DNA from: Thermoplasmata archaeon | Lineage (GTDB): Archaea > Thermoplasmatota > Thermoplasmata > Lutacidiplasmatales > UBA184 | Reading direction: 5' to 3' | NCBI GenBank assembly: GCA_021796385.1 | Contig: JAJYXQ010000033.1 | Span: 62,001 to 126,000, forward strand | Length of the DNA stretch: 64,000 nucleotides | Shown: piece after piece, positions 1 to 64,000 of the stretch | How positions within the stretch are numbered: the stretch's first letter is position 1 | How the letters are laid out: each line of letters opens with the position of its first letter | Position numbers and translations under genes: made by a program | The notes under the pieces: generated by a model | Told to the model about the DNA's origin: nothing | The model's database searches: none | Seen by the model: only the letters and a program-made list of their open reading frames with translations

Positions 1-116
1 CAGTGATCTCGCGCCATCTGAAGGCGATCGAGGTGGTCCGGGAACCCCTCGCCCACCTCGACGTGCTTCGGTCCCACCGATACGACCTCTTGATCCCTCC
101 GCAGCAGGAGGCATAG
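1..116 (+). CDS. C-terminal fragment of an unidentified protein
   Basis: An open frame enters from the left edge and stops at TAG 114-116. About 37 residues are visible, ending in LLIPPQQEA. The fragment is rich in His, Arg and Leu, and I do not recognise the family. The start lies outside the window. The next gene follows after 53 nt with its own TATA-like box, so the two are probably not one transcript. Confidence 0.45.
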   Translation, partial: VISRHLKAIEVVREPLAHLDVLRSHRYDLLIPPQQEA

Positions 117-136
117 TCGATCGGGGGTCTCCCGAG

Positions 137-146
137 GATTTATTCC
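137..146 (+). promoter_or_regulatory. TATA-like box of the methyltransferase gene
   Basis: The sequence gatttattcc is centred about 28 nt before the ATG at 170, the spacing expected for an archaeal leaderless transcript. No Shine-Dalgarno-like sequence precedes the ATG. Confidence 0.45.
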
Positions 147-169
147 TTCTCCCGCCTCTCCTGTGACCT

Positions 170-847
170 ATGGGCCGAGTCCGCTCGTCTCGCCACGGTA
201 CCCCCCGCCTGGAGAAGGACCGTTGGCGTGACACCTACGAACGGACCCCCTACCAGTCGCTCCCATGGTTCGATGAGGGGCCCAGTCCCCATGTCGAACT
301 CGCGGTCCGCGAGAAGGTTCTCTCCCCGCCGTCTTCCGTCTTGGATATCGGCTGTGGTGCGGGGTCGAACGTGCTCTTCCTGGCCCGATCCGGTTTCGTG
401 GCTCATGGCATCGACCTCGCCCCGGGAGCCGTGGCGACCGCCCGTCAGAGAGCCCAAGAGGAAGGGCTCACCGTGCATGTGCAAGAGGGGGATGCACTGA
501 CCCTCCCGTTCCCCGATCGGACGCTCGACGGAGCCGTGGACAACGGATGTTTCCATACGATTGCCGTTTCCCGAAGGCCCCGCTACGCCCGCGAGGTCGC
601 CCGTGTGCTCCGCCCCGGGGGAGCCTTTCTTCTCGGTTGGATCGGACGGGAGACCACCACCCCCGAAGGTCCGCCGCACCGGCCCTCCCTGATGGAAGTC
701 ACCACCTCCTTGGAACCGCACTTCGTCTTCCTTCGGACATGGATCAGCGAACAACCCCTGAGTGAGCCTGGATCCTCCGAGAACCCATGGACGATGTATT
801 ACTCCTTCCTGCGTCGCCGGAAAGGAAAGCAACCGCCGCCTCGGTGA
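170..847 (+). CDS. Class I SAM-dependent methyltransferase
   Basis: 225 residues. Motif I, VLDIGCGAGS, lies at about residues 57-66 and is the glycine-rich SAM-binding loop of class I methyltransferases. Further on, an acidic residue after the second strand, a DNGCFHTI segment and a VLRPGGAFLLGW post-motif complete a standard Rossmann-like fold. The length and order resemble small-molecule methyltransferases (the UbiE/TehB/thiopurine type) more than RNA or DNA methyltransferases. The substrate cannot be read from the sequence. The ATG at 170 is chosen because a TATA-like box sits 28 nt upstream and no leader is needed. It stands alone, with a 51-nt gap before the next gene on the same strand. 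Confidence 0.8.
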   Translation: MGRVRSSRHGTPRLEKDRWRDTYERTPYQSLPWFDEGPSPHVELAVREKVLSPPSSVLDIGCGAGSNVLFLARSGFVAHGIDLAPGAVATARQRAQEEGLTVHVQEGDALTLPFPDRTLDGAVDNGCFHTIAVSRRPRYAREVARVLRPGGAFLLGWIGRETTTPEGPPHRPSLMEVTTSLEPHFVFLRTWISEQPLSEPGSSENPWTMYYSFLRRRKGKQPPPR

Positions 848-898
848 CAGGAGGGTCGGCCGCAGAGGTTATGTCTTCTGGCCGGTGAGGTGAGTGGC

Positions 899-1867
899 AT
901 GACGCTCTATTGTAATTCGTGTGGTGCCCAGAACCCCGACGAAGCCCGCTTCTGCTTCAAGTGCGGCAAGCCCATGGCCGCAGGGACCGGGACCCCGACA
1001 CCCCCGTCGAAGTCGGGTGCGACGGACCCGAAGAACCTCGTCTGCCACTCCTGTGGGGCCCCGCTCAAACCCATGGCCGGGGAGACCATTGTCACCTGTG
1101 AATATTGCGGCAGCTCGGTCGCACTCTCCGGGGACGGATGGAAGGATATCAAGACCCATACCATGCTCCTCCCCAAGGTCTTCGACGAGAAGGAAGCCCT
1201 CGAGGTTTGCCGGGGCTGGATGGATCAGGGATTCCTCCACCACCACGACTTCGAGGAGAGCCACCTGGTCGAGGGGAAGCTCTCGCTCGTGCCGTACTGG
1301 ATCGTCCCGGCATCCGCCGCGACGCATTACACCTACGAGGACGTCGCCATGGAATCGGCGAAGATCGGGGGCTCGATCGCCGCGGCCGCGCTCGTGGGAG
1401 GAATGCTCTCGGGGGGAAACCGGGGTGGCGGGGGCTTCATCGTCGCGCCCATGTTCATCGGGGGTGGCGGTAGCAGCCGACGGGCCGCTGAGATCGCCGG
1501 GCAGTACGAGTATCCGGTGGTCGCGGTCCAAGGGCTCCAGTCCTACCAACCCCGGGACTACCAGTTCGACCTGCTCGCGCGGGTTCCCTTCGAGAAGCGC
1601 AAGGTCCCCTCGGGGTACCCGATCCTCAACGGGGACATCAGCGAGGATTCCGCCAAGTACATGGCCAAGAACTACATTGTGGCCGTACAGGGGGAAAAGG
1701 CGCACAAGGCGCATCGGATGGTCCAAAGCCTCCAGACCGATGTGAATGTGCAGGACGGGGAGCTCATGCACGCCCCCATCTGGTACTTCACGTTCGACAA
1801 GAAGGGCCAGAAGAGCATCCTCCTCGTGGATGGCAACCGGATGCAGATTCTGAACTCGGTCCACTGA
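899..1867 (+). CDS. Double zinc-ribbon protein with Gly-rich core, function unknown
   Basis: 322 residues from the ATG at 899, preceded by ggtgagg as a plausible ribosome site; a GTG at 890 is an alternative start. The N-terminus holds a zinc ribbon (CNSCG followed by CFKCG). A second follows at about residues 45-70 (CHSCG, then CEYCGSS). The middle has VPYWIVP, then a small-residue helix (SIAAAALVGGML) and a Gly-rich stretch with GGGGFIVAPMFIGGGG that could insert into or lie on a membrane. The C-terminal third is mixed alpha/beta. The combination of a TFIIB-like zinc ribbon and a PYWIV segment recurs in the protein at 31690-33279, so this may be a lineage family. The biochemical role is unknown. 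Confidence 0.7.
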   Translation: MTLYCNSCGAQNPDEARFCFKCGKPMAAGTGTPTPPSKSGATDPKNLVCHSCGAPLKPMAGETIVTCEYCGSSVALSGDGWKDIKTHTMLLPKVFDEKEALEVCRGWMDQGFLHHHDFEESHLVEGKLSLVPYWIVPASAATHYTYEDVAMESAKIGGSIAAAALVGGMLSGGNRGGGGFIVAPMFIGGGGSSRRAAEIAGQYEYPVVAVQGLQSYQPRDYQFDLLARVPFEKRKVPSGYPILNGDISEDSAKYMAKNYIVAVQGEKAHKAHRMVQSLQTDVNVQDGELMHAPIWYFTFDKKGQKSILLVDGNRMQILNSVH

Positions 1868-1977
1868 GAGTCTGGGGCAGACCCAGGTACCACCTCAGCC
1901 CCGGCAGTGGGAGCGTTTCACCGACGCATCCTTTGCAACGATGCGACACGTCCGCAACGCAGGTCCGGAACCCCTCC

Positions 1978-2121
1978 TCAAAAATCTTCCACCAAAGGTT
2001 GCGCCCCGGTCACCAGGAAGTGTTCCATTGCGCGTCGCTCGCCGACCATGCGAACGCAATGCCCCAGGGCGAAGTTGACGATATCCGAGACACTCTCGTA
2101 CATCGACCAAGTCGATACCAT
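1978..2121 (-). CDS. Small ORF of 47 codons, possibly leaderless
   Basis: On the minus strand, ATG at 2121 opens 47 codons ending in TGA at 1980-1978. The peptide begins MVSTWSMYESVSDIV and ends GAQPLVEDF. It has a mixed hydrophobic and charged composition rather than the Arg/Pro/Gly-rich make-up of most chance frames in this genome. A TATA-like tgatttgaag lies about 25 nt upstream, consistent with a leaderless transcript. It sits beside the TnpB relic and could be a separate small gene or a remnant of the same inserted DNA. No family recognised. Confidence 0.35.
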   Translation of the reverse strand: MVSTWSMYESVSDIVNFALGHCVRMVGERRAMEHFLVTGAQPLVEDF

Positions 2122-2144
2122 CCGTTAAATCGGGTGACTTCAAA

Positions 2145-2400
2145 TCAAGAGAGTGGAAGGTTGCGACCCCACATCCCCCTCATCCTTCCCGTTGGGGCCA
2201 AGGTCGCTGATGACCGTACCCATCCACTCCCGGGACGATCGGGCGATGTTCAACGATGCGTTGCGGTCGGCGTTCCCGATGGAGCCGCAATCGGGGTAGT
2301 GGATGGCTACCCGCTACTCGCGTTCCCCACGCCAGGACTATCGAGCACGGTCAACAAGGAAGGCTCCGGGCCAGGAAAACGGTGGCGGATCACCAGAGGA
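2145..2400 (-). pseudogene. Decayed TnpB (IS200/IS605-type) C-terminal relic
   Basis: Read on the minus strand, 2239-2301 encodes HYPDCGS followed by GNADRNASLNIAR. This is the second half of the TnpB zinc ribbon and the RuvC-III signature (CPxCG...ADxNAxxNI). Upstream in a related frame are PGAFLVDRA and, one frame over, CSIVLAWGTR, which resemble the preceding VDP..TS..CSxCG block with deletions. The frame contains TAG codons (for example nine codons before HYPDC) and a frameshift, and the first zinc cysteine pair is broken. The rest of TnpB and any TnpA partner are missing, so this is a dead insertion-sequence fragment. The frame ends at TGA near 2145. Confidence 0.6.
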
Positions 2401-2599
2401 AGTGCATGAAGCCGTTGAGCAACCCCTGGAAGGTGAGGTGGTAATATTCGAAGAGGATGAACCCGAGGAGAACGATGATGACCCCACTGGTCAGGGAACC
2501 GAAGCCACCGAAGCGCGAGAGGTGGATACCCTTGCGGGAGACAGGGGCGGAGTGTTCCGCCGCTGTCCGCTGATGATGGAATCCAGAGGCCATCGACAT
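2390..2599 (-). CDS. Small single-span membrane protein
   Basis: 69 residues from the ATG at 2599; a TTG at 2611 would add four. The N-terminal half is polar and contains SRFGGFGSLTSG. It is followed by one strongly hydrophobic helix (VIIVLLGFILF) and an amphipathic tail ending GFMHFLW. This is a typical small archaeal membrane protein. On the minus strand a TATA-like cttttatgg at about 2627-2635 gives a predicted start site within a few bases of the ATG. The 3' end overlaps the edge of the TnpB relic. Function unknown. Confidence 0.55.
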   Translation of the reverse strand: MSMASGFHHQRTAAEHSAPVSRKGIHLSRFGGFGSLTSGVIIVLLGFILFEYYHLTFQGLLNGFMHFLW

Positions 2600-2611
2600 C
2601 GCGTCATACAA

Positions 2612-3034
2612 TTGTCAGACACGCCATAAAAGGGTTTAGGTTCCACTGGAAGAGCTTCCGCCAATCCCTGTCGGCCTCTCCTTTTGGGAGCGCTTGGTCA
2701 GCGGGGAGGATCCAGAGAAACTAGCGCCGTGTGGGGAGATCGTTCGTCGAGCTCGAACGCCATTGGGTGGGGGCGCTGGCGATTCTGAAACCCGTGCTCT
2801 CCCCGATCCGGTCCGATCCCGGTGAAGATGGAGGGAACAACGGCCTACCAATGGGGACACGGGTTCTACCGCCCGTGGGCGGGCCGGGCACGGCCTACCG
2901 GTCTTCTCGGGTACTTACGATGGTTCGCTCTCCTGGGGGCCTCTACGATGGGCATTCCCAGCCTGGGGTGCGCTTCGAGGCGGTTTCGGTGCGGCGGGCC
3001 ACCACTTGGAGAATTTGTGCGCTGGTCGGGCGAA
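2612..3034. other. Long intergenic stretch without a recognisable gene
   Basis: About 420 nt with no convincing coding frame. Frames on either strand are Arg/Pro/Gly-rich, and the frame leading into the cysteine synthase has no similarity to that family before residue M87. The left end holds the TATA-like box of the minus-strand membrane protein; the right end leads into the operon promoter. I looked for RNase P, SRP and tRNA signatures and saw none. A non-coding RNA cannot be excluded. Confidence 0.4.
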
Positions 3035-3045
3035 CATATATATAC
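3035..3045 (+). promoter_or_regulatory. Strong TATA box of the cysM-mec-Ubl/E1/Rhd operon
   Basis: catatatatac is the most AT-rich block in this region. The predicted start site is about 3066, giving a short leader. ggtgagg at 3069-3075 could serve as a ribosome site for the ATG at 3080. Confidence 0.6.
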
Positions 3046-3079
3046 GAAAGAGTGGTTAAACTCGGCCGGTGAGGCTTGC

Positions 3080-4054
3080 ATGGACGCAGAAAGCGTGAGG
3101 GCGAGGGGGCCTGGGGCATACCCGCCGGCCGCCCCTTCCCCGTCCCCGGAGGGATCTCGGCTGGTGGATGCGGTCGGGGGGACCCCTCTTGTCCGGATCG
3201 GAGAGCGGTCCCTCGGTCTTCCACCAGATGTACAGCTCTGGGGGAAGGCGGAATTCCTGAACCCCGGGGGGTCGGTCAAGGACCGCACCGCGCTATCCAT
3301 CGTTCGAGATGCGCTCACCCGCGGCGACCTCTCCGGGAGGCGCACGCTGCTCGATGCGTCGAGCGGCAATACGGGCATCGCCTATGCCATGCTCGGGGCG
3401 GCCCTGGGGTTTCCAGTCGAGATCGTGATTCCGGAGAACGCCAGTTCCGAGCGGCTCGCGCGTCTGCGGGCCCACGGGGCCAAGATCACCTTTTCCAGCC
3501 GGCTCGAGGGGACGGATGGGGCCCAGTTGATCGCCCGAGAAAAGGCGAGGTCGGAACCAGAAAGATACTACTATCCCGACCAGTACAACAACCCATCGAA
3601 CCCGCAGGCCCACTACCGGACCACCGGCCCCGAGATCTTCCGTCAGACCGGCGGAAAGATCACCCATTTCGTCGCCGGGGTAGGGACGGGCGGGACGATC
3701 ACCGGAGCGGGGAGATACCTGAAGGAGCGCTCTGCGGTCACCGTGATCGGCGTGGTCCCGGACCGGCCGATGCATGGCATCGAAGGGTTGAAGCATCTTC
3801 CTACGAGCCTTCGCCCCGGCACCCTCGATGCCTCCGTGGTCGACCGCTGGGTCGAGGTGTCGACCGAGGAGGCCGTGGCGATGGTCCGGAAGCTCGCCCG
3901 GTCGGAGGGGCTCTTCGTCGGCACCTCCTCGGGAGCCGCTGTCGAGGCCGCCCGCCAGATTGCCGCTGAACTGGATCGGGCCCGGATCGTCTGCGTGCTG
4001 CCCGACGGGGGCGAACGTTATCTCAAGGGAACATCCTGGGAGGATTCCCCATGA
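3080..4054 (+). CDS. cysM: PLP-dependent cysteine synthase (CysK/CysM family)
   Basis: 324 residues. It replaces the leaving group of an activated serine with sulfide or a sulfur carrier. PLP lysine is K67 in NPGGSVKDR, the substrate loop is SSGNTG at about 94-99, and the phosphate cup is GVGTGGTITG at about 200-210. HGIEGLKHL later in the chain is typical of the branch found beside JAMM and MoeB-like genes. The first 30 residues (Pro/Ser-rich) are an extension. The start at 3080 follows a TATA box and a GGTGAGG sequence; an in-frame extension to 2822 is not family-like. It overlaps the next gene by ATGA. The context of a JAMM protease and a sulfur carrier with its E1, as in mycobacterial CysM-CysO-Mec, argues that the sulfur donor is a protein thiocarboxylate and the acceptor may be O-phosphoserine. 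That last step is inference. Confidence 0.88.
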   Translation: MDAESVRARGPGAYPPAAPSPSPEGSRLVDAVGGTPLVRIGERSLGLPPDVQLWGKAEFLNPGGSVKDRTALSIVRDALTRGDLSGRRTLLDASSGNTGIAYAMLGAALGFPVEIVIPENASSERLARLRAHGAKITFSSRLEGTDGAQLIAREKARSEPERYYYPDQYNNPSNPQAHYRTTGPEIFRQTGGKITHFVAGVGTGGTITGAGRYLKERSAVTVIGVVPDRPMHGIEGLKHLPTSLRPGTLDASVVDRWVEVSTEEAVAMVRKLARSEGLFVGTSSGAAVEAARQIAAELDRARIVCVLPDGGERYLKGTSWEDSP

Positions 4055-4521
4055 CGCGATTCTTCTCCGACCTCGAGCTCCGGGAGGAGCATGAGGCCCT
4101 CTTGCGGCGCCACGGGGAGGAGACCTATCCGGAGGAAGCCTGCGGCTTCCTCATCGGCCCCCACCCCGTCCCCGGGGAACTTCGCAGGGTCGTGGATGCG
4201 GTCGTCCGAGCCGAGAACGAGAAGCGGAGCGAGCGGACCCACCGCTTCCTCATCAACCCCGATCAACTCCGGCACCTCGAGCAGTACTGGGAGTCGAAGG
4301 GACGCAGCGTCGTCGGCATCTACCACTCCCATCCCGACCACCCCGCAGCGCCCAGCCAATTCGACCTCGAGCATGCGTGGCCTTGGTACGCCTATGTCCT
4401 CATCGGTGTGGACCATGGGCGGGCACAAAAGGTGGCGGCTTTCGAACTTGACCCGGACGGAGCGGGGTGGCAACCCCGCCCCATCGTGCATCCCATTCCT
4501 CCCCTGATCACGGAGAGGTAA
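4051..4521 (+). CDS. JAMM/MPN+ metalloprotease, Mec-like
   Basis: 156 residues. The full JAMM zinc site is visible: E29 in EEACGF, H92 and H94 in YHSHPDH, S102 and D105 in PSQFD, giving HxH-x7-S-x2-D. In mycobacteria the homologue Mec releases cysteine from the CysO-cysteine adduct. Other prokaryotic JAMM proteins trim ubiquitin-like proteins to expose a C-terminal diglycine. The gene is translationally coupled to cysM by ATGA and followed after 17 nt by the Ubl-E1-rhodanese gene. The substrate is therefore almost certainly the Ubl domain of that protein, either its cysteine adduct or the internal GG junction. Cytosolic, with no signal sequence. Confidence 0.87.
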   Translation: MTRFFSDLELREEHEALLRRHGEETYPEEACGFLIGPHPVPGELRRVVDAVVRAENEKRSERTHRFLINPDQLRHLEQYWESKGRSVVGIYHSHPDHPAAPSQFDLEHAWPWYAYVLIGVDHGRAQKVAAFELDPDGAGWQPRPIVHPIPPLITER

Positions 4522-4538
4522 GCAAGAGGTCAGAGAAC

Positions 4539-5996
4539 ATGAGCGTGGAAGTGATGGTGCCCACCGCGTTGCGCGGCTTCACGGAAGGCCGGGCCTCGGT
4601 GGCGATCGAGGGAAAGACCGTGTCCGAGGTGCTCCAGAACCTGACGAAGCGGTATGCGAGCCTGGCGCCGCATCTGTTCGACAAGGACGGGAGAACGCGG
4701 AGCTTTGTCGGGATCTTCCTCAACAACGAGGATGTCCGGCAACTCCAGAAGGAGGCCACCCCCGTGAAGGACGGGGATGTGGTCCAGCTCGTGCCCGCGA
4801 TAGCCGGGGGCAGTCCCGGGGCGGTCGCCTTCCCCTCGATGTCCAAGCTCAAGGCCGCTCCCCGGGAGCTGACGCACGCCCAGATGAAGCGCTACAGCCG
4901 GCACCTGATCCTGCCGGAGGTCGGTCTCGGGGGGCAGCGCAAGCTCCTCGATTCGAGCGCCCTGATTGTGGGCACGGGCGGGCTCGGGGCCCCCCTCGGC
5001 CTCTACCTGGCTGCGGCAGGTGTCGGGAAGATCGGGCTGGTCGACTTCGATGTCGTTGAGCCGAGCAATCTGCAGCGGCAGGTGATGTTCGGCACCGAGG
5101 ATGTGGGAAAGCCGAAGCTGGACAGCGCCGAGCATCGGCTCAAGTCGCTCAATCCGGACGTCGAGATCGTGAAGCACAACGTGCACCTCGACAGCTCGAA
5201 CGCGCTCTCTATCGTGGGAGGCTACGATGTCGTCATTGACGGGACGGACAACTTCCCCACCCGCTATCTCGTGAACGATGCGGCCGTATTGAACAAGGTC
5301 CCGTTGGTCTACGGCTCGATCTTCCGCTTCGAAGGGCAGGTGAGCGTCTTTGGCTACCGGAACGGGCCTTGCTACCGCTGTCTCTATCCAGAGCCCCCAC
5401 CCCCCGGCCTGGTCCCCTCCTGTGCCGAGGGAGGCGTTCTCGGGGTGTTGCCGGGCATCGTGGGCTCCCTCCAGGCCGTCGAGGCCATCAAGATCCTGCT
5501 CGGCCGGGGGGAGACGCTCTCGGGCCGCCTGCTGCTCTTCGATGCGCTCAACCTCAAGTTCCGCGAGCTCAAGGTGAAGCGGAATCCGGAATGTCCGGTC
5601 TGCGGGGACCATCCCACTCAGAAGGGGCTCATCGACTACCAAGCCTTCTGTGGCCTGGGCGGCATCCCGGACGACACCGGGCACGAGATCGAGCCCGAGC
5701 AGCTCCGGGAGGAGATGCTCGGTCCGAACCCCCCGACGCTCATCGACGTCCGCGAGCCGCTGGAGTTCGAGATCGTCAAGTTCGCCGGTTCGAAGCTCAT
5801 TCCCCTCATGAAACTCCCGGAGCGGGTGAGCGAGCTCTCGACGGCCGACAACATCGTGGTCTATTGCCACGTGGGCGGACGCAGTGCGACGGCGACCCGG
5901 TTCCTTCTCGACATGGGCTTCCAGAGGGTGCGCAACCTGAGAGGGGGCATCGACGCCTATTCCCAGCGGGTCGACCCACAGTTGCCCACCTACTGA
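4539..5996 (+). CDS. Fusion: ubiquitin-like sulfur carrier + E1-like (MoeB/ThiF) + rhodanese
   Basis: 485 residues. Residues 1-91 are a beta-grasp MoaD/ThiS/CysO-like domain ending VPAIAGG (G90-G91) and continuing SPG into a linker. Residues 112-355 are an E1-like adenylyltransferase: QMKRYSRHLILPEVG, ATP loop GTGGLG at 145-150, NLQRQ, DGTDNF, candidate catalytic Cys C295 in PSCAEGG, and zinc cysteines C278, C281, C352 and C355. Residues 385-485 are a rhodanese with IDVREPLEFE and active-site loop CHVGGRS (C443). MoeB plus rhodanese is the MoeZ/MOCS3 arrangement; the Ubl placed in front is the odd part, because the diglycine that must be adenylated is internal. Either the neighbouring JAMM protease cuts after GG or the Ubl works unprocessed. 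The start ATG at 4539 follows aagaggt. It is the last gene of the operon. Confidence 0.88.
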   Translation: MSVEVMVPTALRGFTEGRASVAIEGKTVSEVLQNLTKRYASLAPHLFDKDGRTRSFVGIFLNNEDVRQLQKEATPVKDGDVVQLVPAIAGGSPGAVAFPSMSKLKAAPRELTHAQMKRYSRHLILPEVGLGGQRKLLDSSALIVGTGGLGAPLGLYLAAAGVGKIGLVDFDVVEPSNLQRQVMFGTEDVGKPKLDSAEHRLKSLNPDVEIVKHNVHLDSSNALSIVGGYDVVIDGTDNFPTRYLVNDAAVLNKVPLVYGSIFRFEGQVSVFGYRNGPCYRCLYPEPPPPGLVPSCAEGGVLGVLPGIVGSLQAVEAIKILLGRGETLSGRLLLFDALNLKFRELKVKRNPECPVCGDHPTQKGLIDYQAFCGLGGIPDDTGHEIEPEQLREEMLGPNPPTLIDVREPLEFEIVKFAGSKLIPLMKLPERVSELSTADNIVVYCHVGGRSATATRFLLDMGFQRVRNLRGGIDAYSQRVDPQLPTY

Positions 5997-6592
5997 ACGG
6001 CCGACGGTTCCTTCGGCAGGGTCGAAATTACAGGCGTTCCGTAGAGGTCGTGGACAATCTCGAGCAGGTCTTCAAGTCCCGTTAGGCTGACCGATCCAGC
6101 ACGTCCCCGGTACGCAAGGTCAGGAGCGGGTCCGAGCCCGAGCTCCCGCACCCACACGCTCGCACCCGGTGGGTGCGGGAGCTCGGCCAGCCGCGCCCGG
6201 ACCTCCGCATAGGTTCGCCCATCCCGTTTGCGGAGCCAAAGTGTTCGGGACGTACGAGAACCCCCGGGGGCCCCCGCGAGAAGCCGATACAGGCCCCCCG
6301 CCCCGTGGGTCGAGAGCTGGGCGATGTGCTGGTGCGGGACCTCGTGGGGAGGTCCGGATGCCGCACGTTCGTCCAGAGTGCCCAAGGCGGCAAAGGTCGA
6401 CACGAAATACGAATCCTCGTAGCACTCGCCCGGGCCTGCCCACGGGATGCCGTCGTATCGGAGCACGACCGACCCGAGGTACCCTCTCGGCCGATGTTCT
6501 GCAAGGGAGCGGTGGAAGCTCCGAAGGGCCTTTTGATACCGCTGAGGGGGAATCCCCCGGGCACGCTGATGCCAAAGGAGATAGGCGAGCAC
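5990..6592 (-). CDS. Conserved-looking hypothetical protein
   Basis: About 200 residues from the GTG at 6592, which lies about 33 nt after the shared TATA-like box at 6621-6630; a GTG at 6634 would add 14 residues but would start upstream of that box. The protein has a basic N-terminal helix (LWHQRARGIPP), then an alpha/beta region with YLGSVVLRYDG and CYEDSYFVSTF. A Gly/Arg-rich middle is followed by VSLTGLEDLLEIVHDLYGTPVI. No membrane segment, signal or metal motif is evident. Its stop overlaps the end of the sulfur-carrier operon by 7 nt, tail to tail. Family not recognised. Confidence 0.55.
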   Translation of the reverse strand: MLAYLLWHQRARGIPPQRYQKALRSFHRSLAEHRPRGYLGSVVLRYDGIPWAGPGECYEDSYFVSTFAALGTLDERAASGPPHEVPHQHIAQLSTHGAGGLYRLLAGAPGGSRTSRTLWLRKRDGRTYAEVRARLAELPHPPGASVWVRELGLGPAPDLAYRGRAGSVSLTGLEDLLEIVHDLYGTPVISTLPKEPSAVQ

Positions 6593-6620
6593 GGTACTTC
6601 GCCATCGCTGGAACGAGAGA

Positions 6621-6630
6621 AAGTAAATAA
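6621..6630. promoter_or_regulatory. Shared divergent TATA-like box
   Basis: aagtaaataa is placed about 29 nt before the ATG at 6655 (plus) and about 33 nt before the GTG at 6592 (minus). It could serve both leaderless genes. Confidence 0.45.
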
Positions 6631-6654
6631 CCACGGGGGTGTCGGTCCCTACCG

Positions 6655-7425
6655 ATGACGTTCCTCGTGGGTGCGCTGGGCGGCGCCCTCCTCATCTCCT
6701 TCCTCATCACGGTCCTCGAGTTGACCGAAGTGGTTGCGATCGTCTACGCCCTCGGGGCGGGGCGACCTTCACTCCGCCCGGGGGCCCTCGGTTCCGCTTC
6801 GGGGGTGGCCGTGGTGGGTGCGGTGGGACTTGTCGTGGGCATCGGGCTATCGGCCATACCTTCGGACGATACCCTGATCGTGGGCTCGGCCCTGCTCTGG
6901 GGGTTCGGATTCTTCCTGCTCCGTTCCACGGTCAAGACCTACTTCAAGGAGGCCAAGAAGGTCCGGGGGATCACGGAAGCAGGCGGGCACGAAGGAGAGG
7001 AGCACCTGAGCGACCATGCGCTCTTCGCCGCGGCGTTCTCGGTCGGCATGGTCGAGACCACCGAGGCCGTCATCGTCCTCGTGGCTGTTGCGGCGGGAGG
7101 GTATGGGTTCGAGGCGCTGCTCGGCTTTGCCGCCGGTGCGGCGCTGCTCTTCACGTTGGGGGTCCTCCTCCACGAGCGGATCCGGCGGATCAAGGTCCCG
7201 CCGCTCAAGTGGATCGGCACGAGCCTGCTCTTCACCTTCGCCGCGTTCTGGGCGATCGAATCGCTCGTCGATGCCGGGAGGCTGACCTGGCCATCGTTCC
7301 CGTACGGGGTTCCGCCCGACGTGCTCATCCTGCCCCTGTTCCTGGTGGCGCTGCTCTTGGTCCGGGCCGCGGTGGCCTTCCGGGTGAAGACCAAGATCGC
7401 TGCGCTCGCGATATCCCATCCCTGA
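6655..7425 (+). CDS. Polytopic membrane protein with two ExxE motifs, putative cation permease
   Basis: 256 residues, about seven predicted helices. The chain is an internal duplication: LLISFLITVLELTEVVAIVYAL in the first half and a matching VGMVETTEAVIVLVAV in the second. Each carries E-x-x-E inside a helix. Paired acidic motifs of this kind are typical of metal and cation transporters such as the FTR1-like and GDT1-like groups. The closest description I can give is the COG4280-like family of uncharacterised archaeal membrane proteins. A basic cytosolic loop (TVKTYFKEAKK) separates the halves. Leaderless start at ATG 6655. The transported ion is unknown. Confidence 0.6.
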   Translation: MTFLVGALGGALLISFLITVLELTEVVAIVYALGAGRPSLRPGALGSASGVAVVGAVGLVVGIGLSAIPSDDTLIVGSALLWGFGFFLLRSTVKTYFKEAKKVRGITEAGGHEGEEHLSDHALFAAAFSVGMVETTEAVIVLVAVAAGGYGFEALLGFAAGAALLFTLGVLLHERIRRIKVPPLKWIGTSLLFTFAAFWAIESLVDAGRLTWPSFPYGVPPDVLILPLFLVALLLVRAAVAFRVKTKIAALAISHP

Positions 7426-7498
7426 CGTGGGAACACACCACAAGGGATGTTCGCACGCCCGGGAACCCCCGGTACTATGCCAGAGAGGATGACCGAAC

Positions 7499-8143
7499 CT
7501 ACAGGGGAGCCTGGAAATCCTCTATGGAGAAGTTGAAAGGGTGTTCGGTATCCAACCGCTTCTGCTCCCGAAGGACCTCGCGGGCCAAGAGCCAGTACAC
7601 GGTGGCCAGGGAAGCGCGTCCTTTGTTGTTCGCCGGGATCACGAGGTCCACGTTGCGGGTCTCGTTGTTCACATCGCACAGACCGACCACGGGAATCCCG
7701 ATGGAAACGGCTTCAGTGAGCGCCTGAAGGTCGGTGGCGGGGTCCGCCACCACGAGCACCTTGGGCTCCACGTAGCCCGGGAGGTTCGGGTTCGTCAAGC
7801 TTCCGGGCACCATCCGTTCCGAGGTGGAAGTGGCCCCCGTGACATTCGCGAACATACGCACGGGCTTCTGCCCGTACTGGCGTTGGGAAACGGCGAGGAT
7901 CTTCCCGGGCGGGAACCGGGATAGGAACTTGGCGGCGACCCGGATCCGCTGGTCGGTCTCCCGCAGGTTCAGGACGTAGAGGCCGTCGTGGCGGATGCGC
8001 TCGATGAACTTGCGCATGCTGGCCGACTTCTGCTGGGTGCCGATCTCCACCCCGTTCGTCGTGTAGGTCTCGTACGGTACGAGCAGATCGCTATCATCCT
8101 GGGGTGATGGTGGGACCGACTGGGGATCTTCTTGCATGCTCAT
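7499..8143 (-). CDS. rps2: Small ribosomal subunit protein uS2 (archaeal type)
   Basis: 214 residues. Recognised from LVPYETYTTNGVEIGTQQ at the N-terminus, the DGLYVLNLRETDQRI segment, and PGYVEPKVLVVADPATD followed by GIPVVGLCDVNNE, all typical of archaeal S2. It assembles late on the body and neck of the 30S subunit. Its ATG overlaps the enolase stop (ATGA), so the two are co-translated. The eno-rps2 pairing is widespread in archaea and supports an archaeal origin of the window. The N-terminal Ser/Pro/Asp-rich 20 residues are an extension. Confidence 0.95.
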   Translation of the reverse strand: MSMQEDPQSVPPSPQDDSDLLVPYETYTTNGVEIGTQQKSASMRKFIERIRHDGLYVLNLRETDQRIRVAAKFLSRFPPGKILAVSQRQYGQKPVRMFANVTGATSTSERMVPGSLTNPNLPGYVEPKVLVVADPATDLQALTEAVSIGIPVVGLCDVNNETRNVDLVIPANNKGRASLATVYWLLAREVLREQKRLDTEHPFNFSIEDFQAPL

Positions 8144-9390
8144 GACGATGCATCTCCGGCGATGCGCAGCAGTTCATTAAGCTTGGCTATCCGCTCCCCG
8201 CCCAGCACCCCGCACTTTATGCCCGCGCTCCCGAACCCGACCGACAGGTGCGAAAGCCATGTGTCGGTGGTCTCGCCCGAGCGGTGGGAGGTGATCGTGC
8301 TCCATCCCGCCTGGTCGGCCAGGGCGACCGTTTCGAGGGTGTCGGACAGCGTCCCGACCTGGTTCACCTTGAGGAGCACGGAATTGGTGGCCTTCCCGTC
8401 CATCCCTCGGCGTACACGCCCCGGAGAGGTCGTGTAGAGGTCGTCGCCCACCACGTGCACTTTCCGTCCGGTAAGGATCCGGCCCGTGAGCGCCGAGAAT
8501 TCCGAAAAGCCCTCCTCGTCAAAGGGGTCTTCCGCGTACGCGAGGTCGAACCGCTCCACGAGGTCCTGGACGAAGGCGACCTGTTCCTCCGGGGTCAGAG
8601 AGCGCCCGCGGTAGTGGTAACGGCCATCCCGATAGAGCTCGCTCGCCGCGAAGTCGAGCCCCGGACGGATCGCGGCCCCGGGGAACCGTCCGCTCGCCTG
8701 AACGGCCTGGCAGGATTGGGCCAGGATATCGAGGGCCTGCTCGTCGTCCGCGGGCGCGACCCAGCCGCCCTCGTCCCCCCGGCCGAGCGCCGCCGATGGA
8801 AAGCGCTCCCGGAGGCGCCGGCCCACTTCCCGGTGGACCTGGACGGCCGCCTCCACCTGTGTCCGGAACCCGGGAGCTTCCACAAAGGCGATGAATTCCT
8901 GGATGCTCGGACCTCCCACGGCGTGGACGCCGCCGTTCATCACATTCCCCACGATGGCGGGGAATCGCCCCGGGGGGCGACCCCGGAGACGGGCCACGTA
9001 GTCGAAGAGTTCCCGTCCTTCCGCAGCGGCGGAGGCTCGCGCATAGGCGATGGAAAGGGCGGAGGCGATGTTCCCTCCCAAACTCGCGAAGTTCCCGGTA
9101 CCGTCCCGCTCCTTCAGTTCGGCATCGAATGGTTTTTGTTCGCCCAGGGGTCGTCCCAGAAGGTGCGGGACCACCCGGGTCATGGCGAATTCGATCCCCC
9201 GGTCCACCGAGCCATCGGGAAAAGAGACGACCTCGTGGCTCCCGGTCGATGCACCGCTGGGGCAAGAGGCCATCGCGGCACGGTCAACGTCCGAAAGGAC
9301 CGTGGCTTCGACGGTCGGGTTCCCCCGACTATCGTAGACCTTGCGGAGTCGGATCTGACCTATCCGCTCCGGAACACCGTGGGCCGTCAT
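8140..9390 (-). CDS. eno: Enolase (phosphopyruvate hydratase)
   Basis: 416 residues. It interconverts 2-phosphoglycerate and phosphoenolpyruvate in glycolysis and gluconeogenesis. Landmarks are RKVYDSRGNPTVEATV at the N-terminus, the mobile Ser loop CPSGASTGSHE, GNVMNGGVHAVGGPSIQEF, and AYAEDPFDEEGF. These are followed by VVGDDLYTTS, catalytic lysine in LLKVNQVGT, and TSHRSGETTD. All magnesium ligands and the catalytic pair appear intact. It starts at ATG 9390, about 40 nt after a TTTT-containing box (9427-9438). It is first in the eno-rps2 pair. Confidence 0.96.
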   Translation of the reverse strand: MTAHGVPERIGQIRLRKVYDSRGNPTVEATVLSDVDRAAMASCPSGASTGSHEVVSFPDGSVDRGIEFAMTRVVPHLLGRPLGEQKPFDAELKERDGTGNFASLGGNIASALSIAYARASAAAEGRELFDYVARLRGRPPGRFPAIVGNVMNGGVHAVGGPSIQEFIAFVEAPGFRTQVEAAVQVHREVGRRLRERFPSAALGRGDEGGWVAPADDEQALDILAQSCQAVQASGRFPGAAIRPGLDFAASELYRDGRYHYRGRSLTPEEQVAFVQDLVERFDLAYAEDPFDEEGFSEFSALTGRILTGRKVHVVGDDLYTTSPGRVRRGMDGKATNSVLLKVNQVGTLSDTLETVALADQAGWSTITSHRSGETTDTWLSHLSVGFGSAGIKCGVLGGERIAKLNELLRIAGDASS

Positions 9391-9439
9391 ATTCGGACTG
9401 TTGGTGACGACCCGAGCGAGCGAAGGCTAAAACCCCTGC

Positions 9440-9461
9440 GGAGCGCGCAAGCGCACGCTCC
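9440..9461 (-). terminator. Hairpin between the Pro-rich membrane protein gene and eno
   Basis: cggagc and gctccg form inverted arms around a GC-rich loop. On the minus strand a short T run (gttttag) follows. It lies downstream of the gene at 9494-9823 and could terminate it, while the T-rich part may also act as the eno promoter. Confidence 0.3.
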
Positions 9462-9493
9462 GAGCCGCGTGTGCGGCGGGGAGCTGTGCGAGT

Positions 9494-9823
9494 CTATGCC
9501 TTCTTGTTGAGCAGGGCCTGGATCCCGATGAAAATGAACCCGATGCCCGCGAGAAGGAAACCTCCTCCGACCGCATCGATGCTCACCGGGGTAACTAACC
9601 ATCCGATGCCCGCGATGATGAGTCCGAGTCCGGCGAGGAGCCAACCGAGGAATCCGAGGATCCTCCCAAGGAACTCCATGTTCATGGGGGGGTGCTGATA
9701 CACCGGGGCGGGCCCGTACGCCGGGGGAGGCGCACCATACGGTGGCGGGGCCTGGGGTGGGGGAGGGGCGGACATTTGGACAGGGGGTGGGGCTTGGGCA
9801 CTTGCCGCTGCATCTGCGCTCAT
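9494..9823 (-). CDS. Pro-rich cytosolic tail plus two-helix membrane protein
   Basis: 109 residues from the ATG at 9823. The first half is a Pro/Ala/Tyr-rich disordered tail (PPPPQAPPPYGAPPPAYG). The second half has two transmembrane helices, ILGFLGWLLAGLGLIIAGIGW and VGGGFLLAGIGFIFIGIQALL, and a basic end. The ATG lies 25-34 nt after the box ctatataaaa, so the mRNA is leaderless. The same Pro-rich tail next to a membrane helix occurs in the S53 peptidase and in the zinc-ribbon protein at 46563. Function unknown; possibly an anchor or scaffold. Confidence 0.7.
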   Translation of the reverse strand: MSADAAASAQAPPPVQMSAPPPPQAPPPYGAPPPAYGPAPVYQHPPMNMEFLGRILGFLGWLLAGLGLIIAGIGWLVTPVSIDAVGGGFLLAGIGFIFIGIQALLNKKA

Positions 9824-9847
9824 GGTCAAAAAAGCGAACGAAACAGA

Positions 9848-9857
9848 CTATATAAAA
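9848..9857 (-). promoter_or_regulatory. TATA box of the Pro-rich membrane protein gene
   Basis: On the minus strand the sequence reads ttttatatag, a near-ideal archaeal TATA box, 25-34 nt before the ATG at 9823. Confidence 0.65.
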
Positions 9858-9921
9858 ATGGGTTCCATCTCGAGCGAGCCGGTTCCGAGGGTATGGTATG
9901 CCCCTGGGAGAGCAAGTTAGC

Positions 9922-12309
9922 TCATCGCCGAGGGACGGTCCCGCAATAGGGGCAGAACCCCCATTGGGGAGGGAAGGTACGGTGACATGCCCCACAGACG
10001 AGCATCGTGGGGGGGTACCCAGCCGGAGGGAGCGGGGGGGGAGGTCCGCCCGTTGGAGCGGGAGGGTAGTAGTATCCCGGGCTCGCGGGGGGTGGTGGAG
10101 CAATGGGGACCTGCCTTGGTTTGCGCGTGCCGGCAATCAACGCGATCACGACGATGATCACGACGATCGCAAGGATGAGATAGAATACGGAGAATGGGAG
10201 GGGGGACTTCTGGGATGGAGCGGGAGGTGGTTGTCCCCCGGTCGGGGGGACGCCTGTCGCCACCCCGGGCGTGGCACTCGGATTGTACACATAGGAAGTA
10301 TACGTGGGATTGCCGAGGTCCGTTGCCAGTCGGGCGGCATTCACGCTACCCCACCCCGTGAGCGCATCCCATCCGGCTGAGGCGTTGAAGAGGTAGTTGG
10401 ACCCCGAGGTGACCGGGGTGAACGGACCGGTGCCTCCGTTCTCAAGGAAGTAGCTCGACATGTTGTAGATCGCCGGATCAAGGAATCCGAGCGGATGGCC
10501 GATGTCCTGGGAGAGCACGGCGACGAGGCCCGCCATGAGCGGGGAGGATATCGACGTGCCCTCGAAAACCCCCATGCTGACGAGATAGCCTCCCGATTGG
10601 GCCTGCGCAGCCGAGAACGCAATGGTATCGAAGGCGCACAGGGCGATGTCCGGGACCGCCCGGGAGGCGTTCGTTCCCTCGATGGATGCGGTGTACTTGA
10701 TGGCGGACTGGGCGGCCGACCGCGCCTGCCAGATCGGCTCGTTCACGTACGGGCTGATGCCTCCCTCCGTGCCACCATAGTTGGCGACCGTGGAACTGGG
10801 GCTGAACCAAGCTGTGGTGGATGACACCCCCGTGATGTTACCGGCATCATACCCGGGGGTCGGGATCACGTTCCCCTGCGGGTTCCATGGGGTCCCCGTC
10901 GGGGTGCCGCTCACCCTCACCTCGGTCCCGCCGACCGCCACGACCCCATAATCATCAAAGGCCGCTGTGGCCGGGAAGCCGGGCCACTGCCCCTGGGGGT
11001 GCCCTTGCAAGTTCGAGGGAGCGTTCCCCTGGTCCCCGGACGAAGCGAGCAATGTGACCTCCATCGCCTGGGCTTGGACCTCCAGATGGTCCCAGCCCGC
11101 ATCGTTCATGTCGGGAAGTCCCCAAGAGTTGGACACCGCGGCCAGCCGGTCGGGGCCGTAGTTGTAGTTGAGGGCGTCGGCAAGGGCCACATCGAAGGCC
11201 GCATACCCCCCGCCCAGGGTCTGGGAGATCAGGCTTCCGGCAAAGTAGAAGTTGTACAGGGCCGCACCGGGAGCCAAGCTCCCGGCCATCTCGAGGTCCA
11301 GCGAGTTTTCATCGACCGATCCGATGTCATCCCCAAGCGTCCCAACGCCGGTCACATTCGGTGGGGGCCCGGGATTCGGAGGGATCGTGCCGTTGACCGT
11401 CACGGGTACTCCAATGGGTTGGGGAGGGGTCGAACCCTGAGGGAAGGTAAGGTTGTAGTACAGGCTCACGGCCGCCGGGTCGTAGGGGGGAAGGTTCCGG
11501 TTCATCGTTTGGTTGTACCCAGACGTGAGGAGCGTAGCTACGGCGTAACCACTGCCACTTAGCCCTTGATTGAGAAGGGGGATTTCGTCGTACACCGCCC
11601 GGAAGTCGGTACCCCAAAATATCTGGTCGGTGGTTCCCTGGACCGTGTCAAACTGTCCTAGGGAGCTTGCCCGTCCGGTGGAGATCGCATACTTCCCGGA
11701 CGCTAGAGCGGCGGGCAGGTGAAGCCCGGGAGAGGAAGCGTCCGATAGGCCGCTGATCCCAGCGACCATACCAAGAAGGGGGGTCGGCAATGTGGGTGCT
11801 CCTGTTTCACCATAGTAAAGATACGAACCGGGGCTTGAGTACCATGCAAGTGAGGTGTGGAACACCCGTTCGACCGCGCTCTCGGGGAGGTCCACCCACA
11901 GGATATCCCCACCGCCCGCATTGGTCACGGAGGTAGCACCATGGCTTAGGAAGAACGCCCGAACGTCGGCTCGTTCCGAGGGGCTGGGCGCAAACTCCTT
12001 TCCGAACTGGGCCGCGGTCAGCCCCACTCCATACTCCGGAGAGGAGGGGTCACGCTGAGCACGAAGGAACGCCCTTAGCTCGGGAAGGTGGGAGTACTGC
12101 AAGGCGATGGCCAGTCCTACGGGGTGATTGGGCACCATCTCCACCACCAGCCGGGAACCGGGGACCACCCCGTTCGAACCGAAGACGGAGGAAGCGACCG
12201 ACGCGGAGGTCTCGGGATGGCCATTCCAGACCGGCGTTGCGGAAAGCCCTGGCAGGAGCAATACCAAGGCCGTGATGGCGCCCGCTAGCACAAAGGAAGC
12301 GCGATGCAC
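9922..12309 (-). CDS. Membrane-anchored S53 (sedolisin/kumamolisin) peptidase with C-terminal zinc ribbon
   Basis: 795 residues. A signal peptide (residues 1-25) is followed by an inhibitory pro-domain at about 50-190 and a subtilisin-like S53 catalytic domain. The Glu/Asp pair is in DENSLDLE, the oxyanion Asp in ASSGDQGN, and the catalytic Ser in EGTSISSPLMAG at about residue 586. Sedolisins are acid-active endo- and tripeptidyl-peptidases, so an acidic habitat is likely. After the protease come a linker, one membrane helix (YLILAIVVIIVVIALIAG), a Pro/Tyr-rich cytosolic segment and a zinc ribbon with C772, C775, C786 and C789. The cytosolic zinc ribbon on a secreted protease is unusual. Leaderless GTG start, 22-31 nt from cttcaaagcg, which it seems to share with the divergent HIT gene. 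Confidence 0.88.
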   Translation of the reverse strand: MHRASFVLAGAITALVLLLPGLSATPVWNGHPETSASVASSVFGSNGVVPGSRLVVEMVPNHPVGLAIALQYSHLPELRAFLRAQRDPSSPEYGVGLTAAQFGKEFAPSPSERADVRAFFLSHGATSVTNAGGGDILWVDLPESAVERVFHTSLAWYSSPGSYLYYGETGAPTLPTPLLGMVAGISGLSDASSPGLHLPAALASGKYAISTGRASSLGQFDTVQGTTDQIFWGTDFRAVYDEIPLLNQGLSGSGYAVATLLTSGYNQTMNRNLPPYDPAAVSLYYNLTFPQGSTPPQPIGVPVTVNGTIPPNPGPPPNVTGVGTLGDDIGSVDENSLDLEMAGSLAPGAALYNFYFAGSLISQTLGGGYAAFDVALADALNYNYGPDRLAAVSNSWGLPDMNDAGWDHLEVQAQAMEVTLLASSGDQGNAPSNLQGHPQGQWPGFPATAAFDDYGVVAVGGTEVRVSGTPTGTPWNPQGNVIPTPGYDAGNITGVSSTTAWFSPSSTVANYGGTEGGISPYVNEPIWQARSAAQSAIKYTASIEGTNASRAVPDIALCAFDTIAFSAAQAQSGGYLVSMGVFEGTSISSPLMAGLVAVLSQDIGHPLGFLDPAIYNMSSYFLENGGTGPFTPVTSGSNYLFNASAGWDALTGWGSVNAARLATDLGNPTYTSYVYNPSATPGVATGVPPTGGQPPPAPSQKSPLPFSVFYLILAIVVIIVVIALIAGTRKPRQVPIAPPPPASPGYYYPPAPTGGPPPPLPPAGYPPTMLVCGACHRTFPPQWGFCPYCGTVPRR

Positions 12310-12330
12310 GCTCTAACCCAAGGGGGGAGG

Positions 12331-12340
12331 CTTCAAAGCG
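12331..12340. promoter_or_regulatory. Candidate bidirectional TATA region
   Basis: cttcaaagcg lies about 22-31 nt from both the GTG at 12309 (minus, S53 peptidase) and the ATG at 12362 (plus, HIT protein). It is a weak box but is centred between the two starts. Confidence 0.35.
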
Positions 12341-12361
12341 TTAGCCCCTTATCTCGGAGCG

Positions 12362-12760
12362 ATGGGAGAGTGCATCTTCTGTTCCATCGCCGCCCGCAAA
12401 GCTCCGGCCCACATCGTTTGGGAAGACGACGTCACCATAGCCTTCCTAGACATCTTTCCCTTGAGCCGCGGGCATGTCCTGGTGGTCCCCAAACACCATG
12501 TGGACCGCCTCACGGACCTGCCGCGGGAACATTACCCAGCCATGCTGGGAGCCGTCGCCGAGGTCTGCCGACGGGTTGAGCGATTGAGCATGGATTACAA
12601 CGTCGGGGTGAACCAGGGTGCCCTCGCCGGGCAGATCGTGTTCCATCTCCACTTTCACGTGATCCCGCGGTACCCGGACCAGCCCGGGTTCCCCCGGAAG
12701 CGCGACGCCTTGGACCCGGCCGATGCCCAAAGGCTCGTGGAGGTACTCGCCCATCGATGA
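12362..12760 (+). CDS. HIT-family nucleotide-binding hydrolase
   Basis: 132 residues. The histidine triad HLHFHVIPR gives H95, H97 and H99, with H97 or H99 the nucleophile of the family. CIFC (C4, C7) with H46 and H95 would form the structural zinc site seen in Hint-like proteins. Family members hydrolyse adenosine 5'-phosphoramidates or dinucleotides, including aminoacyl-AMP, so a housekeeping role is likely. The stop overlaps the start of the MEMO gene (ATGA), making this the first gene of a HIT-MEMO-P1 peptidase operon. Confidence 0.9.
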   Translation: MGECIFCSIAARKAPAHIVWEDDVTIAFLDIFPLSRGHVLVVPKHHVDRLTDLPREHYPAMLGAVAEVCRRVERLSMDYNVGVNQGALAGQIVFHLHFHVIPRYPDQPGFPRKRDALDPADAQRLVEVLAHR

Positions 12761-13611
12761 AGGACCCCCACCCGGAGCGGGTACGGTACCCGGCCGTGGC
12801 CGGTGCATTCTATCCTCGGGAACCCAAGGCATTGCGGACGACCATCGAGCGTTCGTTCCTTGATCCGAGAGGGCCAGGCTCCCTTCCCGGTTCGGACTCC
12901 ATGGAGGCGGAGCGGACGATCGTGGCCGGTGTCGTCCCACATGCCGGGTACGTCTATTCGGGCCCGGTCGCCGCGCACCTCTACCGGAAGCTCTCGGGGA
13001 TGCGCCCGCCCGCCACTGTGGTACTGCTCGGCGTCAACCACCACGGACTGGGGGGGCTCTTCTCGCTATCGGATGCGAACTGGGAGACACCGCTGGGCAT
13101 CGTCAGGACGGACCGCGAGCTTCTGAAGGCGCTCGCTCGGCCCCCTCTTGCCATCGACAATGGGGCCCATCGGCTCGAACACTCCATCGAGGTGGAACTC
13201 CCATTCCTTCAGTACATCTGGGGAGACCGGTTCCGCATGGTCGCCCTCCAGGTCACGTTCTCCGAGCTTTCCCTGCTGAAGGAGGTCGGCCACATCCTGA
13301 GGGAGACGATCTTGGGGAAGGACGTTCTGCTCCTCGCCTCCACGGACCTTTCCCATTACCTACCTCCGGCGGAAGCGCGCCGGCAGGATGGGCTCGCCCT
13401 CCGCAGCCTGGAAACGCTCTCCCCGGATCGTCTCTTTGAGACCGTCGTGGGGAAGGACATCTCGATGTGCGGTATCGCCCCGACGACCGTTCTCTTGGCA
13501 GCCCTCGAAGGGTCCCGGGTGCACATCCACCGATTGAAGGAGGGAACGAGCGGCGACGCAGAACCGATGGACACGGTGGTCGGATATGCGGCGCTGTCGG
13601 TCGAGCGATGA
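12757..13611 (+). CDS. MEMO1 / AmmeMemoRadiSam system protein B
   Basis: 284 residues. Typical segments are RYPAVAGAFYPR at the start, VVPHAGYVYSGPVAAHLY, LLGVNHHGLGG, EHSIEVELPFLQY and STDLSHY. The invariant histidines and the Asp of the MEMO fold (related to LigB dioxygenases) are present. In many prokaryotes MEMO occurs with an AMMECR1 domain and a radical SAM enzyme; neither partner is seen here. The function in archaea is not settled. Human MEMO1 is reported to bind iron or copper. It overlaps both neighbours by ATGA. Confidence 0.9.
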   Translation: MKDPHPERVRYPAVAGAFYPREPKALRTTIERSFLDPRGPGSLPGSDSMEAERTIVAGVVPHAGYVYSGPVAAHLYRKLSGMRPPATVVLLGVNHHGLGGLFSLSDANWETPLGIVRTDRELLKALARPPLAIDNGAHRLEHSIEVELPFLQYIWGDRFRMVALQVTFSELSLLKEVGHILRETILGKDVLLLASTDLSHYLPPAEARRQDGLALRSLETLSPDRLFETVVGKDISMCGIAPTTVLLAALEGSRVHIHRLKEGTSGDAEPMDTVVGYAALSVER

Positions 13612-14678
13612 GCGAGCCGGGACTGGGGACCCTGACGGACGTTCGGGACGTCCGGCTCGGCATCGCAACGGATGAACGGTCGGCGACCGGTGTCTCGGTG
13701 GTGCTCTTTCCGAAAGGCGCCCGGGGCGCCGTCGAGGCCCGGGGAGGGGCCCCCGGGACCTATCACACCGATGGGCTGGGCTTCCAGGGCGCCATGGGTA
13801 TGGTCGGGGCCCTCTTCTTTTCAGGCGGGTCCCTCTACGGCCTGGACTCCGCCCGAGGGATCCGCCGGTTCATCCTGGACATGGGGGGCGGGGCCCGGCT
13901 CTGGGGTGCCCGCCCACCGCTCGTGGGGATTTCTGGAGCGGTGATCTTCGACCTGCCCCGGGACCGGGAGCTTACCGTGGATTATGAGCCGCTCGCCTAT
14001 TCGGCCTGCCTTGCTGCCTCGGCGAAACCCGTCCCGTCGGGATGTGTGGGAGCGGGACGGGGGGCCCGGGTCGGGAAGCTCTTGGGTCGAGAACGCTCCA
14101 TGCCCGGTGGGCAGGGGAGCGCAGCGGTCCGACTTCCGAGAGGCTTCACGGTCGGGGCGCTCGGGATCGTCAATGCGGTGGGCAACGTCGTGGACCCTTC
14201 CACCGGAAAGGTCGTGGCAGGGACCCGGTCACCGAGCGGACGGGGTTGGGCCACCCGGGAAGAGGTCCTTGCGCGATGGACGGCCCGCCTCGGGCCGGCC
14301 GCCGAGCGTGGGACCGTCCTCGTGGCAGTCGCCACGGACGCACCCGCGACGCGTTGGGACCTCCACCGCATGGCGCGGGCGGCCAACGATGCGGTGGCAC
14401 GGACGGTCATCCCGGCCCACATGGCAAGCGACGGCGACATCGCCTTCGCCGTCTCGACGAACCCCTCGGTCCCTACCGGCCGGGGACGGGACCGGGAAGC
14501 GTATCCGGGGGCCCGGGCCGACCTCCTCGCCCTCGCCACCGAGGAAGCGGTGGTCGCCGCCGTGACCCGGGCCGTGGCGGGACCGGAGGGCGGGCCGCCA
14601 AAGGCCCGCGCGCATCGCAATCATCATAACCCCAGCGCTTTGGCTCCTCGCGCTCAGAAGACGAACCCATGGCCGTAA
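13608..14678 (+). CDS. P1-family (DmpA-type) aminopeptidase
   Basis: 356 residues from the ATG at 13608, overlapping the MEMO stop. DmpA-type peptidases are N-terminal-nucleophile hydrolases that cut themselves into two chains and remove small N-terminal residues from D- or L-peptides. Visible family blocks are TDVRDVRLGIATDE at the N-terminus, LTGG-equivalent FFSGGSLYGLDSARGI, and PSGCVGAGRGARVGK. The self-cleavage region PGGQGSAAVRLP is followed by FTVGALGIVNAVGNVVDP. The C-terminal NDAVARTVIPAHMASDGDIAF is also typical. The final 30 residues (PPKARAHRNHH onward) look like a run-on into the pntA start rather than conserved sequence. Confidence 0.85.
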   Translation: MSEPGLGTLTDVRDVRLGIATDERSATGVSVVLFPKGARGAVEARGGAPGTYHTDGLGFQGAMGMVGALFFSGGSLYGLDSARGIRRFILDMGGGARLWGARPPLVGISGAVIFDLPRDRELTVDYEPLAYSACLAASAKPVPSGCVGAGRGARVGKLLGRERSMPGGQGSAAVRLPRGFTVGALGIVNAVGNVVDPSTGKVVAGTRSPSGRGWATREEVLARWTARLGPAAERGTVLVAVATDAPATRWDLHRMARAANDAVARTVIPAHMASDGDIAFAVSTNPSVPTGRGRDREAYPGARADLLALATEEAVVAAVTRAVAGPEGGPPKARAHRNHHNPSALAPRAQKTNPWP

Positions 14679-15805
14679 TCGCAGTTCCGAAGGAGGGCGC
14701 CCCCGGCGAGAAACGGGTGGCCATGGTGCCCGAAGTGGCCCAGCGTCTGGTCAAGGCAGGTAACGAGGTCCGTATCCAGTCCGGTGCGGGGGATGCTGCC
14801 TTCTACCCGGATGCGCAGTACCAGGCGGTGGGGGCGAAGATCGTCGCCGACCTGAAGACCCTGCTCCCCGGCGCCACGGTCGTGACCAAGGTGCAACCGC
14901 CCACCCCGGCCGAGACGAGCCTCATCGACGCTTCCTCTATCGTGGTGGCCCAGATGAACGCCACGCGGAACATCGAGAGCGTCCGCGCCCTCCAGCAGCG
15001 GGGGATCACCGCGTTCGCCCTTGAGCTCCTGCCCCGGATCACCCGGGCCCAGTCGATGGATGTCCTCTCCTCCCAGGCCACGATCGCCGGATACCGCGCT
15101 GTCCTCGTGGCGGCGCAGGAGGCGCCGAAGCTCCTTCCGATGCTGACGACGGCTGCGGGCACGATCCGCCCGGCCACGGTACTGGTGCTCGGTGCCGGGG
15201 TCGCCGGACTGATGGCCATCGCCACGGCCAAGCGGCTCGGTGCCGTGGTCCAGGGTTACGATGTGCGGCGGGCCGCAGGGGAGCAGGTCCGGAGCCTCGG
15301 GGCGAAGTTCCTCGAACTTCCCATCAACGCCGAAGGCACTGGAGGCTATGCTCGGGAGCTCACCCCGGAAGAGAAGGCTATGGAGAGCGCGATGGTCAAC
15401 AAGGCCGTTGCGGCCGCCGACATCGTGATTACCACGGCGAACATCCCCGGAAAGAAGGCGCCCCGCCTCATCGCCAAGGAGGTGGTCGCCACGATGAAGC
15501 CCGGGGCGGTCATCCTGGACATGGCCGCGGAGGGAGGCGGAAACTGCGAGCTCACCCAACCCGGACAGCGCGTCGTGGCGAACGGGGTCGTGATCCTCGG
15601 GCCGCTCAACCTGCCCGCGGACATCCCCTTCCACGCGAGCGAGACCTTCTCGAAGAACATCCTCTCCTTCCTCGGCCTGCTGATCGACAAGACCGGAAAG
15701 CTCATCACGCCGTTCTCCGACGAGATCCTCGTCGCCAGCCTCCTCACCCAAGGCGGTGAGGTCAAGAACGCCATGGTGAAGGGTGTGATGGGAGGTACGC
15801 CATGA
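14669..15805 (+). CDS. pntA: Proton-translocating NAD(P) transhydrogenase, alpha subunit, NAD(H) domain
   Basis: 378 residues. This is domain dI, which binds NAD(H). It is related to alanine dehydrogenase, with PKEGAPGEKRVAMVPE at the N-terminus and the Rossmann loop VLGAGVAGLMAIATAKRLGA followed by YDVR. It works with the two genes downstream to move hydride from NADH to NADP+ using the proton gradient. Its ATG overlaps the end of the P1 peptidase frame by 10 nt, and its stop overlaps the next ATG (ATGA). Confidence 0.93.
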   Translation: MAVIAVPKEGAPGEKRVAMVPEVAQRLVKAGNEVRIQSGAGDAAFYPDAQYQAVGAKIVADLKTLLPGATVVTKVQPPTPAETSLIDASSIVVAQMNATRNIESVRALQQRGITAFALELLPRITRAQSMDVLSSQATIAGYRAVLVAAQEAPKLLPMLTTAAGTIRPATVLVLGAGVAGLMAIATAKRLGAVVQGYDVRRAAGEQVRSLGAKFLELPINAEGTGGYARELTPEEKAMESAMVNKAVAAADIVITTANIPGKKAPRLIAKEVVATMKPGAVILDMAAEGGGNCELTQPGQRVVANGVVILGPLNLPADIPFHASETFSKNILSFLGLLIDKTGKLITPFSDEILVASLLTQGGEVKNAMVKGVMGGTP

Positions 15806-16128
15806 TCCAGCCCCCGACCTGGGTCATCCAGTACCTCCCCCTCGTCTACATCGCGTTCCTCGCGGCCTTCACCGGTTACGAGGTCATCAGCCGGGTGCCG
15901 ACCTTGCTCCACACCCCGCTCATGTCGGGTTCGAACTTCATCCACGGGGCCGTCCTCGTGGGCAGCATGGTGATGCTTGGGTTGGCCCAGAACCTGCCCG
16001 AGCAGATCGTCGGCTTCATCGCGGTCCTGCTCGGCGCGGCGAACGTGACGGGAGGCTATGCGGTCACCGACCGCATCCTCGAGATGTTCGACCGGGCCAA
16101 ACAACGGGAGAAGAAACCGGAGGCCTGA
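15802..16128 (+). CDS. NAD(P) transhydrogenase, alpha-2 membrane subunit
   Basis: 108 residues with an N-terminal amphipathic segment and about three membrane helices (YLPLVYIAFLAAFTGYEVI, FIHGAVLVGSMVMLGLA, IVGFIAVLLGAANVTGGYAV). It is the N-terminal half of the dII proton channel. Splitting dI and dII into separate genes is common in prokaryotes outside enterobacteria. Basic C-terminal end. Overlaps pntA by ATGA and is followed by pntB after 2 nt. Confidence 0.9.
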   Translation: MIQPPTWVIQYLPLVYIAFLAAFTGYEVISRVPTLLHTPLMSGSNFIHGAVLVGSMVMLGLAQNLPEQIVGFIAVLLGAANVTGGYAVTDRILEMFDRAKQREKKPEA

Positions 16129-16130
16129 CG

Positions 16131-17540
16131 ATGGAGTGGATCTACGATATCATCGAGCCCGTCTATCTTCTCGCCGCCATCCTGTTCATCCTCGCGCTCC
16201 GGGCGATGAGCAATCCCGCCACGGCGCGGGGCGGGATCGTCTGGGCCGGGTTCGGCATGCTACTGGCCATCGGTGTGACGATCCTCATCCCGGTCACGCT
16301 CCCATCGAGCTCCACCCTCTTCCTCAACTTCGTCCTGATGGGGATCGCGATCGCCATCGGTGGATCGATCGCCTACTACGCGGCGATCAAGGTTCAGATG
16401 ACGAACATGCCCCAGATGGTCGCCATCTACAACGGGATGGGAGGCGGGGCCGCCGGAGCCATCGCGGCGGTCGACCTGATGCTCTCCAACTGGCCGGCGA
16501 ACCAGTACGCCCCGCTCGACATCGTGGGGGGCCTGATCGGCTCGGTCTCCTTCGCCGGCAGCCTGATCGCGTTCCTGAAACTGCAGGGTTGGATGACTCA
16601 GAAGCCGGTCACCTTCCCCGGGCAGAACGTCGTGAACCTGGTCGTCCTCGGCCTCGCGGCGCTCTTCGGGGCCTTCTTCATCATCCAGCCCGCGTTCCTC
16701 GCCGGGTTCCCAGTCAGCCTGCTAGCGATGTTCTTCGTGCTCGGGCTGCTCTACGGCCTCTTCATGACGCTCCCCATTGGCGGTGCGGACATGCCGGTCG
16801 TCATCTCGCTCTACAACGCGCTCACGGGGATGGCGGTCGGTATCGACGGTTTCGCGCTCAACAACTTCGCCATGATCGTCGCGGGCGTGATCGTTGGGGC
16901 GGCGGGATCGCTCCTCACCTACCTCATGGCGAAGGCGATGAACCGTTCGCTATCGAACGTGCTCTTCAGCGCCTTTGGTGCGAAGGAAGAGACGGGGGTC
17001 GAGCTCAAGGGCAGCCTCAAGCCCACCGACCCCGACGATGTGGCGGTCCAGCTCGCGTACTCTTCCAAGGTCATCATCGCTCCCGGGTACGGGATGGCTG
17101 TGGCGCAAGCCCAGGGCAAAGTGAAGGAGATGTGTGACATCCTGGAGCAAAAGGGGGTCACGGTCAAGTTCGCCATCCACCCGGTGGCGGGGCGGATGCC
17201 CGGCCACATGAACGTGCTCCTTGCCGAGGCGGGGGTCTCGTACGACAAGCTCTTCGACATCGACGAGATCAACCCCGAGTTCGCGACCACGGATGTCGCG
17301 ATGGTCATCGGGGCGAACGATACGGTGAACCCCGCCGCGCACCGCCAGGGCAGCCCGCTCTTCGGGATGCCGGTCCTCGAGGTCGAGCAGGCAAAGAGCG
17401 TGGTGGTGCTCAAGCGCGGCCAAGGCAAGGGATTCGCCGGGATCGAGAACGATCTCTTCTACCGGGACAATTGCAAGATGCTCTACGGGGACGCCACCGA
17501 CAGCCTCTCGAAGGTCGTCCAGGCGCTCAAGAAGCTCTGA
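16131..17540 (+). CDS. pntB: NAD(P) transhydrogenase, beta subunit
   Basis: 469 residues. Eight or nine membrane helices form the rest of the dII proton channel (for example NFVLMGIAIAIGGSIAYYAA). A C-terminal dIII domain binds NADP(H): VIIAPGYGMAVAQAQGKV is the glycine-rich loop, followed by FAIHPVAGRMPGHMNVLLAEA, and VIGANDTVNPAA and VVLKRGQGKGFAGIEN near the end. All the landmark dIII segments are intact. It is the last gene of the transhydrogenase operon; the next gene, after 89 nt, has a separate promoter region. Confidence 0.95.
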   Translation: MEWIYDIIEPVYLLAAILFILALRAMSNPATARGGIVWAGFGMLLAIGVTILIPVTLPSSSTLFLNFVLMGIAIAIGGSIAYYAAIKVQMTNMPQMVAIYNGMGGGAAGAIAAVDLMLSNWPANQYAPLDIVGGLIGSVSFAGSLIAFLKLQGWMTQKPVTFPGQNVVNLVVLGLAALFGAFFIIQPAFLAGFPVSLLAMFFVLGLLYGLFMTLPIGGADMPVVISLYNALTGMAVGIDGFALNNFAMIVAGVIVGAAGSLLTYLMAKAMNRSLSNVLFSAFGAKEETGVELKGSLKPTDPDDVAVQLAYSSKVIIAPGYGMAVAQAQGKVKEMCDILEQKGVTVKFAIHPVAGRMPGHMNVLLAEAGVSYDKLFDIDEINPEFATTDVAMVIGANDTVNPAAHRQGSPLFGMPVLEVEQAKSVVVLKRGQGKGFAGIENDLFYRDNCKMLYGDATDSLSKVVQALKKL

Positions 17541-17610
17541 GCGGCTCCCGCCCCCGTTTGGCGAAGAGGGAGCGCAGGCCCCAAAGCTTTACCTCCCCCC
17601 GGGCGATGCT

Positions 17611-17624
17611 CTATCCTAGGATAG
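17611..17624. promoter_or_regulatory. Perfect 14-bp palindrome before the surface-protein gene
   Basis: ctatcctaggatag reads the same on both strands. It lies 5 nt before the ATG at 17630 and about 20 nt after a TATA-like aaagctttac (17583-17592), where a bound regulator would block initiation. It is a candidate operator. Confidence 0.4.
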
Positions 17625-17629
17625 TCTGA

Positions 17630-20600
17630 ATGGACGCACGTTTGACGACCGGTCGTCTGGCCTACGGAGTAGCGGTCCTTGTCCTCCTCCAGGGCCTGGC
17701 CATCGCGGCTCCGGCGACCATCGCCGAGCACGGTACGGCCGCCTCCCTTGCCCGCGGGGCCGTTGCATCACGGGGCACCGCCTGGGACGGTCTGGAGGCT
17801 GGCTGGACGATGTTCCACGGGGGTTCCGGTGTGAACGGCTCCTATACCGACCCCTTCCCTTGGTCCCACTTTTCGCTCCGTTGGACCCAGAACTACTCGA
17901 CGACGGCCTTCGATCCGACCAACACCGGCCCTACTGCCCCACAATCCTCTCCCGTCATCTACAACGGTACGATCTACCTCATGGAATCAGCCACGCCGGT
18001 GCTGCTGAGCGTCAATGCCACGAACGGGGCCCCTCAGGGCACGGTCAACCTCGCCGCGGGAACCGGGATCGTCGGCACGGTGACCTCCACCCCCCTCATC
18101 GCCGGGAGCGCCGGATATCCTTTCCTCTCCCAGAGCACCTACAGTGCCGGGACCCACGAGACCTACGCGCTCAACCTGACCTCGGGGACCGTGACCTACT
18201 GCCACTCCGGACAACCGGGGTACGGAGGGGCGGGCCCGATCCCCGGTGGGTTCGTGCAACCCTCCATGCCCTACGGGGGGAACCCGGACGGGATTTTCAT
18301 CTTCCACGATTGGAACCTCGGGGATTCGGGCACTGTCAACTGCCCCGCCGTTGCCACGATGACCAGCACCGATGCCTTCTACGACACCCCGAGCGTGGGG
18401 CTCACCTATGATCCGGCCAACGCTTCCGCCCCCTACGCCGACTATTTCCTCTCCGATCAATCTCAGCCCACGGTGGACGCCTTCCCCGTGGGCGGGGGAG
18501 CGCAGATATGGGCCGACAAGCTCGGCGGGATCGCCTACGGGTCCCTGGCGCTCACGAACGTGAGCTACCCGGTCACCGGGAAAGGAGGGGTGTCCGCACC
18601 GGTTGGGTTCATCGTGAACGATGCCGGGACCGGCAAGACCAGCAACATCTCGGCCATCGATGTGAACTGCGGTGTGGCGCATTGCTTTTCCGGAGGGAAC
18701 ACTTCGAACACGCTCCCGAATGGGACCTATCCCTTGGCCGCTCCCCCGGGTGCGGATGGCGGGAGCAATGCCACGGTCGCCCTCCGACCCCTATCGTCCC
18801 GGTCCATCCAGGTGTTCTACGCTTCCCGGGACGGGACGCTCGGGAGCGTACAGGCGACCCTCACGGGAAGCTCTTCCGCCGGGCCGAATGCGACCGGAGG
18901 CTACAACGTCTCCTGGACGAACCCCTGGACGTTCGCCTCGGGGGCACCGCTCACCGCTTCCCCGGTCACGGTGAACGGTCTCGTCATCGACGGGAACGGC
19001 AATGGAACGGTCTTCGTCCTGAACGCATCTGACGGGGCCCTGGTATGGTCCGGGAACCTGACCGGGGCGATCCTTTCCTCACCGGCCCTTGGACCGGGGG
19101 GCCTCTACTTCCTGACCTCGACCGGGGAACTCGCCGACATCGGCCCGACCCACCCCTACGTCTCCTTGGGCGTGCCCCCGGTGGCCACCGACGGCTGGCC
19201 GATGAACATCACCGTCGCCGTGAACGGGACGTCGGTGACGGGTACCAAGGGCTCCGGCCTTGGTGGGGCCTTGGTGACAGCCCTCGTGAGCGGAGGTTCC
19301 CTTTCACCGGGGACCGTGGTCGGTACAGGGACCACCTCTCCTTCCGGGACCGTGCGCATCGCTTGGACCCCGCCGTACGTCGCTGCGAACGTCACCTACA
19401 ATTTCACGGCGATCGTCAATGCCACGGGCTACACCTTGGCGAACGCAACGGGACGCACGGTGGCCATCCCGCCCCCACCACTACACATCGTCTCCCTCCA
19501 AGCCACACCCTCCCTTCTGCAGATCGGGAACTCGACCACGCTTGTGACGAACGTGACGGGAGGCTTTCGACCCTACAGTTACGTCTACACAGGGTTGCCC
19601 GGGAACTGCACCTCGCTCAATAGTTCCTCGCTCCCCTGCACACCCTCGACCAGCGGGAATTTCACGGTGACGGTGCACGTCAGCGACCCGGCCGGGGCCG
19701 TGAACTCGACCTCAACGCTCCTCTCGGTCCGAAACCGGACCATCGCAAGCCTCCTCATCCTTTCTTTCACCGCCACTCCATCCAGCGTACAGATCGGAAA
19801 TTCCACGCGCCTCAATGCCACCGTCTCAGGAGGGCTCCTCCCGTACCACTTTGCTTATGCGGGCCTCCCAGCCGGCTGCGCCTCCGCCGACGCTCTTCCG
19901 CTCAATTGCACTCCCACGGCCGGCGGCACGTTCGATGTGGTCTTGACCGTCACCGACGCCCGCGGGACGACCGCATCAGCGAACCTTACGCTCACGGTAG
20001 TACCCCGAACCATCGGACCGCTGGAGGTTACCTTCGTCGCCGTCCCTTCGGTCTTGGTGCAAGGGAGTTCCACCACCTTCACCTCCACCGTCCGCAATGG
20101 CACGGCCCCGTACTTGTACGCATATAGCGGGCTCCCCCCCGGGTGCACTTCATCGGACACCTCTTCCCTGACGTGCGTACCGACATCGGCGGGCGTGTTC
20201 CATGTCACCCTGTCGGTCTCGGACGCCAAAGGGGCGACCGCATCCGCCGGTGCGACGCTCACGGTCGATCCTGCAGGGTCCGGCCGATTGAGCGTCGATC
20301 TTTCGGCCGCTCCGGCCACGTTCATCCTGGGGAACGCGACCACCTTCACCGCCACCGCGCACAACGGATCGACACCGTACCGGTACGTCTACTCCGGCCT
20401 TCCCCCAGGCTGCCTCTCCCAGAACGTGGCCTCATGGGCCTGCACTCCCACCGCAGCGGGCAACTTCACTGTGGTCGTGACGGTGACGGATTCCGGGTCC
20501 GTGACGGCCCAGGGATCCACCTCGGTGTCCGTGCTCCCACGGACGGTGGTCCCGCTCGTTATCGTCCGCTTCGGGGCCTCGGTGAACCCCGTCGGGATCG

Positions 20601-21694
20601 GAGAGCGTACGGATCTCAACGTCACCCTATCCGGAGGTAGCGCCCCCTTCCGGTTCGTGTACACCGGCCTGCCGTCAGGGTGCGTCTCGACCAATGAGGC
20701 CGTACTCTCGTGTACCCCCGACGCCTCGGGCAACTTCTCGGTGAACGTGTCGGTCACGGACGCCTATGGGCAGGAGGCGCACGCGCGGCTGACCTTGCTT
20801 GTGATGCCCCATCCGACCTCGGGCGGGGGCCCATCGCTCGGCCTTCCGCTGACGGACCTCTGGCTCCTGATCCTTTTCCTGCTCGCGATTGGGCTCCTCC
20901 TTCTTCTCCTGTATGGGCGCCGTAGACGAAAGGCCCCGATATCCGAGAGCGGGTCCACCCCAGCCGACCGGGGACCCTCACCGACATCCGGGGAGATGGG
21001 TGTCGCCGCGGGCATCACGGGCGGAGCGGTTGCGACTTCCGAGAAATCACCCCCGGCCACCGAGTGGAGCGAAGGCGATGAGACCGCGCCGGAAGGCGAG
21101 GAGAACACCGCGGAGACGTTGACGGAGAGTTCTCCTCCGGCAACCGATGCCCGGACCGGAGCGTCTCCCACCGAAGCGCCACCACCACCCCCTGCATCCC
21201 CCCCTCTTGAGACAGTTCCGGAAGTTGATGCCCCCGGGGATGGTGCGAACGGGGTGGGATCCACGGTTACGTCGGACCCGGAGGAAGGGGAGAGTTCAGC
21301 GACGGAAGGGACCCCGGACGGGTCGTCACCGTTGGAGAGTCCGGCGCACGTGGAATTGGAGCGTACCCTGGGGCCGGAGCGAAGCGACGAGGACCCGTTC
21401 GGGGGCACGGTCGCCCCGGAGGAGGTCAACCCCAACGTGCAGCGCTTGGACCCGCGGCTCTTTCGGTCCATGGAACTCAGCGTGAAGGGCGATGCACCCG
21501 AGGAGGGTGTCCCGGATCCGACCTCCCCCGCGGAGGACTTCGAGAAGAAGACTCAGGACCTGATGCAGCGGGCGCGCAAGGCCCGAGAGGGTCGGCAGGA
21601 GGAGAGTCCGGACGATACCTCGGGAACCCCCTCCCCGGAGGCGACCTCGGATGGGGAAGGCGAGGTCTCGAACGGCCCCGGTGATGAAACGTAG
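17630..21694 (+). CDS. Large surface protein: beta-propeller, five Ig-like repeats, membrane helix, acidic tail
   Basis: 1354 residues. A signal peptide (LAYGVAVLVLLQGLAIAAP) is followed by about 450 residues resembling a PQQ-type beta-propeller (WTMFHGGSGVNGSY, repeated GTIYL/GTVFVLNASDG-like blades). A short Big-type segment precedes five repeats of about 90 residues (nt 19484-20810). Each carries PYxYxYxGLPxGC, a second Cys in xCTPxxxGxF, and VTVxVxDxxG; the paired cysteines could form a disulfide per repeat. Then come one membrane helix (LWLLILFLLAIGLLLLLLYG), a basic stop RRRRK, and about 250 residues rich in Glu, Pro, Ser and Thr with a charged helix near the end. NxS/T sites are frequent. 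Probably an S-layer-associated sensor or adhesin with a cytosolic tail. Specific role unknown. Confidence 0.8.
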   Translation: MDARLTTGRLAYGVAVLVLLQGLAIAAPATIAEHGTAASLARGAVASRGTAWDGLEAGWTMFHGGSGVNGSYTDPFPWSHFSLRWTQNYSTTAFDPTNTGPTAPQSSPVIYNGTIYLMESATPVLLSVNATNGAPQGTVNLAAGTGIVGTVTSTPLIAGSAGYPFLSQSTYSAGTHETYALNLTSGTVTYCHSGQPGYGGAGPIPGGFVQPSMPYGGNPDGIFIFHDWNLGDSGTVNCPAVATMTSTDAFYDTPSVGLTYDPANASAPYADYFLSDQSQPTVDAFPVGGGAQIWADKLGGIAYGSLALTNVSYPVTGKGGVSAPVGFIVNDAGTGKTSNISAIDVNCGVAHCFSGGNTSNTLPNGTYPLAAPPGADGGSNATVALRPLSSRSIQVFYASRDGTLGSVQATLTGSSSAGPNATGGYNVSWTNPWTFASGAPLTASPVTVNGLVIDGNGNGTVFVLNASDGALVWSGNLTGAILSSPALGPGGLYFLTSTGELADIGPTHPYVSLGVPPVATDGWPMNITVAVNGTSVTGTKGSGLGGALVTALVSGGSLSPGTVVGTGTTSPSGTVRIAWTPPYVAANVTYNFTAIVNATGYTLANATGRTVAIPPPPLHIVSLQATPSLLQIGNSTTLVTNVTGGFRPYSYVYTGLPGNCTSLNSSSLPCTPSTSGNFTVTVHVSDPAGAVNSTSTLLSVRNRTIASLLILSFTATPSSVQIGNSTRLNATVSGGLLPYHFAYAGLPAGCASADALPLNCTPTAGGTFDVVLTVTDARGTTASANLTLTVVPRTIGPLEVTFVAVPSVLVQGSSTTFTSTVRNGTAPYLYAYSGLPPGCTSSDTSSLTCVPTSAGVFHVTLSVSDAKGATASAGATLTVDPAGSGRLSVDLSAAPATFILGNATTFTATAHNGSTPYRYVYSGLPPGCLSQNVASWACTPTAAGNFTVVVTVTDSGSVTAQGSTSVSVLPRTVVPLVIVRFGASVNPVGIGERTDLNVTLSGGSAPFRFVYTGLPSGCVSTNEAVLSCTPDASGNFSVNVSVTDAYGQEAHARLTLLVMPHPTSGGGPSLGLPLTDLWLLILFLLAIGLLLLLLYGRRRRKAPISESGSTPADRGPSPTSGEMGVAAGITGGAVATSEKSPPATEWSEGDETAPEGEENTAETLTESSPPATDARTGASPTEAPPPPPASPPLETVPEVDAPGDGANGVGSTVTSDPEEGESSATEGTPDGSSPLESPAHVELERTLGPERSDEDPFGGTVAPEEVNPNVQRLDPRLFRSMELSVKGDAPEEGVPDPTSPAEDFEKKTQDLMQRARKAREGRQEESPDDTSGTPSPEATSDGEGEVSNGPGDET

Positions 21695-21873
21695 CGGAAG
21701 GCCGATCTTGTGGACGAGCTTCTGAAGGCCGGTAGGGGCGGCGGATCACTTTTCGAATCGATCACGGACGCCCGCCCAGACACCCGCATACCTTCGTGAG
21801 ACCGGCCCGGTCGGATACAAAAGACTTAACACCCGTTCCGTTCTGAGAAGGACCGGGCCTTGGTGGAACGGAA

Positions 21874-22452
21874 GTGTCGATCAGTGCAGCGCCCGAGAGT
21901 GGAGTGATGCCCGGCAGCCCTGACGAAAGCGAAGTGGTCCTCGTGGACTCTCAGGGGAAACCCTTGGGAACCGCACCAAAGCTCAAGGCGCATCAGGACG
22001 GAGGTACGCTCCATCGGGCGATCTCGGTCCTTGTCTTCGACCCGCAGGGACGGTTGCTGATCCAGCGCCGGGCCAGTGGAAAATATCATTCGCCGGGTTC
22101 CTGGGCCAACACCTGTTGCTCGCATCCGAAACCTGGGGAAGCGATCGAGGCGGCCGCCCATCGGCGGCTAAAGGAGGAGATGGGCTTCGACTGCCCGCTC
22201 CGTGAGGTGTTCGACTTCACCTACCGGATCGACGTGGGCGGACACATGACCGAGCACGAGTTCGACCATGTGTTCGTGGGAACGTTCTCCGGTGAACCGC
22301 ACCCCGACCCCCGCGAGGTCGGGGAGTACCGTTGGGTCCCGATCCAAGACCTCTTCCGGGATGTCCGGGCAGATTCGAAGGAGTACGCGCCTTGGTTCAA
22401 GATCATCCTCGTCCACCTGGGCGAGATGGATCTCAAGCAGATCTTGAAGTAG
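21874..22452 (+). CDS. idi: Isopentenyl-diphosphate delta-isomerase, type I
   Basis: 192 residues. It interconverts IPP and DMAPP, feeding archaeal isoprenoid lipids. The Nudix fold carries LHRAISVLVFD, and the catalytic Cys lies in WANTCCSHP (C81 or C82). The Nudix helix is AAHRRLKEEMGF, and EHEFDHVFVG supplies the acidic metal and protonation residues. Type I IDI is flavin-independent, whereas many archaea use type II. The GTG at 21874 is taken as start; the ATG at 21907 is an alternative preceded by gagtggag. A TATA-like atacaaaaga lies at 21815-21824. The 3' end overlaps the convergent methyltransferase by 20 nt. Confidence 0.9.
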   Translation: MSISAAPESGVMPGSPDESEVVLVDSQGKPLGTAPKLKAHQDGGTLHRAISVLVFDPQGRLLIQRRASGKYHSPGSWANTCCSHPKPGEAIEAAAHRRLKEEMGFDCPLREVFDFTYRIDVGGHMTEHEFDHVFVGTFSGEPHPDPREVGEYRWVPIQDLFRDVRADSKEYAPWFKIILVHLGEMDLKQILK

Positions 22453-23716
22453 GGGTCGGGGCCAGCCCCTCCCTTGAGAGAAGGACGACCCGGTTCGTGT
22501 TTGTTCCCCGGCTCCCATTCGTTATTCCCCAGCAATGGGCGGTCTTGGTGAAGTGTTGAGCGTTGACGAATACCTCGATGGGAAGGAGCCCCGCCCGGTC
22601 GGCGCTCCGGACCACGCTTTCTTCCAAACGCACCTGCCCGTTCCGGACCTCACCCACCTCGAACGCGATGGCTCCGCCGGGAGCGAGGAGACGGGCCAGT
22701 TCCCGGAAGACCTCCGTCATCTTGGCCTCCCACTCGGCCACGGTCCCGGCCTGGGTCAGGTGGACGCTCCGCGGATCGATGCCGCAGAACCAGTTGCGCA
22801 GCCAGTTGTCCTTGGCATAATCCACGATGTTGAGGAAGGGAGGCGATGTGACGACCAACCGGACGGAGCCGGAGGGGAGCGGGGAGGTACCCGCCGCATC
22901 CCCCGTGAGGAGACGGACGGAGCCCGAGACGCTCCTTAACCGCGCCCGCTCTTCGGGAGTGATCGCGCTGAGGAGGGCCTTGCTCTTTCGCAGAAGGAGG
23001 GGTTTGACGGGCCGCCGGGGCGGAACCTGACGGAGCCGATCGTTGATGCGTCGCTGCGAAGCCACCGAGGCAGCCTGGTTCGGCGGGAGGCTGTAGACCG
23101 AGAAGAATCCCGCCGAGTGCCCCGTGAGCCGGTTGACCGCCACCATCCGGATCCATGCGTCTACGGAGTCGAGCGCGCCCGTGGCTTCGCGCCGGAGCAG
23201 GTATTCCCGGAGGTTGAGTATCTCCCGCAGGGTGTCGGGGTGGTAGAAGGTGAGTAGCTCGTCGTTCGAGCGGGTGGGAGAATCGAGAGAAAGGCTTGAG
23301 AGACGTTCCTCCACTTCCGTTTGTCGAGGAGGATCGAGCCGGGGTGCCGTCAAGATGGCGCTCAGGGGACTCGCATCATTGCCCCAGGGAACTCGCCCTT
23401 GAAGGGCGGCCTCGAGGACGGTCGTACCCCGGCCCATGAAAGGATCGTACACTGTTTCGCCCGGCTGGGAGTGGCGGGAGATGTAGTAGGCCGGGAGCTG
23501 GGGTTTGAAGCAGGCCCGGTAGGATATCTCGTGAAGATTGTGCCCCGCCCTCTGCTTGGCGGTCCAGAGCTCGCCGACCCGGACCGGGACCCGGGTGGAG
23601 CCGATCTCGATGTACTCGGGTGATCCCGCGTCCAAGGAAGGAGGGGCCACGGCGGGCAGGATGGGCGAGGAACTGTGGCGAGGATTGGGGGAGATCCCAC
23701 CGGGAGACCGGCGCAC
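22433..23716 (-). CDS. Site-specific DNA methyltransferase (m4C or m6A), no restriction partner seen
   Basis: 427 residues. The SAM site is YDPFMGRGTTVLEAALQGR, followed by the catalytic loop TSPPFLNIVDYAKDN much later. The order (FxGxG before TSPP) corresponds to a gamma/zeta-like or non-permuted arrangement. TWTAKQRAGHNLHEISYR-like sequence upstream of motif I is shared by a family of solitary prokaryotic methyltransferases. The TSPPF motif IV does not separate N4-cytosine from N6-adenine. It lies 42 nt downstream of the GT4 gene on the same strand. Neither neighbour is a nuclease, so it is either solitary or part of a modification-only system. GTG start. Confidence 0.82.
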   Translation of the reverse strand: MRRSPGGISPNPRHSSSPILPAVAPPSLDAGSPEYIEIGSTRVPVRVGELWTAKQRAGHNLHEISYRACFKPQLPAYYISRHSQPGETVYDPFMGRGTTVLEAALQGRVPWGNDASPLSAILTAPRLDPPRQTEVEERLSSLSLDSPTRSNDELLTFYHPDTLREILNLREYLLRREATGALDSVDAWIRMVAVNRLTGHSAGFFSVYSLPPNQAASVASQRRINDRLRQVPPRRPVKPLLLRKSKALLSAITPEERARLRSVSGSVRLLTGDAAGTSPLPSGSVRLVVTSPPFLNIVDYAKDNWLRNWFCGIDPRSVHLTQAGTVAEWEAKMTEVFRELARLLAPGGAIAFEVGEVRNGQVRLEESVVRSADRAGLLPIEVFVNAQHFTKTAHCWGITNGSRGTNTNRVVLLSREGLAPTPTSRSA

Positions 23717-23758
23717 AAGGGGAGCATCGCCCTGGACCTTAAGAGCCTTGGCGATGAT

Positions 23759-25126
23759 TCACCGGCGACGGGGGCGGGAAGTCCGGGGTCCGGTTGGCAC
23801 GTATTCCTCGATGACCTCGTTGAATATCCGGCGCAGACGTTTCGTGGCGAAGGCCACGTAGCATTGCCGGGCGGAGTTGTGCCCGAACTCCCCCATGCGG
23901 TCGGCCCCGGAACGGTCCTTGAGGAGATGGAGGAGGGAGGAGGTTGTGGCCTCCACGGACCCGGATTCCGCAACGAATCCGTTCACCCCGTCGATCACGA
24001 GCTCGGAAATGCCCGCCCCGCTGCTCACGATGATGGGCTTGTGGTGCATCCAGGCCTCGATGCCGACCAGCCCGAACCCTTCCTGGGTGGAGGTTAGGAG
24101 CAGGGCGTCGCACGATTCGTAGGCGGCGTGGATCTCGGCATCCGAGAGGTAGCCAGTGAAGCGCACGGATTCCGAGATCCGGAGGGAACGGGCCAGCCGG
24201 CCGAGCTCCGCTCGCCAACTTCCCGAGGTGCTGGCGGTTCGCAGGCCCTCCTCCTGGGATGAGGTGAAACTGCCGTTGCCGACGAGCACGAGAACGGCGT
24301 GCGGGTACCGTCGCCGGACCGGGACGAACGCACGCAGGGCGATGTCCTGACGCTTCTGGGGGTCCATCCGTCCCACCACGAGGATGACCGGTCCGGTTCC
24401 AAGGCGCCAGCGTTCCCGGAATGCCGCGGTGGCGGAGGCCGAGACCTTGGGCAGGGTTTTCTCATTGAGGTACGGATAGATCTGGTAAGCCCGGCCACGA
24501 TAGCCCGCGCGGATCAGGCTTTCCATCTCCCACCGGGTCGAGAGCACGACCCCGTCGAACCCTTCCACGCACTTCAGCATGTATTGTCGCAGGGGTACCG
24601 GCATCGCTTCGAGGTTGAACGGGATGTGCCATCGGAGGAGGGCCGGGGCGGCCGGGCCGATCATCGCACCGATCTGGATCTGCTGGTAGTCGTTGATGTA
24701 GTAGGCGTCGGTCTCATCGACGTGTTCGAGCAACTTCCGGGCCGTCCGGTTGGAGTACTCGAGGAACGCGGTGTACGACTTGGGGTCGAACGGGAAAGAG
24801 CCCATACCGTGGAACGCGTTCCACATCGAGCGCTTGAACTTGAGATAGCCGTTCGTGGCCGCCTCCGGCAGGTCCACGAAGGAGAGCCGGATCCCTTCCT
24901 CTGTCGTGAGGTCAGGTAGCTTCCGGGAGCCCCCGAAAGAGATCCATAGGGGGCTCGGATGCACCCATCGGCCGACCGACGATTGGAGGAGGCTGAACAT
25001 CATCGGGACCACCCCCCCAACGCTCTGCGGGTGCTCGGCCAGGGAGACCTTCTTTCCCGCAGGTAAATGCAGGATCTCCTCCGGGCGGAAGGGCGGTGTC
25101 TGGGTGCTGATGCACAACCGGATCAT
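23759..25126 (-). CDS. GT4-family glycosyltransferase
   Basis: 455 residues. The C-terminal GT-B half has VILVVGRMDPQKRQDIALRAF, VLVGNG, and RFTGYLSDAEIHAAYESCD. The nucleotide-sugar motif is TSTQEGFGLVGIEAWMHHKP, with the E-x7-E type acidic pair. The N-terminal half has SVGGVVPMMFSLLQ and INDYQQIQIGAMIG followed by LRWHIPFN, which resembles trehalose-synthase and mannosyltransferase-like GT4 enzymes. A role in surface glycan or compatible-solute synthesis is likely, and the heptose genes further along support a glycan role. Start ATG at 25126, preceded by a ttaacctatat box. Confidence 0.85.
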   Translation of the reverse strand: MIRLCISTQTPPFRPEEILHLPAGKKVSLAEHPQSVGGVVPMMFSLLQSSVGRWVHPSPLWISFGGSRKLPDLTTEEGIRLSFVDLPEAATNGYLKFKRSMWNAFHGMGSFPFDPKSYTAFLEYSNRTARKLLEHVDETDAYYINDYQQIQIGAMIGPAAPALLRWHIPFNLEAMPVPLRQYMLKCVEGFDGVVLSTRWEMESLIRAGYRGRAYQIYPYLNEKTLPKVSASATAAFRERWRLGTGPVILVVGRMDPQKRQDIALRAFVPVRRRYPHAVLVLVGNGSFTSSQEEGLRTASTSGSWRAELGRLARSLRISESVRFTGYLSDAEIHAAYESCDALLLTSTQEGFGLVGIEAWMHHKPIIVSSGAGISELVIDGVNGFVAESGSVEATTSSLLHLLKDRSGADRMGEFGHNSARQCYVAFATKRLRRIFNEVIEEYVPTGPRTSRPRRR

Positions 25127-25184
25127 TTTCCGAGATATAGGTTAAAGCCAGGACGTACTTACCGTTGAGCGAACGGTCCCATCG

Positions 25185-27080
25185 ATGGCCCAAAAATCCC
25201 CTCCCAAGCTATTTTCTGTCCAAGGGCTTCGCACGCTCGTCCGGACAGGCATGGGGCCCTGGCCGTCCATCTATCAGAACCTCCTTCACTGGACGATCAT
25301 CGCCATCCCCATCGGAGTGGTGGCCGGCCTCGGGTCGGTCGCGTTCATGTACCTCTGGCAAGAATCCACAAATTTCTTCCTCGGGTACATCGTGGGGATC
25401 AGCTACCCGGAACCCGGCACGACGGTCGTGACGTGGTCGAGTTCGTTCCCCCGCATCCTCCTGTTGCCGGTCGTGATGGGGCTGGGGGGCTTGGCCGTCG
25501 GTCTCATCTCGATGCGGCTCGCCCCGGAGGTCCAGGGGCACGGAACGGACGACGCCATCCGGGCTTTCCATCACAAGGGCGGCAAGGTACGGCTCCGCGT
25601 TGCGCCCCTCAAGATGATCACGGCGGCCATCACTCTCGGCACCGGCGGTTCCGGGGGCAGGGAGGGCCCGACGGCGCAGGTCGGCAGCAGCTTCGGTTCC
25701 GCCTGGGCCGATCTCCTCAAGCTATCCCCCAAGGAGCGACGCATCTCGATGGCGGTGGGACTCGGCGCCGGGATCAGCGCGATCTTCAAGGCGCCGCTCG
25801 GCGGGGCCATCTACGGGGCGGAAATATTCTACATGACCGACTTCGAACCGGAGGTGATCTTTCCCTCCATCATGGCCTCCGTGGTGAGCTACTCGATCTT
25901 CGGCCTGTTCTACACGTTCAACCCCCTCTTCACCGCCCCCCTCTCCATAGTGTCGGGCACGGGACTCCCCCCCTGGACGGTCAACCAGCTCCCGCTCTAC
26001 GCCATCCTCGGAGCGCTCTGCGCGGTGGTCGGAGTCGGCTTCGTGGTCATCTTCCGCCACATCCAAGTGCTCTTCCAGACCTCCACGATCTCCCGGACGG
26101 TGCTGCCCGCCGTCGGAGGGTTGGCGGCCGGCGGACTCGTCATCGTCCTGTACTTCCTGGCGCCCTGGGGAGGAAGCTTCGTGGCCCTCTCGGCGATCAA
26201 CGTGGGGTATGGCTTCGTCCAAGGGATCATGCTGGGTCAATACCTGACGATCTCCTCCCTGGTCCCGGTGCTCATCGTGGCGCTCGGCCTTGCGGTGGTC
26301 CTCCGGATGATCACGACGAGCTTCACCGTCGGAAGCGGCGGCTCCGCCGGGCTCTTCGGCACCAGCGTCGTGGTCGGCGCGTTGCTGGGCTCCTCGGTGG
26401 GAGTGACATTCCGGGCGCTCGTCCCGGGTCTCGTCCCCACCCAAGACATCGCGGTCTTCGCCATCGTGGGCATGATGGCCTTCTTCGGAGGCATATCGAA
26501 GGCACCCCTCGCCGTGCTCGTGATGGTCGTTGAGATGGTGGCCAGCTACAGCATCCTCATTCCTGCGATGCTCTCCATCTTCATTGCCTATGCGGCCACC
26601 GGGAAGTACCACATCTATTCCGAGCAGGTGGATACCCGTATGGACAGCGAGGCGCACCGGGAAGAAGCCATCGACTTCGCGCTCAAGGGGATCCGGGTGA
26701 CGTCCATCATGGATGCCCGGGCGTTGTCGCTGGACCCCCATCTCACCGTAGCCCAATCCCTGATGGAGACGGCGGTGAAGGAACAGACCGTGGTCCCGGT
26801 CATCCGGGAGGGGGTCTGGTATGGTATCGTCCGGAGGGCCGACCTCGTGAAGCTCGATGCGGAGACCGCGGCGACCACCACCATCTACGACCTGCTCGTC
26901 GTCCCGGGAGCGGTCGTGAGCGAGGAAGCCTCCGTGGCCGAGGCCTACCAGGCGATGTTGACCCATTCGACGGATGTGGCCGTGATCATCAGCACGGGAG
27001 TCGAGATGCGGTTCCGAGGCCTGCTCACGCAAGAGCGGGTGCTCGGCCTGATCGAACGCGGAGCTCCGGTGCATGATTGA
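25185..27080 (+). CDS. ClC-family chloride channel/antiporter with paired CBS domains
   Basis: 631 residues. Residues about 35-450 form the ClC membrane fold: GHGTDDAIRAFHHKGG, GTGGSGGREGPTAQVGSSFG (gating glutamate in GREGP), GAGISAIFKAPLGGAIYGAE, and GSGGSAGLFGTSVVVGALLG. The external gate Glu is kept; the inner proton glutamate cannot be assigned by eye, so channel or Cl-/H+ exchange is open. Residues about 505-630 are two CBS repeats (SIMDARALSLDPHLTVAQSL onward), which usually bind adenine nucleotides and regulate transport. It may help handle acid stress. It overlaps the XPD start by 8 nt. Confidence 0.9.
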   Translation: MAQKSPPKLFSVQGLRTLVRTGMGPWPSIYQNLLHWTIIAIPIGVVAGLGSVAFMYLWQESTNFFLGYIVGISYPEPGTTVVTWSSSFPRILLLPVVMGLGGLAVGLISMRLAPEVQGHGTDDAIRAFHHKGGKVRLRVAPLKMITAAITLGTGGSGGREGPTAQVGSSFGSAWADLLKLSPKERRISMAVGLGAGISAIFKAPLGGAIYGAEIFYMTDFEPEVIFPSIMASVVSYSIFGLFYTFNPLFTAPLSIVSGTGLPPWTVNQLPLYAILGALCAVVGVGFVVIFRHIQVLFQTSTISRTVLPAVGGLAAGGLVIVLYFLAPWGGSFVALSAINVGYGFVQGIMLGQYLTISSLVPVLIVALGLAVVLRMITTSFTVGSGGSAGLFGTSVVVGALLGSSVGVTFRALVPGLVPTQDIAVFAIVGMMAFFGGISKAPLAVLVMVVEMVASYSILIPAMLSIFIAYAATGKYHIYSEQVDTRMDSEAHREEAIDFALKGIRVTSIMDARALSLDPHLTVAQSLMETAVKEQTVVPVIREGVWYGIVRRADLVKLDAETAATTTIYDLLVVPGAVVSEEASVAEAYQAMLTHSTDVAVIISTGVEMRFRGLLTQERVLGLIERGAPVHD

Positions 27081-29070
27081 CCTCTTCCCGTACGCTCCCC
27101 GGCCTTGTCAGGTCCCCATCCTGCGGGATGCGCGGCACGTGGCCCAGAAGACCGGCGGTACGCTGCTGCTCGATGCGCCAACGGGCACCGGGAAGACGGT
27201 GGCGGTCCTCGCCCCCCTCCTTGAACATGCCCTCGCCTCGACGCACAAGATACTCTACCTCGTCCGCACGCATTCGCAAGCGGCCCAAGTGGTCCGCGAA
27301 GTGCGGGCGATCGCCCGGCGTTCCGGGATGGATATCCCCGTCGTGACGCTGGAGGGGCGTGAGGGACGATGTCCGCTCATGGATGGCGGAAGGGTGACCC
27401 GGGGTGCGAACGCCGAGGAGTACGGGAAGCTCTGTTCGGACCACAAGCGGGCGACCGTGCGGAACCTCGGCCGCGTGGATCTCTCCCTGGCCCCCCTCGA
27501 GAAGGACGACAGTCTGAGTGTGCGCGAGATCGAGGGGTGCCCGTACTATGCGGCCAACCTCTCGCGTGGGACGATGGAAGCCCGCGAGCACATCGTTCGG
27601 GCGCTTCCCATCGGCTCGGATTTCACCAAGTGGGCCCGGGAGCAGGGCTACTGCCCTTACGAAATGGCGAAGTCGCTCGCTCGGGAAGCGAAGGTGGTCA
27701 TCGCCCCCTACGTCACCTTCTTCCACCCTTCAATACGGGAATCGCTCCTCGGGTGGCTGGGGAGCCCTCTCGAGGAGATCGACCTCGTCATCGACGAGGC
27801 CCACAATCTCCCGGAGAACCTGCGGGAGCTCTCCTCCTCCTGCCTGACGGTCGAGTCGGTCGAGCGCGCGATCCGGGAGGTCAGTGTCCAGGGAGGCTTC
27901 ACGCTCAGCCCGGGGGTCGAGGCCGGGTATCTGCTCCAACGCGTTGCGGAGGCCGTCCGCACGCTCTCTGCCGGCCTTCCCACGGGCGAGGAGGAGGGAC
28001 TGCTCCCGGAAGGAGCTTTGGAGGAACAGCTCCTCGGCGGACCGCTCGCCACGAGCGCCCGATGGGAGCATGCCCTGCATGCGCTCGCCGTCTGGGGAGA
28101 TGAGCTCCGGGAATCCCGACGGCAGAACCACCTCATTCCCCGGTCGTACGCCTACAACTGCGCCGTCTTTCTCCTCGGGTGGAGCGCGCAGGGGCCACCC
28201 AGCCACGTCAAGGTGATCACGGGGGAGCCGACCCCTGCGCTCGAACTCTACTCCCTGGATGCAACCGAGCGGGCCGAGGCGGCCACCCGGACGCACCTCA
28301 CGGTCCATATGTCGGGCACCCTCGCGCCCTTGGAGGACTACCGAGACTCGCTGGGACTCCCTTCGACCGCCCGCCTGCTCGAGGCGCCCCCCGCCTTTCC
28401 CCCGGAGCACCGGCGTCTCTTCTGCTCTGGAACGGCGACCTCGCGGTTCCACGACCTCGAACAGGAGGGAGGGATCGACCGGCTCAAGGAGGAGATCATC
28501 GCCTCCGTGCGCGCCCTCCCGGTCAAGACGGCCGTCTTCTTCCCCAGCTTCGGTCTGCTCACACGGATGATCGAACAGGGGCTCGTCAACGACCTCGAGG
28601 AGATTGGGTGCCGTGCGGTGATCGAGGAGCGCGGACTGTCGACCGAGGACCTCTGGCGTCTCGTGGACGGGTTCAAGCGCTCGACCGGGGCCCGGGTGAT
28701 CCTCGGGGTCTGTGGGGGCCGGATCTCCGAGGGCATCGATTTTCCGAGCGAGGAACTGGGCGGGGTCATCCTCGCCGGTGTTCCGTATCCCCGCCCTTCG
28801 GCCCGCCGGGAGGCGCTCTCCCGCTTCCTGGATCGCACCATCGGGAACGGCTGGGAGCATTGCTTCGCGGCTCCCGCCCGACGGGCGATGCTGCAGGCCC
28901 TGGGCCGGATGATCCGCTCCGAGGAAGACCGGGGGATCGGCGTCCTCCTCGATCATCGGGCCATTCGGTTCCGGTCCGCATTGGGACCCATGGAGCCGCT
29001 CGATGACCTGGCCTCCCAGGCCAAAAACTTCTTCAGCCTCCCCCCCTCCACCCCCGTCGTACCTCGATGA
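27073..29070 (+). CDS. xpd: XPD/Rad3-type Fe-S DNA helicase
   Basis: 665 residues, superfamily 2, 5'-3' helicase. Walker A is DAPTGTGKT at 34-42 and Walker B is VIDEAHNL at about 238-245. The four Fe-S cysteines are C100, C121, C156 and C194. Helicase domain 2 includes VFFPSFGLLTRM, GVCGGRISEGIDFPSEEL, AGVPYPRPSARRE, and QALGRMIRSEEDRG (motif VI). Archaeal XPD acts in DNA repair and possibly transcription-linked unwinding. Length and cysteine spacing fit archaeal XPD. It overlaps both neighbours (8 nt upstream; ATGA with the kinase downstream), so it is probably co-transcribed from the ClC gene to gmhA. Confidence 0.93.
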   Translation: MIDLFPYAPRPCQVPILRDARHVAQKTGGTLLLDAPTGTGKTVAVLAPLLEHALASTHKILYLVRTHSQAAQVVREVRAIARRSGMDIPVVTLEGREGRCPLMDGGRVTRGANAEEYGKLCSDHKRATVRNLGRVDLSLAPLEKDDSLSVREIEGCPYYAANLSRGTMEAREHIVRALPIGSDFTKWAREQGYCPYEMAKSLAREAKVVIAPYVTFFHPSIRESLLGWLGSPLEEIDLVIDEAHNLPENLRELSSSCLTVESVERAIREVSVQGGFTLSPGVEAGYLLQRVAEAVRTLSAGLPTGEEEGLLPEGALEEQLLGGPLATSARWEHALHALAVWGDELRESRRQNHLIPRSYAYNCAVFLLGWSAQGPPSHVKVITGEPTPALELYSLDATERAEAATRTHLTVHMSGTLAPLEDYRDSLGLPSTARLLEAPPAFPPEHRRLFCSGTATSRFHDLEQEGGIDRLKEEIIASVRALPVKTAVFFPSFGLLTRMIEQGLVNDLEEIGCRAVIEERGLSTEDLWRLVDGFKRSTGARVILGVCGGRISEGIDFPSEELGGVILAGVPYPRPSARREALSRFLDRTIGNGWEHCFAAPARRAMLQALGRMIRSEEDRGIGVLLDHRAIRFRSALGPMEPLDDLASQAKNFFSLPPSTPVVPR

Positions 29071-30047
29071 TCATCAGCCGCACTCCGCTCCGGATCTCCT
29101 TCGCGGGGGGAGGGACCGACCTCCCCGCCTTCTACGAACACCATGGGGGCGGTGCCGTCCTGTCGGCTGCGATCGATTACTACGTGTACGTGCTCGTGAA
29201 CCGCAAGTTCGACCGGGACATCCGCTTGAGCTATTCCCATATGGCCGAATACGTGACGCACGTCGATCAGGTCCGCCACCCGATGGCGCGGGAAGCCATG
29301 AAGGCGACCGGAGTCACCGAGGCGGTAGAGATCGTCACGGTCTCTGATATCCCGGCCGAAGGGACAGGGCTCGGCTCGTCGAGCGCCTTTGCCGTCGGGG
29401 TCCTGAACGCCCTGCATGCCTACCGCGGACAGCTCCTGAGCCCCATGGAGCTGGCCGAACAGGCCTGCCACATCGAGCGGGAGGTCCTGAAGGAGCCGGG
29501 TGGGAAACAGGACGAGTACGCCGCCGCCTTCGGCGGTCTCCGTCATTACGAGTTCCATCCGGAGGGACGGGTGAGCGTCCAGCCCCTCCCACTGTCCCGG
29601 TCGGAGATGCAGGACTTTGCGGACCACTTCTCGCTCTTCTATTCGGGGCTCACCCGCTCGGGGAGCCGCATCCTCTCCGACCAGCAGAACCGCACCGCGG
29701 AGAACCTGACGGCGCTTAAGCGGATGCGGGAGATGGCCTTCGAGACCCGGGACGCCCTGCTGCGCCGTGATTTTCTCACCGTGGGCCGGCTCCTCGATGA
29801 AGGCTGGCAGCTCAAGCGGCAACTGGCCGAGGGCGTCAGCAATGCGGCAATCGATTCGATGCACGAAAAGGCGATGGCCGCGGGGGCCCTCGGGGCCAAG
29901 GTGACCGGGGCCGGGGGCGGGGGATTCTTCCTCGCGGCGCACCCCCCAGACCGGGCTGCGGCGATCGAGACCGCGCTCCAGGGCTTCCGTCGGCTCCCGT
30001 GGGGCCCGGCCGCTTCGGGGTCACAGATAATATTCGTGGAGCGTTAG
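29067..30047 (+). CDS. GHMP-family sugar kinase, heptose 7-phosphate 1-kinase type
   Basis: 326 residues. The N-terminus ISRTPLRISFAGGGTDLPAFYE and the ATP loop GTGLGSSSAFAVGVLNAL are diagnostic of the HddA-like branch of GHMP kinases, which phosphorylate D-glycero-D-manno-heptose 7-phosphate at C1. KEPGGKQDEYAAAFGG and KVTGAGGGGFFL are the other GHMP motifs. It overlaps XPD by ATGA, and the SIS-domain isomerase follows after 9 nt. The pair would make heptose 1,7-bisphosphate from sedoheptulose 7-phosphate for surface glycans. Fucokinase-like activity cannot be excluded. Confidence 0.82.
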   Translation: MIISRTPLRISFAGGGTDLPAFYEHHGGGAVLSAAIDYYVYVLVNRKFDRDIRLSYSHMAEYVTHVDQVRHPMAREAMKATGVTEAVEIVTVSDIPAEGTGLGSSSAFAVGVLNALHAYRGQLLSPMELAEQACHIEREVLKEPGGKQDEYAAAFGGLRHYEFHPEGRVSVQPLPLSRSEMQDFADHFSLFYSGLTRSGSRILSDQQNRTAENLTALKRMREMAFETRDALLRRDFLTVGRLLDEGWQLKRQLAEGVSNAAIDSMHEKAMAAGALGAKVTGAGGGGFFLAAHPPDRAAAIETALQGFRRLPWGPAASGSQIIFVER

Positions 30048-30056
30048 GGGAACACC

Positions 30057-30638
30057 ATGTCAGACGGCAAGAGCGTCGGCACGTACGCCCGTGAATACCT
30101 CGAAGCGACCCGGGAAAGCCTCGCCGGGGACTACATCGAAAGGGGACTGGAGGCGATCGTGCCGGTCTTCCAGCGGGCCCGCAAGGAGGGGAAGAGCATA
30201 TTCTTCTTTGGGAACGGGGGGAGCGCGGCGACATCGAGCCACATGTCCCAGGACATTGGGAAGCTCACCATCGCCCCCGGTCACCCGCGGTTCCGGTGCC
30301 AGTCCCTGGCGGACCCGATCTCGCTCATCCTCGCCTGGGCCAACGATTCGAGCTATTCGGAGATCTTCGCCGAACAGGTGAAGAGCCTTGGGAGGGAGGG
30401 GGACGTCGCCCTCGGGATCTCCGGCAGCGGAAACTCCCCGAACGTGCTGCGCGCCCTCGAAGAGGCCCGGAAGGCGAAGATGACCACCGTGGGGCTCATC
30501 GGCACCGGGGGCGGGAAGATGAAGGCGCTCTGCGACATCGCCCTCATCGTACCCTCATCCAACATGCAGCATATCGAGGACGTTCACCACATCGTGCTCC
30601 ACCTGCTCGCAGCGTATCTCCGGGATTCCTCCGAATAG
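30057..30638 (+). CDS. gmhA: Sedoheptulose-7-phosphate isomerase (GmhA, SIS domain)
   Basis: 193 residues. A single SIS domain with FFFGNGGSAATSSHMSQDIGK, then LGISGSGNSPNVLRALEEARK and GLIGTGGGKMKALCD. A histidine-rich end, MQHIEDVHHIVLHLL, carries the catalytic and zinc-associated residues of GmhA. It converts sedoheptulose 7-phosphate to D-glycero-D-manno-heptose 7-phosphate. It lies 9 nt after the kinase and is the last gene of the ClC-xpd-kinase-gmhA run. No nucleotidyltransferase (HddC/GmhB) is in the window. Confidence 0.88.
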   Translation: MSDGKSVGTYAREYLEATRESLAGDYIERGLEAIVPVFQRARKEGKSIFFFGNGGSAATSSHMSQDIGKLTIAPGHPRFRCQSLADPISLILAWANDSSYSEIFAEQVKSLGREGDVALGISGSGNSPNVLRALEEARKAKMTTVGLIGTGGGKMKALCDIALIVPSSNMQHIEDVHHIVLHLLAAYLRDSSE

Positions 30639-30775
30639 GGACATCCGGGGCTCTCCGCCCCCCCCGGATCACCCTCGGGCCTCGCGGGCTTTCAGCACCT
30701 CAGTGCACCTCGTCCTCTCCCCCAGGGGACGGGTCTCCCAAGCTTCTTAGGCCCTTGGGCTATGCTCGGCGGTGG

Positions 30776-31693
30776 ATGCCCCTGTTCAAGTCACCCGAAC
30801 AGTTGATGGACTTGGGGCAGGACCAGTTTTTGCGCGGGGATTTTTCCGCCGCCCGAGGCCGCTTTCAGGAAGCGGCGCGGAAGTTCGCCGAGACGGGAAA
30901 CGCCCAAGGGGCGCAGATCGCGCAGGCGTACGCATCCTTGGCGAGCTTGGGCGTGAGCGATCCCGGGCCAGAGCAGTATGCCTCGGCCGCCCAGAGTCTT
31001 GCCCCGCTCGGAGGGCTCAGCATGAAGCTGGGCCCGACCCAGGTGCCGGCATCGAGCTTAGCCCAGGAAACCCGGATCCTCTACGAGACGAAGACGCTGC
31101 TTTCCGTACGCCCCGGCTCACCTCAACAGTACGCCGAGATGGCCCAACGCTTCCAGGCGCTGTCCTTGGAATACCGTCAGCTCGGCAGCCAGAACTTGCT
31201 CCTCCCGGAACTCTTCCACCGGAGCAGCGTCTCACCCGTTGTGATGGCCCCGTACATGGCCGCCATGGCTGAGGAGGCCATGGGGGAAGCGGTCGTACTT
31301 GACCATCCCCAGGAAGCGGCGGAGCACAACCAGAATGCACGCAACTGGTGGACGCAGGCGAACGAGCTCGGGAAGGCCCAAGAGGCGGCGGCCCGGGCCC
31401 AGCTCTATGGCCGCTCGGCCCGATGTTGGATCTGTGGCCGCGAGGTCACCGGTGAAGGGGTCCAGTTCGTGACTCGACCTGCGGCAATCGGTCCTTGGAC
31501 GAACGCCGGGACGGGGGGAGGAATGGGATCCGCCGACCCTTCCCGCAGCGTGCTTTACACATGCAAGGGATGCGCCTCCTTGATCGATGCCGTGGCGGAC
31601 CGGTACGCCCAGGAACGAGCCCACGAGGTCGAGGTCAAGTTGGAGGCGGAGATCGAGCAGCTCCGTCGCCAGGTCCGTCCGCTGTCCCCATGA
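30776..31693 (+). CDS. Helical-repeat protein with C-terminal zinc finger, unknown
   Basis: 305 residues from the ATG at 30776, about 30 nt after a weak cttcttagg box. The first two-thirds is helical and TPR-like (FKSPEQLMDLGQDQFLRG, then AARGRFQEAARKFAETGN). The C-terminal third has a treble-clef or ribbon-like pair, CWICGREV and TCKGCASLID, with a Gly-rich linker between them, then a charged helix. It is coupled by ATGA to the next zinc-ribbon protein, so the two probably act together. No enzymatic motif. Confidence 0.65.
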   Translation: MPLFKSPEQLMDLGQDQFLRGDFSAARGRFQEAARKFAETGNAQGAQIAQAYASLASLGVSDPGPEQYASAAQSLAPLGGLSMKLGPTQVPASSLAQETRILYETKTLLSVRPGSPQQYAEMAQRFQALSLEYRQLGSQNLLLPELFHRSSVSPVVMAPYMAAMAEEAMGEAVVLDHPQEAAEHNQNARNWWTQANELGKAQEAAARAQLYGRSARCWICGREVTGEGVQFVTRPAAIGPWTNAGTGGGMGSADPSRSVLYTCKGCASLIDAVADRYAQERAHEVEVKLEAEIEQLRRQVRPLSP

Positions 31694-33279
31694 TGCCATC
31701 CACGCCACCATTGACGCAGACGGTGGCCCTGCGGTGCCGGTCTTGCGGGGCGCCATTGCCCACGGACACTACCGGGGACATCGTCCGGTGCACGCACTGC
31801 GGCACATCCCAGCGGATCGTCGATGCGCAAGCCTTCGTGGACCAGATCGCCCTCCAGATCAACAGTTTCCTCCGGAGCGCCGTCCCTCTTGGGGCCGGGG
31901 CGATAACGGGGGGAGGTACCGTGGACCCGATCGCGCGACACAACCTCTTCGTCCAAGGGATCCGGCCAGCCCTGGACTCGGAGTACCGCGAGATGAAGTT
32001 CCGATGTTTCGACCTGCTTTCGCATGGACAGATGGCCTTGCCCTTCATCGCCATGGGGACAAGCGGAGCGGCCGGGGACCCGCGGCAGGCCTTCGTCTTC
32101 CAAGCCAAGGTCCGCTCTGTGTCCACCCTCGCGGTGGACACCGAAAGCCAGGAGTACCTGAGCGACATCGATGCGATCGCGACCACGTACGGCCACTTGC
32201 TGACGAACGCGGGCCTGCTTTCCAAGTCCGGTCCGGAGCGATACCCTTTCCTCGCGCGGAACTGCGGCGAAGCCGCTGACACGCTGAAGGGCCGGAGCCG
32301 CCTTCGGGCCCTCTACGAACGGCTCACCGGGCTTGCGCTGATCGCGCAAGCCATCGACGGGGTCATCCAGGGGGACGTACGGAAGGGTCGGGACTCCCTG
32401 CGGGAGGCCACACCTCACCTCCTCAAAGCACGGGAGATCGCCCTCCAGAACTTCGACCAGTCAGTGCTCATCGGGGGGATCGATGAGGATCTGTCGATGG
32501 CCCGGGCGGCCCTTTCCATCGTGGACATCCTTTCGGCGAGCCCGACTGGCAACCCCACCGGTGGGCTACGGACGCTGGAGGTCCTGCTCCGCACGGTCAC
32601 GAGCCCCGCCCCGGGTGGGGCGCTCACCCCCGGGAGCACCAACATGGGCCGGACCGAGAACATCCTGGCCCAAACGGCCGCGATGCGGCGGGCGCAGGTC
32701 GGCCAGGGCAATGTGCGGGTTGTCCGAGCACCGGGCCGTATCTCGTTGCCGTACTGGATTGTCGAGGTCCCATACTCCTTCCAGACCGGGGCGCTCTGGA
32801 AGGCCCGGGGGGTCGAGGTGACGGACATGATCCTAGTCGCGGCGACTTTCCCGCTCGCGATGAACGCCCCGGGAGGGGCAGATCCCTCGACCGTGGTGAC
32901 CGATGTGTTCGCCGCTCGGGAGCAGACGACCTGGCGCGCCCGTGTCGCCGGGCGTGAGACCGCGATCAGCGGAGGCGGCATCGTCCAGCAGGTCGTAGCG
33001 GGTTCGGTCCCCCTTCCGCTGCCGGGCATCCCTGCCGTCCCCCCCCTGTCGACCCAAGAAGAAGCGGGTCAACTCGTTCAGAGCTACCTCGAGTGGTCCC
33101 GACGGAGGGACACGGAGATCGACCAGAAGCTCCGCCTCAGCCTCCCGCGCGTCGTGGATATCGTCTACATCCCTTCGGTCCCGGGCACACCCGGTGCCCC
33201 GGCCGTGCCCGGTCTCGGGTCTCTGAGCCCTCGCAACGTGGGAGACCCTGCGGCTCTCAATGCCCTGGCGTTCACTTAG
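31690..33279 (+). CDS. N-terminal zinc ribbon protein with large helical body, unknown
   Basis: 529 residues from the ATG at 31690, overlapping the previous stop. Zinc ribbon CRSCGAPL to CTHCGTSQ lies at residues 15-40 and is TFIIB/RPB9-like. A long helical region follows (FVDQIALQINSFLRS, then ATTYGHLLTNAGLLSKSGPE). A C-terminal part with SLPYWIVEVPYSF resembles a segment of the protein at 899-1867. It ends in a Pro/Gly-rich tail (SVPGTPGAPAVPGLGS). The pairing with the TPR/zinc-finger protein suggests a two-component complex. Function not recognised. Confidence 0.65.
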   Translation: MMPSTPPLTQTVALRCRSCGAPLPTDTTGDIVRCTHCGTSQRIVDAQAFVDQIALQINSFLRSAVPLGAGAITGGGTVDPIARHNLFVQGIRPALDSEYREMKFRCFDLLSHGQMALPFIAMGTSGAAGDPRQAFVFQAKVRSVSTLAVDTESQEYLSDIDAIATTYGHLLTNAGLLSKSGPERYPFLARNCGEAADTLKGRSRLRALYERLTGLALIAQAIDGVIQGDVRKGRDSLREATPHLLKAREIALQNFDQSVLIGGIDEDLSMARAALSIVDILSASPTGNPTGGLRTLEVLLRTVTSPAPGGALTPGSTNMGRTENILAQTAAMRRAQVGQGNVRVVRAPGRISLPYWIVEVPYSFQTGALWKARGVEVTDMILVAATFPLAMNAPGGADPSTVVTDVFAAREQTTWRARVAGRETAISGGGIVQQVVAGSVPLPLPGIPAVPPLSTQEEAGQLVQSYLEWSRRRDTEIDQKLRLSLPRVVDIVYIPSVPGTPGAPAVPGLGSLSPRNVGDPAALNALAFT

Positions 33280-33502
33280 TTTGCCAAGAGACGAACTGCG
33301 CGCGAGGTTCCTCCTTCTGAAGGCCGCGGTCCCCCTAGCTCATAGGTCCGGGGATGGGAACTCTTTACCCAAACTTCCCCTTCGGTGGATTCCTGAGGAG
33401 TGCTCAAGGCTGCTACATGCAGACTGAGCCGGAACGGATGCCGCAAGGTCGAAGTCCCTAAGTAGTGTTCCGGATTGCAACGCCGGGCGAAAGGGAGAAG
33501 CC

Positions 33503-34339
33503 ATGGGAGAGAAGGTCAGCCAATACATGATCCTCGATGTAGAATTCCTCTCGGAGGAGGCCACGGTCGGGGAAGCGATCGAACGGCTCATCCGCAGCCG
33601 GAGGGCCGGGATGCCCGTCGTGGCAGACGGCATGCGCCTCATCGGTTTCGTCAGCGCCAAGGAGCTCCTCAAGAACTCCAACTTCCGAGAGCGACAGTTG
33701 GGTCAGATCATCAAGCACGGCACCTACGTGGGCCTGCCCGACATGGATCTGGACGATGTGGCGCGCATCATGTTCCGTTACGGGCTCCGCGACCTCCCCA
33801 TCGTGGACGACAACGGGAAGCTCGTCGGGATCCTTTCGAACCTCGACATCGTGCGCAGCCACTTCGAACGGGCGACCCCGATGAAGGCCGAGACCCTGAA
33901 GGCGCTACTTTCCCAGCGCTACGGGGTGACGTTCACGCTGCGCCGGGAAACTGTCCCAATCGAGGGCCTCAAGCCTACGCAATGGAAGGTGTTCGAGGAC
34001 GAGCTGGAGGGACGCCGCTATGAGCTCGAGCGGGGCTTCGCCGAGCCGATCCTGATCCTCCGCAAGGGGCAGGACGCCATCCTCGTCGATGGCCATCACC
34101 GGGCCTTGGCTGCGAGGGAAATGGGGCTCCGACGGCTCTCGGCCTTTGTGCTCACCTGCGACAATCCCGGGGATTTCGAGAAGGTCGAGATAGGACTCGA
34201 GCGGGTGGCCAAGGAGCACCATTTGGAGAGCTTGGCAGACATCGAGGTGGACCATTCGAGCCACCACCCGCTCCTCGAGGTCACCCAGCAGCTCATCCGT
34301 CGTTTCGAGGGCCGGAGCGACTGGGCCGAGAATCCCTAA
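33503..34339 (+). CDS. CBS pair fused to a ParB/SerK-like domain
   Basis: 278 residues. Residues 1-120 are two CBS repeats (VSQYMILDVEFLSEEATVGE, then GLRDLPIVDDNGKLVGILSN). From about residue 150 a ParB/sulfiredoxin-fold domain runs through VPIEGLKPTQW and DGHHRALAAREMGL (D196, H198, H199). The family includes the ADP-dependent free serine kinase SerK of Thermococcales, which makes O-phosphoserine. The Glu and DGHHR positions used by that enzyme appear conserved. A ParB-like DNA-binding role is possible, but there is no helix-turn-helix and no parS-like context. The CBS domains suggest adenylate control. Ribosome site aagggag before ATG 33503. Confidence 0.75.
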   Translation: MGEKVSQYMILDVEFLSEEATVGEAIERLIRSRRAGMPVVADGMRLIGFVSAKELLKNSNFRERQLGQIIKHGTYVGLPDMDLDDVARIMFRYGLRDLPIVDDNGKLVGILSNLDIVRSHFERATPMKAETLKALLSQRYGVTFTLRRETVPIEGLKPTQWKVFEDELEGRRYELERGFAEPILILRKGQDAILVDGHHRALAAREMGLRRLSAFVLTCDNPGDFEKVEIGLERVAKEHHLESLADIEVDHSSHHPLLEVTQQLIRRFEGRSDWAENP

Positions 34340-34375
34340 AACCCTCCCCGGTGGGGAACTCCTGTCTCGGACGCC

Positions 34376-34915
34376 TTAGAAACCCGCGTGACCCAAGATA
34401 TCTCCATGGGCCCGGGCGAGGTCCTCGTTTTCCAGAGACCGGGTGTCGACGAACTCCAACTCCTGCCAAGCTTGGTTCCGTCGCACCGAGCGCTCCGGGA
34501 CCTTCCCTTGGAAGATGAACTCAAGGTCCCAATGCTGGCGCGCGGTTGGATGCCGCTCGGGAGTGTACACTTCAGAGATCACCTTCGGGCCCTCGAGGGG
34601 AACGGACGAGAGGCCGACTAGCTCTCGCAGGATCCTTCCGGCCGCGTCCTGGGGCGACTCGAGCAGGAGAAGGTGGGATGCCGGGAGCATCCACCGGTCC
34701 TTCCAGGCCTCGACCCGTGTCGGGTCCAGGGAGCCCAGATGGTCCCATGGTGCCGCAGGATCGATCTTCCCGAGAAGGACGAAGGAGGGCCGCTCGGTCG
34801 AGGAGAGGACCACGAAGGCGCTCAGGCAGAGCCCGTCGGGAGGGACTTGGGGCATGCCAAAGGTCGCGGTCGATGCTTGCGGGGAAAATCGGCAGAACTT
34901 CCGGTCGGTTGTCAC
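34376..34915 (-). CDS. Nudix-like protein with degenerate box
   Basis: 179 residues from a leaderless GTG at 34915, about 28 nt after the box at 34941-34950. The pattern of strands (LCLSAFVVLSS, SFVLLGKID) followed by a helix DAAGRILRELVGL resembles a Nudix fold. The box lacks the full GX5EX7REUXEEXGU, so pyrophosphohydrolase activity is doubtful. After the helix come KVISEVYTPERHP and HWDLEFIFQGKVPE, matching the later Nudix strands. The downstream gene is not co-directional within an obvious operon. Family assignment is tentative. Confidence 0.5.
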   Translation of the reverse strand: MTTDRKFCRFSPQASTATFGMPQVPPDGLCLSAFVVLSSTERPSFVLLGKIDPAAPWDHLGSLDPTRVEAWKDRWMLPASHLLLLESPQDAAGRILRELVGLSSVPLEGPKVISEVYTPERHPTARQHWDLEFIFQGKVPERSVRRNQAWQELEFVDTRSLENEDLARAHGDILGHAGF

Positions 34916-34940
34916 GTCCCGACCAGAGGACGGAGGGGCA

Positions 34941-34950
34941 AATAGTTGTC
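34941..34950 (-). promoter_or_regulatory. TATA-like box of the Nudix-like gene
   Basis: On the minus strand the sequence reads gacaactatt, about 28 nt before the GTG at 34915, which decides that start over longer upstream frames. Confidence 0.4.
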
Positions 34951-34979
34951 GCTTCCCGGCCACCAACCACGACGAGGGA

Positions 34980-36194
34980 CTACGGGTGATGGCCGATGGC
35001 CGGGGGGCTCGGCGTGAGGGCGGGCTCGGGCGAAGAGTCCTTCCACCGGGCGGCGAGGGAGATGACGGTAGCGCCAACGGCCACGAGGGCGGTGACGAGG
35101 AAGGTGTCCCGGGGCCCGAACCCGGCATACAATCCTCCGAGCAGCAGAGGGCCAAGGATGAGCCCGAGATCCTCGAAAGAACCGAAGACCCCGACGGCGG
35201 TGCCTTGGTCGCCCCGAGGGATGCGGGAGAGCGCGAGCGGGAGCAGGTTGACCGAGAGCCATCCCGCGCCGGTAGCGAGTATGACGGTGGCGAGGATCAT
35301 TTCTCCGTAGGTCACCGAGACCAACGTTCCGAACGCCCCGGCCGATAGGAGAAGGAAGCCGACGGGGGCAGAACGGGCGGCACCCCACCGATCGATCATC
35401 GACCCTAGCAGTACACCGGACACCAGTGCGACCGCCCGGGCCATCCCGATGACCACCCCCGCCGCATCGATCGAACCGTGGAAGAGATTGACCGAGTAGT
35501 ACTGGAGAAAGCTGGTGACCAGGGAATAGATCACGAAGTAAAGCACGACAAGGAGGACCGTCAGGGAAAACTTACGGTCCAATATCCTCCGGAGGGATGT
35601 TCCCGAACTGTCCCTTTCCCGGGGAAGCGCGATCTGGTCCCAGGGAATCCGGGCCAGGGGGACCGTCGAGACGATGAAGACGGCGGTCCCTATCAGCACG
35701 TTCCACCAGAATCCGCCCAGGGAGTAGAGCACGGGTCCGAACGCTGTCCCGAGGGTCAACCCCACACCAAAGAAGAGTCCGAGCCGCCCGAGACTTCGGC
35801 TGGCCGTACCGGGACCCGAGGCCGTCATGCCAACCCATCGGATGAGGGGTGTCGAGTAGACGACGAGCATCCCGTAGACCCCCAAGGCGAGCGCCAGTCC
35901 GAGGAAGGACTGCGGAAGACCAAGGAAAAGCATCGATGCGGCCGTAATCACCGCAAGCGCCACGATGACCCGCCGCGAGCCGACCCGGAACGCAAGATAT
36001 CCCCAGACCCCCTCGGTGACCAGGGTGCCCAGTGCATAGATGGCGAGCGCCACCCCATATTCGAACACGGAGAGCCCGAGCGCCGCGAAGCGGAACGGAA
36101 GGACGACCACGATAAGGGCATAGGCCCCCCACATACCCATCGTGGAAAGGTACAACGCGGGGAGGATCGACCGTCCCTCCGGGGAGGCGGACAT
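34980..36194 (-). CDS. Major facilitator superfamily transporter
   Basis: 404 residues, 12 predicted membrane helices in two bundles of six (for example LYLSTMGMWGAYALIVVVLPF and VLLVVLYFVIYSLVTSFLQYY). A GxxxDRxG-like signature is present in the second half as GSMIDRWGAARSAPVGF. A charged central loop (IPWDQIALPRERDSSG) separates the halves. MFS substrate cannot be read from sequence; the drug-efflux or sugar/organic-acid branches are possible. ATG at 36194. Confidence 0.85.
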   Translation of the reverse strand: MSASPEGRSILPALYLSTMGMWGAYALIVVVLPFRFAALGLSVFEYGVALAIYALGTLVTEGVWGYLAFRVGSRRVIVALAVITAASMLFLGLPQSFLGLALALGVYGMLVVYSTPLIRWVGMTASGPGTASRSLGRLGLFFGVGLTLGTAFGPVLYSLGGFWWNVLIGTAVFIVSTVPLARIPWDQIALPRERDSSGTSLRRILDRKFSLTVLLVVLYFVIYSLVTSFLQYYSVNLFHGSIDAAGVVIGMARAVALVSGVLLGSMIDRWGAARSAPVGFLLLSAGAFGTLVSVTYGEMILATVILATGAGWLSVNLLPLALSRIPRGDQGTAVGVFGSFEDLGLILGPLLLGGLYAGFGPRDTFLVTALVAVGATVISLAARWKDSSPEPALTPSPPAIGHHP

Positions 36195-36361
36195 GCGTGG
36201 GCGAAGGGGACCCGGATGTTAAGCGTGCGGTAAGGGCATCGACCCGGGACCCGGGAGCACCTCGAGGGACGGCACGGGTGCCGCTCGGAGAGGGGGGGAA
36301 GGGATCCCGACGCCCCCAAAGTTCATAAGGGGGTTCGTGCATCCCGGCTAGGAGGCGAACC

Positions 36362-36556
36362 ATGTTCGACAGCATCGATGATTGGTTGATCATCCTCTTG
36401 GTGGCCGGGGTCCTCTTCTGGGGTTCCAGCAAGATCCCGCAACTAGCCCACAGCCTGGGACGCGCCACGGGTGAGTTCAAAAAGGGCCGGATGGAAGTCG
36501 ACAAGGAGATCGCGGATTCCAAGGCCCGCGACGCGGCGACCAAGACCCAGAGCTGA
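36362..36556 (+). CDS. tatA: Twin-arginine translocase subunit TatA
   Basis: 64 residues. A short N-terminal membrane helix (WLIILLVAGVLFWG) is followed by the hinge SSKIPQLAHSLGRATGEFKKG and a charged amphipathic tail, the TatA/E plan. TatA oligomers form the passage for folded proteins. AGGAGG at 36350-36355 is a good ribosome site, and ttcataagg at 36322-36330 is a likely TATA box. It heads an island running to cytochrome b. Confidence 0.88.
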   Translation: MFDSIDDWLIILLVAGVLFWGSSKIPQLAHSLGRATGEFKKGRMEVDKEIADSKARDAATKTQS

Positions 36557-36583
36557 ACGCTTCGGGCGAGCTCCATATTGCAC

Positions 36584-37159
36584 ATGACCGAGGGACCGGA
36601 CGAGATCCGACGCAACGAGCTGAAGCGTCTCGTGTCGGCGGCCATTGGAGGCGGGATCGCCGTGGTCGGACCGGACCTTCCCCGGACCCCAACCGCACGA
36701 CCTACCCCGGGCCTCAGTCGCATTCCATCGAAGGGACCGATGCCGGCGCTCCTTTTGGATTCCGAATGGTGCCTCGTAGGTCACGGAAAGTACCTCAGCA
36801 TGACGGAGTTCCGCAACCAGTTGCGGGAGGGTCCGCTCAACTTCGCCTGGATGGGCACTCAAGTGGGACCCGGCCTCTTCCAGCCCGGGATCGGGCTCAC
36901 GCACGGACTCGTGGCGGAGTCCCCCGCCGGTGACCTCCGGGCGGCCAGCCAAGAGTGTGTCGCCGATGGCTTTCCCTTGCGATTCCAACCGGACCTGGAC
37001 CGGTGGGTGTGCGAACGTTGCGGGAGCGCCTATGCGGGCCGGGACGGCCGGGTCCTAGCGGCACCGGCCTCGAAACCTCTCGTCACCTTCTCGCTGCTCG
37101 AACTGGAAGGCGGTAAACGGGTGGCGCTCGTTCCGCCGAATGCCCGCCCGCCGAGATGA
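36584..37159 (+). CDS. Degenerate Rieske-fold protein with Tat-like signal
   Basis: 191 residues from the ATG at 36584 (a TTG at 36578 is less likely). The N-terminus IRRNELK followed by LVSAAIGGGIAVVG is a twin-arginine-type signal anchor. The C-terminal third follows the Rieske pattern closely: CVADGFPL (C125), then WVCERCGSAY (C143, C146), GRVLAAPASKPL and a final beta strand. Canonical Rieske needs CxH and CxxH/CxCHG. Here the first His is Ala127, the second His is replaced by Cys146 and the disulfide cysteines are absent. A normal 2Fe-2S Rieske cluster is therefore unlikely; a three-Cys site, another metal or a structural role is possible. It sits between tatA and tatC, overlapping tatC by ATGA. 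Confidence 0.65.
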   Translation: MTEGPDEIRRNELKRLVSAAIGGGIAVVGPDLPRTPTARPTPGLSRIPSKGPMPALLLDSEWCLVGHGKYLSMTEFRNQLREGPLNFAWMGTQVGPGLFQPGIGLTHGLVAESPAGDLRAASQECVADGFPLRFQPDLDRWVCERCGSAYAGRDGRVLAAPASKPLVTFSLLELEGGKRVALVPPNARPPR

Positions 37160-37974
37160 GCGAGCTCCAAAAGCTCCTCACGATACTCGATGAGGCCCGC
37201 CACCGGCTGATCCGCATACTCTACGTGGTCCTGCCGCTCTTCGCATTCTTCCTGGCGTTTCGGATCCAGTTCTTCCGGCTCGGCGGCGTGCCCTTTGCGA
37301 TCCCCTATCCCTACCCCAACCTCTTCGACAACGTGACGGCCCAAGTGTTCGCCTGGTTGCGCAGCGACATGCTACCCGCCGGGGTGATCCTCGTCAACAT
37401 CGGCATCGGGGACTCGGTGATCGCCCAGATGGAGATCGCCCTGCTTCTGACGTTCGTCTTCTCGATGCCCTGGATCGTCCACGAGCTCGGGGCGTTCCTA
37501 TCTCCGGCGCTGCGCCGTAACGAAAAGGAACTCCTGAAGACCCTCGCGATCCCCGCGACGGTACTGTTTGCCGTCGGGTTCCTCGTGGCCTTGCTCTGGC
37601 TCACCCCCTTCACCTTCTTCCTGCTCTTCCGGTACGTGGCGGCGATGGGGCTTGTACCGTACCTGTCCACGGACAGCTTCCTCACGTTCGCCCTGCTCTA
37701 CACCGTGGCCTTTGGGATCGTCTTCGAACTCCCGGTCTTTGTCTATGCGCTCACCCGTGTGGGTCTCGTGAAGTCCGCGTTCTGGTGGAAGCACTGGCGG
37801 GGGGCCGTCATGGGATGTTTCGTCTTCGGCATGGTCATCACCCCGGACAACTCGGGGATCACGATGGTGCTCATCGCCCTCCCGATGATCGCACTCTACT
37901 TCAGCGGCGCTTATTTCGCCCGTCGGATGGAGCGGCAGCGCGAGCACCGCGCGCTCCTTGCGGAACCTGCGTGA
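37156..37974 (+). CDS. tatC: Twin-arginine translocase subunit TatC
   Basis: 272 residues, six membrane helices. The N-terminal LLTILDEARHRLIRIL matches the conserved HLxELRxR region of TatC that binds the signal peptide. MPWIVHELGAFLSPALRRNE is the conserved loop after helix 2, and FGIVFELPVFVYALTRVGLV carries the conserved FExP motif with its Glu. MVITPDNSGITMVLIALPM matches the final conserved block (TPPDx). Full length and intact. It is coupled to the degenerate Rieske gene upstream. Confidence 0.93.
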   Translation: MSELQKLLTILDEARHRLIRILYVVLPLFAFFLAFRIQFFRLGGVPFAIPYPYPNLFDNVTAQVFAWLRSDMLPAGVILVNIGIGDSVIAQMEIALLLTFVFSMPWIVHELGAFLSPALRRNEKELLKTLAIPATVLFAVGFLVALLWLTPFTFFLLFRYVAAMGLVPYLSTDSFLTFALLYTVAFGIVFELPVFVYALTRVGLVKSAFWWKHWRGAVMGCFVFGMVITPDNSGITMVLIALPMIALYFSGAYFARRMERQREHRALLAEPA

Positions 37975-38060
37975 GCCCCGGGTGTGGGACCGAAGAACCC
38001 CCTCGAAAGCGCTAACCTTATAGCCGTCGGCTTTTCCCAAATTTTCCAAGGAGGGAAAGG

Positions 38061-38399
38061 GTGAGTCTATTCTCCGACGTGGACTGGATGATCCTCCTTC
38101 TCGTGGGAGGGCTCCTCCTCTTGGGCGGGAACAACAAGGAACTCCTGCGCACGGCGGGACGCATGTACGCCCGCGTCACCCGCATGCGCGACGAGTTCCT
38201 GAAGGACCTTCGGGACTCGGTGAACGAGCCGGCCCCCCCGGTCAGTACCCCTGCACCGACTCCCGGGGTATGGGCGGTCGGCACGGCCCGCAGCATTCCA
38301 CCCCTCTCCCGGGAGGAGGCCGCCGCCTCTCTGGCCCGGTTGGGAGGAGAGCGACCGGAAGCCTTGACCGCGAGCACCCCCGAGGTGAAGGGCGCATGA
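38061..38399 (+). CDS. Second TatA/TatB-like protein
   Basis: 112 residues from GTG 38061, with AAGGAGGG at 38048-38055 as ribosome site and accttatag at about 38015-38023 as TATA box. An N-terminal hydrophobic helix (WMILLLVGGLLLLGG) is followed by a basic amphipathic helix (KELLRTAGRMYARVTRMRDEFLKDL) and a Pro/Thr-rich tail. The plan matches TatA/TatB, and the longer tail favours a TatB-like partner. It starts a second operon segment running into the Rieske and cytochrome b genes and overlaps the next gene by ATGA. Confidence 0.7.
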   Translation: MSLFSDVDWMILLLVGGLLLLGGNNKELLRTAGRMYARVTRMRDEFLKDLRDSVNEPAPPVSTPAPTPGVWAVGTARSIPPLSREEAAASLARLGGERPEALTASTPEVKGA

Positions 38400-38782
38400 C
38401 CCGGAGGCTCTGGCTCGCCCTCCCCCTGGGATTGCTCCTGTTCGCCGCCTTGGTACCGACCCACCTCGCCGGAACCCCGGACCTCGTTGCCGGCGGGTCC
38501 ACCAACGCCCTCACGGCCGCGAACTCCTCCGCCTCTTCGGACCCGTCCTCTTCTTCCATCACCTGCCCCGTGGACACGAACATCACCCTCGGTTCCGTGA
38601 CGCTCAACTGCTTCCAATCACTAGACCTCGCCGAAGTGGGGGCGATCCTCATCGGTGTGGCGATCACGGTCTACATCTACTGGGACTCCGACCGGGCCGA
38701 GCTCCCAGGGGATTCGAGCGAGGTGCCCGTCACATCAGCGGAGGAAGTCGAACTCATGGAGAAACGGAGGAAGCTCAAATGA
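38396..38782 (+). CDS. Small exported membrane protein of the Rieske/cytochrome b cluster
   Basis: 128 residues from the ATG at 38396. It has a signal peptide (LWLALPLGLLLFAALVPTHLAG), then a Ser/Asn-rich extracellular stretch with two cysteines (SITCPVDTNIT and LNCFQSLD). One membrane helix (VGAILIGVAITVYIYW) and an acidic cytosolic end with a Lys-rich tip complete it. Overlaps both neighbours by 4 nt. The position suggests an accessory subunit of the bc-type complex; no heme motif (CxxCH) is present. Confidence 0.65.
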   Translation: MTRRLWLALPLGLLLFAALVPTHLAGTPDLVAGGSTNALTAANSSASSDPSSSSITCPVDTNITLGSVTLNCFQSLDLAEVGAILIGVAITVYIYWDSDRAELPGDSSEVPVTSAEEVELMEKRRKLK

Positions 38783-39633
38783 CGATCGATCTGGACGCAC
38801 TCGCCCCGGCCGCCCTGCTCAACCAGCGGCTCGAGTTCCTGCACGCGATGCTGACGAACTCGCGCCCCGGCGTCGTTCGGAAGGTGACCACGGTGCGGGC
38901 GGCGGATCAGCCCGCCGATGACAGAGCCCAGGAAGCCGTGGACGAGTCGAAGCGCAACGCCCTCAAGCTCCTCGCCATCGGAGGGATCGCGGCCGTGGGC
39001 GCGGGAGCGGGTATCGCCGGTGGGCTGCAATTGCTCGAACCTCCCATGCAAGGTCTCTCGGCCTTCCCCAAGGTCCAGCTCTTCTACGACGACGGTTCGC
39101 CGGTCGTCGCGAGCCAGTACAAGTACTCCTACCAGGACAACGGCCAGGTCATTTTCGATTATCCCCTGACGAACGAGCCCAACATGCTGCTCAACCTCGC
39201 CCCGAACTCGCTCGGTTCCCCGGCGCCCGACAACCCGATCCCGGGCCCGAACGGTTCGGTGATCGTCGCCTACTCGGCCATCTGCCAGCACCTCGGATGC
39301 ATCCCGCCATACATCTCCTACTACCCGCCCGGCATGTGCGGCGGCTTCAATGGCGGGAAGGCCATCATCCACTGTGTTTGTCACGGGTCCACATATGACC
39401 CCGCGGTCAAGGAGACGTCCACGGGAGGCGGGGCCCAGGTCCTCACCGGACCCACGGTCTCCCCCATCCCCCAGGTCATCCTGGAGACGGATGCGAGCGG
39501 GTACCTGTACGCGACGAGCATGATCGGTCCGGCGGTCAAGGGGCATCTTTCGACCCTGGTCGGCGGGACCGGGGTGTCTCCCAAGGCCATCGCCTCCGCC
39601 CCCTCGACCCCCACCCAGAGCTGTCCTACGTGA
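38779..39633 (+). CDS. Rieske 2Fe-2S protein
   Basis: 284 residues. All cluster ligands are present: C169 and H171 in CQHLGC, C199, C201 and H202 in CVCHGSTYDP, with C174-C201 as the expected disulfide. This is the electron carrier between quinol at cytochrome b and its acceptor. The N-terminal anchor SKRNALKLLAIGGIAAVG resembles a Tat signal with Lys-Arg in place of Arg-Arg (K58-R59), in keeping with the tat genes next door. A 60-residue cytosolic stretch precedes the helix, longer than usual. It is coupled to the small membrane protein upstream and followed by cytochrome b after 16 nt. Confidence 0.93.
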   Translation: MTIDLDALAPAALLNQRLEFLHAMLTNSRPGVVRKVTTVRAADQPADDRAQEAVDESKRNALKLLAIGGIAAVGAGAGIAGGLQLLEPPMQGLSAFPKVQLFYDDGSPVVASQYKYSYQDNGQVIFDYPLTNEPNMLLNLAPNSLGSPAPDNPIPGPNGSVIVAYSAICQHLGCIPPYISYYPPGMCGGFNGGKAIIHCVCHGSTYDPAVKETSTGGGAQVLTGPTVSPIPQVILETDASGYLYATSMIGPAVKGHLSTLVGGTGVSPKAIASAPSTPTQSCPT

Positions 39634-39649
39634 ACTGAGGTAGACGAGG

Positions 39650-40981
39650 ATGGGAGAAGGCATTTCAGGAGGGACTTCGGCCAAGCCGGAGGTGCCCTAC
39701 AAGCCCTTCTTCAACCGTACGCTCGACCGGGTCTGGGGGGCGATCGATGAACGCCTGGGCACCCAGAAGTGGCCCCTGCGCCCCCAACCGGATTTCTCCT
39801 TCCAACCGGGGTACTGGACGGGGGCCTTTGTGGCCACCGCCTTCATCTTCCAAGTGGTCTCGGGGATCCTGCTGCTCTTCTACTACGTTCCCTCGACCCA
39901 GCTCGCCACGGCAGGGGGGATCTATCCTGCGGGGGCTCCGCTCGCCTGGGGCTCGACGTACTACATCATCCACACGGTGCCGCTCGGCTGGTTCCTTTTG
40001 TCGACCCACCTCTACGGGGCCTACGCCACGATCTTCCTCGCCTTCATCCACTTCTTCCGGGGGTTCTACACGGGCGTCTACAAGAAGCCCCGGGAATTCA
40101 CCTGGATGATCGGGACCCTGCTCCTCGTCTCGATGCTGGGGATGGGTTTCACCGGTTACCTCCTCCCGTACACTGCGCTCTCGGTGGGAGCCACGGATGT
40201 GGGGATCGTGCTCACGCTCGCCGTGCCGGGCGGCACGACCCTGGCCCCGCTCATCCTCGGCAACGCCACTGACCAGGCGCTCCTTTCCCGGATGTTCGCG
40301 CTCCACGTGGTAGGGATCCCCCTCGCCCTCGCCGGGCTTCTCGGGGCCCACATCCTCCTGTTCGAGACGCATGGTGTCGCACCCCGAGCCTCGAGCGACC
40401 CCCAGGCGAAACGGGTGATCACGGAGGAGGACGATCGGAAGATGGGCAAGTTCTTCCCCAAGGTCTTCCTGTACATGACGAAATGGGCCCTTTTCTATGC
40501 CGGAGGGCTCTTCCTCATCGTGGCGATCTGGCCCTGGCAGCTCCCGGTCTTCTATGGGTCGAGTTCGGCGGGCGGTTCGTCCCCGGAACCGGACTGGTAC
40601 TTCCTTTGGTTGTACAAGGTGATGGACTTCCAGGGGGTCACTCCCATCATCGCCGTGGGGGCGGTGACGCTCCTCATCCTCTTCGTGCTTTTCCTGCCTT
40701 GGATCGACCGCCGACCGCTCACGAGCACGAAGACCCATCCGAGGGACCGGCCGGTCCTCGTGATCGTCGGGAACTTCCTCGCCGGATTGTTCCTCGTCCT
40801 TACCGTGTGGGGCGGGGTCATGCCCGGGGTCGTTATCCCCACCAGCATGTATGCCACCTACCTGGGGTCTATCCTCCTTGTGAACATCGTTCTCGTGTTC
40901 GCCTTCTACGCCCGGTACCGGGCCCAATACAGCCGCCGCTTGTTGAAGCGGGGGGCGGAGGGAAATGTCGCGCCCAAGTAG
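39650..40981 (+). CDS. Cytochrome b of a bc/b6f-type quinol oxidoreductase
   Basis: 443 residues, about nine helices. Heme ligands: STHLYGAYATIFLAFIHF gives His-x13-His in helix B, and ALHVVGIPLALAGLLGAH gives His-x14-His in helix D. The 13/14 spacing matches cytochrome b6 rather than mitochondrial b. The quinol-site motif reads PDWYFLWLYK in place of PEWY. The C-terminal domain (subunit IV part) is fused. Together with the Rieske protein it oxidises quinol and moves protons. Its end overlaps the start of the next small gene. Confidence 0.93.
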   Translation: MGEGISGGTSAKPEVPYKPFFNRTLDRVWGAIDERLGTQKWPLRPQPDFSFQPGYWTGAFVATAFIFQVVSGILLLFYYVPSTQLATAGGIYPAGAPLAWGSTYYIIHTVPLGWFLLSTHLYGAYATIFLAFIHFFRGFYTGVYKKPREFTWMIGTLLLVSMLGMGFTGYLLPYTALSVGATDVGIVLTLAVPGGTTLAPLILGNATDQALLSRMFALHVVGIPLALAGLLGAHILLFETHGVAPRASSDPQAKRVITEEDDRKMGKFFPKVFLYMTKWALFYAGGLFLIVAIWPWQLPVFYGSSSAGGSSPEPDWYFLWLYKVMDFQGVTPIIAVGAVTLLILFVLFLPWIDRRPLTSTKTHPRDRPVLVIVGNFLAGLFLVLTVWGGVMPGVVIPTSMYATYLGSILLVNIVLVFAFYARYRAQYSRRLLKRGAEGNVAPK

Positions 40982-41219
40982 GTCGGGCCGTCTCTGGACG
41001 GTCCTGACCGCGATGCTGGTCTCCGGTATGGCGTGCCTCGCCGTGGTGGTTTGGGCCCTGGGGGCGGCCCTGAGCGGGGGGGCGCTATGGCTCTACCTTC
41101 CCCTTGCGGGAATCGCCTTCGTGGTCTTCCTCTTCCTGGCGCTCCTCGCCATGGGGATCGTGTACCGGGTCGACCGGCTCCGGGGCGATGTCACACGGCG
41201 CGTGAGGTTGTTCGAGTAA
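40965..41219 (+). CDS. Two-helix membrane protein after cytochrome b
   Basis: 84 residues; its ATG lies inside the last codons of cytochrome b (17-nt overlap). Two membrane helices (VLTAMLVSGMACLAVVVWALG, WLYLPLAGIAFVVFLFLALLAMG) and a basic end. Likely a small subunit or assembly factor of the complex, judged by position only. Confidence 0.65.
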   Translation: MSRPSRSGRLWTVLTAMLVSGMACLAVVVWALGAALSGGALWLYLPLAGIAFVVFLFLALLAMGIVYRVDRLRGDVTRRVRLFE

Positions 41220-41220
41220 C

Positions 41221-41925
41221 ATGCGGGCAGGGATCCTTGTCTTGGGGCTGGTGCTGGCGGTCGTGGGCGGTGCACTCGTGCTCTCGCCCATCAACGAGAC
41301 GAAGAGCTATGACATCCACGGTCCGCAGAACCCGGCCCCCCCGATCGGGCAGAGCTATCCGTTCGCCATCGGGGATACGATCCTGTACAACGTGAGCTGG
41401 ACGGGGGGTTCGAACTCAACCTCGATCCTCGCCTACGACTGCGGGACGAATGCCCATTGTACGGGCAACCTCACGCTTGTGGCGGCCGAGAGCGGTATCG
41501 CGGGGGCCTATACCGTCGGTATCGCCCCGGGGCATTATCTTCTCCTGAACTCGACGGCCGAGGTCAACGTGACGGTCGTCATCATGTTCGCCGGCAGCTA
41601 TGGGCTCCTCGGGTTGCCTCCCTTCGTGATCGGGATCGGCCTCATCGCCTACGGGTGGATGACGTACCCCGGAGGCCGCCGGGCTCCAAGGCCCGCCTCG
41701 CGTCGGCAGGACGCCTACCTCGCCGCGATGACGGTGCTCCTCATCATCCTCGGCATGGTCGCAGGGTACATGTTCACCCTCGGCCCATTGAACTCTTGGG
41801 GGACGGAGAGCGCCTTCGGCCTCGCACTAGCGGCGGGCATGATCGATCTCGGTCTTATCTTCCACATATTGGACGTGGCCTATCGCGACGAGTCCCTCGA
41901 GATCCGTCGCAAGCTCTTCGAGTGA
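41221..41925 (+). CDS. Membrane protein, last gene of the cytochrome b cluster
   Basis: 234 residues, 1 nt after the previous stop. N-terminal helix (GILVLGLVLAVVGGALVLSP), an external domain of about 100 residues with NxS/T sites and one Cys pair (CGTNAHC), then four helices in pairs (GLPPFVIGIGLIAYGW; MTVLLIILGMVAGYMFTLG; GLALAAGMIDLGLIFHIL). Short basic C-terminus. It might be an accessory subunit. No cofactor motif. Confidence 0.6.
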   Translation: MRAGILVLGLVLAVVGGALVLSPINETKSYDIHGPQNPAPPIGQSYPFAIGDTILYNVSWTGGSNSTSILAYDCGTNAHCTGNLTLVAAESGIAGAYTVGIAPGHYLLLNSTAEVNVTVVIMFAGSYGLLGLPPFVIGIGLIAYGWMTYPGGRRAPRPASRRQDAYLAAMTVLLIILGMVAGYMFTLGPLNSWGTESAFGLALAAGMIDLGLIFHILDVAYRDESLEIRRKLFE

Positions 41926-42043
41926 GCATCCGTGCACCCTCCCAGGGGTGGCCGTCCGGCGCGTTGAAGGCCGGGAAGGATCTACTCACCGGGCGGATCA
42001 GTCCTTGGCGGCCCGGATTCCAGTGGTGCCGATCCCCGCCGGT

Positions 42044-45000
42044 TCACGGGGAAGGAGGTGGGAAGTACGGAGGCGGGCCGGCTTCGATGGGGGGCTGGGG
42101 AGGGACCTTGTTCCGACGCCGACGCAGGCTCCGGAACAGGAACACCGCGGCGACGAGCACCAGAATGCCGGCAGCCACGATACCCCAGAAGAGCGGCGTC
42201 TCATAGACCGGGGGAGCATAGGAGATCGATGAGGGCGCGACCGTGATCGTGGCCGGGGCCGCCGCCATGGTCTGCCCGTTCAAGGTGGCGTTGAGGTACA
42301 CGAGCGCTGTCCCTACGTCGATACCGGCGGAGAACGTCACTTCGGGAGAAGTAGTGTTGTTGAGGTATCCTTCGTTCCCCCGGACCGACCAAGAGTACCG
42401 CAGGGACGTTCCGCAGGGGACGTTCCCGCAGGCGACCGTGGAACGAAGGTCGACCCACTGACCCGGCACGAGCGCAAATCGTATCGGGGAGATCTGGACG
42501 GAAGAGAGCTGCGGAACGGTCACGAAGATCATGGGTGGTGGCTGGGCCGCCACGGTCACCCCGTCGAGGGTCACGTTGAGGTAGATGCTCACCGTACCCG
42601 GAGTCAGACCGGCGGTGAATAGCGCCGAGCCGTTGCCAACGGGTTGGATCCGTCCGAGGGTGTTGCTGAGCGTCCAATTGTACGTGGCGCCCCCCGGGCA
42701 TGGACCGGGAGTGCATCCGAGCGTGGTGTTGAACCACTGCGTCGACCCCACTGCGACGTACACGGCGAACGGTACCGCGGTCACCGTGGTCAGGATCGGA
42801 CCGTTCCCTGGGATGACGTCGAGCGTGATGTTCGTGGAGCGGGCCTGCGTGCCGAAACTGTCGTTGACCTCGACGAACGCATGGAACACCCCGGGCGTAG
42901 CATAGGTGTGCGTAGGGTCCTCGAGCGTGCTGGTCCCTCCATCCCCGAAGCTCCAATGGAACTGGGAGTAGTTCCCCGATCCCCCAATGGGATGGGCGAC
43001 GAACCCAACGACCAAGGGGGTCCGGCCCGAGGTCACGTTGGCCGTGGCCGTTACCGAAAGGGGCGGGGTCGCCGAGATAACGAGGACACGGGATGTCGTT
43101 CGGAGCCCGTCGCTGTCGGTGACCGTGAGGTTGACGGGATACGTTCCCGGCGTGGTGAAGGTGAACGGGGTCGAGGGGCCGGGAATGAACGTGCCATTTC
43201 CCAGGGACCAGAGGTAGCCAGGATAGACTCCCGAGCCTCCCGAGACCTGGGAGGAGAAGGAGGCCGAAAGGGGTGCCACCCCGCCGGTGCGGTTTGCGGA
43301 CACGTTGACGCGGAGGGGAGGGAGAGGGGTGTCGAGATAGGTAAGCGTCCCCGAGACCTGGTCGCTGACGAAGCTCAAGCTGGCGTTCCCATCGGTTGCC
43401 ACCCCATCGGGCTGGTCTCCGACCGAAAGGTTCCCTAGGAGGGTCTGGTTCGGCGCGGACAGGACCGAAACCGAGTTGGATGCGCCCCCGGCGATGTAGA
43501 GGTCCTGCGTGGCCCGGTCGAGGGCAATGGCACCGGGGAACCCTCCCACGGGGATCGACCCGACGGGTCGGAACGCGCTATCGGAGAGCACTGTGACGTT
43601 GCCCGCGCCGGCGTTGGTCACGAAGATGCGGCCCAAGGTGCTGTCGCAAGCGACGCCCGTCGGCGATGCGCCCACCGGGATTTCCCGATAGATCGTGGTG
43701 CCCCGGGGGTCGAGCACGGTCACGTTGTTGGTCGAACTGACGGCGACGAAGAGGAGCCCATCCCCGGGATCGTAGCATATCCCCATGGGGCCGCCGGGAA
43801 CGCGCCCAGAGCCGTTCAGGAGGTCCGTGGTCGTGTTAAGGGCGGTCACATTGTCCGAGTTGACATCGGCGATGAAGAGGCGCTGGTCCTGCGGGTCGTA
43901 GGCCATCGCTCCGGGCGAACCGCTCACCGGGATCGTCGCCGTCACAAAATTGGTTCGGGGGTCGATCTGGGAGACCGCATTGGACCCGCTATCGCTGACG
44001 TAGATATCCCCTGAAGCCCCGGCCACGGCGATGGACTGGGGGCTGCTTCCCACCGGGACCCTTCCGATCACCGAGGCGTTCTGGGCCGAGACGACCCACA
44101 CCACATTGGCGGCGGTATCCGCCACGTAGAGGTTTCCCGTGTTCGGGTCGAAGGTGGCCCCGGTGGGGAGCGAATTGACGGGCAAGGTTTCGAGCGCGTC
44201 GCCGGCCGATCCCGACAGCACGGTGAGCGAGGTCCCCGAGACGTTTCCCACGTAGACTTCGGCGTTCTCCGGATCAAAGCTGATGTTCCCGGGAGTTCCT
44301 CCGATGGTGATGGTGCCGACCGTGGTCCCCGTCACACCGGACAGCACGTAGATGGCCCTTGCGAGCGCGCAGCTGACGAACACGGCGCCATCGCTCGTGT
44401 CGACGGCCAGGGAAACCGGGTCCGAACCGACGGGGAGGTCCAGGGTCACTTGCCCGGTCGTCGGGGAGACGATCGAGAGGTTCGAGGACCGGGCGTTCGC
44501 CGCATAGAGGTCGCCGTCTTCGCCGTCATAGGCGAGGCTCACGGGCCCCGACCCAACCGGGATGCTCCGGAAGGGACGGACCGATGCGGAAGAGACCTCG
44601 GTGAGGTTGTCGGAGAGGTAGTTTGCCACGAATATCTCCCGGAGCGGGGCATCCACCGCGAGGGCGTCCGGGCCGGACCCCACCGGGATGCTCCCCAGAA
44701 TCTTGTCGGTTGCTCCGGAGATCAGGCTCAGGTTCGCCGATCCGTAGTTTGCGACCACGATGTCCCCGCTCGCGGGATCGAAGGCCAGGGCATCCGGTTC
44801 GGAGCCCACGGACACGTTCGCCACGGCCCGGAGCGGTGTTCCGGCGAGTACGGTCACGGTTCCCGTTCCCCGTCCGGTGACGTAAACGTGACCGGTGACG
44901 GGATCAAGGGTGACGGCGGTAGGGGAATAGGGAAAGGTGATGGAGTACCGCACGATGTTCGCCGGTCCGGACAGAACGTCGAGGGCATCCGAGGTCGGGT

Positions 45001-46270
45001 CGACGACCAGGACCTCCCCGGTCAGGGGGTCGGCAACCGATTCTGAGGGGGCTTGGAAGCCCGGGACCCGGGCGAGAACCGTGTTCGGTAAAGTTCGGGG
45101 GAGGGTGCTATTGCTCGTTAGGATGGAGATGACATTGGCGGAATAGTCCGCGACATAGACCGCCCCGTCGTTGTTGTTGACCCCGAGCCCCTCAGGGCCA
45201 AGGCCCACCGAGATGTTCGCAAGGACCGTTCGGGTGGTACCGTTGATCACGGTGACGTTGTTGGCGGCATGGTCGCTGACGTAGAGGTCCCCCGAGAGCG
45301 GGTTGAACGCCACGTCCCAGGGAGTTCGTCCCACGGGGATCGTCCCGATGATACTTGCCGAGGCGGGAGCGATGACCGTGACATTGTTCGATGACGAATC
45401 AGTGACGAAGAGCTCGTTCAGGATCGGGTCGTAGCTGACGGCGGTCGGCCCTCCGGGGACGGGGATCGAGCCCGTGACAGTGTTGGTGGTCGTGTTGATG
45501 ATGGAGAGGTTATTGGAGACGAAGTTCGCCACGTAGATGTCCCGGTCCGAGGGATCGAATATCCCTCCCTCCGGTCGCGACCCCGTTGCGATCGAGGCGA
45601 TGATCTGGTGAGTGCTTCCGGAGATGACGGAGATGTTTCCGGAGACGTCGTTCGTCACGTACACGTTTCCCGAGACGGGATCGATGATGGGGTCGTACGG
45701 ATCGCCCCCGGCTCCCACGCTTGCGACGACCCGGTTCGTGAAGGTGGAGACGATGGAGACGTTGTTCGAGGCACCGTTGGTCACGAAGAGCTCCTGATCG
45801 ACCGGGTCGTACCCCGCCTCGTTCGGGGTGACCCCGACATCGAGGTTGGTGACGACGGAGTTCGTCACAGCGGAAATCACCAAGACCGAGTCTTCTGGCG
45901 GAAAGGGAGAGATCGTGGTGCAGGGCACATAGACATCATCGCTCGAATTGGCAAAAGCGACGGCGGTCGGTTCCATACAGTTGTAGGTGTTGTTGAGGTT
46001 GCCCGGGACGAAGCTTCCGCTTTGGAGACGCAGGGTGCCGTTCACGGACGCGGTGACGGCACGTCCATTCGACTTCGGGTGCCTGAGCGGGCCATGGGAG
46101 GACACCGTGGTCGAAGGGATCACCAAGGGTGCGGTAGCGTGGGAGGCAAGACCGCTGCTCACGCCTGCTCCGACATTCAGCGGAGCCGATAGAGCGAGGA
46201 GGACCAAGGACAGGAGCACAAGCTTCGGAGCGCTGCCGATGTGGCGGAACGGGCTCCCTGCCCTATCCAT
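42044..46270 (-). CDS. Giant surface protein: 21-blade YVTN/YncE-like propeller, PKD domains, anchor
   Basis: 1408 residues from the ATG at 46270. Signal peptide (KLVLLSLVLLALSAPLNVGAG), then about 21 repeats of roughly 42 residues with the signature DxxxxxLYVxNxxxNNVSVI and SIPVGxxPxxVAYDP (nt about 46000-43330). Twenty-one blades would make three seven-bladed propellers. Two PKD domains follow (VNLTVTDSDGLRTTSR; FHWSFGDGGTSTLEDPTHTY), two Ig-like segments, a membrane helix (LFWGIVAAGILVLVAAVFLF), a basic stop RSLRRRRNK and a Pro-rich end. NxS/T sites are frequent. Probably an S-layer-associated or adhesion protein. An alternative upstream start to 46606 includes Arg-rich sequence and is rejected. 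Confidence 0.85.
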   Translation of the reverse strand: MDRAGSPFRHIGSAPKLVLLSLVLLALSAPLNVGAGVSSGLASHATAPLVIPSTTVSSHGPLRHPKSNGRAVTASVNGTLRLQSGSFVPGNLNNTYNCMEPTAVAFANSSDDVYVPCTTISPFPPEDSVLVISAVTNSVVTNLDVGVTPNEAGYDPVDQELFVTNGASNNVSIVSTFTNRVVASVGAGGDPYDPIIDPVSGNVYVTNDVSGNISVISGSTHQIIASIATGSRPEGGIFDPSDRDIYVANFVSNNLSIINTTTNTVTGSIPVPGGPTAVSYDPILNELFVTDSSSNNVTVIAPASASIIGTIPVGRTPWDVAFNPLSGDLYVSDHAANNVTVINGTTRTVLANISVGLGPEGLGVNNNDGAVYVADYSANVISILTSNSTLPRTLPNTVLARVPGFQAPSESVADPLTGEVLVVDPTSDALDVLSGPANIVRYSITFPYSPTAVTLDPVTGHVYVTGRGTGTVTVLAGTPLRAVANVSVGSEPDALAFDPASGDIVVANYGSANLSLISGATDKILGSIPVGSGPDALAVDAPLREIFVANYLSDNLTEVSSASVRPFRSIPVGSGPVSLAYDGEDGDLYAANARSSNLSIVSPTTGQVTLDLPVGSDPVSLAVDTSDGAVFVSCALARAIYVLSGVTGTTVGTITIGGTPGNISFDPENAEVYVGNVSGTSLTVLSGSAGDALETLPVNSLPTGATFDPNTGNLYVADTAANVVWVVSAQNASVIGRVPVGSSPQSIAVAGASGDIYVSDSGSNAVSQIDPRTNFVTATIPVSGSPGAMAYDPQDQRLFIADVNSDNVTALNTTTDLLNGSGRVPGGPMGICYDPGDGLLFVAVSSTNNVTVLDPRGTTIYREIPVGASPTGVACDSTLGRIFVTNAGAGNVTVLSDSAFRPVGSIPVGGFPGAIALDRATQDLYIAGGASNSVSVLSAPNQTLLGNLSVGDQPDGVATDGNASLSFVSDQVSGTLTYLDTPLPPLRVNVSANRTGGVAPLSASFSSQVSGGSGVYPGYLWSLGNGTFIPGPSTPFTFTTPGTYPVNLTVTDSDGLRTTSRVLVISATPPLSVTATANVTSGRTPLVVGFVAHPIGGSGNYSQFHWSFGDGGTSTLEDPTHTYATPGVFHAFVEVNDSFGTQARSTNITLDVIPGNGPILTTVTAVPFAVYVAVGSTQWFNTTLGCTPGPCPGGATYNWTLSNTLGRIQPVGNGSALFTAGLTPGTVSIYLNVTLDGVTVAAQPPPMIFVTVPQLSSVQISPIRFALVPGQWVDLRSTVACGNVPCGTSLRYSWSVRGNEGYLNNTTSPEVTFSAGIDVGTALVYLNATLNGQTMAAAPATITVAPSSISYAPPVYETPLFWGIVAAGILVLVAAVFLFRSLRRRRNKVPPQPPIEAGPPPYFPPPSP

Positions 46271-46295
46271 GCACACGAGAGAGCGGGCTGTGGGG

Positions 46296-46305
46296 AAAAG
46301 CTTAC
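46296..46305 (-). promoter_or_regulatory. TATA-like box of the propeller gene
   Basis: On the minus strand the sequence reads gtaagctttt, centred about 30 nt before the ATG at 46270. It supports that start. Confidence 0.4.
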
Positions 46306-46464
46306 CGCCCGATCCCGCGCACAATGTCGTGCGAGGGGTGGCCATCTTCGGTGGAGTCGATATCCTCTTCGGGTGACATAAGCAGATTGTGGTCGCATAG
46401 CGAAGGACCGTCGCACCGACCGAGGGTCCATTGCCTTTTTGTGGTCCATAGCCTAGGGGAGACC

Positions 46465-46566
46465 ATGCACGAAGAGGGCGAGGGAGGACAGGAGGCCGAG
46501 CGGGGTCGAACCTCTCGGCCAACGATCCAATCTCCGGTCGTCCTGTGCAAAGTGGGGTGGGGATGA
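46465..46566 (+). CDS. Possible 33-codon upstream ORF
   Basis: ATG at 46465 lies about 27 nt after a ctttttgtgg box and opens 33 codons (MHEEGEGGQE start). They end in TGA overlapping the next gene's ATG at 46563 (ATGA). The arms ggccgag and ctcggcc (46494-46521) form an inverted repeat inside it. It could be a small coupled peptide or just a leader. Confidence 0.25.
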   Translation: MHEEGEGGQEAERGRTSRPTIQSPVVLCKVGWG

Positions 46567-47231
46567 TGGCCAGTCCGACCCAATGCCCGTACTGTGGCCA
46601 ATTCATCCGGCCCGGGTCCTCCCAGTGTGGTTACTGTGGTCAGTTCTTGGGCCCCCAGTTCGAAGGACCCTCCCAAGGATACCCAAGCCCCGGGGCGGGA
46701 TATCCCCCCCAGTACGGTTACGCCCCCGGACCCGGTCCGTACGCCGGCTATCCCCCGGCCCAAGGAGGTGCTCCACCAGGGTACGGTTCTCCGGGCCCCT
46801 CCCCTCCTGCCAAGAAGAAGAGCCGATGGGTCGTCGGGGTGGTGCTTGCCGTGGTGGTCGTGGTCGTCCTCATGGTCGTGCTCTTGGCGGTCCCCTTTTC
46901 GAAGGGCTCGGCCACCCAGAACATCTCCTGCTATACCGCGGGTTCCTCCGGGAGCCCCTTGTATTACAATCAGACCCTCTCATCGGGTACTGTCACCGTG
47001 AGCTGGACCTCGAGCGGTGCCAAGGCCGTGGTCGTGATCGGGGAAGGCTACGGATCTTCAGCGGTGGTGGTCTACCAAAGTGCGAGCGCGTCCAATCCTT
47101 CGGGCTGGACGACTTCGGGATCCGGGACCTTCTCGAGCCCGGGGAACAACTTCGTGGCCGCGTGCGTGGCCGATACCACCGTCTCGACGACGGTCAGCAT
47201 CACGTTCTCGACCTCAGGCCCCTTGCTCTAG
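46563..47231 (+). CDS. Zinc ribbon - Pro/Tyr/Gly-rich linker - membrane helix - extracellular domain
   Basis: 222 residues from the ATG at 46563 (a GTG at 46545 would add six). N-terminal cytosolic zinc ribbon CPYCGQFI to CGYCGQFL, a linker of PGPGPYAGYPPAQGG type, a basic stretch KKKSR, and one long membrane helix (WVVGVVLAVVVVVVLMVVLLAVPF). A Ser/Gly/Thr-rich beta domain of about 100 residues outside contains two cysteines. It is the same arrangement as the S53 peptidase tail but in the opposite order. Function unknown; the divergent partner is the giant propeller protein. Confidence 0.7.
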   Translation: MMASPTQCPYCGQFIRPGSSQCGYCGQFLGPQFEGPSQGYPSPGAGYPPQYGYAPGPGPYAGYPPAQGGAPPGYGSPGPSPPAKKKSRWVVGVVLAVVVVVVLMVVLLAVPFSKGSATQNISCYTAGSSGSPLYYNQTLSSGTVTVSWTSSGAKAVVVIGEGYGSSAVVVYQSASASNPSGWTTSGSGTFSSPGNNFVAACVADTTVSTTVSITFSTSGPLL

Positions 47232-47313
47232 CGAACGAAGGGGGAGCCCGACTCCCTCCGCGCTTCACCGCGGGTGGCATCCGGGTGCGGAGAACGAACG
47301 GTCGGGCGACAAT

Positions 47314-47323
47314 GCAATATAGG
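47314..47323 (+). promoter_or_regulatory. TATA-like box of ctaB
   Basis: gcaatatagg lies about 30 nt before the ATG at 47349, marking that ATG rather than the longer upstream frame as start. Confidence 0.5.
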
Positions 47324-47348
47324 CTCCCCGGGTCCTCACCGGTGGACC

Positions 47349-48233
47349 ATGGCCAGGATCGGAGACTTCCTCACCCTCACCAAACCCGGCATCACGCTTT
47401 TCATCGTGATGGTGGCGGTGGCCGGCTTCTTCACCGTGAGCCCCTATCCGCCGAACCTGCGGTCGCTGGCCATCCTGGCCGTGGTCGGAGCGCTCGGCTC
47501 GGCCGGATCGGCGGCACTCAACCATTTCTTCGACCGGGACATCGACCGGAAGATGCACCGGACGAGCGACCGCCCCATCCCCATGGACAATCTCATGCCC
47601 GCGCAAGCGCTTCTCTTCGGGGTCGGGCTCATTGCGCTCTCCCTGATCGGGGCGTTCTTTCTCCTGAACACGGTGGTCATGCTCGCCATCGCATCGGGCG
47701 TGGCCGTCTATGTTGGCCTCTACACGCTATGGCTCAAACGAAAGACGCCTTGGGGCACGGTCCTCGGTGGCTATGCTGGAAGCGCGGCGGTGCTTGGAGG
47801 GGGAGCGGCGGTCGCCGGAACCCTTCCTCTCCCCGTGATCTTGCTGGCCGTGATCGTCTTTCTCTGGACCCCGCCGCACTTCTGGTCCTTGGCGATCGCG
47901 CTCTCTTCCGACTTCGGGAGAGCGGACCTCCCCGCTTTACCAGACCGCCGGGGGTTGAAGGACTCTGCCCGGACGGTGGCGGTTTCGGCCGCTCTCTTGC
48001 TCCCCCCGACCGTGGCCTTTGCGCTCCTAGGAGCAACGTACTTTCCGTTCCTCCTTATCGGAACGGTGGCGGGAGTGGGATTCTTCCTCGCAACGGCCCG
48101 GACCATGGCGGACACCTCACGGCCCGTCGCCATGCGTGCCTTCATCGCCTCCGGGATCTACCTCATGGCAATCTCCGGGGCGATGGTGGTCAACTGGCTG
48201 GTGGTCTCGTTCCACGGTCTCACTTGGGTGTAA
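47349..48233 (+). CDS. ctaB: Heme o synthase (protoheme IX farnesyltransferase)
   Basis: 294 residues, UbiA superfamily, about nine helices. N-terminal LTKPGITLFIVMVAVAGFF is followed by the first prenyl-diphosphate motif NHFFDRDIDRKMHRTSDRP. YTLWLKRKTPWGTVLGGYAG and the second Asp-containing loop region LWTPPHFWSLAI are characteristic of CtaB/COX10 rather than of lipid-prenylating UbiA enzymes. It makes heme o for heme-copper oxidases, implying an oxidase elsewhere in the genome. Leaderless start. It is convergent with the RnfD-like gene. Confidence 0.9.
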   Translation: MARIGDFLTLTKPGITLFIVMVAVAGFFTVSPYPPNLRSLAILAVVGALGSAGSAALNHFFDRDIDRKMHRTSDRPIPMDNLMPAQALLFGVGLIALSLIGAFFLLNTVVMLAIASGVAVYVGLYTLWLKRKTPWGTVLGGYAGSAAVLGGGAAVAGTLPLPVILLAVIVFLWTPPHFWSLAIALSSDFGRADLPALPDRRGLKDSARTVAVSAALLLPPTVAFALLGATYFPFLLIGTVAGVGFFLATARTMADTSRPVAMRAFIASGIYLMAISGAMVVNWLVVSFHGLTWV

Positions 48234-48386
48234 ACCCCAACGCGACGGGCTGCTGCCCGGAATGCTCCGATCCGTGGTCTCATGACTCCGGGGTTGGAGG
48301 GGTGCCCAGTCATAGGTTGAGGGTCGTACTTGTGCTTCTGGGGGGACGCGACGACGTGGCCGGGCGTTAGGCGCGTAGCTCCCCGC

Positions 48387-49661
48387 TCATCCCGCAGGGG
48401 ACGCGGGGTGCAGGGAATAACGGGGGTCGGGTCGGCCTTGCTGGTAGTACGAGAGCACCGCTCCGACGTACCGCGGCTCTTCGGCGGCCTTCTTCCTCGC
48501 CACCGGTCCGCGTGGGGAACGCCGCAGGAAGACCGCATAGAGGTTGCCGACGAAGAGGGCCAGGAAAGGGGCGACCGCACTCAAGGGCTGCCACCCGGGC
48601 AGTTCGTTGATGATGAGCGGGAGGAAGACCGCCGACACGGCGACGAGGATCGAGAAGATGATGATCTGCCGGTGGCCCCCGGGCGATGTCCTCGGCTCAG
48701 GGACCATGAAGAGACCGTAGAAGAGGATGTAAGGAGAGAGGATGACATTCACGAATGCGTACTCGGTGAGCAGCGGAACCCGCCCGAATGCCAGAGGAGC
48801 GATCAGGGACAGCGGGATCTCGATCAAGAAGAAGTAGAACGGGATCCTCCAAGCGCCGCGCTGGCGAAGGATGAGGAGGAGGCCGAAGGCGACCATGAGG
48901 TACTCTGGCCATGTGAGCGGGATGCCGACGTTCCACGGGACCGTCATCGCATTGCCCCAGAGGAGGTATGCGATCGTGAGCCCCACCGCGGTGGGGTTGA
49001 GCCACGGTCGGCCGTTCTGGCGGAAGATGTGCCGGATCAGCACGGTGGCCAACGTGACGGCGGCAAGCTCGATGGTGAAGGCAGGAGGTTCGAGCAGGAC
49101 ACCAAGGAACATGGCCATGGCGAGCGATGCATCGGGGATGCGCAACCGCTTGAACCGGGTCGCCTGGGCGACCAGGTCGGAAACGACCGCCAGGGCTGCG
49201 ATGCCGAGGATGGCCCCCGTGCTCGACGCCGATCCGAATCCCCCGAGGACGTAGATGAGGATGCCAAGGAAGATCCATACGAGCCGCACGGGCGGGACGT
49301 ACGAGAGGAACCGCCGGTACGCCTTTTGGAGCTTGCCCGGTGGCTTGCGCGGGGCCGTCGGCTTCGCCAGGGATGGTCGGGACGCTTTCGGTGCCCCTCC
49401 TGAGATGATCGGGCCACCTTGCATCATCCCCTGGGCCCAGACGACAAGGCAGTTCCAGCAGTGTCCCTGGGGATCCAAGGGAGAAAGGCACCACGGGCAC
49501 CGAGGCGTATGGACCCCGGGATGGGTCGGGGGGGGAGGCAGCGCCTCGATCGCCGCGGCGGTGGTACGCTCCCAGACCACTTGGCAAGTGAAGCAGATGA
49601 GGGTGGACGTCAGGGCGCCGCCACACTGGGGGCAGTACTGGAGTTCCTCTTGGGCGCTCAT
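48387..49661 (-). CDS. RnfD/NqrB-like membrane protein with two N-terminal zinc ribbons
   Basis: 424 residues. Residues 1-80 hold two zinc ribbons: CPQCG with CFTC, then CPWC with CWNC. A basic Pro-rich linker leads to about eight helices similar to RnfD/NqrB: RIPDASLAMAMFLGVLLEPP, then RQNGRPWLNPTAVGLTIAYL and FVNVILSPYILFYGLFMVPEP. In Rnf and Nqr complexes these subunits carry covalent FMN on an SGAT-type Thr; I do not see a clear copy of that motif. No other Rnf gene is near. A solitary flavin-binding or electron-transfer membrane protein with a cytosolic zinc module is the best description. Confidence 0.7.
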   Translation of the reverse strand: MSAQEELQYCPQCGGALTSTLICFTCQVVWERTTAAAIEALPPPPTHPGVHTPRCPWCLSPLDPQGHCWNCLVVWAQGMMQGGPIISGGAPKASRPSLAKPTAPRKPPGKLQKAYRRFLSYVPPVRLVWIFLGILIYVLGGFGSASSTGAILGIAALAVVSDLVAQATRFKRLRIPDASLAMAMFLGVLLEPPAFTIELAAVTLATVLIRHIFRQNGRPWLNPTAVGLTIAYLLWGNAMTVPWNVGIPLTWPEYLMVAFGLLLILRQRGAWRIPFYFFLIEIPLSLIAPLAFGRVPLLTEYAFVNVILSPYILFYGLFMVPEPRTSPGGHRQIIIFSILVAVSAVFLPLIINELPGWQPLSAVAPFLALFVGNLYAVFLRRSPRGPVARKKAAEEPRYVGAVLSYYQQGRPDPRYSLHPASPAG

Positions 49662-49730
49662 GCTAACACAGGGTCGCTTGAGACGTAGAGGACCGATCTA
49701 CCAAAGGTTCGGGTTAGCAATCCGGACACC

Positions 49731-52109
49731 TCAGTTCTGAGGAGGCTCGGGAGTATTGGAAGGAGCTGTGGACCGCCCTCCCTTGGGTGTCGCCTTCCCG
49801 GGAGGGACCTTTCCTTTGGGTGGGCTTTTCACATGCGGGCCGGTGACGAGGAGGTAGAGCAAACCGAGCGAGAGGAAGAAGATGAGGGCCAGGGCATCGG
49901 TCACGGGGTCACCTACGCCGTTACCAAGCACAGAGGGCGTTTGCGCGACCGTGCTGGCGCTCGGACCCCCCGATCCCGGGGGAGCGGAAACGTTCACCCG
50001 GATGGTGGCGGAAACCCACAGCCCCCGGAGGTCGGTTGTTCGGGCGGTGACGAGGTAGGATCCCGGGTGGAGATACGTGGTGCTGGTCGTGAAGGGAGCG
50101 GTGGTGTTCACCCCATTGCCGAAGCTCCATTGGGCCTTCGAGCCGTTGATGTCGGAACCCGACCCTGGGACGAGGACGAAGGTGGCATTGGTCGGTGCGT
50201 AGCTGGAGGTCGTGTTGATCATGATGGTCGCGGTGTCTTCGGGCTGGACCTGGACCTGCGTGGAGTTCGAGGCGGAAGCTCCTGCAGTATCACTGACCGT
50301 GGCGGTCACGGTGAAGGTTCCCACGCTGGAGACGGGATAGGTGTGGTTCACTGCGGTCCCCGTGCTCGTGGTACCGTCTCCCCACGACCAATGGACCTGG
50401 GAGAAGTGCGAATTACCTCCAAAGACGGATGCGGAGGCATTGACCATGAAGGGAGCATCTCCGGACGTTGCGTTCAGGGACACGAGCAGCGTCAACGGGG
50501 CGGCCCCTGCGACCGTGACGGTCGTCGAGTTCTTGGCCGTGTGGCCCGCCGAATCGGTCACGGTGACGTTGAGCGTGAACGTTCCGGGCGTGGTAAAGGT
50601 GTGTGTGACGGTGGAGCCCGTGCCGGTGGAACCGTCCCCGAAGGTCCAGGACACGGTCGAGTAAATCCCCGAGCCTCCCTGGATGGATGCGTACGCGGTG
50701 ATCGGAAGGGGCGCGGAACCGCCCGAGGCGTTGGTCGTGGCGACCACGGACAAGGGGGCAGACGCTCCCCCGGTCACATTCACATAAGCGGTGGTCGTCC
50801 CGATACGCCCTGTCGCATCGGTCACGGTGACAGATGCCCGGTAGCTTCCGGCGACGGAATAGGTGTGCGTGGCCGTGAGCCCGCTCCCGCTTGAGCCATC
50901 CCCGAACTGCCAGGTCGCCGTGTAGGGAGAAGTTCCACCGCTGGGTGTCGCCGTAAGGGTGACGGCGAGAGGAGCGGAACCCGAGCTAGGTTGGGCCGAA
51001 GCCGTCACAGGTAGGGGTGGCAAAGAGGCGACCACAGAGATGGGGGTCGACTTGGTGGCCTTCGTTCCGGAAGAATCCGTGACCGTGAGCGTGGCAGAGT
51101 AATTCCCTACCGAAGCATATGTGTGCGTTACCGATGTCCCGCTACCCGTCGACCCGTCGCCGAAGCTCCAGCTGTAGTTGTAGGGAGCGACACCACCGGA
51201 GGCGCTACCGGTAAAGGACACTTTGAGGGGTGCCGTGCCGGAAGTGGGTTGCGCCGTCACGGAGGCGCTCAGGGAGGCCGGGGCGCTAGCCGTTATCTGG
51301 ACCCGAGCGGTCGAACTCGCTCCGGTCGAATCGGTGACGGTCAGGACCGCCGTGTAGGAGCCGGCGACCGTGTAGGTGTGGCTCGGGTTCTGGGTCGTGG
51401 ATGCGGGGCTCCCATCTCCGAAGTTCCACGAATAGGTGTAGGGAGAACTTCCGCCGCTCGCAGACCCGGTGAAGGAGACGGTGAGCGGGACCGAACCCGA
51501 AGTGGGTGAGCCGGAAGCCACGGCCTGGGGAGGCGGAGCCACCACGTTCACGATGTTGAATCTCTGGCTGGAGTGGCCCGGTCCGCAATAGATCGTGCAG
51601 TAGATCTCATTCCCGCTCGATGGGGAACTGGGGGCCACGAAGGACCCACTCGCCCAAGAACCTACCGGGGCCGCCAAGTACAGGAGCCCACTCGAACCGA
51701 TGTACACCCCCACGCCATGCTGGTTCGTGCCCCCGACGCTCGCGTCGGGTGGAAGGCTCGTTGCATTCACATTGACGGTGTATCCCTCAAAGAGGTTCCA
51801 TGCGTTCGATTCGTTCGCCCCGGTCACGGTGTCGGTGATGTAGAACGCATAATCGCTGGCCGTGATGTTGAACCATTGGGTACCCGTGGCGGCGGGGGTC
51901 GCGGGGGGGCCGAGCCATCCGCCCGGGCACCCCACGGCTCCCGGGAGGGCGCAGCGGAGCTCCGCCGGGGCGAACGAGCCGTACCCGGAGAACACCACTA
52001 CGGAGGCGAGGGCCCAGATGGCAAACGAGCGGGGGGGAAAAGGAACTAGGGAACGACCGCGGGGTTCGGGGGAGCCGAACTTGCCACGCATCTCTGTTCG
52101 AATCTCCAT
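49731..52109 (-). CDS. CuA-type cupredoxin fused to six PKD domains, membrane anchored
   Basis: 792 residues from ATG 52109, with cgaggag just before it. Signal anchor (FAIWALASVVVFSGYGS), then a cupredoxin domain at about 75-190. H131 lies in NQHGVGVYI and C171, C175, H179 and Q182 in YCTIYCGPGHSSQ, the C-x3-C-x3-H-x2-M spacing of the CuA site in oxidase subunit II, with Gln for Met. Six PKD domains follow (nt about 51530-49990; WNFGDGS, WSFGDGS, WQFGDGS and so on), a membrane helix (LALIFFLSLGLLYLLVTG) and a basic Pro/Lys tail. CuA normally docks with subunit I of an oxidase; here it is held out on a stalk. It may receive electrons at the cell surface. Confidence 0.78.
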   Translation of the reverse strand: MEIRTEMRGKFGSPEPRGRSLVPFPPRSFAIWALASVVVFSGYGSFAPAELRCALPGAVGCPGGWLGPPATPAATGTQWFNITASDYAFYITDTVTGANESNAWNLFEGYTVNVNATSLPPDASVGGTNQHGVGVYIGSSGLLYLAAPVGSWASGSFVAPSSPSSGNEIYCTIYCGPGHSSQRFNIVNVVAPPPQAVASGSPTSGSVPLTVSFTGSASGGSSPYTYSWNFGDGSPASTTQNPSHTYTVAGSYTAVLTVTDSTGASSTARVQITASAPASLSASVTAQPTSGTAPLKVSFTGSASGGVAPYNYSWSFGDGSTGSGTSVTHTYASVGNYSATLTVTDSSGTKATKSTPISVVASLPPLPVTASAQPSSGSAPLAVTLTATPSGGTSPYTATWQFGDGSSGSGLTATHTYSVAGSYRASVTVTDATGRIGTTTAYVNVTGGASAPLSVVATTNASGGSAPLPITAYASIQGGSGIYSTVSWTFGDGSTGTGSTVTHTFTTPGTFTLNVTVTDSAGHTAKNSTTVTVAGAAPLTLLVSLNATSGDAPFMVNASASVFGGNSHFSQVHWSWGDGTTSTGTAVNHTYPVSSVGTFTVTATVSDTAGASASNSTQVQVQPEDTATIMINTTSSYAPTNATFVLVPGSGSDINGSKAQWSFGNGVNTTAPFTTSTTYLHPGSYLVTARTTDLRGLWVSATIRVNVSAPPGSGGPSASTVAQTPSVLGNGVGDPVTDALALIFFLSLGLLYLLVTGPHVKSPPKGKVPPGKATPKGGRSTAPSNTPEPPQN

Positions 52110-52164
52110 GCTCCTCGACGTGTGGGCGCTTGCCCCGTTGTAGCACAGCACTGACACCTACCGA

Positions 52165-52176
52165 GTATATAATTTT
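52165..52176 (-). promoter_or_regulatory. TATA box of the CuA-PKD gene
   Basis: The minus strand reads caaaattatata, a strong box. The predicted start near 52140 leaves a leader of about 30 nt before ATG 52109, which explains why that gene has a ribosome site. Confidence 0.55.
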
Positions 52177-52222
52177 GTACTTTGCGAGCCCGAGAATGCC
52201 TCCAAGCTTCACCCACCAAAGG

Positions 52223-52229
52223 CTTATCC
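52223..52229 (+). promoter_or_regulatory. TATA-like box of tRNA-Pro
   Basis: cttatcc lies about 30 nt before the mature 5' end at 52259. Confidence 0.3.
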
Positions 52230-52258
52230 GGGAGTGGAATTATCCCGCCCGATGGAAA

Positions 52259-52333
52259 GGGGCTGTGGGGTAGCTTGGTCCATCCTTCTAGCTTGGGGTG
52301 CTAGAGACTCCGATTCAAATTCGGACAGCCCCA
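52259..52333 (+). tRNA. tRNA-Pro (anticodon GGG)
   Basis: Acceptor arms GGGGCTG (52259-52265) and CAGCCCC (52326-52332) pair fully; the discriminator is A52333. The anticodon stem CTAGC/GCTAG encloses the loop TTGGGGT, so the anticodon is GGG at 52295-52297 with G37, as in proline tRNAs. The T arm is TCCGA, TTCAAAT, TCGGA. No CCA is encoded and no intron is needed. It reads codon CCC, common in this GC-rich genome. Confidence 0.93.
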
Positions 52334-52366
52334 TCCCATTGATAGTGCGTCGTCCCCTTTGGCTCC

Positions 52367-52966
52367 ATGGCCGTCTACGAGACTAGGGCACAGTACGAAG
52401 CACAGCGGAGCCGTCGGGTACTCGGATTGAGTGCCACCGTGGTGTTGCTCGCACTCGGGGTCTATTTTATCGTGGTCTACATCCATGAGGGTAGTCTTGC
52501 CTATGGCTATGCCGGGTCCCTTCCCCTCGCCTTCGCGTTCCTGGCCTTTGCCCTGAGTATCTTTCCGCTCTCGATAGGGATCGGACGCCGGGAGCATCCG
52601 GTCCGTATCGAGATGACCCCGGAGGTCTTCCGTATGGTCTATTCGGGGGGGCGCAAGGACGAACGCCCGTGGAACCGGGCTCCGATCGACACGGCGCACG
52701 ATCTCCGGAAGGCGACCTCACGCCGGAAACCCCCCCGGGGCCTCGAGGTGATCGCCTGGGTCCCGATCGTCGGCGTCGACCCCCAAGTCGAAGCGTTCCG
52801 CCCCCAGCAGTTGACGCTCAGCGCCGAAGCTTTCGACGAGGCGCGCCGACGTATGGCCACCGCAGGGTGCACCGAAAGTTCCAGTCCCTTGCGCGAGGGG
52901 AAGAAGGGGACGCTCTGGCGTTTCGCTCCACCCGCCGCGACCGGTGGTCAGATTCCGAAAGGCTAA
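52367..52966 (+). CDS. Two-helix membrane protein with cytosolic domain
   Basis: 199 residues, 33 nt after the tRNA. Two helices (VLGLSATVVLLALGVYFIVVYI; SLPLAFAFLAFALSIFPLSIG), then a soluble basic region with IRVEMTPEVFRMVY-like strands and a Ser/Gly end. It could be a PH-like membrane-associated domain. The last codons overlap the upstream side of serA, and the two may share a transcript. Family not recognised. Confidence 0.6.
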   Translation: MAVYETRAQYEAQRSRRVLGLSATVVLLALGVYFIVVYIHEGSLAYGYAGSLPLAFAFLAFALSIFPLSIGIGRREHPVRIEMTPEVFRMVYSGGRKDERPWNRAPIDTAHDLRKATSRRKPPRGLEVIAWVPIVGVDPQVEAFRPQQLTLSAEAFDEARRRMATAGCTESSSPLREGKKGTLWRFAPPAATGGQIPKG

Positions 52967-52994
52967 AGCACCGCTCACGCTCCCCAAGCCTGCG

Positions 52995-53942
52995 ATGGCG
53001 GGCAAAGTCGAGAACGGAGCAGGACGTGTGGTGGTGGCGGATGCCCTCGACCCTAGTGCGGTGGCGCTCCTCCGCCAGTCGTTCGAAGTCGTGGACGTCT
53101 CCAAGGAGCCAGCGAAGCTAGGAGATGCGATCGGGACGGCGCGCGGACTCATCGTTCGAAGCCGGACCCAAGTGGACAATGCACTGTTCGAGAAGGCCCC
53201 GCGGCTCGAGGTTGTGGGGCGGGCCGGTGTGGGGGTCGACAACATTGATGTGCTTGCGGCCCACCGAAAAGGGGTGATCGTCGTGAACGCGCCGGGTGCC
53301 GCGGCGGCGAGCGTTGCGGAACTGACTGTGGGACTCCTTATCGCCGTTGCCCGCGACTTCGACCAACACATCCCCTCGCTGAAACAGGGGCGGTGGACGA
53401 AGGGGACCAATGGGTTCGAGCTCCAAGGGCGGATGGCCGGGATCGTGGGCTATGGCCGGATCGGCCGGGAGGTCGGGAAGCGTTTCCGGGCTCTCGGCAT
53501 GGGGGTCCAGGCGTACGACCCCTACGTGCAACGGACGGACGACGGCACGGCCCTCGTCTCCTTCGACCAGCTCCTCGCCTCCAGCGATGTCGTGAGCGTC
53601 CACGCAGCCTTGGCCGGGTCGGGGGAGCATCTCTTCGCTGCCGAGACCTTTGGCAAGATGCGCAAAGGTGCGGTGCTGCTCAACGTGGCCCGGGGGAAGT
53701 TCGTCAATGAGGGTGACCTGTTGGCGGCCATCGACTCGGGTCAGCTTTACGGGGCGGGCCTCGACGTGTTCGAGGACGAACCCCCCAAGAACCAGAAGCT
53801 CCTCCAGCACCCCCATGTCGTAGCCGTCCCTCACATCGGGGCGTCGACCCGCGAGGCGCAGGAACGGGCCGGCCGGACCGTGGTCGAAGATGTGGTGCGT
53901 GTGCTCCGGGGCGAATCGCCCGAATTCCCAGTCCATGTGTGA
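52995..53942 (+). CDS. serA: D-3-phosphoglycerate dehydrogenase (SerA-like)
   Basis: 315 residues from the ATG at 52995; a GTG at 52944 inside the upstream gene is an alternative. D-isomer 2-hydroxyacid dehydrogenase fold: RLEVVGRAGVGVDNID (substrate Arg in GRAGVGVDN), NAD loop GIVGYGRIGREVGKRF, LLNVARGKFVNEGDLL (catalytic Arg), DVFEDEPP and HIGASTREAQ (catalytic His). It lacks the C-terminal ACT domain, as in short archaeal SerA forms. It makes phosphohydroxypyruvate. The class V aminotransferase 42 nt downstream is the natural next step. Confidence 0.87.
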   Translation: MAGKVENGAGRVVVADALDPSAVALLRQSFEVVDVSKEPAKLGDAIGTARGLIVRSRTQVDNALFEKAPRLEVVGRAGVGVDNIDVLAAHRKGVIVVNAPGAAAASVAELTVGLLIAVARDFDQHIPSLKQGRWTKGTNGFELQGRMAGIVGYGRIGREVGKRFRALGMGVQAYDPYVQRTDDGTALVSFDQLLASSDVVSVHAALAGSGEHLFAAETFGKMRKGAVLLNVARGKFVNEGDLLAAIDSGQLYGAGLDVFEDEPPKNQKLLQHPHVVAVPHIGASTREAQERAGRTVVEDVVRVLRGESPEFPVHV

Positions 53943-53984
53943 TCAACGAGCGGGCCCGAGGGTGACCCCGGGGCGGGTAGCGCC

Positions 53985-55127
53985 ATGACGGAGAGCGAAT
54001 TCGACCCCTGGACCTCCACGTTCCTTCTGGCCGGTCCCGTGAAGCTCCATCCCCGGATCGAGCGGGCCATGGCGGTGCCATCGCTCAACCATCGGGGAGA
54101 ATATTTCCACGAGGTCACGAAATCCATCAAGACGCTCCTCCCGCTCGTCTTCGGCACACCGGGTCACCAAGCCGTCATCACGGGTAGCGGAACCGCGGGT
54201 CTGGAGGGGATGATCTCCGGGCTCATCAGCAAGCAGGACCGGGTCGTGGTGTTGACGAACGGCCATTTCGGGAACCGGCTCGAGCAGTTGAGCCGCGTCT
54301 TCGGGAACCCGGTCGTGGTGAAGGCGAAATGGGGGACCCCCTTTTCGACCGAGGAGGTCAAGGCGGCGCTCGAAGGCGGGGAGACCAAGGCTTTGCTCTG
54401 CGTCTACAACGAGACCTCGGTCGGCTTCACGAACGACATCGAGCGGTTCGGTGGGCTTGCACATGACAAGGGTGCGCTCTTCCTCGTCGATGCGATCAGT
54501 GCGCTCCCGGGGCTCCCCACGCCGCCCCCGTCCTGGCACGTGGATGGGATGGTGGTGGGGAGCCAGAAGGGGCTCGGCGCCCCCCCCGGGCTTTCCCTCG
54601 TCCATCTCTCCGACCGCGCAACTTCGGCCCTGCGCCCCCAGACGTATGCGAACGACCTGGCCGCCCACTTCAAGAGCATCGAAAAGGACGATACCCCGTG
54701 GACGCCCGCCGTCCCGCTCTTCCTTGCTCTCCACGAGGCCCTGAAGTTCCTTGAAGAAGAGGGAGTCTCCCGTCGTCAGGCGCGGACCCACCGGCTGGCG
54801 GCCGCCACCCGCTCGGCGGTGAAGGCCATGGGCCTTTCGCTCTTCCCCGAGGAGAAGTACGCCTCCGACACGGTCACGGCCATCCGGTACCCCTTCGGGG
54901 TCGAGGACAGTCCCTTCCGGGCCGCCCTGCGCGACCGCCACAATGTGATCGTCTCCGGAGGGCAGGGAGAGGCCAAGGGCAGCATCTTCCGCATCGGCCA
55001 CATGGGCGTGGCGACCTCCTCGGATGTGCTCGCGGGAATCGCCGCGGTCGAGAAGGAGATGTTCCGGCTGGGAAAGATCCCATCGCTGGGCCGGGGCATC
55101 ACGTCGTTCCTGAGCGACCTCCCGTAG
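53985..55127 (+). CDS. Class V aminotransferase (serine-glyoxylate / phosphoserine type)
   Basis: 380 residues. N-terminal LAGPVKLHPRIERAMAVPSLNHR and ITGSGTAGLEGMISGLIS match alanine-glyoxylate/serine-pyruvate aminotransferases. The PLP site Asp is in FLVDAISALPG and the Schiff-base lysine in GSQKGLGAPPGLS. The C-terminal FRIGHMGVAT is typical. In archaea without classical SerC this enzyme type is proposed to make phosphoserine from phosphohydroxypyruvate, and the position after serA supports that. Glyoxylate transamination remains possible. Confidence 0.85.
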   Translation: MTESEFDPWTSTFLLAGPVKLHPRIERAMAVPSLNHRGEYFHEVTKSIKTLLPLVFGTPGHQAVITGSGTAGLEGMISGLISKQDRVVVLTNGHFGNRLEQLSRVFGNPVVVKAKWGTPFSTEEVKAALEGGETKALLCVYNETSVGFTNDIERFGGLAHDKGALFLVDAISALPGLPTPPPSWHVDGMVVGSQKGLGAPPGLSLVHLSDRATSALRPQTYANDLAAHFKSIEKDDTPWTPAVPLFLALHEALKFLEEEGVSRRQARTHRLAAATRSAVKAMGLSLFPEEKYASDTVTAIRYPFGVEDSPFRAALRDRHNVIVSGGQGEAKGSIFRIGHMGVATSSDVLAGIAAVEKEMFRLGKIPSLGRGITSFLSDLP

Positions 55128-55135
55128 CGCGCTCC

Positions 55136-55981
55136 GTGACCGGAAAGACCGTCCTCCTCACCGGGGGCACATCGGGCGTGGGGCGGGCCCTGGCAGGACC
55201 ACTCCTCCAACAGGGCTACGAGGTCACGATCGTGGGCCGCCCGGGGCCCCACGGGGAGCAGGCGCGCGAAGCGCTGGCCCGGGGTTACCCGAACGCAAAG
55301 CTCGAGTTCTTCCCGGCGGACCTTTCGCTCCTCCGGGAGGTGGAGCGGGTGGGCCGCGAGTTCCGGGAACGGCACACGCGCCTGGACATCCTGGTCCACA
55401 ACGCGGGGGTCCTGATGCCCCGACGGGTCTTGACATCCGAGGGGATAGAGACCACCCTGGCCGTCAATTTCCTTGCCCCCTTTCTGCTCACACATCTCCT
55501 CGAGGACCGCCTGCGGGCCTCGGCTCCCGCACGCGTGGTCGTCACGGCGTCGGCGGCGCACCGGATGGGCCGGCTCGACTTCGATGACCTTTCGATGGAG
55601 CGTCACTACCGCGGTTTCGCGATGTACTCCCGGACGAAGCTCATGGACGTGCTCTTTACCTATGCTCTTGCCCGCCGGCTTGCGGGATCCGGGGTGACAG
55701 CCAACTGCTTCCACCCGGGTGTCGTGCGCACGGGGCTCTACCGTGAGGGGCACTTGACGAACCTCTTCTTTGTACTGGGAAAGCCCTTCATGATCTCGCC
55801 GGAGAAGGGCGCCACCACGGCACTATACCTCTGCACCGACCCATCAGTAGCCACGGTGAATGGGAAGTACTTCGTGAAGTGCGTCCCGAAGGAGAGCTCG
55901 CCGGTCTCCCGCGATCCTGCGGTCGCGGAGAAGGTCTGGAACGTCGGGGAGATCCTCACAGGCCTCCGTCCGGTGGCCTGA
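55136..55981 (+). CDS. Short-chain dehydrogenase/reductase
   Basis: 281 residues from the GTG at 55136, 8 nt after the aminotransferase. Cofactor loop TGGTSGVGRALAG, LVHNAGVL (NNAG-equivalent), and VVVTASAAHRMG with the catalytic Ser. YSRTKLMDVLFTYALARR carries the Tyr-x3-Lys pair, followed by NCFHPGVVRTGLYRE. The layout resembles retinol-dehydrogenase-like SDRs. The Arg-x-Gly near the loop end of strand 2 (VGRPG) suggests NADP. Substrate unknown. Confidence 0.87.
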   Translation: MTGKTVLLTGGTSGVGRALAGPLLQQGYEVTIVGRPGPHGEQAREALARGYPNAKLEFFPADLSLLREVERVGREFRERHTRLDILVHNAGVLMPRRVLTSEGIETTLAVNFLAPFLLTHLLEDRLRASAPARVVVTASAAHRMGRLDFDDLSMERHYRGFAMYSRTKLMDVLFTYALARRLAGSGVTANCFHPGVVRTGLYREGHLTNLFFVLGKPFMISPEKGATTALYLCTDPSVATVNGKYFVKCVPKESSPVSRDPAVAEKVWNVGEILTGLRPVA

Positions 55982-55990
55982 ATTCCCGCG

Positions 55991-56827
55991 CTAGTCCCGC
56001 CGGGTCGCCAGGTAGTACGTGGCTCCGACGGGGCCGAGCGACCAAAGGCACCCCCCCGCCACGATCGCGCCCACCCCGATCCCGATCGATCCCGAGTTGA
56101 GGGGAAGGAGACCAAAAAGGAAGGTGTTCTGCACGAGGGCGGTCGCGAGGATCCCGTACTGGGCCGGACTGAAGTAATCGGCCACGAAGATGGTCTGAAG
56201 GGCGTTCGCCTGCCCCTGGACCACCGCGATGAGGATGAGGGCGAAGTACCACACGATCGAGAAGAGCACGAAGAAGGTGGTGGATATGCCCTGGATCGCG
56301 CTCGTGGACCGGAACAGGTGCGAGATGAGCATGACGAGCCCCCCGAAGCTCAGGACCTCGACGAGCAGGGCGAGGTAGACCGCAAGCAGGGGAACGGCGG
56401 CGATGGGGAATCCTGTCACGACGAGTGCCACGAGGTCCGTGAGCCCGAGGGACAAGGCGAGGATCGCGGCCGCCGCGATGGCAAGGGCCGCGAATCGGGA
56501 GACGACGAGTTCGCCGCGCGTGACCGGGCGGCACAGCACGGAATCGAGGATCCCCGTCGAACGCTCCCGGGCGTAGAGGGAGTTGCCCAGGACGAGCCCC
56601 AGGACGGGTACGAAGAAGCCGAAAATGCCCCCGATGATGTCGATCCCGAGGAGGGAGGCTTCCTCCTGCAGCTGGGCCGGGGTCGGGGGAGGGTTCGTGT
56701 AGGCCGACCGGGCGTGGGAAAGGATGAGACCGAGGAGGGCCACCGCCAGGAGCGTGGTCAGGATGGCGAGGGCAAGGACGCTCGGGTTACGGAGCGCCCG
56801 TTTCACATCGTATAGGAGGACGTTCAA
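55991..56827 (-). CDS. ABC-2 type transporter permease
   Basis: 278 residues with six helices: an N-terminal helix (VLALAILTTLLAVALLGLI), an external loop, then GGIFGFFVPVLGLVLGNSLYA. The conserved cytosolic turn RERSTGILDSVLCRPVTRGELVVSR is typical of ABC-2 permeases. Four more helices follow. It pairs with the ATP-binding gene upstream (ATGA overlap). A NatB/CcmB-like exporter or lipid/drug exporter is likely. Confidence 0.87.
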   Translation of the reverse strand: MNVLLYDVKRALRNPSVLALAILTTLLAVALLGLILSHARSAYTNPPPTPAQLQEEASLLGIDIIGGIFGFFVPVLGLVLGNSLYARERSTGILDSVLCRPVTRGELVVSRFAALAIAAAAILALSLGLTDLVALVVTGFPIAAVPLLAVYLALLVEVLSFGGLVMLISHLFRSTSAIQGISTTFFVLFSIVWYFALILIAVVQGQANALQTIFVADYFSPAQYGILATALVQNTFLFGLLPLNSGSIGIGVGAIVAGGCLWSLGPVGATYYLATRRD

Positions 56828-57732
56828 GGCTCCTCTCCTATCGTCCGGAAGAAGTAGCTCTCAAGGTCCTCGCGGTCCATCCGGATCTCGGCGACCTGGG
56901 CGCCCCGGCGCACGAGCTCGGTGTTCACTTCCCAGACCTCGCCGTGGGGCTGGGCGATGCTGAAGGATTCACCCTCCCGCTCGACCGGACCCACGCTCGA
57001 GAGGTATGCGGCGACCTCGGGGGAAGGGTTGCGGATCCGCACACGCAGGCGGATCGCGCGCGATGCGTAGATGTCCTTGAGCGGGACGCACTCGAGAAGG
57101 CGCCCCTTGTGCAGGACGGCGATCCGGTCGGCGACGCTCTCCACCTCGCTCAGGATATGGGAAGAGAGGAGGATGGCAGAGCCTTCGGTCCGCAACTCGA
57201 GGAGCAACCGGCGTACGAACCGGATGCCTTCGGGGTCGAGGCCGTTGAGGATCTCGTCGAGAAGCAGGTTGCGGGGATGGGCGAGCAGGGCTGCGGCCAG
57301 GGCGAAGCGCTTCTTCATGCCCTGGGAGAAAGTCCCGACCTTGCGCCCTTCATTCCCCGTGAGACCGACCTTGGTGAGGAGCGCGAGGGCGTGGGCCCGG
57401 AACGCATCTCCCGCGAGACCGTGGTACCCTCCCAGATATTCGAGGAGGTCGAGGGCGGATGCGGAAGGTTCGAAGTTCGGGAACTCCGGGACGATGCCGA
57501 GGGTCCGGGACGCGGCGACCTTGTCCCGGACGATATCGTGGCCGTCCATCCGTACCGTCCCCGAGGTGGGAAGGAGAAGGCCGGCCGCTGCCCGCAGCAT
57601 CGTGGTCTTCCCGGCACCGTTGAGCCCCACCAGGCCTAGGATCTCGCCGTTGTTCACCGAAAGAGAGAGGTCTTGGACCGCAGGCCGCTCCTTGCGGCCG
57701 TACGCCTTCGAGTATCCCTCGTAAGCGATCAC
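56824..57732 (-). CDS. ABC transporter ATP-binding protein
   Basis: 302 residues from GTG 57732, which overlaps the stop of the 62-residue ORF (GTGA). Walker A GLNGAGKTT, Q-loop region GIVPEFPNFEP, signature FSQGMKKRFALAAALL, Walker B NLLLDEILNGLDP and H-loop LLSSHIL are all present. A C-terminal extension of about 90 residues (after IAVLHKGRLLE) resembles the regulatory tail of ABC-2 exporters. Works with the permease downstream. Confidence 0.92.
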   Translation of the reverse strand: MIAYEGYSKAYGRKERPAVQDLSLSVNNGEILGLVGLNGAGKTTMLRAAAGLLLPTSGTVRMDGHDIVRDKVAASRTLGIVPEFPNFEPSASALDLLEYLGGYHGLAGDAFRAHALALLTKVGLTGNEGRKVGTFSQGMKKRFALAAALLAHPRNLLLDEILNGLDPEGIRFVRRLLLELRTEGSAILLSSHILSEVESVADRIAVLHKGRLLECVPLKDIYASRAIRLRVRIRNPSPEVAAYLSSVGPVEREGESFSIAQPHGEVWEVNTELVRRGAQVAEIRMDREDLESYFFRTIGEEP

Positions 57733-57917
57733 TTTCGCTTGCGGTTCCACTCCTCCCGGGACATGAACCACTTCAGGAGGCGATCCTCGTAGGGAAGCTG
57801 CGATACGTCCTTGCGGTGCATCCAGACGGGGACTTCTCCGGGCGCCAACTCCCCGTCAAGGCTGAGCTGGCGGGCGTTGCCCTCCGCTACCGGGCGAGCT
57901 TTTCGATTTCGAGCCAC
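57729..57917 (-). CDS. 62-residue conserved-looking small protein
   Basis: GTG at 57917, overlapping the end of the ThiI-like gene by 31 nt, and TGA at 57731-57729 overlapping the ABC gene's GTG. The sequence is rich in aromatic and charged residues (PGEVPVWMHRKDVSQLPYED, then KWFMSREEWNRKRK) and looks like a folded small domain. The two overlaps make it a coupled member of the thiI-like, small ORF, ABC, permease run. No family recognised. Confidence 0.6.
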   Translation of the reverse strand: MARNRKARPVAEGNARQLSLDGELAPGEVPVWMHRKDVSQLPYEDRLLKWFMSREEWNRKRK

Positions 57918-58777
57918 CGACGTTCCACCTCCTCTTCGGGCATACCCACTGTGGGAGAAAAGAGCACGGTATCGCCCCAGAACTCCCGTGCGACGTCAAA
58001 ATCGTCGACCGTAAGGGAGAGGACCACCCCCGAAAGACGTCGGTCCTCCGTGAGGGTACGGAGGATCTCCCAAGCGGTGCGTCCCTCGGCGACCCGGGTC
58101 ATGTCGATCTCCCCGTCGAACTTCTTCAGGATTTCCGTGAAGGGGAGCCCGGCCGGGGAAGAAACCGTGTAGGTCTGGCACCCGCGCTTCATGAGGAGCC
58201 ACGCCCCGAGGGCTCCCCGCCGGCCCTCCACCAGTGCGCCCACCCGACCGGCCACGCCGAGAGGGAACCCTCCCGGGCCCGGATGACGGTCCATGTACAC
58301 GTACGTCCTCGGGCCGCGGATCTCCACGGCGATCTCACGGTCCGGGTGGGTGAGGTCGACCTTGAGCCCTCGGCTCCCGTGGGCTGCGATCACATCGGCT
58401 CCGAGACGGACATCCACGTCATGGCTGGTGAAGGGGTGGGTCCCGGTCCGCCGCGCCCGGATGGCGAACCGGGAGCCGTCCGGGATCGCGCCGGCCAGGT
58501 CGACCACGAACCGGGACAGCTCGGAAAGGTCGGTCGGGAGGACCGTGGCCACGCTGACCGAGACCACCCCAAAGATGCGGCAGACGAGCGGGACGAGCTG
58601 TTCCGGGACCTCGGAATTCACATAGAGATGACCGTGGTCGTCCGTCACGGTCCCTTCCTGGCCCGCGTGGTAGAGTGCGCTCAGGATGTGTCCCTTGAGA
58701 CGGTGCTCGAACTCCCGACGGACGGCGGGCGACTTGAGCGCCAGCTCTCCGTAACGAACGAGCAGCGTCCGGGGCAT
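57887..58777 (-). CDS. ThiI homologue lacking the PP-loop motif
   Basis: 296 residues from the ATG at 58777, about 27 nt after the gaagctaaag box. The N-terminal NFLD and THUMP part is clear (LVRYGELALKSPAVRREFEHRL; EIRGPRTYVYMDRHPGPGGFP), and PLGVAGRVGAL aligns with the approach to the adenylation domain. Where ThiI has SGGIDSPVAAWLLMKRG this protein has VEGRRGALGAWLLMKRG, so the ATP-pyrophosphatase SGGxDS motif (residues 183-191) is gone while the flanks are kept. The chain is also shorter than the usual 380-400 residues. tRNA 4-thiouridylation by this protein is therefore unlikely; THUMP-mediated RNA binding may remain. It is first in the operon with the 62-residue ORF and ABC genes. Confidence 0.82.
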   Translation of the reverse strand: MPRTLLVRYGELALKSPAVRREFEHRLKGHILSALYHAGQEGTVTDDHGHLYVNSEVPEQLVPLVCRIFGVVSVSVATVLPTDLSELSRFVVDLAGAIPDGSRFAIRARRTGTHPFTSHDVDVRLGADVIAAHGSRGLKVDLTHPDREIAVEIRGPRTYVYMDRHPGPGGFPLGVAGRVGALVEGRRGALGAWLLMKRGCQTYTVSSPAGLPFTEILKKFDGEIDMTRVAEGRTAWEILRTLTEDRRLSGVVLSLTVDDFDVAREFWGDTVLFSPTVGMPEEEVERRWLEIEKLAR

Positions 58778-58800
58778 GGCCAGGGAGGAGGGCGCGGTGG

Positions 58801-58810
58801 CTTTAGCTTC
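58801..58810 (-). promoter_or_regulatory. TATA-like box of the ThiI-like gene
   Basis: The minus strand reads gaagctaaag, about 27 nt before the ATG at 58777, marking that ATG as start. Confidence 0.45.
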
Positions 58811-58926
58811 TTTCGACCATAGAAGCCGCCCGACCGTAAAAGTTCCCACAACGGTTTGGAACCTTCACGGCATTAGTCCCGAGGGAGCGAGAGTCATGAA
58901 ATAATCCCAGGGGTTGGCGATGATGG

Positions 58927-59322
58927 GTGGTCTCAGTGCCGGCGAAGAAGAACAATGGTGGACCGTGGGTGGGGAGCGTCGCCGTGATGGTTTCGGACCG
59001 AGAAAGGTCCAAACGCTGGTACACCGAGATGCTCGGCATGTCGGTCCTGATGGACGGAGACCACTGGGTCACTGTCGGAAGGAAAGGGAAGGGCGGGGCG
59101 ATCCATCTGTGCCTTGCGTCCGACGTCGGAGGTTTGCCGCTCGAGCCGGGCAACACGGGGATCTTGGTGCTCGTCGACGGGGACCTCAAGAAGGAGTGTG
59201 CGGCGCTCAAGAAGCGCGGGGTCGATTTCGTCCACGAACCGAAGAAGCAGCCATGGGGCTTGTGGGATGCGATGGTCCGCGACCCCGATGGGAACGAGCT
59301 CCTCCTGATGGAAGGGGACTGA
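58927..59322 (+). CDS. VOC-family (glyoxalase-like) protein
   Basis: 131 residues from a leaderless GTG at 58927, about 25 nt after gaaataatcc. One VOC unit of the beta-alpha-beta-beta-beta type is seen: VGSVAVMVSDRERSKRWYTEMLGMSV, GAIHLCLASDVGG, and WGLWDAMVRDPDGNELLLMEG with the terminal metal-ligand Glu. Such proteins include glyoxalases, dioxygenases and resistance proteins. The substrate is not inferable. Confidence 0.85.
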   Translation: MVSVPAKKNNGGPWVGSVAVMVSDRERSKRWYTEMLGMSVLMDGDHWVTVGRKGKGGAIHLCLASDVGGLPLEPGNTGILVLVDGDLKKECAALKKRGVDFVHEPKKQPWGLWDAMVRDPDGNELLLMEGD

Positions 59323-59561
59323 GCGCTCCCCCCCGGTGGCGTGGGATCTGGAACGGATCATTCCTTCCAAACCGCTGCTGGGTAATGTTGCAAGCCACGT
59401 CTATCCCTCGAGTGACGGCGCGCTCGGGTGTGTGGGAACGCGATGGAAAGGGGTGCGATCTGCCGTCACTTGACACCCTGCGCTTGTAGACATCCCCATC
59501 GACCGGTACCCGCCGATGTGAGGAGTACGGCTATCAACCTCTCCGTTCTCCCCCATTTCCG
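59323..59561. other. Intergenic stretch before argS
   Basis: About 240 nt. I see no tRNA-like or box C/D pair, and no coding frame that looks real. It holds the promoter of argS, though no strong TATA box stands out. Confidence 0.3.
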
Positions 59562-61403
59562 ATGGACCCACGTCAAGATCGGGCACCCACAGGAGACCCC
59601 TGGGCGGAGCTTAGGACCCGGGTTGCCTCCGAGGTTGCGTCCCGCCTCGGCGCCTTGGGGGCGACGGTGCGTCCCGCGGACCTCGAGCGCGAGATCGCTG
59701 CACCTCCGGAAGGGATGGGAGACCTGGCCGTTCCTCTGTTCCGTTATGCGAAACCCCTGAGGCGATCCCCCCAAGACCTCGCCTCGCTTCTCGCCGATGG
59801 ATTCCCGCTCGGGCGGGAACTCACAAGTGCCGCGTCGGCCGGGGGCTTCCTCAATCTCACCGCCTCGGTCCCCTGGCTCGCCGAAGCGACCTTCGCCCGC
59901 GTGTTTTCCGCGGGTGACAAGTACGGCCACGGGACCGCGGCCCGGGGCAAGGTCTGCGTGGAACATACGAGTGCCAACCCGACCGGGCAACTGCATGTGG
60001 GAAGGTCCCGCAACAGTCTGATCGGCGACACCTATGCACGGGTCCTGTCCGCCGCCGGATACTCGGTGGAGGTACAGTTCTATGTGGACGACATCGGGCG
60101 CCAAGCGGCGACCTTGGTGTGGATCTGGTCCAAACCGGGAGCGCAGTGGCCGGCGAGCGTGCGGGAAAAGAGCGGGGTCGACCCGGATCGGCCCCGGCCG
60201 GAAGGGATGAAACCGGACGAGTGGCGCGGCAAGCCGTACCCTTCGGCGTCCGAGGTCGTCAAGCAGGACCCCGAGGCCGCGCGGGAGGTCAGCGAGCTGA
60301 CCGCCCGGTTCGAGCGGGGGGAGATCCCTCCAGCCGAATACCGGAAGGTGCCGAAGGAGATCTTGGATGGTGTCCTCGCATCCCTCGCCCGGGTGGGGGT
60401 TCACTTCGATGAGTTCGTGTGGGAGTCCGATCTCATCCTCGATGGGTCCGTACGGGCGGCGGTGGACCGCCTCTCGCGGACTCCCCACGCCGTGCGGGAA
60501 GAAGGTGGGGCCCTCGCCTTTGACGCGAGTTCCTACGGTCTGCCGAAGGACCTCGCCCGCGTCATGATCACGCGGAGCGATGGCAGCGATCTCTACATCG
60601 CGCGGGATGTGGCCTACCATGCACGCAAGCTGGCGGGGTTCGACCGGGTGATCGACGTGATCGGGGAGGATCACAAGATGCACTTCCGTTCGCTTGTGGC
60701 GCTCCTTTCGGAGATGGGGTTCGAACACCGGCCCGAGGTGATGCACTACGCCTTCGTGAACCTGCCCGAGGGGAAGATGTCGACCCGGGCGGGCCGGGCG
60801 GTCCTCCTCGACGACATCCTGGACGAAGCGCGGGAGCGGGCCCGGAAGGAGGTTTCGCTCCGCCGGGAGGATTTCGCCCCGGAGGAGGTCGAACGGGTGG
60901 CCGAGAGCGTCGGCGCGGGGGCCGTCCGTTTCCATATCCTTGCCATCCAGCCCGACAAGCCCATCGTCTTCCGATGGGAAGAGGCCCTCTCCTTCACCGG
61001 GAAGAGCGGTCCGTTCGTCCAGTACTCCTTCGCCCGTGCCGCCAGTCTTTTGCGCAAGGCCGCGGAGTCAGGACAGGGGGACCTCTTGGCGGGGATCCTC
61101 CGGGGGGAAACCCGGTACCTTCCCATCCCCGACCCACCCGATCCACGCGAGGTCGAGCTCCTGAAGTCGCTCAGCCATCTTCCCGCGCTCGTGACGGCGG
61201 TCGCCGAGTCCGGGTCCGTGCACCTCCTTGCGCTCTATGCGCACGAGGTCTCGGAGCGGCTCAACACCTTCTACCAGTCCGTTCGCATTCTCGGAGGAGA
61301 GACGGGCTCGCTCGCCTTCCGCCTGGCGCTCGTGGCGGCGGCCCGCCAGGTGCTAAAGAACGTGCTCACCCTGATCGGGGTCGAGCCTCTCGACCGGATG
61401 TGA
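59562..61403 (+). CDS. argS: Arginyl-tRNA synthetase
   Basis: 613 residues. Class I synthetase with HIGH-equivalent QLHVGRSRNSLIGDTYARVL, preceded by EHTSANPTG. The KMSKS-equivalent is GKMSTRAG at about residue 406. The N-terminal Add-1 domain and the C-terminal all-helical DALR anticodon-binding domain (YSFARAASLLRKA; LYAHEVSERLNTFYQSVRIL) are complete. ATG at 59562. It is convergent with the TrmB-type regulator, 17 nt apart. Confidence 0.95.
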   Translation: MDPRQDRAPTGDPWAELRTRVASEVASRLGALGATVRPADLEREIAAPPEGMGDLAVPLFRYAKPLRRSPQDLASLLADGFPLGRELTSAASAGGFLNLTASVPWLAEATFARVFSAGDKYGHGTAARGKVCVEHTSANPTGQLHVGRSRNSLIGDTYARVLSAAGYSVEVQFYVDDIGRQAATLVWIWSKPGAQWPASVREKSGVDPDRPRPEGMKPDEWRGKPYPSASEVVKQDPEAAREVSELTARFERGEIPPAEYRKVPKEILDGVLASLARVGVHFDEFVWESDLILDGSVRAAVDRLSRTPHAVREEGGALAFDASSYGLPKDLARVMITRSDGSDLYIARDVAYHARKLAGFDRVIDVIGEDHKMHFRSLVALLSEMGFEHRPEVMHYAFVNLPEGKMSTRAGRAVLLDDILDEARERARKEVSLRREDFAPEEVERVAESVGAGAVRFHILAIQPDKPIVFRWEEALSFTGKSGPFVQYSFARAASLLRKAAESGQGDLLAGILRGETRYLPIPDPPDPREVELLKSLSHLPALVTAVAESGSVHLLALYAHEVSERLNTFYQSVRILGGETGSLAFRLALVAAARQVLKNVLTLIGVEPLDRM

Positions 61404-61420
61404 GCGGGGCTCGGGCTGCG

Positions 61421-62167
61421 TTACTTCTTGACGCCCTGCTCCATCACGATGTTGAGGAACTGCATGAGGTGCTGGGCGAGGATCGGATTGCCCGTGAACC
61501 CGCAGGCTTCGAGGCCGGGCGTGGCGAGGAGCGCCACGGAACCATCGGCCAGCACATCGGTCGCCAGGATGTTCCGGTGGGCGATGTGGTGCACGCCCTC
61601 GGGGATCTTCTGGGCGGGGGCGGTGATGAAGGTGACGTTCACCCCGCGTTTGACCGCGTTCCCGATCTTCTTGGAAAGCTCCTCCCGGATGGCGGAGACC
61701 TGAGGGGTCGTGAGAATGAAGCTCTCCGTGGACTGGTCCAGCATCTCGGAGATCTTCTCAAGGACCCGGTCGCGGCCGTAGAGAAGGTAGACCAGTTCCG
61801 GTTCCCCTTGTTTGGAGAAGGCCTCATGAAGACGGCCGAGCCGGTCGAAGACCTCATCGATCGTCGACTTGAGCTTGTTCGTCATCTCCTGGACGGGCTG
61901 GGGCTTGAAGATCGAGGGCTTCCCCCCTGTCGAGAATGCGTAGCCCTTCTGGCACAGCCCTTCCAGTACCTTGTAGGCGCTGGTCCGCGGGATGCCCGCC
62001 GCTTCCGCCAGCACGGCAGAGTCCCCGTACCCCTTGACGATGAGCGCCACGTAGAGGCGGGACTCGTACTGGGTGAGCCCGAGCTTCTCGAGCAAATCGA
62101 GAGCGACCCGGTAATCCTGTCCGACCTCCCCGCCCAAGGACGCCGTCACGTCATCCAAGCTCGACAT
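61421..62167 (-). CDS. TrmB-family transcriptional regulator
   Basis: 248 residues. N-terminal winged helix: LLEKLGLTQYESRLYVALIVKGYGDSAVLAEAAGIPRTSAYKVLEGL region, then GYAFSTGGKPSIFKPQP. A coiled-coil helix (VFDRLGRLHEAFSKQG) leads to a C-terminal domain of the phospholipase D-like fold seen in TrmB and related regulators (SFILTTPQVSAIREEL; VNVTFITAPAQ; ALLATPGLEACGFTGNP). TrmB family members respond to sugars or other small ligands. The target is unknown. Cgi121 lies 56 nt upstream. Confidence 0.88.
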   Translation of the reverse strand: MSSLDDVTASLGGEVGQDYRVALDLLEKLGLTQYESRLYVALIVKGYGDSAVLAEAAGIPRTSAYKVLEGLCQKGYAFSTGGKPSIFKPQPVQEMTNKLKSTIDEVFDRLGRLHEAFSKQGEPELVYLLYGRDRVLEKISEMLDQSTESFILTTPQVSAIREELSKKIGNAVKRGVNVTFITAPAQKIPEGVHHIAHRNILATDVLADGSVALLATPGLEACGFTGNPILAQHLMQFLNIVMEQGVKK

Positions 62168-62223
62168 GCTTCCCCGCCCACTGCGCGGAGGGTCTTAAAG
62201 GCGCCCGACGGGGCCCGGACGGG

Positions 62224-62790
62224 CTACCTGGGAAGGTCGACCATGGCCACATGCTCTAGGACAAGGTGCTCCCGAAGGGACGGTGGTGTACCCGCGATGA
62301 GCGAGGCTTCGATACCCAACCGCTGGAGAAGGTCCGGGGAGAGTACTTTCGGCATGGGGGGGGTCACTTCAACAAAGCCGATCCGTTCCAAGTCGGCGCT
62401 CAGGTCCATCGCCGGGGCGCTCACGAAGACGGCGACCTCGGTATCGGCCTGGAGCCCGACCCGGGCGAGGGCCCGCTCGAGCTGGTCGGCCCCCGAGAGG
62501 TAGATCGCAAGGACCGCCCCCGGGTCCCGGAGGCGAATCCGGCGCCCGTTCATCGCCCGTCGCATGTGAAGGTACGCGCTCTCGATGTGCCGAGGGCTGG
62601 CTGCCCCGCGCGCATCGAAGGCCTGGACCAACCGTCCCTTGGAATTCATCGTGCGGAGGAAGGAGAGTATGCCGGGAACATCCAAGGGCCCGGGTCCTTT
62701 CCATCGGGCCCACTCGATGCCGATATCGGGAACGTCCATGATGGAGGCGGCGTCGGAAGTCCGTTCTTGAGCGTGCGGATCCGGGCTCAC
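62224..62790 (-). CDS. cgi121: KEOPS complex subunit Cgi121
   Basis: 188 residues from GTG 62790, 5 nt after the beta-CASP stop; the ATG at 62739 would give 171. The core matches Cgi121/TPRKB: LVQAFDARGAASPRHIESAY, then LAIYLSGADQLERALARVGL and TEVAVFVSA. Cgi121 binds the CCA tail region of tRNA and helps KEOPS make N6-threonylcarbamoyladenosine at A37. The other KEOPS genes are not in the window. An additional 60 C-terminal residues (PPMPKVLSPDLLQRLGIE onward) extend beyond the usual end. Confidence 0.82.
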   Translation of the reverse strand: MSPDPHAQERTSDAASIMDVPDIGIEWARWKGPGPLDVPGILSFLRTMNSKGRLVQAFDARGAASPRHIESAYLHMRRAMNGRRIRLRDPGAVLAIYLSGADQLERALARVGLQADTEVAVFVSAPAMDLSADLERIGFVEVTPPMPKVLSPDLLQRLGIEASLIAGTPPSLREHLVLEHVAMVDLPR

Positions 62791-62795
62791 GCTCC

Positions 62796-64000
62796 CTACA
62801 CCTCGAGGGTTTCCGAGGTCTCGGGGGTGAAGACCTCGAACTCCCCTTCCAGGGCCTCTTTGAGCGTCCCCCGGTTGTCCCCGTGCATGAGCACGATCTT
62901 GCGGGGGCGGGCCTCGCGGGCTATCTCGACGAGCTCCTTGTGCCCGGCGTGGGAGGAGAAGTCGAACTTGCGCACCTGACAGGAGGGGCGCAGCTTCACT
63001 CCGCCCACCGTGAGCGTGCCCGTCTCCACCAGGGACCGGCCGTTCGATCCTTCGACCTGATATCCGGTGAGGAAGACGGCAGACTTCGGGTCCCGGGCCA
63101 CGGACCCGAGATAGTAGAGAGCGGGGCCACCGTCCAGCATCCCGCTGGGCGTCACCACCACGTCGGACTCGTGCGCGGCGTGGTACCGGTCCCGCATGCT
63201 TTCCACGATGTTCACCTCATCCAGAGCCGCCCGGAAGGCATGCGGGTCTCGCAGCCCCTGAAGGAACTTGAGATAGGCGTCGTTCACCTTCCGCGCCATG
63301 CCATCCACCCAGATGTCGAAACCGTGCCCGGCGAGGATCATGAGGATCTCCTGGGATCGGCCCATGGCAAAGGCCGGGATGACGACCCGTCCTCCGTTGT
63401 CCAGCACCTCTTCGACGGCGCGGACGAGCTCCCTCTCGGTCTCTGACCGGTCCGGGTGCTCCCGGCCGGCATACGTGCTTTCTAGGACGAGCACGTCGCA
63501 AGGCAACACCTTCGAGGGACCCACGAGATGGGACGCGATCCGCTGGACGTCGCCCGTGAAAAGGACATCCTTCGATCCTCGATAGAGGTACATGGTCGCC
63601 CCCGGGATGTGGCCGGCGGGGGTAAGCTCCACCTCGATCCCGTCGACCTTGAAGGTGCTGTGCGCTCCCTCCCCGTGCATGTGCGTGAGCAGGCGACGAA
63701 GGTCCTTGGGCGAGTACTGCGACGGGTAGCCTTCCAAGCGGGCCACCTTGAGCGCATCCTCGAGCATGATCTCGGAGACGCGTTTCGTGGTCTCGGTGGC
63801 GTAGACCTCGGTCCCCCCGCGCGGGATCACCGGCGCCATCCCGAGGTGATCGAGGTGGGCGTGCGTGAGGAAGGCCGCTCGGACGTTGGACGGGATGGGT
63901 AACGGGTACTCGGGCGGATCCGAGGGGGTGAGCCCGTAGTCGAAGAGCGTCTTGTGGTCCCCGTCGGTCAGGACCATCCCAAGGGAACCGATCTTGCTCG
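62796..64000 (-). CDS. Metallo-beta-lactamase/beta-CASP nuclease (N-terminus cut by window edge)
   Basis: About 401 residues visible; the 5' end lies beyond 64000 (SKIGSLG is read in frame before the first in-window Met at 63977). Metal motif THAHLDHLG, the His-containing TPAGHIPGATMYLYRG, GDVQRI, and ESTYAGREH. VVIPAFAMGRSQEILMIL, the beta-CASP motif B His region KFDFSSHAGHKEL and VLMHGDNRGTL complete the set. This is the YSH1/CPSF-like archaeal RNase family. Archaeal relatives are 5'-3' exonucleases or endonucleases in RNA turnover. No N-terminal KH domains are visible in this part. Co-directional with cgi121. Confidence 0.9.
   Translation of the reverse strand, partial: SKIGSLGMVLTDGDHKTLFDYGLTPSDPPEYPLPIPSNVRAAFLTHAHLDHLGMAPVIPRGGTEVYATETTKRVSEIMLEDALKVARLEGYPSQYSPKDLRRLLTHMHGEGAHSTFKVDGIEVELTPAGHIPGATMYLYRGSKDVLFTGDVQRIASHLVGPSKVLPCDVLVLESTYAGREHPDRSETERELVRAVEEVLDNGGRVVIPAFAMGRSQEILMILAGHGFDIWVDGMARKVNDAYLKFLQGLRDPHAFRAALDEVNIVESMRDRYHAAHESDVVVTPSGMLDGGPALYYLGSVARDPKSAVFLTGYQVEGSNGRSLVETGTLTVGGVKLRPSCQVRKFDFSSHAGHKELVEIAREARPRKIVLMHGDNRGTLKEALEGEFEVFTPETSETLEV

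Follow-up and report, generated by a model that had tools for sequence, protein, structure and literature searches.

The two loops that hold the Rieske cluster have a geometry like that of rubredoxin and the zinc ribbon, and in ARF, the Rieske-type ferredoxin of Sulfolobus, the designed substitutions H44I/K45C/H64C gave a rubredoxin-like mononuclear site, as reported by Iwasaki et al. in 2005 (PMC2946596). According to the same source, H64C alone gave a [2Fe-2S] cluster with three Cys and one His as ligands, and alteration of the first His ligand impaired assembly in Rieske mutant work (PMC2946596). Additionally, the wild-type Rieske protein PetA of Thermochromatium tepidum was crystallised with one Zn bound by two inner Cys residues and two chlorides (PMC10492824), and Cys3Asp ligation of a [2Fe-2S] cluster is reported from nature in 1NEK (PMC11138216). 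In Lutacidiplasmatales, the neighbourhood of complex IV was described as containing complex III, Tat, a cupredoxin and six functionally uncharacterised proteins (PMC9287336).

In this study, we analysed a window of 64,000 nucleotides from a Lutacidiplasmatales genome (GCA_021796385.1, contig JAJYXQ010000033.1). The window encodes, at 36584–37159 on the forward strand, a 191-residue Rieske-fold protein with a remodelled cluster site, which we call RieX. Its ATG lies at 36584 and its TGA stop at 37157–37159, and the assignment draws on the sequence, Pfam, a homologue alignment, an AF2 model and a profile match. A first-pass annotation had described a remodelled Rieske domain with the landmarks CxADGxPL, WVCxxCGSAY and GRVLxxPAxxPL, and all three are present, as CVADGFPL, WVCERCGSAY and GRVLAAPASKPL. 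Its numbering of C125, C143 and C146 is correct, as are its statements that neither Rieske His is retained (127 is Ala and 146 is Cys) and that the gene lies inside the translocase operon in the order tatA, RieX, tatC, with PF02416 upstream and PF00902 downstream. This recognition of a Rieske protein was non-trivial, since the match to the Pfam Rieske domain PF00355 is sub-threshold (13.2 bits; cut-off 20.3), and both the homologues and the AF2 model agree with it. When the single sequence was searched against PDB sequences, the best matches were weak ones to Rieske proteins (8hn2_A, E = 0.063), and with the RieX family profile the same chain was found at E = 0.0017. The ORF is not a product of chance: its three Cys are conserved in eight homologues, its AF2 model matches Rieske structures, and its dN/dS is low.

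Based on an alignment of eight RieX sequences, AF2 model 1 reached a mean pLDDT of 80.2 and a pTM of 0.69, with 120 of 191 residues at or above 90 and low values over the N-terminal residues to about 47. All 11 chains that Foldseek returned from the PDB for this model at E ≤ 0.001 were Rieske, with 8hn2_A at the top (E = 5.4e-5). In VIA-align, the arsenite oxidase Rieske subunit 1g8j_B aligned over 106 residues (Z 10.5, rmsd 2.8), and the best 50 rows were Rieske proteins, Rieske ferredoxins or Rieske-domain oxygenases. Model 2, built from G005 and three g7 homologues without any g1 sequence, had a mean pLDDT of 71.4 and again matched Rieske structures of the same families; nitrite reductase small subunits (3c0d and 4aiv) were among its fold matches. 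NirD, the small subunit of nitrite reductase, has a Rieske fold without a cluster. RieX resembles it in having this fold without the canonical ligands, whereas NirD has no Cys3Asp set and is a soluble enzyme subunit. A viral fold search with RieX gave no match at E ≤ 0.001. Collectively, the structural comparisons of the two models predict that RieX has a Rieske fold.

The canonical Rieske ligands, C-x-H and C-x2-H, are absent from RieX, which has C-x-A-D and C-x2-C in their places. Four residues of this region are invariant in all eight RieX sequences, the homologues sharing 39–76% identity with the window protein. These are Cys125, the Rieske Cys of loop 1 (codon 36956–36958, forward strand); Asp128, the residue after the lost first His and the proposed fourth ligand (36965–36967, forward); Cys143, the Rieske Cys of loop 2 (37010–37012, forward); and Cys146, at the position of the second Rieske His (37019–37021, forward). 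Asp139, Arg140 and Trp141 are likewise invariant. In contrast, position 127, where the first His would stand, varies across the eight sequences (A, A, H, F, R, R, V and E), with the one His in G004. No column beyond the four Cys columns (C63, C125, C143 and C146) holds Cys or His in at least three of the eight sequences, and no His is invariant among them. Cys63 was considered as a fourth Cys ligand and rejected; its column reads C, C, C, C, R, R, S and W, with Cys only in genus g1 (4/8). Both Cys of the Rieske disulfide pair are absent from the RieX sequence.

The resulting pattern, C-x2-D-x14-C-x2-C, is spaced like a pair of zinc-ribbon or rubredoxin knuckles in which Asp stands in for one Cys. 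RieX does not have two C-x2-C knuckles as rubredoxin and zinc ribbons do; one C-x2-C and one C-x2-D are found in 8/8 sequences. Asp as the fourth ligand is unusual for a rubredoxin or zinc ribbon. The RieX family profile matches the archaeal zinc-ribbon ribosomal protein S27ae (6tmf_Z, E = 0.014), with Asp128 opposite its Cys ligand; this similarity is weak, and only the shared CxxC knuckles may lie behind it. Intact b6-type relatives carry the acidic residue Glu at the Asp128 position; thus, the conservation of Asp128 may be partly inherited. The new metal site suggested by the first-pass annotation gains from the predicted Rieske fold and the invariant residues and stays putative; the annotation named the three cysteines, which are indeed conserved, and overlooked Asp128, the most informative residue.

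As aligned, the RieX site is altered at the same three positions as the ARF triple mutant H44I/K45C/H64C. In both proteins, a Rieske scaffold has lost the first His, the ligand, putative in RieX, has moved one residue on, and the second His has become Cys (PMC2946596). However, the ARF variant is man-made and Cys4, whereas RieX is natural with Asp in the fourth place. The Zn form of PetA is also similar to RieX as proposed, in that one Zn sits on two inner Cys of a Rieske scaffold; in contrast, that form is thought to be immature and contains two chlorides, and the normal PetA cofactor is [2Fe-2S] (PMC10492824). Searches of open-licence PMC papers found no natural Rieske protein with a site of the RieX type.

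To place RieX among Rieske proteins, we compared it with intact ones. Those of the b6 type from G116, G141 and G538, which belong to other Thermoplasmata families, are colinear with RieX over the full length, RR signal-anchor included, at about 29–32% identity (hhalign 97.3%, E = 2.7e-11, 175 columns), and they differ from it in keeping the CTH...C-x-C-H ligands. The genes in G116 and G141 adjoin cytochrome b, while RieX instead lies between tatA and tatC. The SoxL2-like Rieske protein of the window (38779–39633) belongs to the same cluster as RieX and begins with a similar (K/R)RNxLK-type anchor, but its ligands are intact and its head domain has no detectable similarity. Accordingly, hhalign of RieX against six SoxL2-like Rieske proteins of its own family matched only 29 anchor columns (5.6%). 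These end-to-end and anchor-only matches together indicate that the RieX head is a remodelled b6-type Rieske domain, with ligands that were formerly intact, rather than a duplicate of the neighbouring protein. A recent duplication of the adjacent Rieske gene was considered and rejected. A search of its own genome with RieX returned nothing but RieX, PF00355 picked up no protein except the adjacent Rieske, and a profile comparison of the two proteins matched no more than the 29 anchor columns.

RieX was found in eight genomes of one archaeal family, that of the window included; a search of 150 relatives gave the seven others at 42–76% identity, and a scan of the genome contigs gave one locus, L029, on a contig as long as that of G002. 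In a profile search of 103 family genomes, the 12 matches at E ≤ 0.001 comprised the eight RieX proteins and four ordinary Rieske domains with intact ligands. By genus, RieX occurs in four of five g1 genomes, one of g2 and three of g7; the fifth g1 genome is 64% complete and also has no tatC match. Outside g1, g2 and g7, RieX was found neither in the class-level profile search (12 of 400 genomes matched, 8 with RieX) nor in the phylum-level one (11 of 389, 7 with RieX), two draws of genomes that overlap and are not independent. The other matches in these searches had intact Rieske ligands in all inspected sequences or alignments. In 8/8 genomes, RieX lies between tatA1 and tatC. Downstream on the same contig are an intact Rieske gene in seven of the eight and cytochrome b in six, and contig ends explain the rest.

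We then read 30 tatC loci, of which six carry RieX, five have a different ORF in its slot and 19 have neither; the RieX loci of G015 and G020 were counted outside these 30 (6 + 2 = 8). In the 19 loci, from g4, g5 and g6, tatA1 directly precedes tatC and the tat-bc cluster is otherwise the same. RieX is therefore not present wherever the bc complex occurs. Four g3 genomes account for four of the replaced loci, and G020, in a second copy, for the fifth. In the tatC tree, g3 groups with the genera that carry RieX (100/98) and branches within that group (94/83), which suggests that RieX arose once and that g3 later lost it or retained it in degenerate form. The cytb tree gives a less clean picture (three changes), with second cytb copies mixed in, and the two trees lend weak support to this history.

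The tatA1–tatC intervals of the five replaced loci (L056, L057, L059, L061 and L066; g3 and the second G020 contig) hold a proline-rich, Cys-free ORF. A stretch of 26 columns in the g3 ORF is RieX-like (hhalign score 19.1), and none of 100 column shuffles scored as high (best 15.8), although the hhalign probability is only 1%. It is possible that this ORF is a remnant of RieX without the metal lobe. The genome G020 (7% contamination) has two tat-bc clusters, on contigs C88 and C183, one of them with RieX. The second is nearly identical to the g3 genomes in tatC and cytb and is perhaps on a contaminating contig.

In the window, the cluster runs on the forward strand from tatA1 through RieX, tatC, tatA2, a small membrane protein, the intact SoxL2-like Rieske gene and cytochrome b to two membrane ORFs. 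The first gene, tatA1 (36362–36556), encodes a TatA/B/E family protein of 64 residues (PF02416, E = 2.5e-10) and is upstream of RieX in 8/8 genomes. The start of tatC (37156–37974; 272 residues) overlaps the RieX stop in ATGA, and its product matches PF00902 (E = 1.5e-41) and, below its cut-off, TIGR01912. The product of tatA2 (38061–38399) is a TatA-like small membrane protein assigned by BLASTP similarity to tatA1-type proteins of relatives; it gave no Pfam TatA match. The small membrane protein at 38396–38782, with unassigned function and an inferred start, is the conserved part of a 170-residue ORF listed at 38270, and its C-terminal part is conserved in relatives. The intact Rieske protein (38779–39633; CQHLGC...CVCHGS) has a KR-type anchor, exceeds the cut-off of PF00355 and matches TIGR03171 below its cut-off (E = 1.2e-39). 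Cytochrome b (39650–40981) is SoxC/SoxN-like by PF13631/PF00033 and by NF041076 (E = 6.6e-71, below its cut-off). The two membrane ORFs are orf84 (40965–41219), a small protein conserved in relatives, and orf234 (41221–41925), a multi-TM protein.

In the relative G005, orf234 is fused to a full COX1 (L036:12829–15108; PF00115, E = 2.8e-146), and its counterparts in G010 and G015 are of the same length. The genome of the window has a single COX1 match, on another contig (C50), and the bc-oxidase cluster seems to be split in its lineage. Beyond the cluster, the reverse strand at 42044–46606 encodes a 1520-residue surface-type protein with YNCE/NHL beta-propeller repeats and PKD domains.

The N-terminus of the window protein reads IRRNELKRL and continues into a moderately hydrophobic stretch. 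The RR pair is at residues 9–10 (36608–36613, forward strand), and the stretch, a signal or membrane anchor, covers residues 16–30 (36629–36673, forward; best 15-residue Kyte-Doolittle mean 1.79). The RR-type signal claimed by the first-pass annotation is thus present, but it is conserved in only five of the eight homologues, namely all four of g1 and G020; G010 and G015 have TR, and G005 has QR. The intact neighbouring Rieske has KRN in 7/7 sequences (the window and six relatives), and KR or RK is reported to serve in Tat signals as well (PMC6251230). For these reasons, the RieX signal is best seen as an inherited Rieske anchor.

We propose that RieX is anchored in the membrane and serves the archaeal bc complex as an accessory or assembly subunit, with a single structural metal ion that is probably Zn, and consider the case for this evenly balanced. 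RieX would descend from a b6-type Rieske subunit, retaining the N-terminal signal/anchor and the fold, while a rubredoxin- or zinc-ribbon-like site with the knuckles C125-x2-D128 and C143-x2-C146 replaced [2Fe-2S](Cys)2(His)2. A single metal ion, most likely Zn(II) or alternatively Fe, would be bound tetrahedrally and would lock the two tip loops that were formerly held together by the cluster. The protein would be exported or inserted and anchored on the outer face of the membrane, where it may form an additional part of the bc complex encoded alongside it or help to assemble that complex. Because the quinol-contacting His is gone, it would be unable to take electrons from quinol. A subunit of the bc complex was also among the suggestions of the first-pass annotation; the gene cluster, of the SoxL2/SoxN type, does continue from tatA-RieX-tatC (8/8) into an intact Rieske and cytochrome b, and from this gene order we infer the association. 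That evolution converted a respiratory Rieske [2Fe-2S] domain to a mononuclear Cys3Asp site at the positions of the ARF mutant, with a membrane-anchored product that partners the bc complex, serves its Tat-dependent assembly or does both, is put forward tentatively, at slightly less than even confidence.

The invariant Cys in Rieske positions could instead hold a natural low-potential [2Fe-2S] cluster, ligated by Cys3Asp or by Cys3 and one other residue, which would make RieX a redox-active carrier beside the bc complex. Cys3Asp ligation has its precedent in 1NEK (PMC11138216), and the single His-to-Cys Rieske mutant still formed [2Fe-2S] (PMC2946596). We find this doubtful: position 127 varies freely in the eight homologues, whereas alteration of the first His impaired assembly in the mutants (PMC2946596); Asp128 has the mononuclear knuckle spacing C-x2-D, as in the engineered triple mutant; and both disulfide Cys are missing. 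The loss of the ligands, the eroding RR pair and the Cys-free g3 ORF with its 26 RieX-like columns could also be read as signs of a decaying Rieske gene without function, kept by translational coupling to tatC. However, the three Cys and Asp128 are invariant down to 39% identity, and no homologue contains a stop. Moreover, the pairwise dN/dS of RieX is 0.12, 0.15 and 0.25 against G002, G004 and G003, respectively, well under 1 and similar to tatC (0.08, 0.15 and 0.26 in the same comparisons), the intact Rieske and cytb; with dS of about 1.4, near saturation, these ratios are rough. RieX appears to be under purifying selection, and given its conservation decay seems unlikely, to the point that we regard it as highly improbable.

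A role for RieX in the Tat translocase, as a folded pilot, a quality-control factor or an assembly factor that mimics the Rieske head during export of the real Rieske protein, would agree with its place between tatA and tatC in 8/8 genomes, with the overlap of stop and start in the window, and with the description of Rieske proteins as Tat substrates (PMC3623810, PMC6251230). The quality-control or test cargo of the first-pass annotation is of this kind. However, the RR pair is missing in three of the eight proteins, which leaves a dedicated Tat function weakly supported, and in 19 of the 30 tatC loci the tat-bc cluster lacks RieX and has no other ORF in its place. In addition, tat genes adjoin bc genes across the family anyway, and this family-wide linkage, also reported from Lutacidiplasmatales (PMC9287336), explains the placement of RieX beside them. 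We consider such a role unlikely, and retain the structural-metal subunit of the bc complex as the preferred reading.

The likeness of the Rieske loops to rubredoxin and the zinc ribbon and the designed switch between them are already described (PMC2946596). If the proposal is true, RieX, as a natural and conserved case, would document directly how one metal site evolved into another, with a comparison set at hand in its intact relatives and in the sister genus g3, where the site seems to have been lost altogether. The tat-bc-oxidase gene cluster would also gain a further, as yet unassigned component.

Follow-up and report, generated by a model that had tools for sequence, protein, structure and literature searches.

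Does an archaeal surface protein carry the CuA copper site of the respiratory enzymes, and if so, what would it do there? The question arises from a stretch of 64,000 nucleotides of a Thermoplasmata archaeon (the window, meaning the whole stretch of DNA that was analysed), for which the first-pass annotation had proposed a protein anchored in the membrane, with a CuA-type cupredoxin domain and a PKD stalk. The gene, which we call CuA-PKD, lies on the minus strand, and its location in that annotation matches the ORF 49731-52157. We number the ligand and Cys-pair residues from the ATG at 52109 and the hydrophobic segments from the GTG. The fold, ligand conservation, architecture, operon and family range described below were computed. 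The protein has the following parts:

49731..52157, minus strand: CuA-PKD protein, 808 aa; GTG at 52157, alternative ATG at 52109
51969..52025, minus strand: N-terminal hydrophobic segment (signal peptide or signal anchor), residues 45-63 in GTG numbering, from hydropathy
51918..51956, minus strand: Cys-x7-Cys (RCALPGAVGCPGG), Cys53 and Cys61 in ATG numbering, conserved in 27/27 members of the family
51537..51905, minus strand: CuA-type cupredoxin domain with H131, C171, C175, H179 and axial Q182 (ATG numbering)
49953..51536, minus strand: stalk of six PKD domains (Pfam PF18911 and PF00801, six stretches each); outer limits approximate
49839..49895, minus strand: C-terminal transmembrane helix, residues 755-773 of 808 (GTG numbering), from hydropathy

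The first-pass annotation had read six PKD domains and a C-terminal anchor with no subunit II hairpin, and both Pfam, with its six stretches (PF18911 at 1.5e-79 and PF00801 at 3.8e-59), and the hydropathy profile agree. The C-terminal helix is followed by a basic, Pro-rich tail and recurs at the equivalent place in the other complete CuA-PKD members, and a hydrophobic segment near the N-terminus is found in most members of the family. The Cys-x7-Cys pair, which sits between this segment and the cupredoxin domain, was counted in 26 members by regular expression and in L055 by eye (RCGLPGSVGCSGG), and Cys53 and Cys61 probably form a disulfide. Judged from the sequence, the PKD domains and the C-terminal helix most likely tether the CuA domain to the cell surface. 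The domain may stand at the tip of the stalk, depending on cleavage of the N-terminal segment, and the sequence is compatible with both outcomes: cleavage would leave the CuA domain at the free end, while an uncleaved segment would anchor both ends and keep the copper domain in proximity to the membrane and to the RnfD-like partner described below. A tRNA-Pro(GGG) gene (window 52259-52333, plus strand) lies directly upstream of the CuA-PKD gene and is divergent from it.

The identity of the domain rests on its fold and its ligands. A structure prediction, which the first-pass annotation had proposed as a check, gave no misfold: AlphaFold with the family alignment returned a cupredoxin fold with a pLDDT of 91.2 and a pTM of 0.85. 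Compared with the PDB by Foldseek, the model matches subunit II of the caa3 (2yev), aa3 and bo3 oxidases, the T. thermophilus CuA domain (2cua) and the CuA domains of nitrous-oxide reductase (N2OR; 5i5m, 2iwf, 1fwx), with a probability of 1.00 against the CoxB and N2OR domains; the top matches also include copper nitrite reductases with an extra cupredoxin domain. The PDB relatives were found by fold comparison only, since neither plain-sequence nor profile searches of PDB sequences with the CuA domain returned any. Pfam gave no match to COX2 (PF00116) or another cupredoxin family in the protein up to E = 1, and NCBIfam gave none for the CuA domain alone. When profiles of the domain and of CoxB-type proteins from the same archaea are compared, the ligands align (E 2.8e-9). 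The His + Cys-x3-Cys-x3-His ligand set is present in the window domain, with His131, Cys171, Cys175 and His179 at exactly the positions and CuA spacing first reported. We conclude that the domain is a divergent relative of the CuA domain of oxidase subunit II. By sequence and model it most likely holds a two-copper CuA centre, in which Cys171 and Cys175 would bridge the two coppers, His131 and His179 would be the end ligands, and Gln182, replaced by Met in paralogues, a weak axial ligand.

We searched 106 genomes of the same order for relatives of the 123-aa domain. CuA-PKD genes number 27, counting all copies, and all belong to one archaeal family (Lutacidiplasmatales), acidophiles of soils and mines. 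Their aligned domains are 45-89% identical to the window domain, and 24 of the 125 alignment columns are invariant at a mean column identity of 64%. The His/Cys/Cys/His ligands are invariant in 26 of the 27 members, so that the CuA ligand set is not a matter of chance; this includes Cys171, Cys175 and His179, whose conservation had been singled out for checking. The exception, L060, has Arg in place of the first Cys and has lost the PKD stalk.

The axial position departs from the C-x3-C-x3-H-x2-M pattern: the window protein lacks the Met and has Gln182 instead. The first-pass annotation had named this residue correctly and had presented it as a departure, yet it is no oddity of the window protein, Gln being the norm (Gln in 20 members, Met in 6, Leu in 1). 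By parsimony the axial residue changed 4-5 times, at least 2 of these changes being forced by well-supported branches. The distribution of the axial residue and its changes on the tree thus make Gln an established state of the family. The window genome itself carries a Gln copy (in the window) and a Met paralogue (G000:C41). In engineered CuA proteins with Gln in place of the axial Met, the dinuclear centre is kept and the potential is shifted; no paper on such mutants was found in the open-access literature. Because the axial ligand is a weak one, the Gln seen in the sequence would lower the case for a canonical CuA and leave intact the case for a domain that works like CuA.

In the tree a branch with support of 100/99 sets the CuA-PKD proteins apart from the CoxB-type proteins. 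When 300 genomes of the class and 390 of the phylum were sampled, strong matches came from the one archaeal family alone. A scan by pattern across 84,980 species genomes yielded, beyond the CuA-PKD members, only distant matches, among them the small stand-alone bacterial proteins described below; viral contigs gave no relative. CuA-PKD fusions in other archaea, which had been suggested as a search target, therefore exist and are restricted to this family. The family is missing from the majority of the 106 genomes sampled in the order and is therefore not essential. The named records with CuA-PKD are mostly Thermoplasmata MAGs, several of them SubAcS genomes, which define Ca. Lutacidiplasmatales (PMC9287336). 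The habitats of this group include mine drainage among other acidic settings, and the main text of the paper describing it makes no mention of PKD, Rnf or iron (PMC9287336).

How does CuA-PKD compare with known CuA proteins? It shares with oxidase subunit II (CoxB, PF00116) the cupredoxin fold, the H + C-x3-C-x3-H ligand order and profile homology. Unlike CoxB, it has no Pfam COX2 match, has an axial Gln and a PKD stalk and is not encoded beside coxA; in place of a transmembrane hairpin it has one N-terminal hydrophobic segment and, after the six PKD domains, a C-terminal helix. The CuA domain of nitrous-oxide reductase (NosZ) has the same fold and ligand set, whereas CuA-PKD lacks the CuZ beta-propeller and has only PKD-type domains after the cupredoxin. 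That CuA is otherwise found only in these two enzymes, as the first-pass annotation implied, is too strong. PmoD forms a homodimeric CuA site (PMC6189053), and PmoD/AmoD (PMC6189053) resemble CuA-PKD as predicted here: the CuA site belongs to neither oxidase nor N2OR, and the cupredoxin that carries it is extracytoplasmic and anchored in the membrane, with a helix at its C-terminus. The PmoD site lies between two monomers and uses a Cx7MxHxnC motif (PMC6189053), whereas the CuA-PKD motif is the canonical intramolecular one. Small stand-alone CuA-like proteins also occur in bacteria, in a Peribacteria MAG (L091 5905-6327) and a PVC-group MAG (L092 3868-4242). These are single secreted domains with H and C-x3-C-x3-H-x2-M, and differ from CuA-PKD in having no PKD stalk, an axial Met and only 31-38% identity. 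CuA-PKD is a known domain in a new architecture.

The genes that accompany CuA-PKD bear on its role:

48387..49661, minus strand: RnfD/NqrB-like membrane protein with N-terminal zinc ribbons, 424 aa; assigned by PF03116, Foldseek and adjacency
L055 11324-12173, L059 11177-12026 and L061 4732-5614, each read along the strand of its CuA-PKD gene: GCxxCxP membrane protein, about 283 aa

The RnfD/NqrB-like gene lies 69 bp downstream of CuA-PKD on the same strand. It follows CuA-PKD in 19 of 23 untruncated loci, leaving out loci cut by a contig end and allowing one intervening membrane gene, and in one further locus (L060 8914-10380) a degenerate CuA domain is fused in frame to an RnfD-like membrane core; L060 may be a decayed or rearranged copy, or a misassembly. 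In many loci the gap from CuA-PKD to the next gene is 7-69 bp or there is a 4-bp overlap, which suggests translational coupling as far as gene spacing can indicate. The loci L039-L041, which form one paralogue clade, have no RnfD-like neighbour; their CuA-PKD genes adjoin a gene for a beta-propeller surface protein instead. A protein resembling these neighbours is encoded in the window at 42044-46606 (minus strand), a surface protein of 1520 aa that combines YNCE/NHL beta-propeller repeats with PKD domains and carries a C-terminal helix. In several genomes the membrane protein of about 283 aa, which has a conserved GCxxCxP and belongs to no Pfam family, is encoded between CuA-PKD and the RnfD-like gene. 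It may bear a weak likeness to the protein encoded after CoxB (L001 1740-2570): pairwise BLAST gave an E-value of 3.6e-6 at best, and hhalign did not support the match (probability 1.3%).

The partner scores 35.8 bits against PF03116, for a cut-off of 27.7, and 2.1e-5 against the RnfD model of NCBIfam, which is below the cut-off of that model. Its structure model (pLDDT 73) finds RnfD and NqrB as best Foldseek matches, followed by urea channels. It thus resembles RnfD/NqrB by Pfam and by fold and differs in its N-terminal zinc ribbons and in having no ApbE motif: the ApbE flavinylation motif was found in the membrane part of none of the 17 aligned partner members, and the 92% complete genome yielded no ApbE and no FMN_bind (RnfG/NqrC) domain that could be its counterpart. 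The covalent FMN usual in Rnf/Nqr is therefore probably missing from the partner as judged by motif; at 92% completeness the genomic absences are not proof. A place for the RnfD-like protein within a full Rnf complex is unsupported, no FMN_bind or ApbE having been found. The N-terminal zinc ribbon has four invariant Cys and is probably cytosolic; its spacing rules out a rubredoxin and, by inference, reads as a short zinc ribbon. Such ribbons are a common tag in the window genome (for example window 46545-47231 and 9922-12309). Many genomes without CuA-PKD encode a second RnfD-like paralogue (L118 = G000:C59; L119-L130), whose C-terminal extension is strongly conserved and ends in EDFGYAEFNGDDYAVSGC or a similar sequence.

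The first-pass annotation had proposed that a surface CuA may carry electrons across the S-layer or sense copper, and both are candidate roles. The conserved RnfD/NqrB-like neighbour, as a matter of gene order, would favour a redox role over sensing. In Rnf and Nqr, RnfD/NqrB have a covalently bound FMN on the outer side and a riboflavin on the inner side, and pass electrons through the membrane (PMC12174285), and bacterial NqrB/RnfD-like systems outside full Rnf/Nqr are thought to feed extracytosolic FMN-binding domains (PMC8238504). We tentatively propose, at a little under an even chance, that CuA-PKD is a membrane-anchored extracytoplasmic CuA electron-transfer protein working with the RnfD/NqrB-like partner. 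Copper binding, the redox role and contact between the two proteins are what we infer, as are the direction of electron flow and any flavin in the partner. The CuA domain would exchange electrons with the co-encoded membrane protein, which would link it to the electron pool of the membrane or the cytoplasm; the outer place that belongs to RnfG/NqrC in Rnf/Nqr would, by analogy, fall to the CuA domain. This analogy is weakened by the missing ApbE motif and by the failure to find ApbE or FMN_bind. The electron-transfer proposal gains from the invariant ligands, from their alignment with those of oxidase subunits II, from the confident model and its PDB matches, from the recurring neighbour gene, from the aerobic chain of the organism and from the fact that the partner's structural relatives, RnfD and NqrB, are flavin-carrying membrane electron-transfer subunits, and loses from the closeness of the partner fold to urea channels, from the L039-L041 loci that lack an RnfD-like neighbour and from the absence of the family from most sampled genomes.

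One alternative explanation is copper handling: the CuA-like domain would capture or deliver copper outside the cell as a sensor, store or chaperone, and the RnfD-like protein would be a permease or a partner that signals through its cytosolic zinc ribbons. The relation of the partner fold to urea/ammonium channels, its urea-channel matches in Foldseek, its lack of a covalent FMN motif and the four invariant Cys of its zinc ribbon all fit this explanation, as do the extra GCxxCxP membrane protein within the operon at some loci and the mine-drainage habitats of the order (PMC9287336). No SCO1 copper-insertion protein was found in the 92% complete genome, though CoxB has a CuA site, so another route of copper insertion into CuA would be needed. 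The ligand set, however, is that of an electron-transfer CuA and not a Met/His-rich or single-copper chaperone motif, the commonness of zinc ribbons in the window genome takes weight from the ribbon, and the partner matches RnfD/NqrB best, in structure as in sequence; we consider copper handling rather unlikely. A cupredoxin that keeps its ligands and serves as an adhesive or structural surface head with no redox job is improbable. PKD architecture is typical of surface adhesion proteins and the axial residue varies between Gln, Met and Leu, but the four metal ligands are invariant against the 64% mean column identity and the conserved membrane partner gene is not an adhesin.

It is also conceivable that the CuA domain carries electrons from Rieske/cytochrome b to the terminal oxidase as a stalked substitute for a soluble blue copper protein. 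The contig of CuA-PKD also carries TatC, Rieske, cytochrome b and heme o synthase, and the genome search gave no match to plastocyanin (PF00127). The aerobic chain of the organism, however, comprises CoxA, CoxB, Rieske, cytochrome b and sulfocyanins, with two sulfocyanin (SoxE) matches in the genome, one of them fused to CoxA. Because CoxA with a sulfocyanin domain, CoxB, Rieske and cytochrome b are all present, CuA-PKD is not needed as a standard carrier. Cytochrome b lies about 9 kb from CuA-PKD with a large surface-protein gene between, respiratory genes are not found beside family members elsewhere and many genomes of the order do without CuA-PKD, all of which makes the substitute role quite improbable. 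The fused oxidase, CoxA with an N-terminal SoxE domain, is one protein of 1036 aa (L132 6612-9722, plus strand; G000:C50). The coxA gene is on another contig than CuA-PKD, and the separate 2-helix CoxB encoded beside it rules out CuA-PKD as oxidase subunit II itself.

Returning to electron transfer with the RnfD/NqrB-like partner, a bolder version that we regard as decidedly unlikely is a two-part archaeal transmembrane conduit, in which the stalked CuA replaces RnfG/NqrC beside the RnfD/NqrB-like subunit and electrons pass between the membrane and extracellular acceptors or donors such as the iron of acid mine water. The sequences suggest that CuA-PKD and its partner may be a hitherto undescribed redox device on the surface of these archaea. 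Textbooks place CuA centres in the respiration of oxygen and of nitrous oxide, and a conserved surface family with an RnfD/NqrB-like partner would extend where CuA works. The switch between Gln and Met within the family would supply natural axial-ligand variants for study, and CuA-PKD would offer a concrete case in which redox traffic at the surface of acidophilic archaea can be tested.
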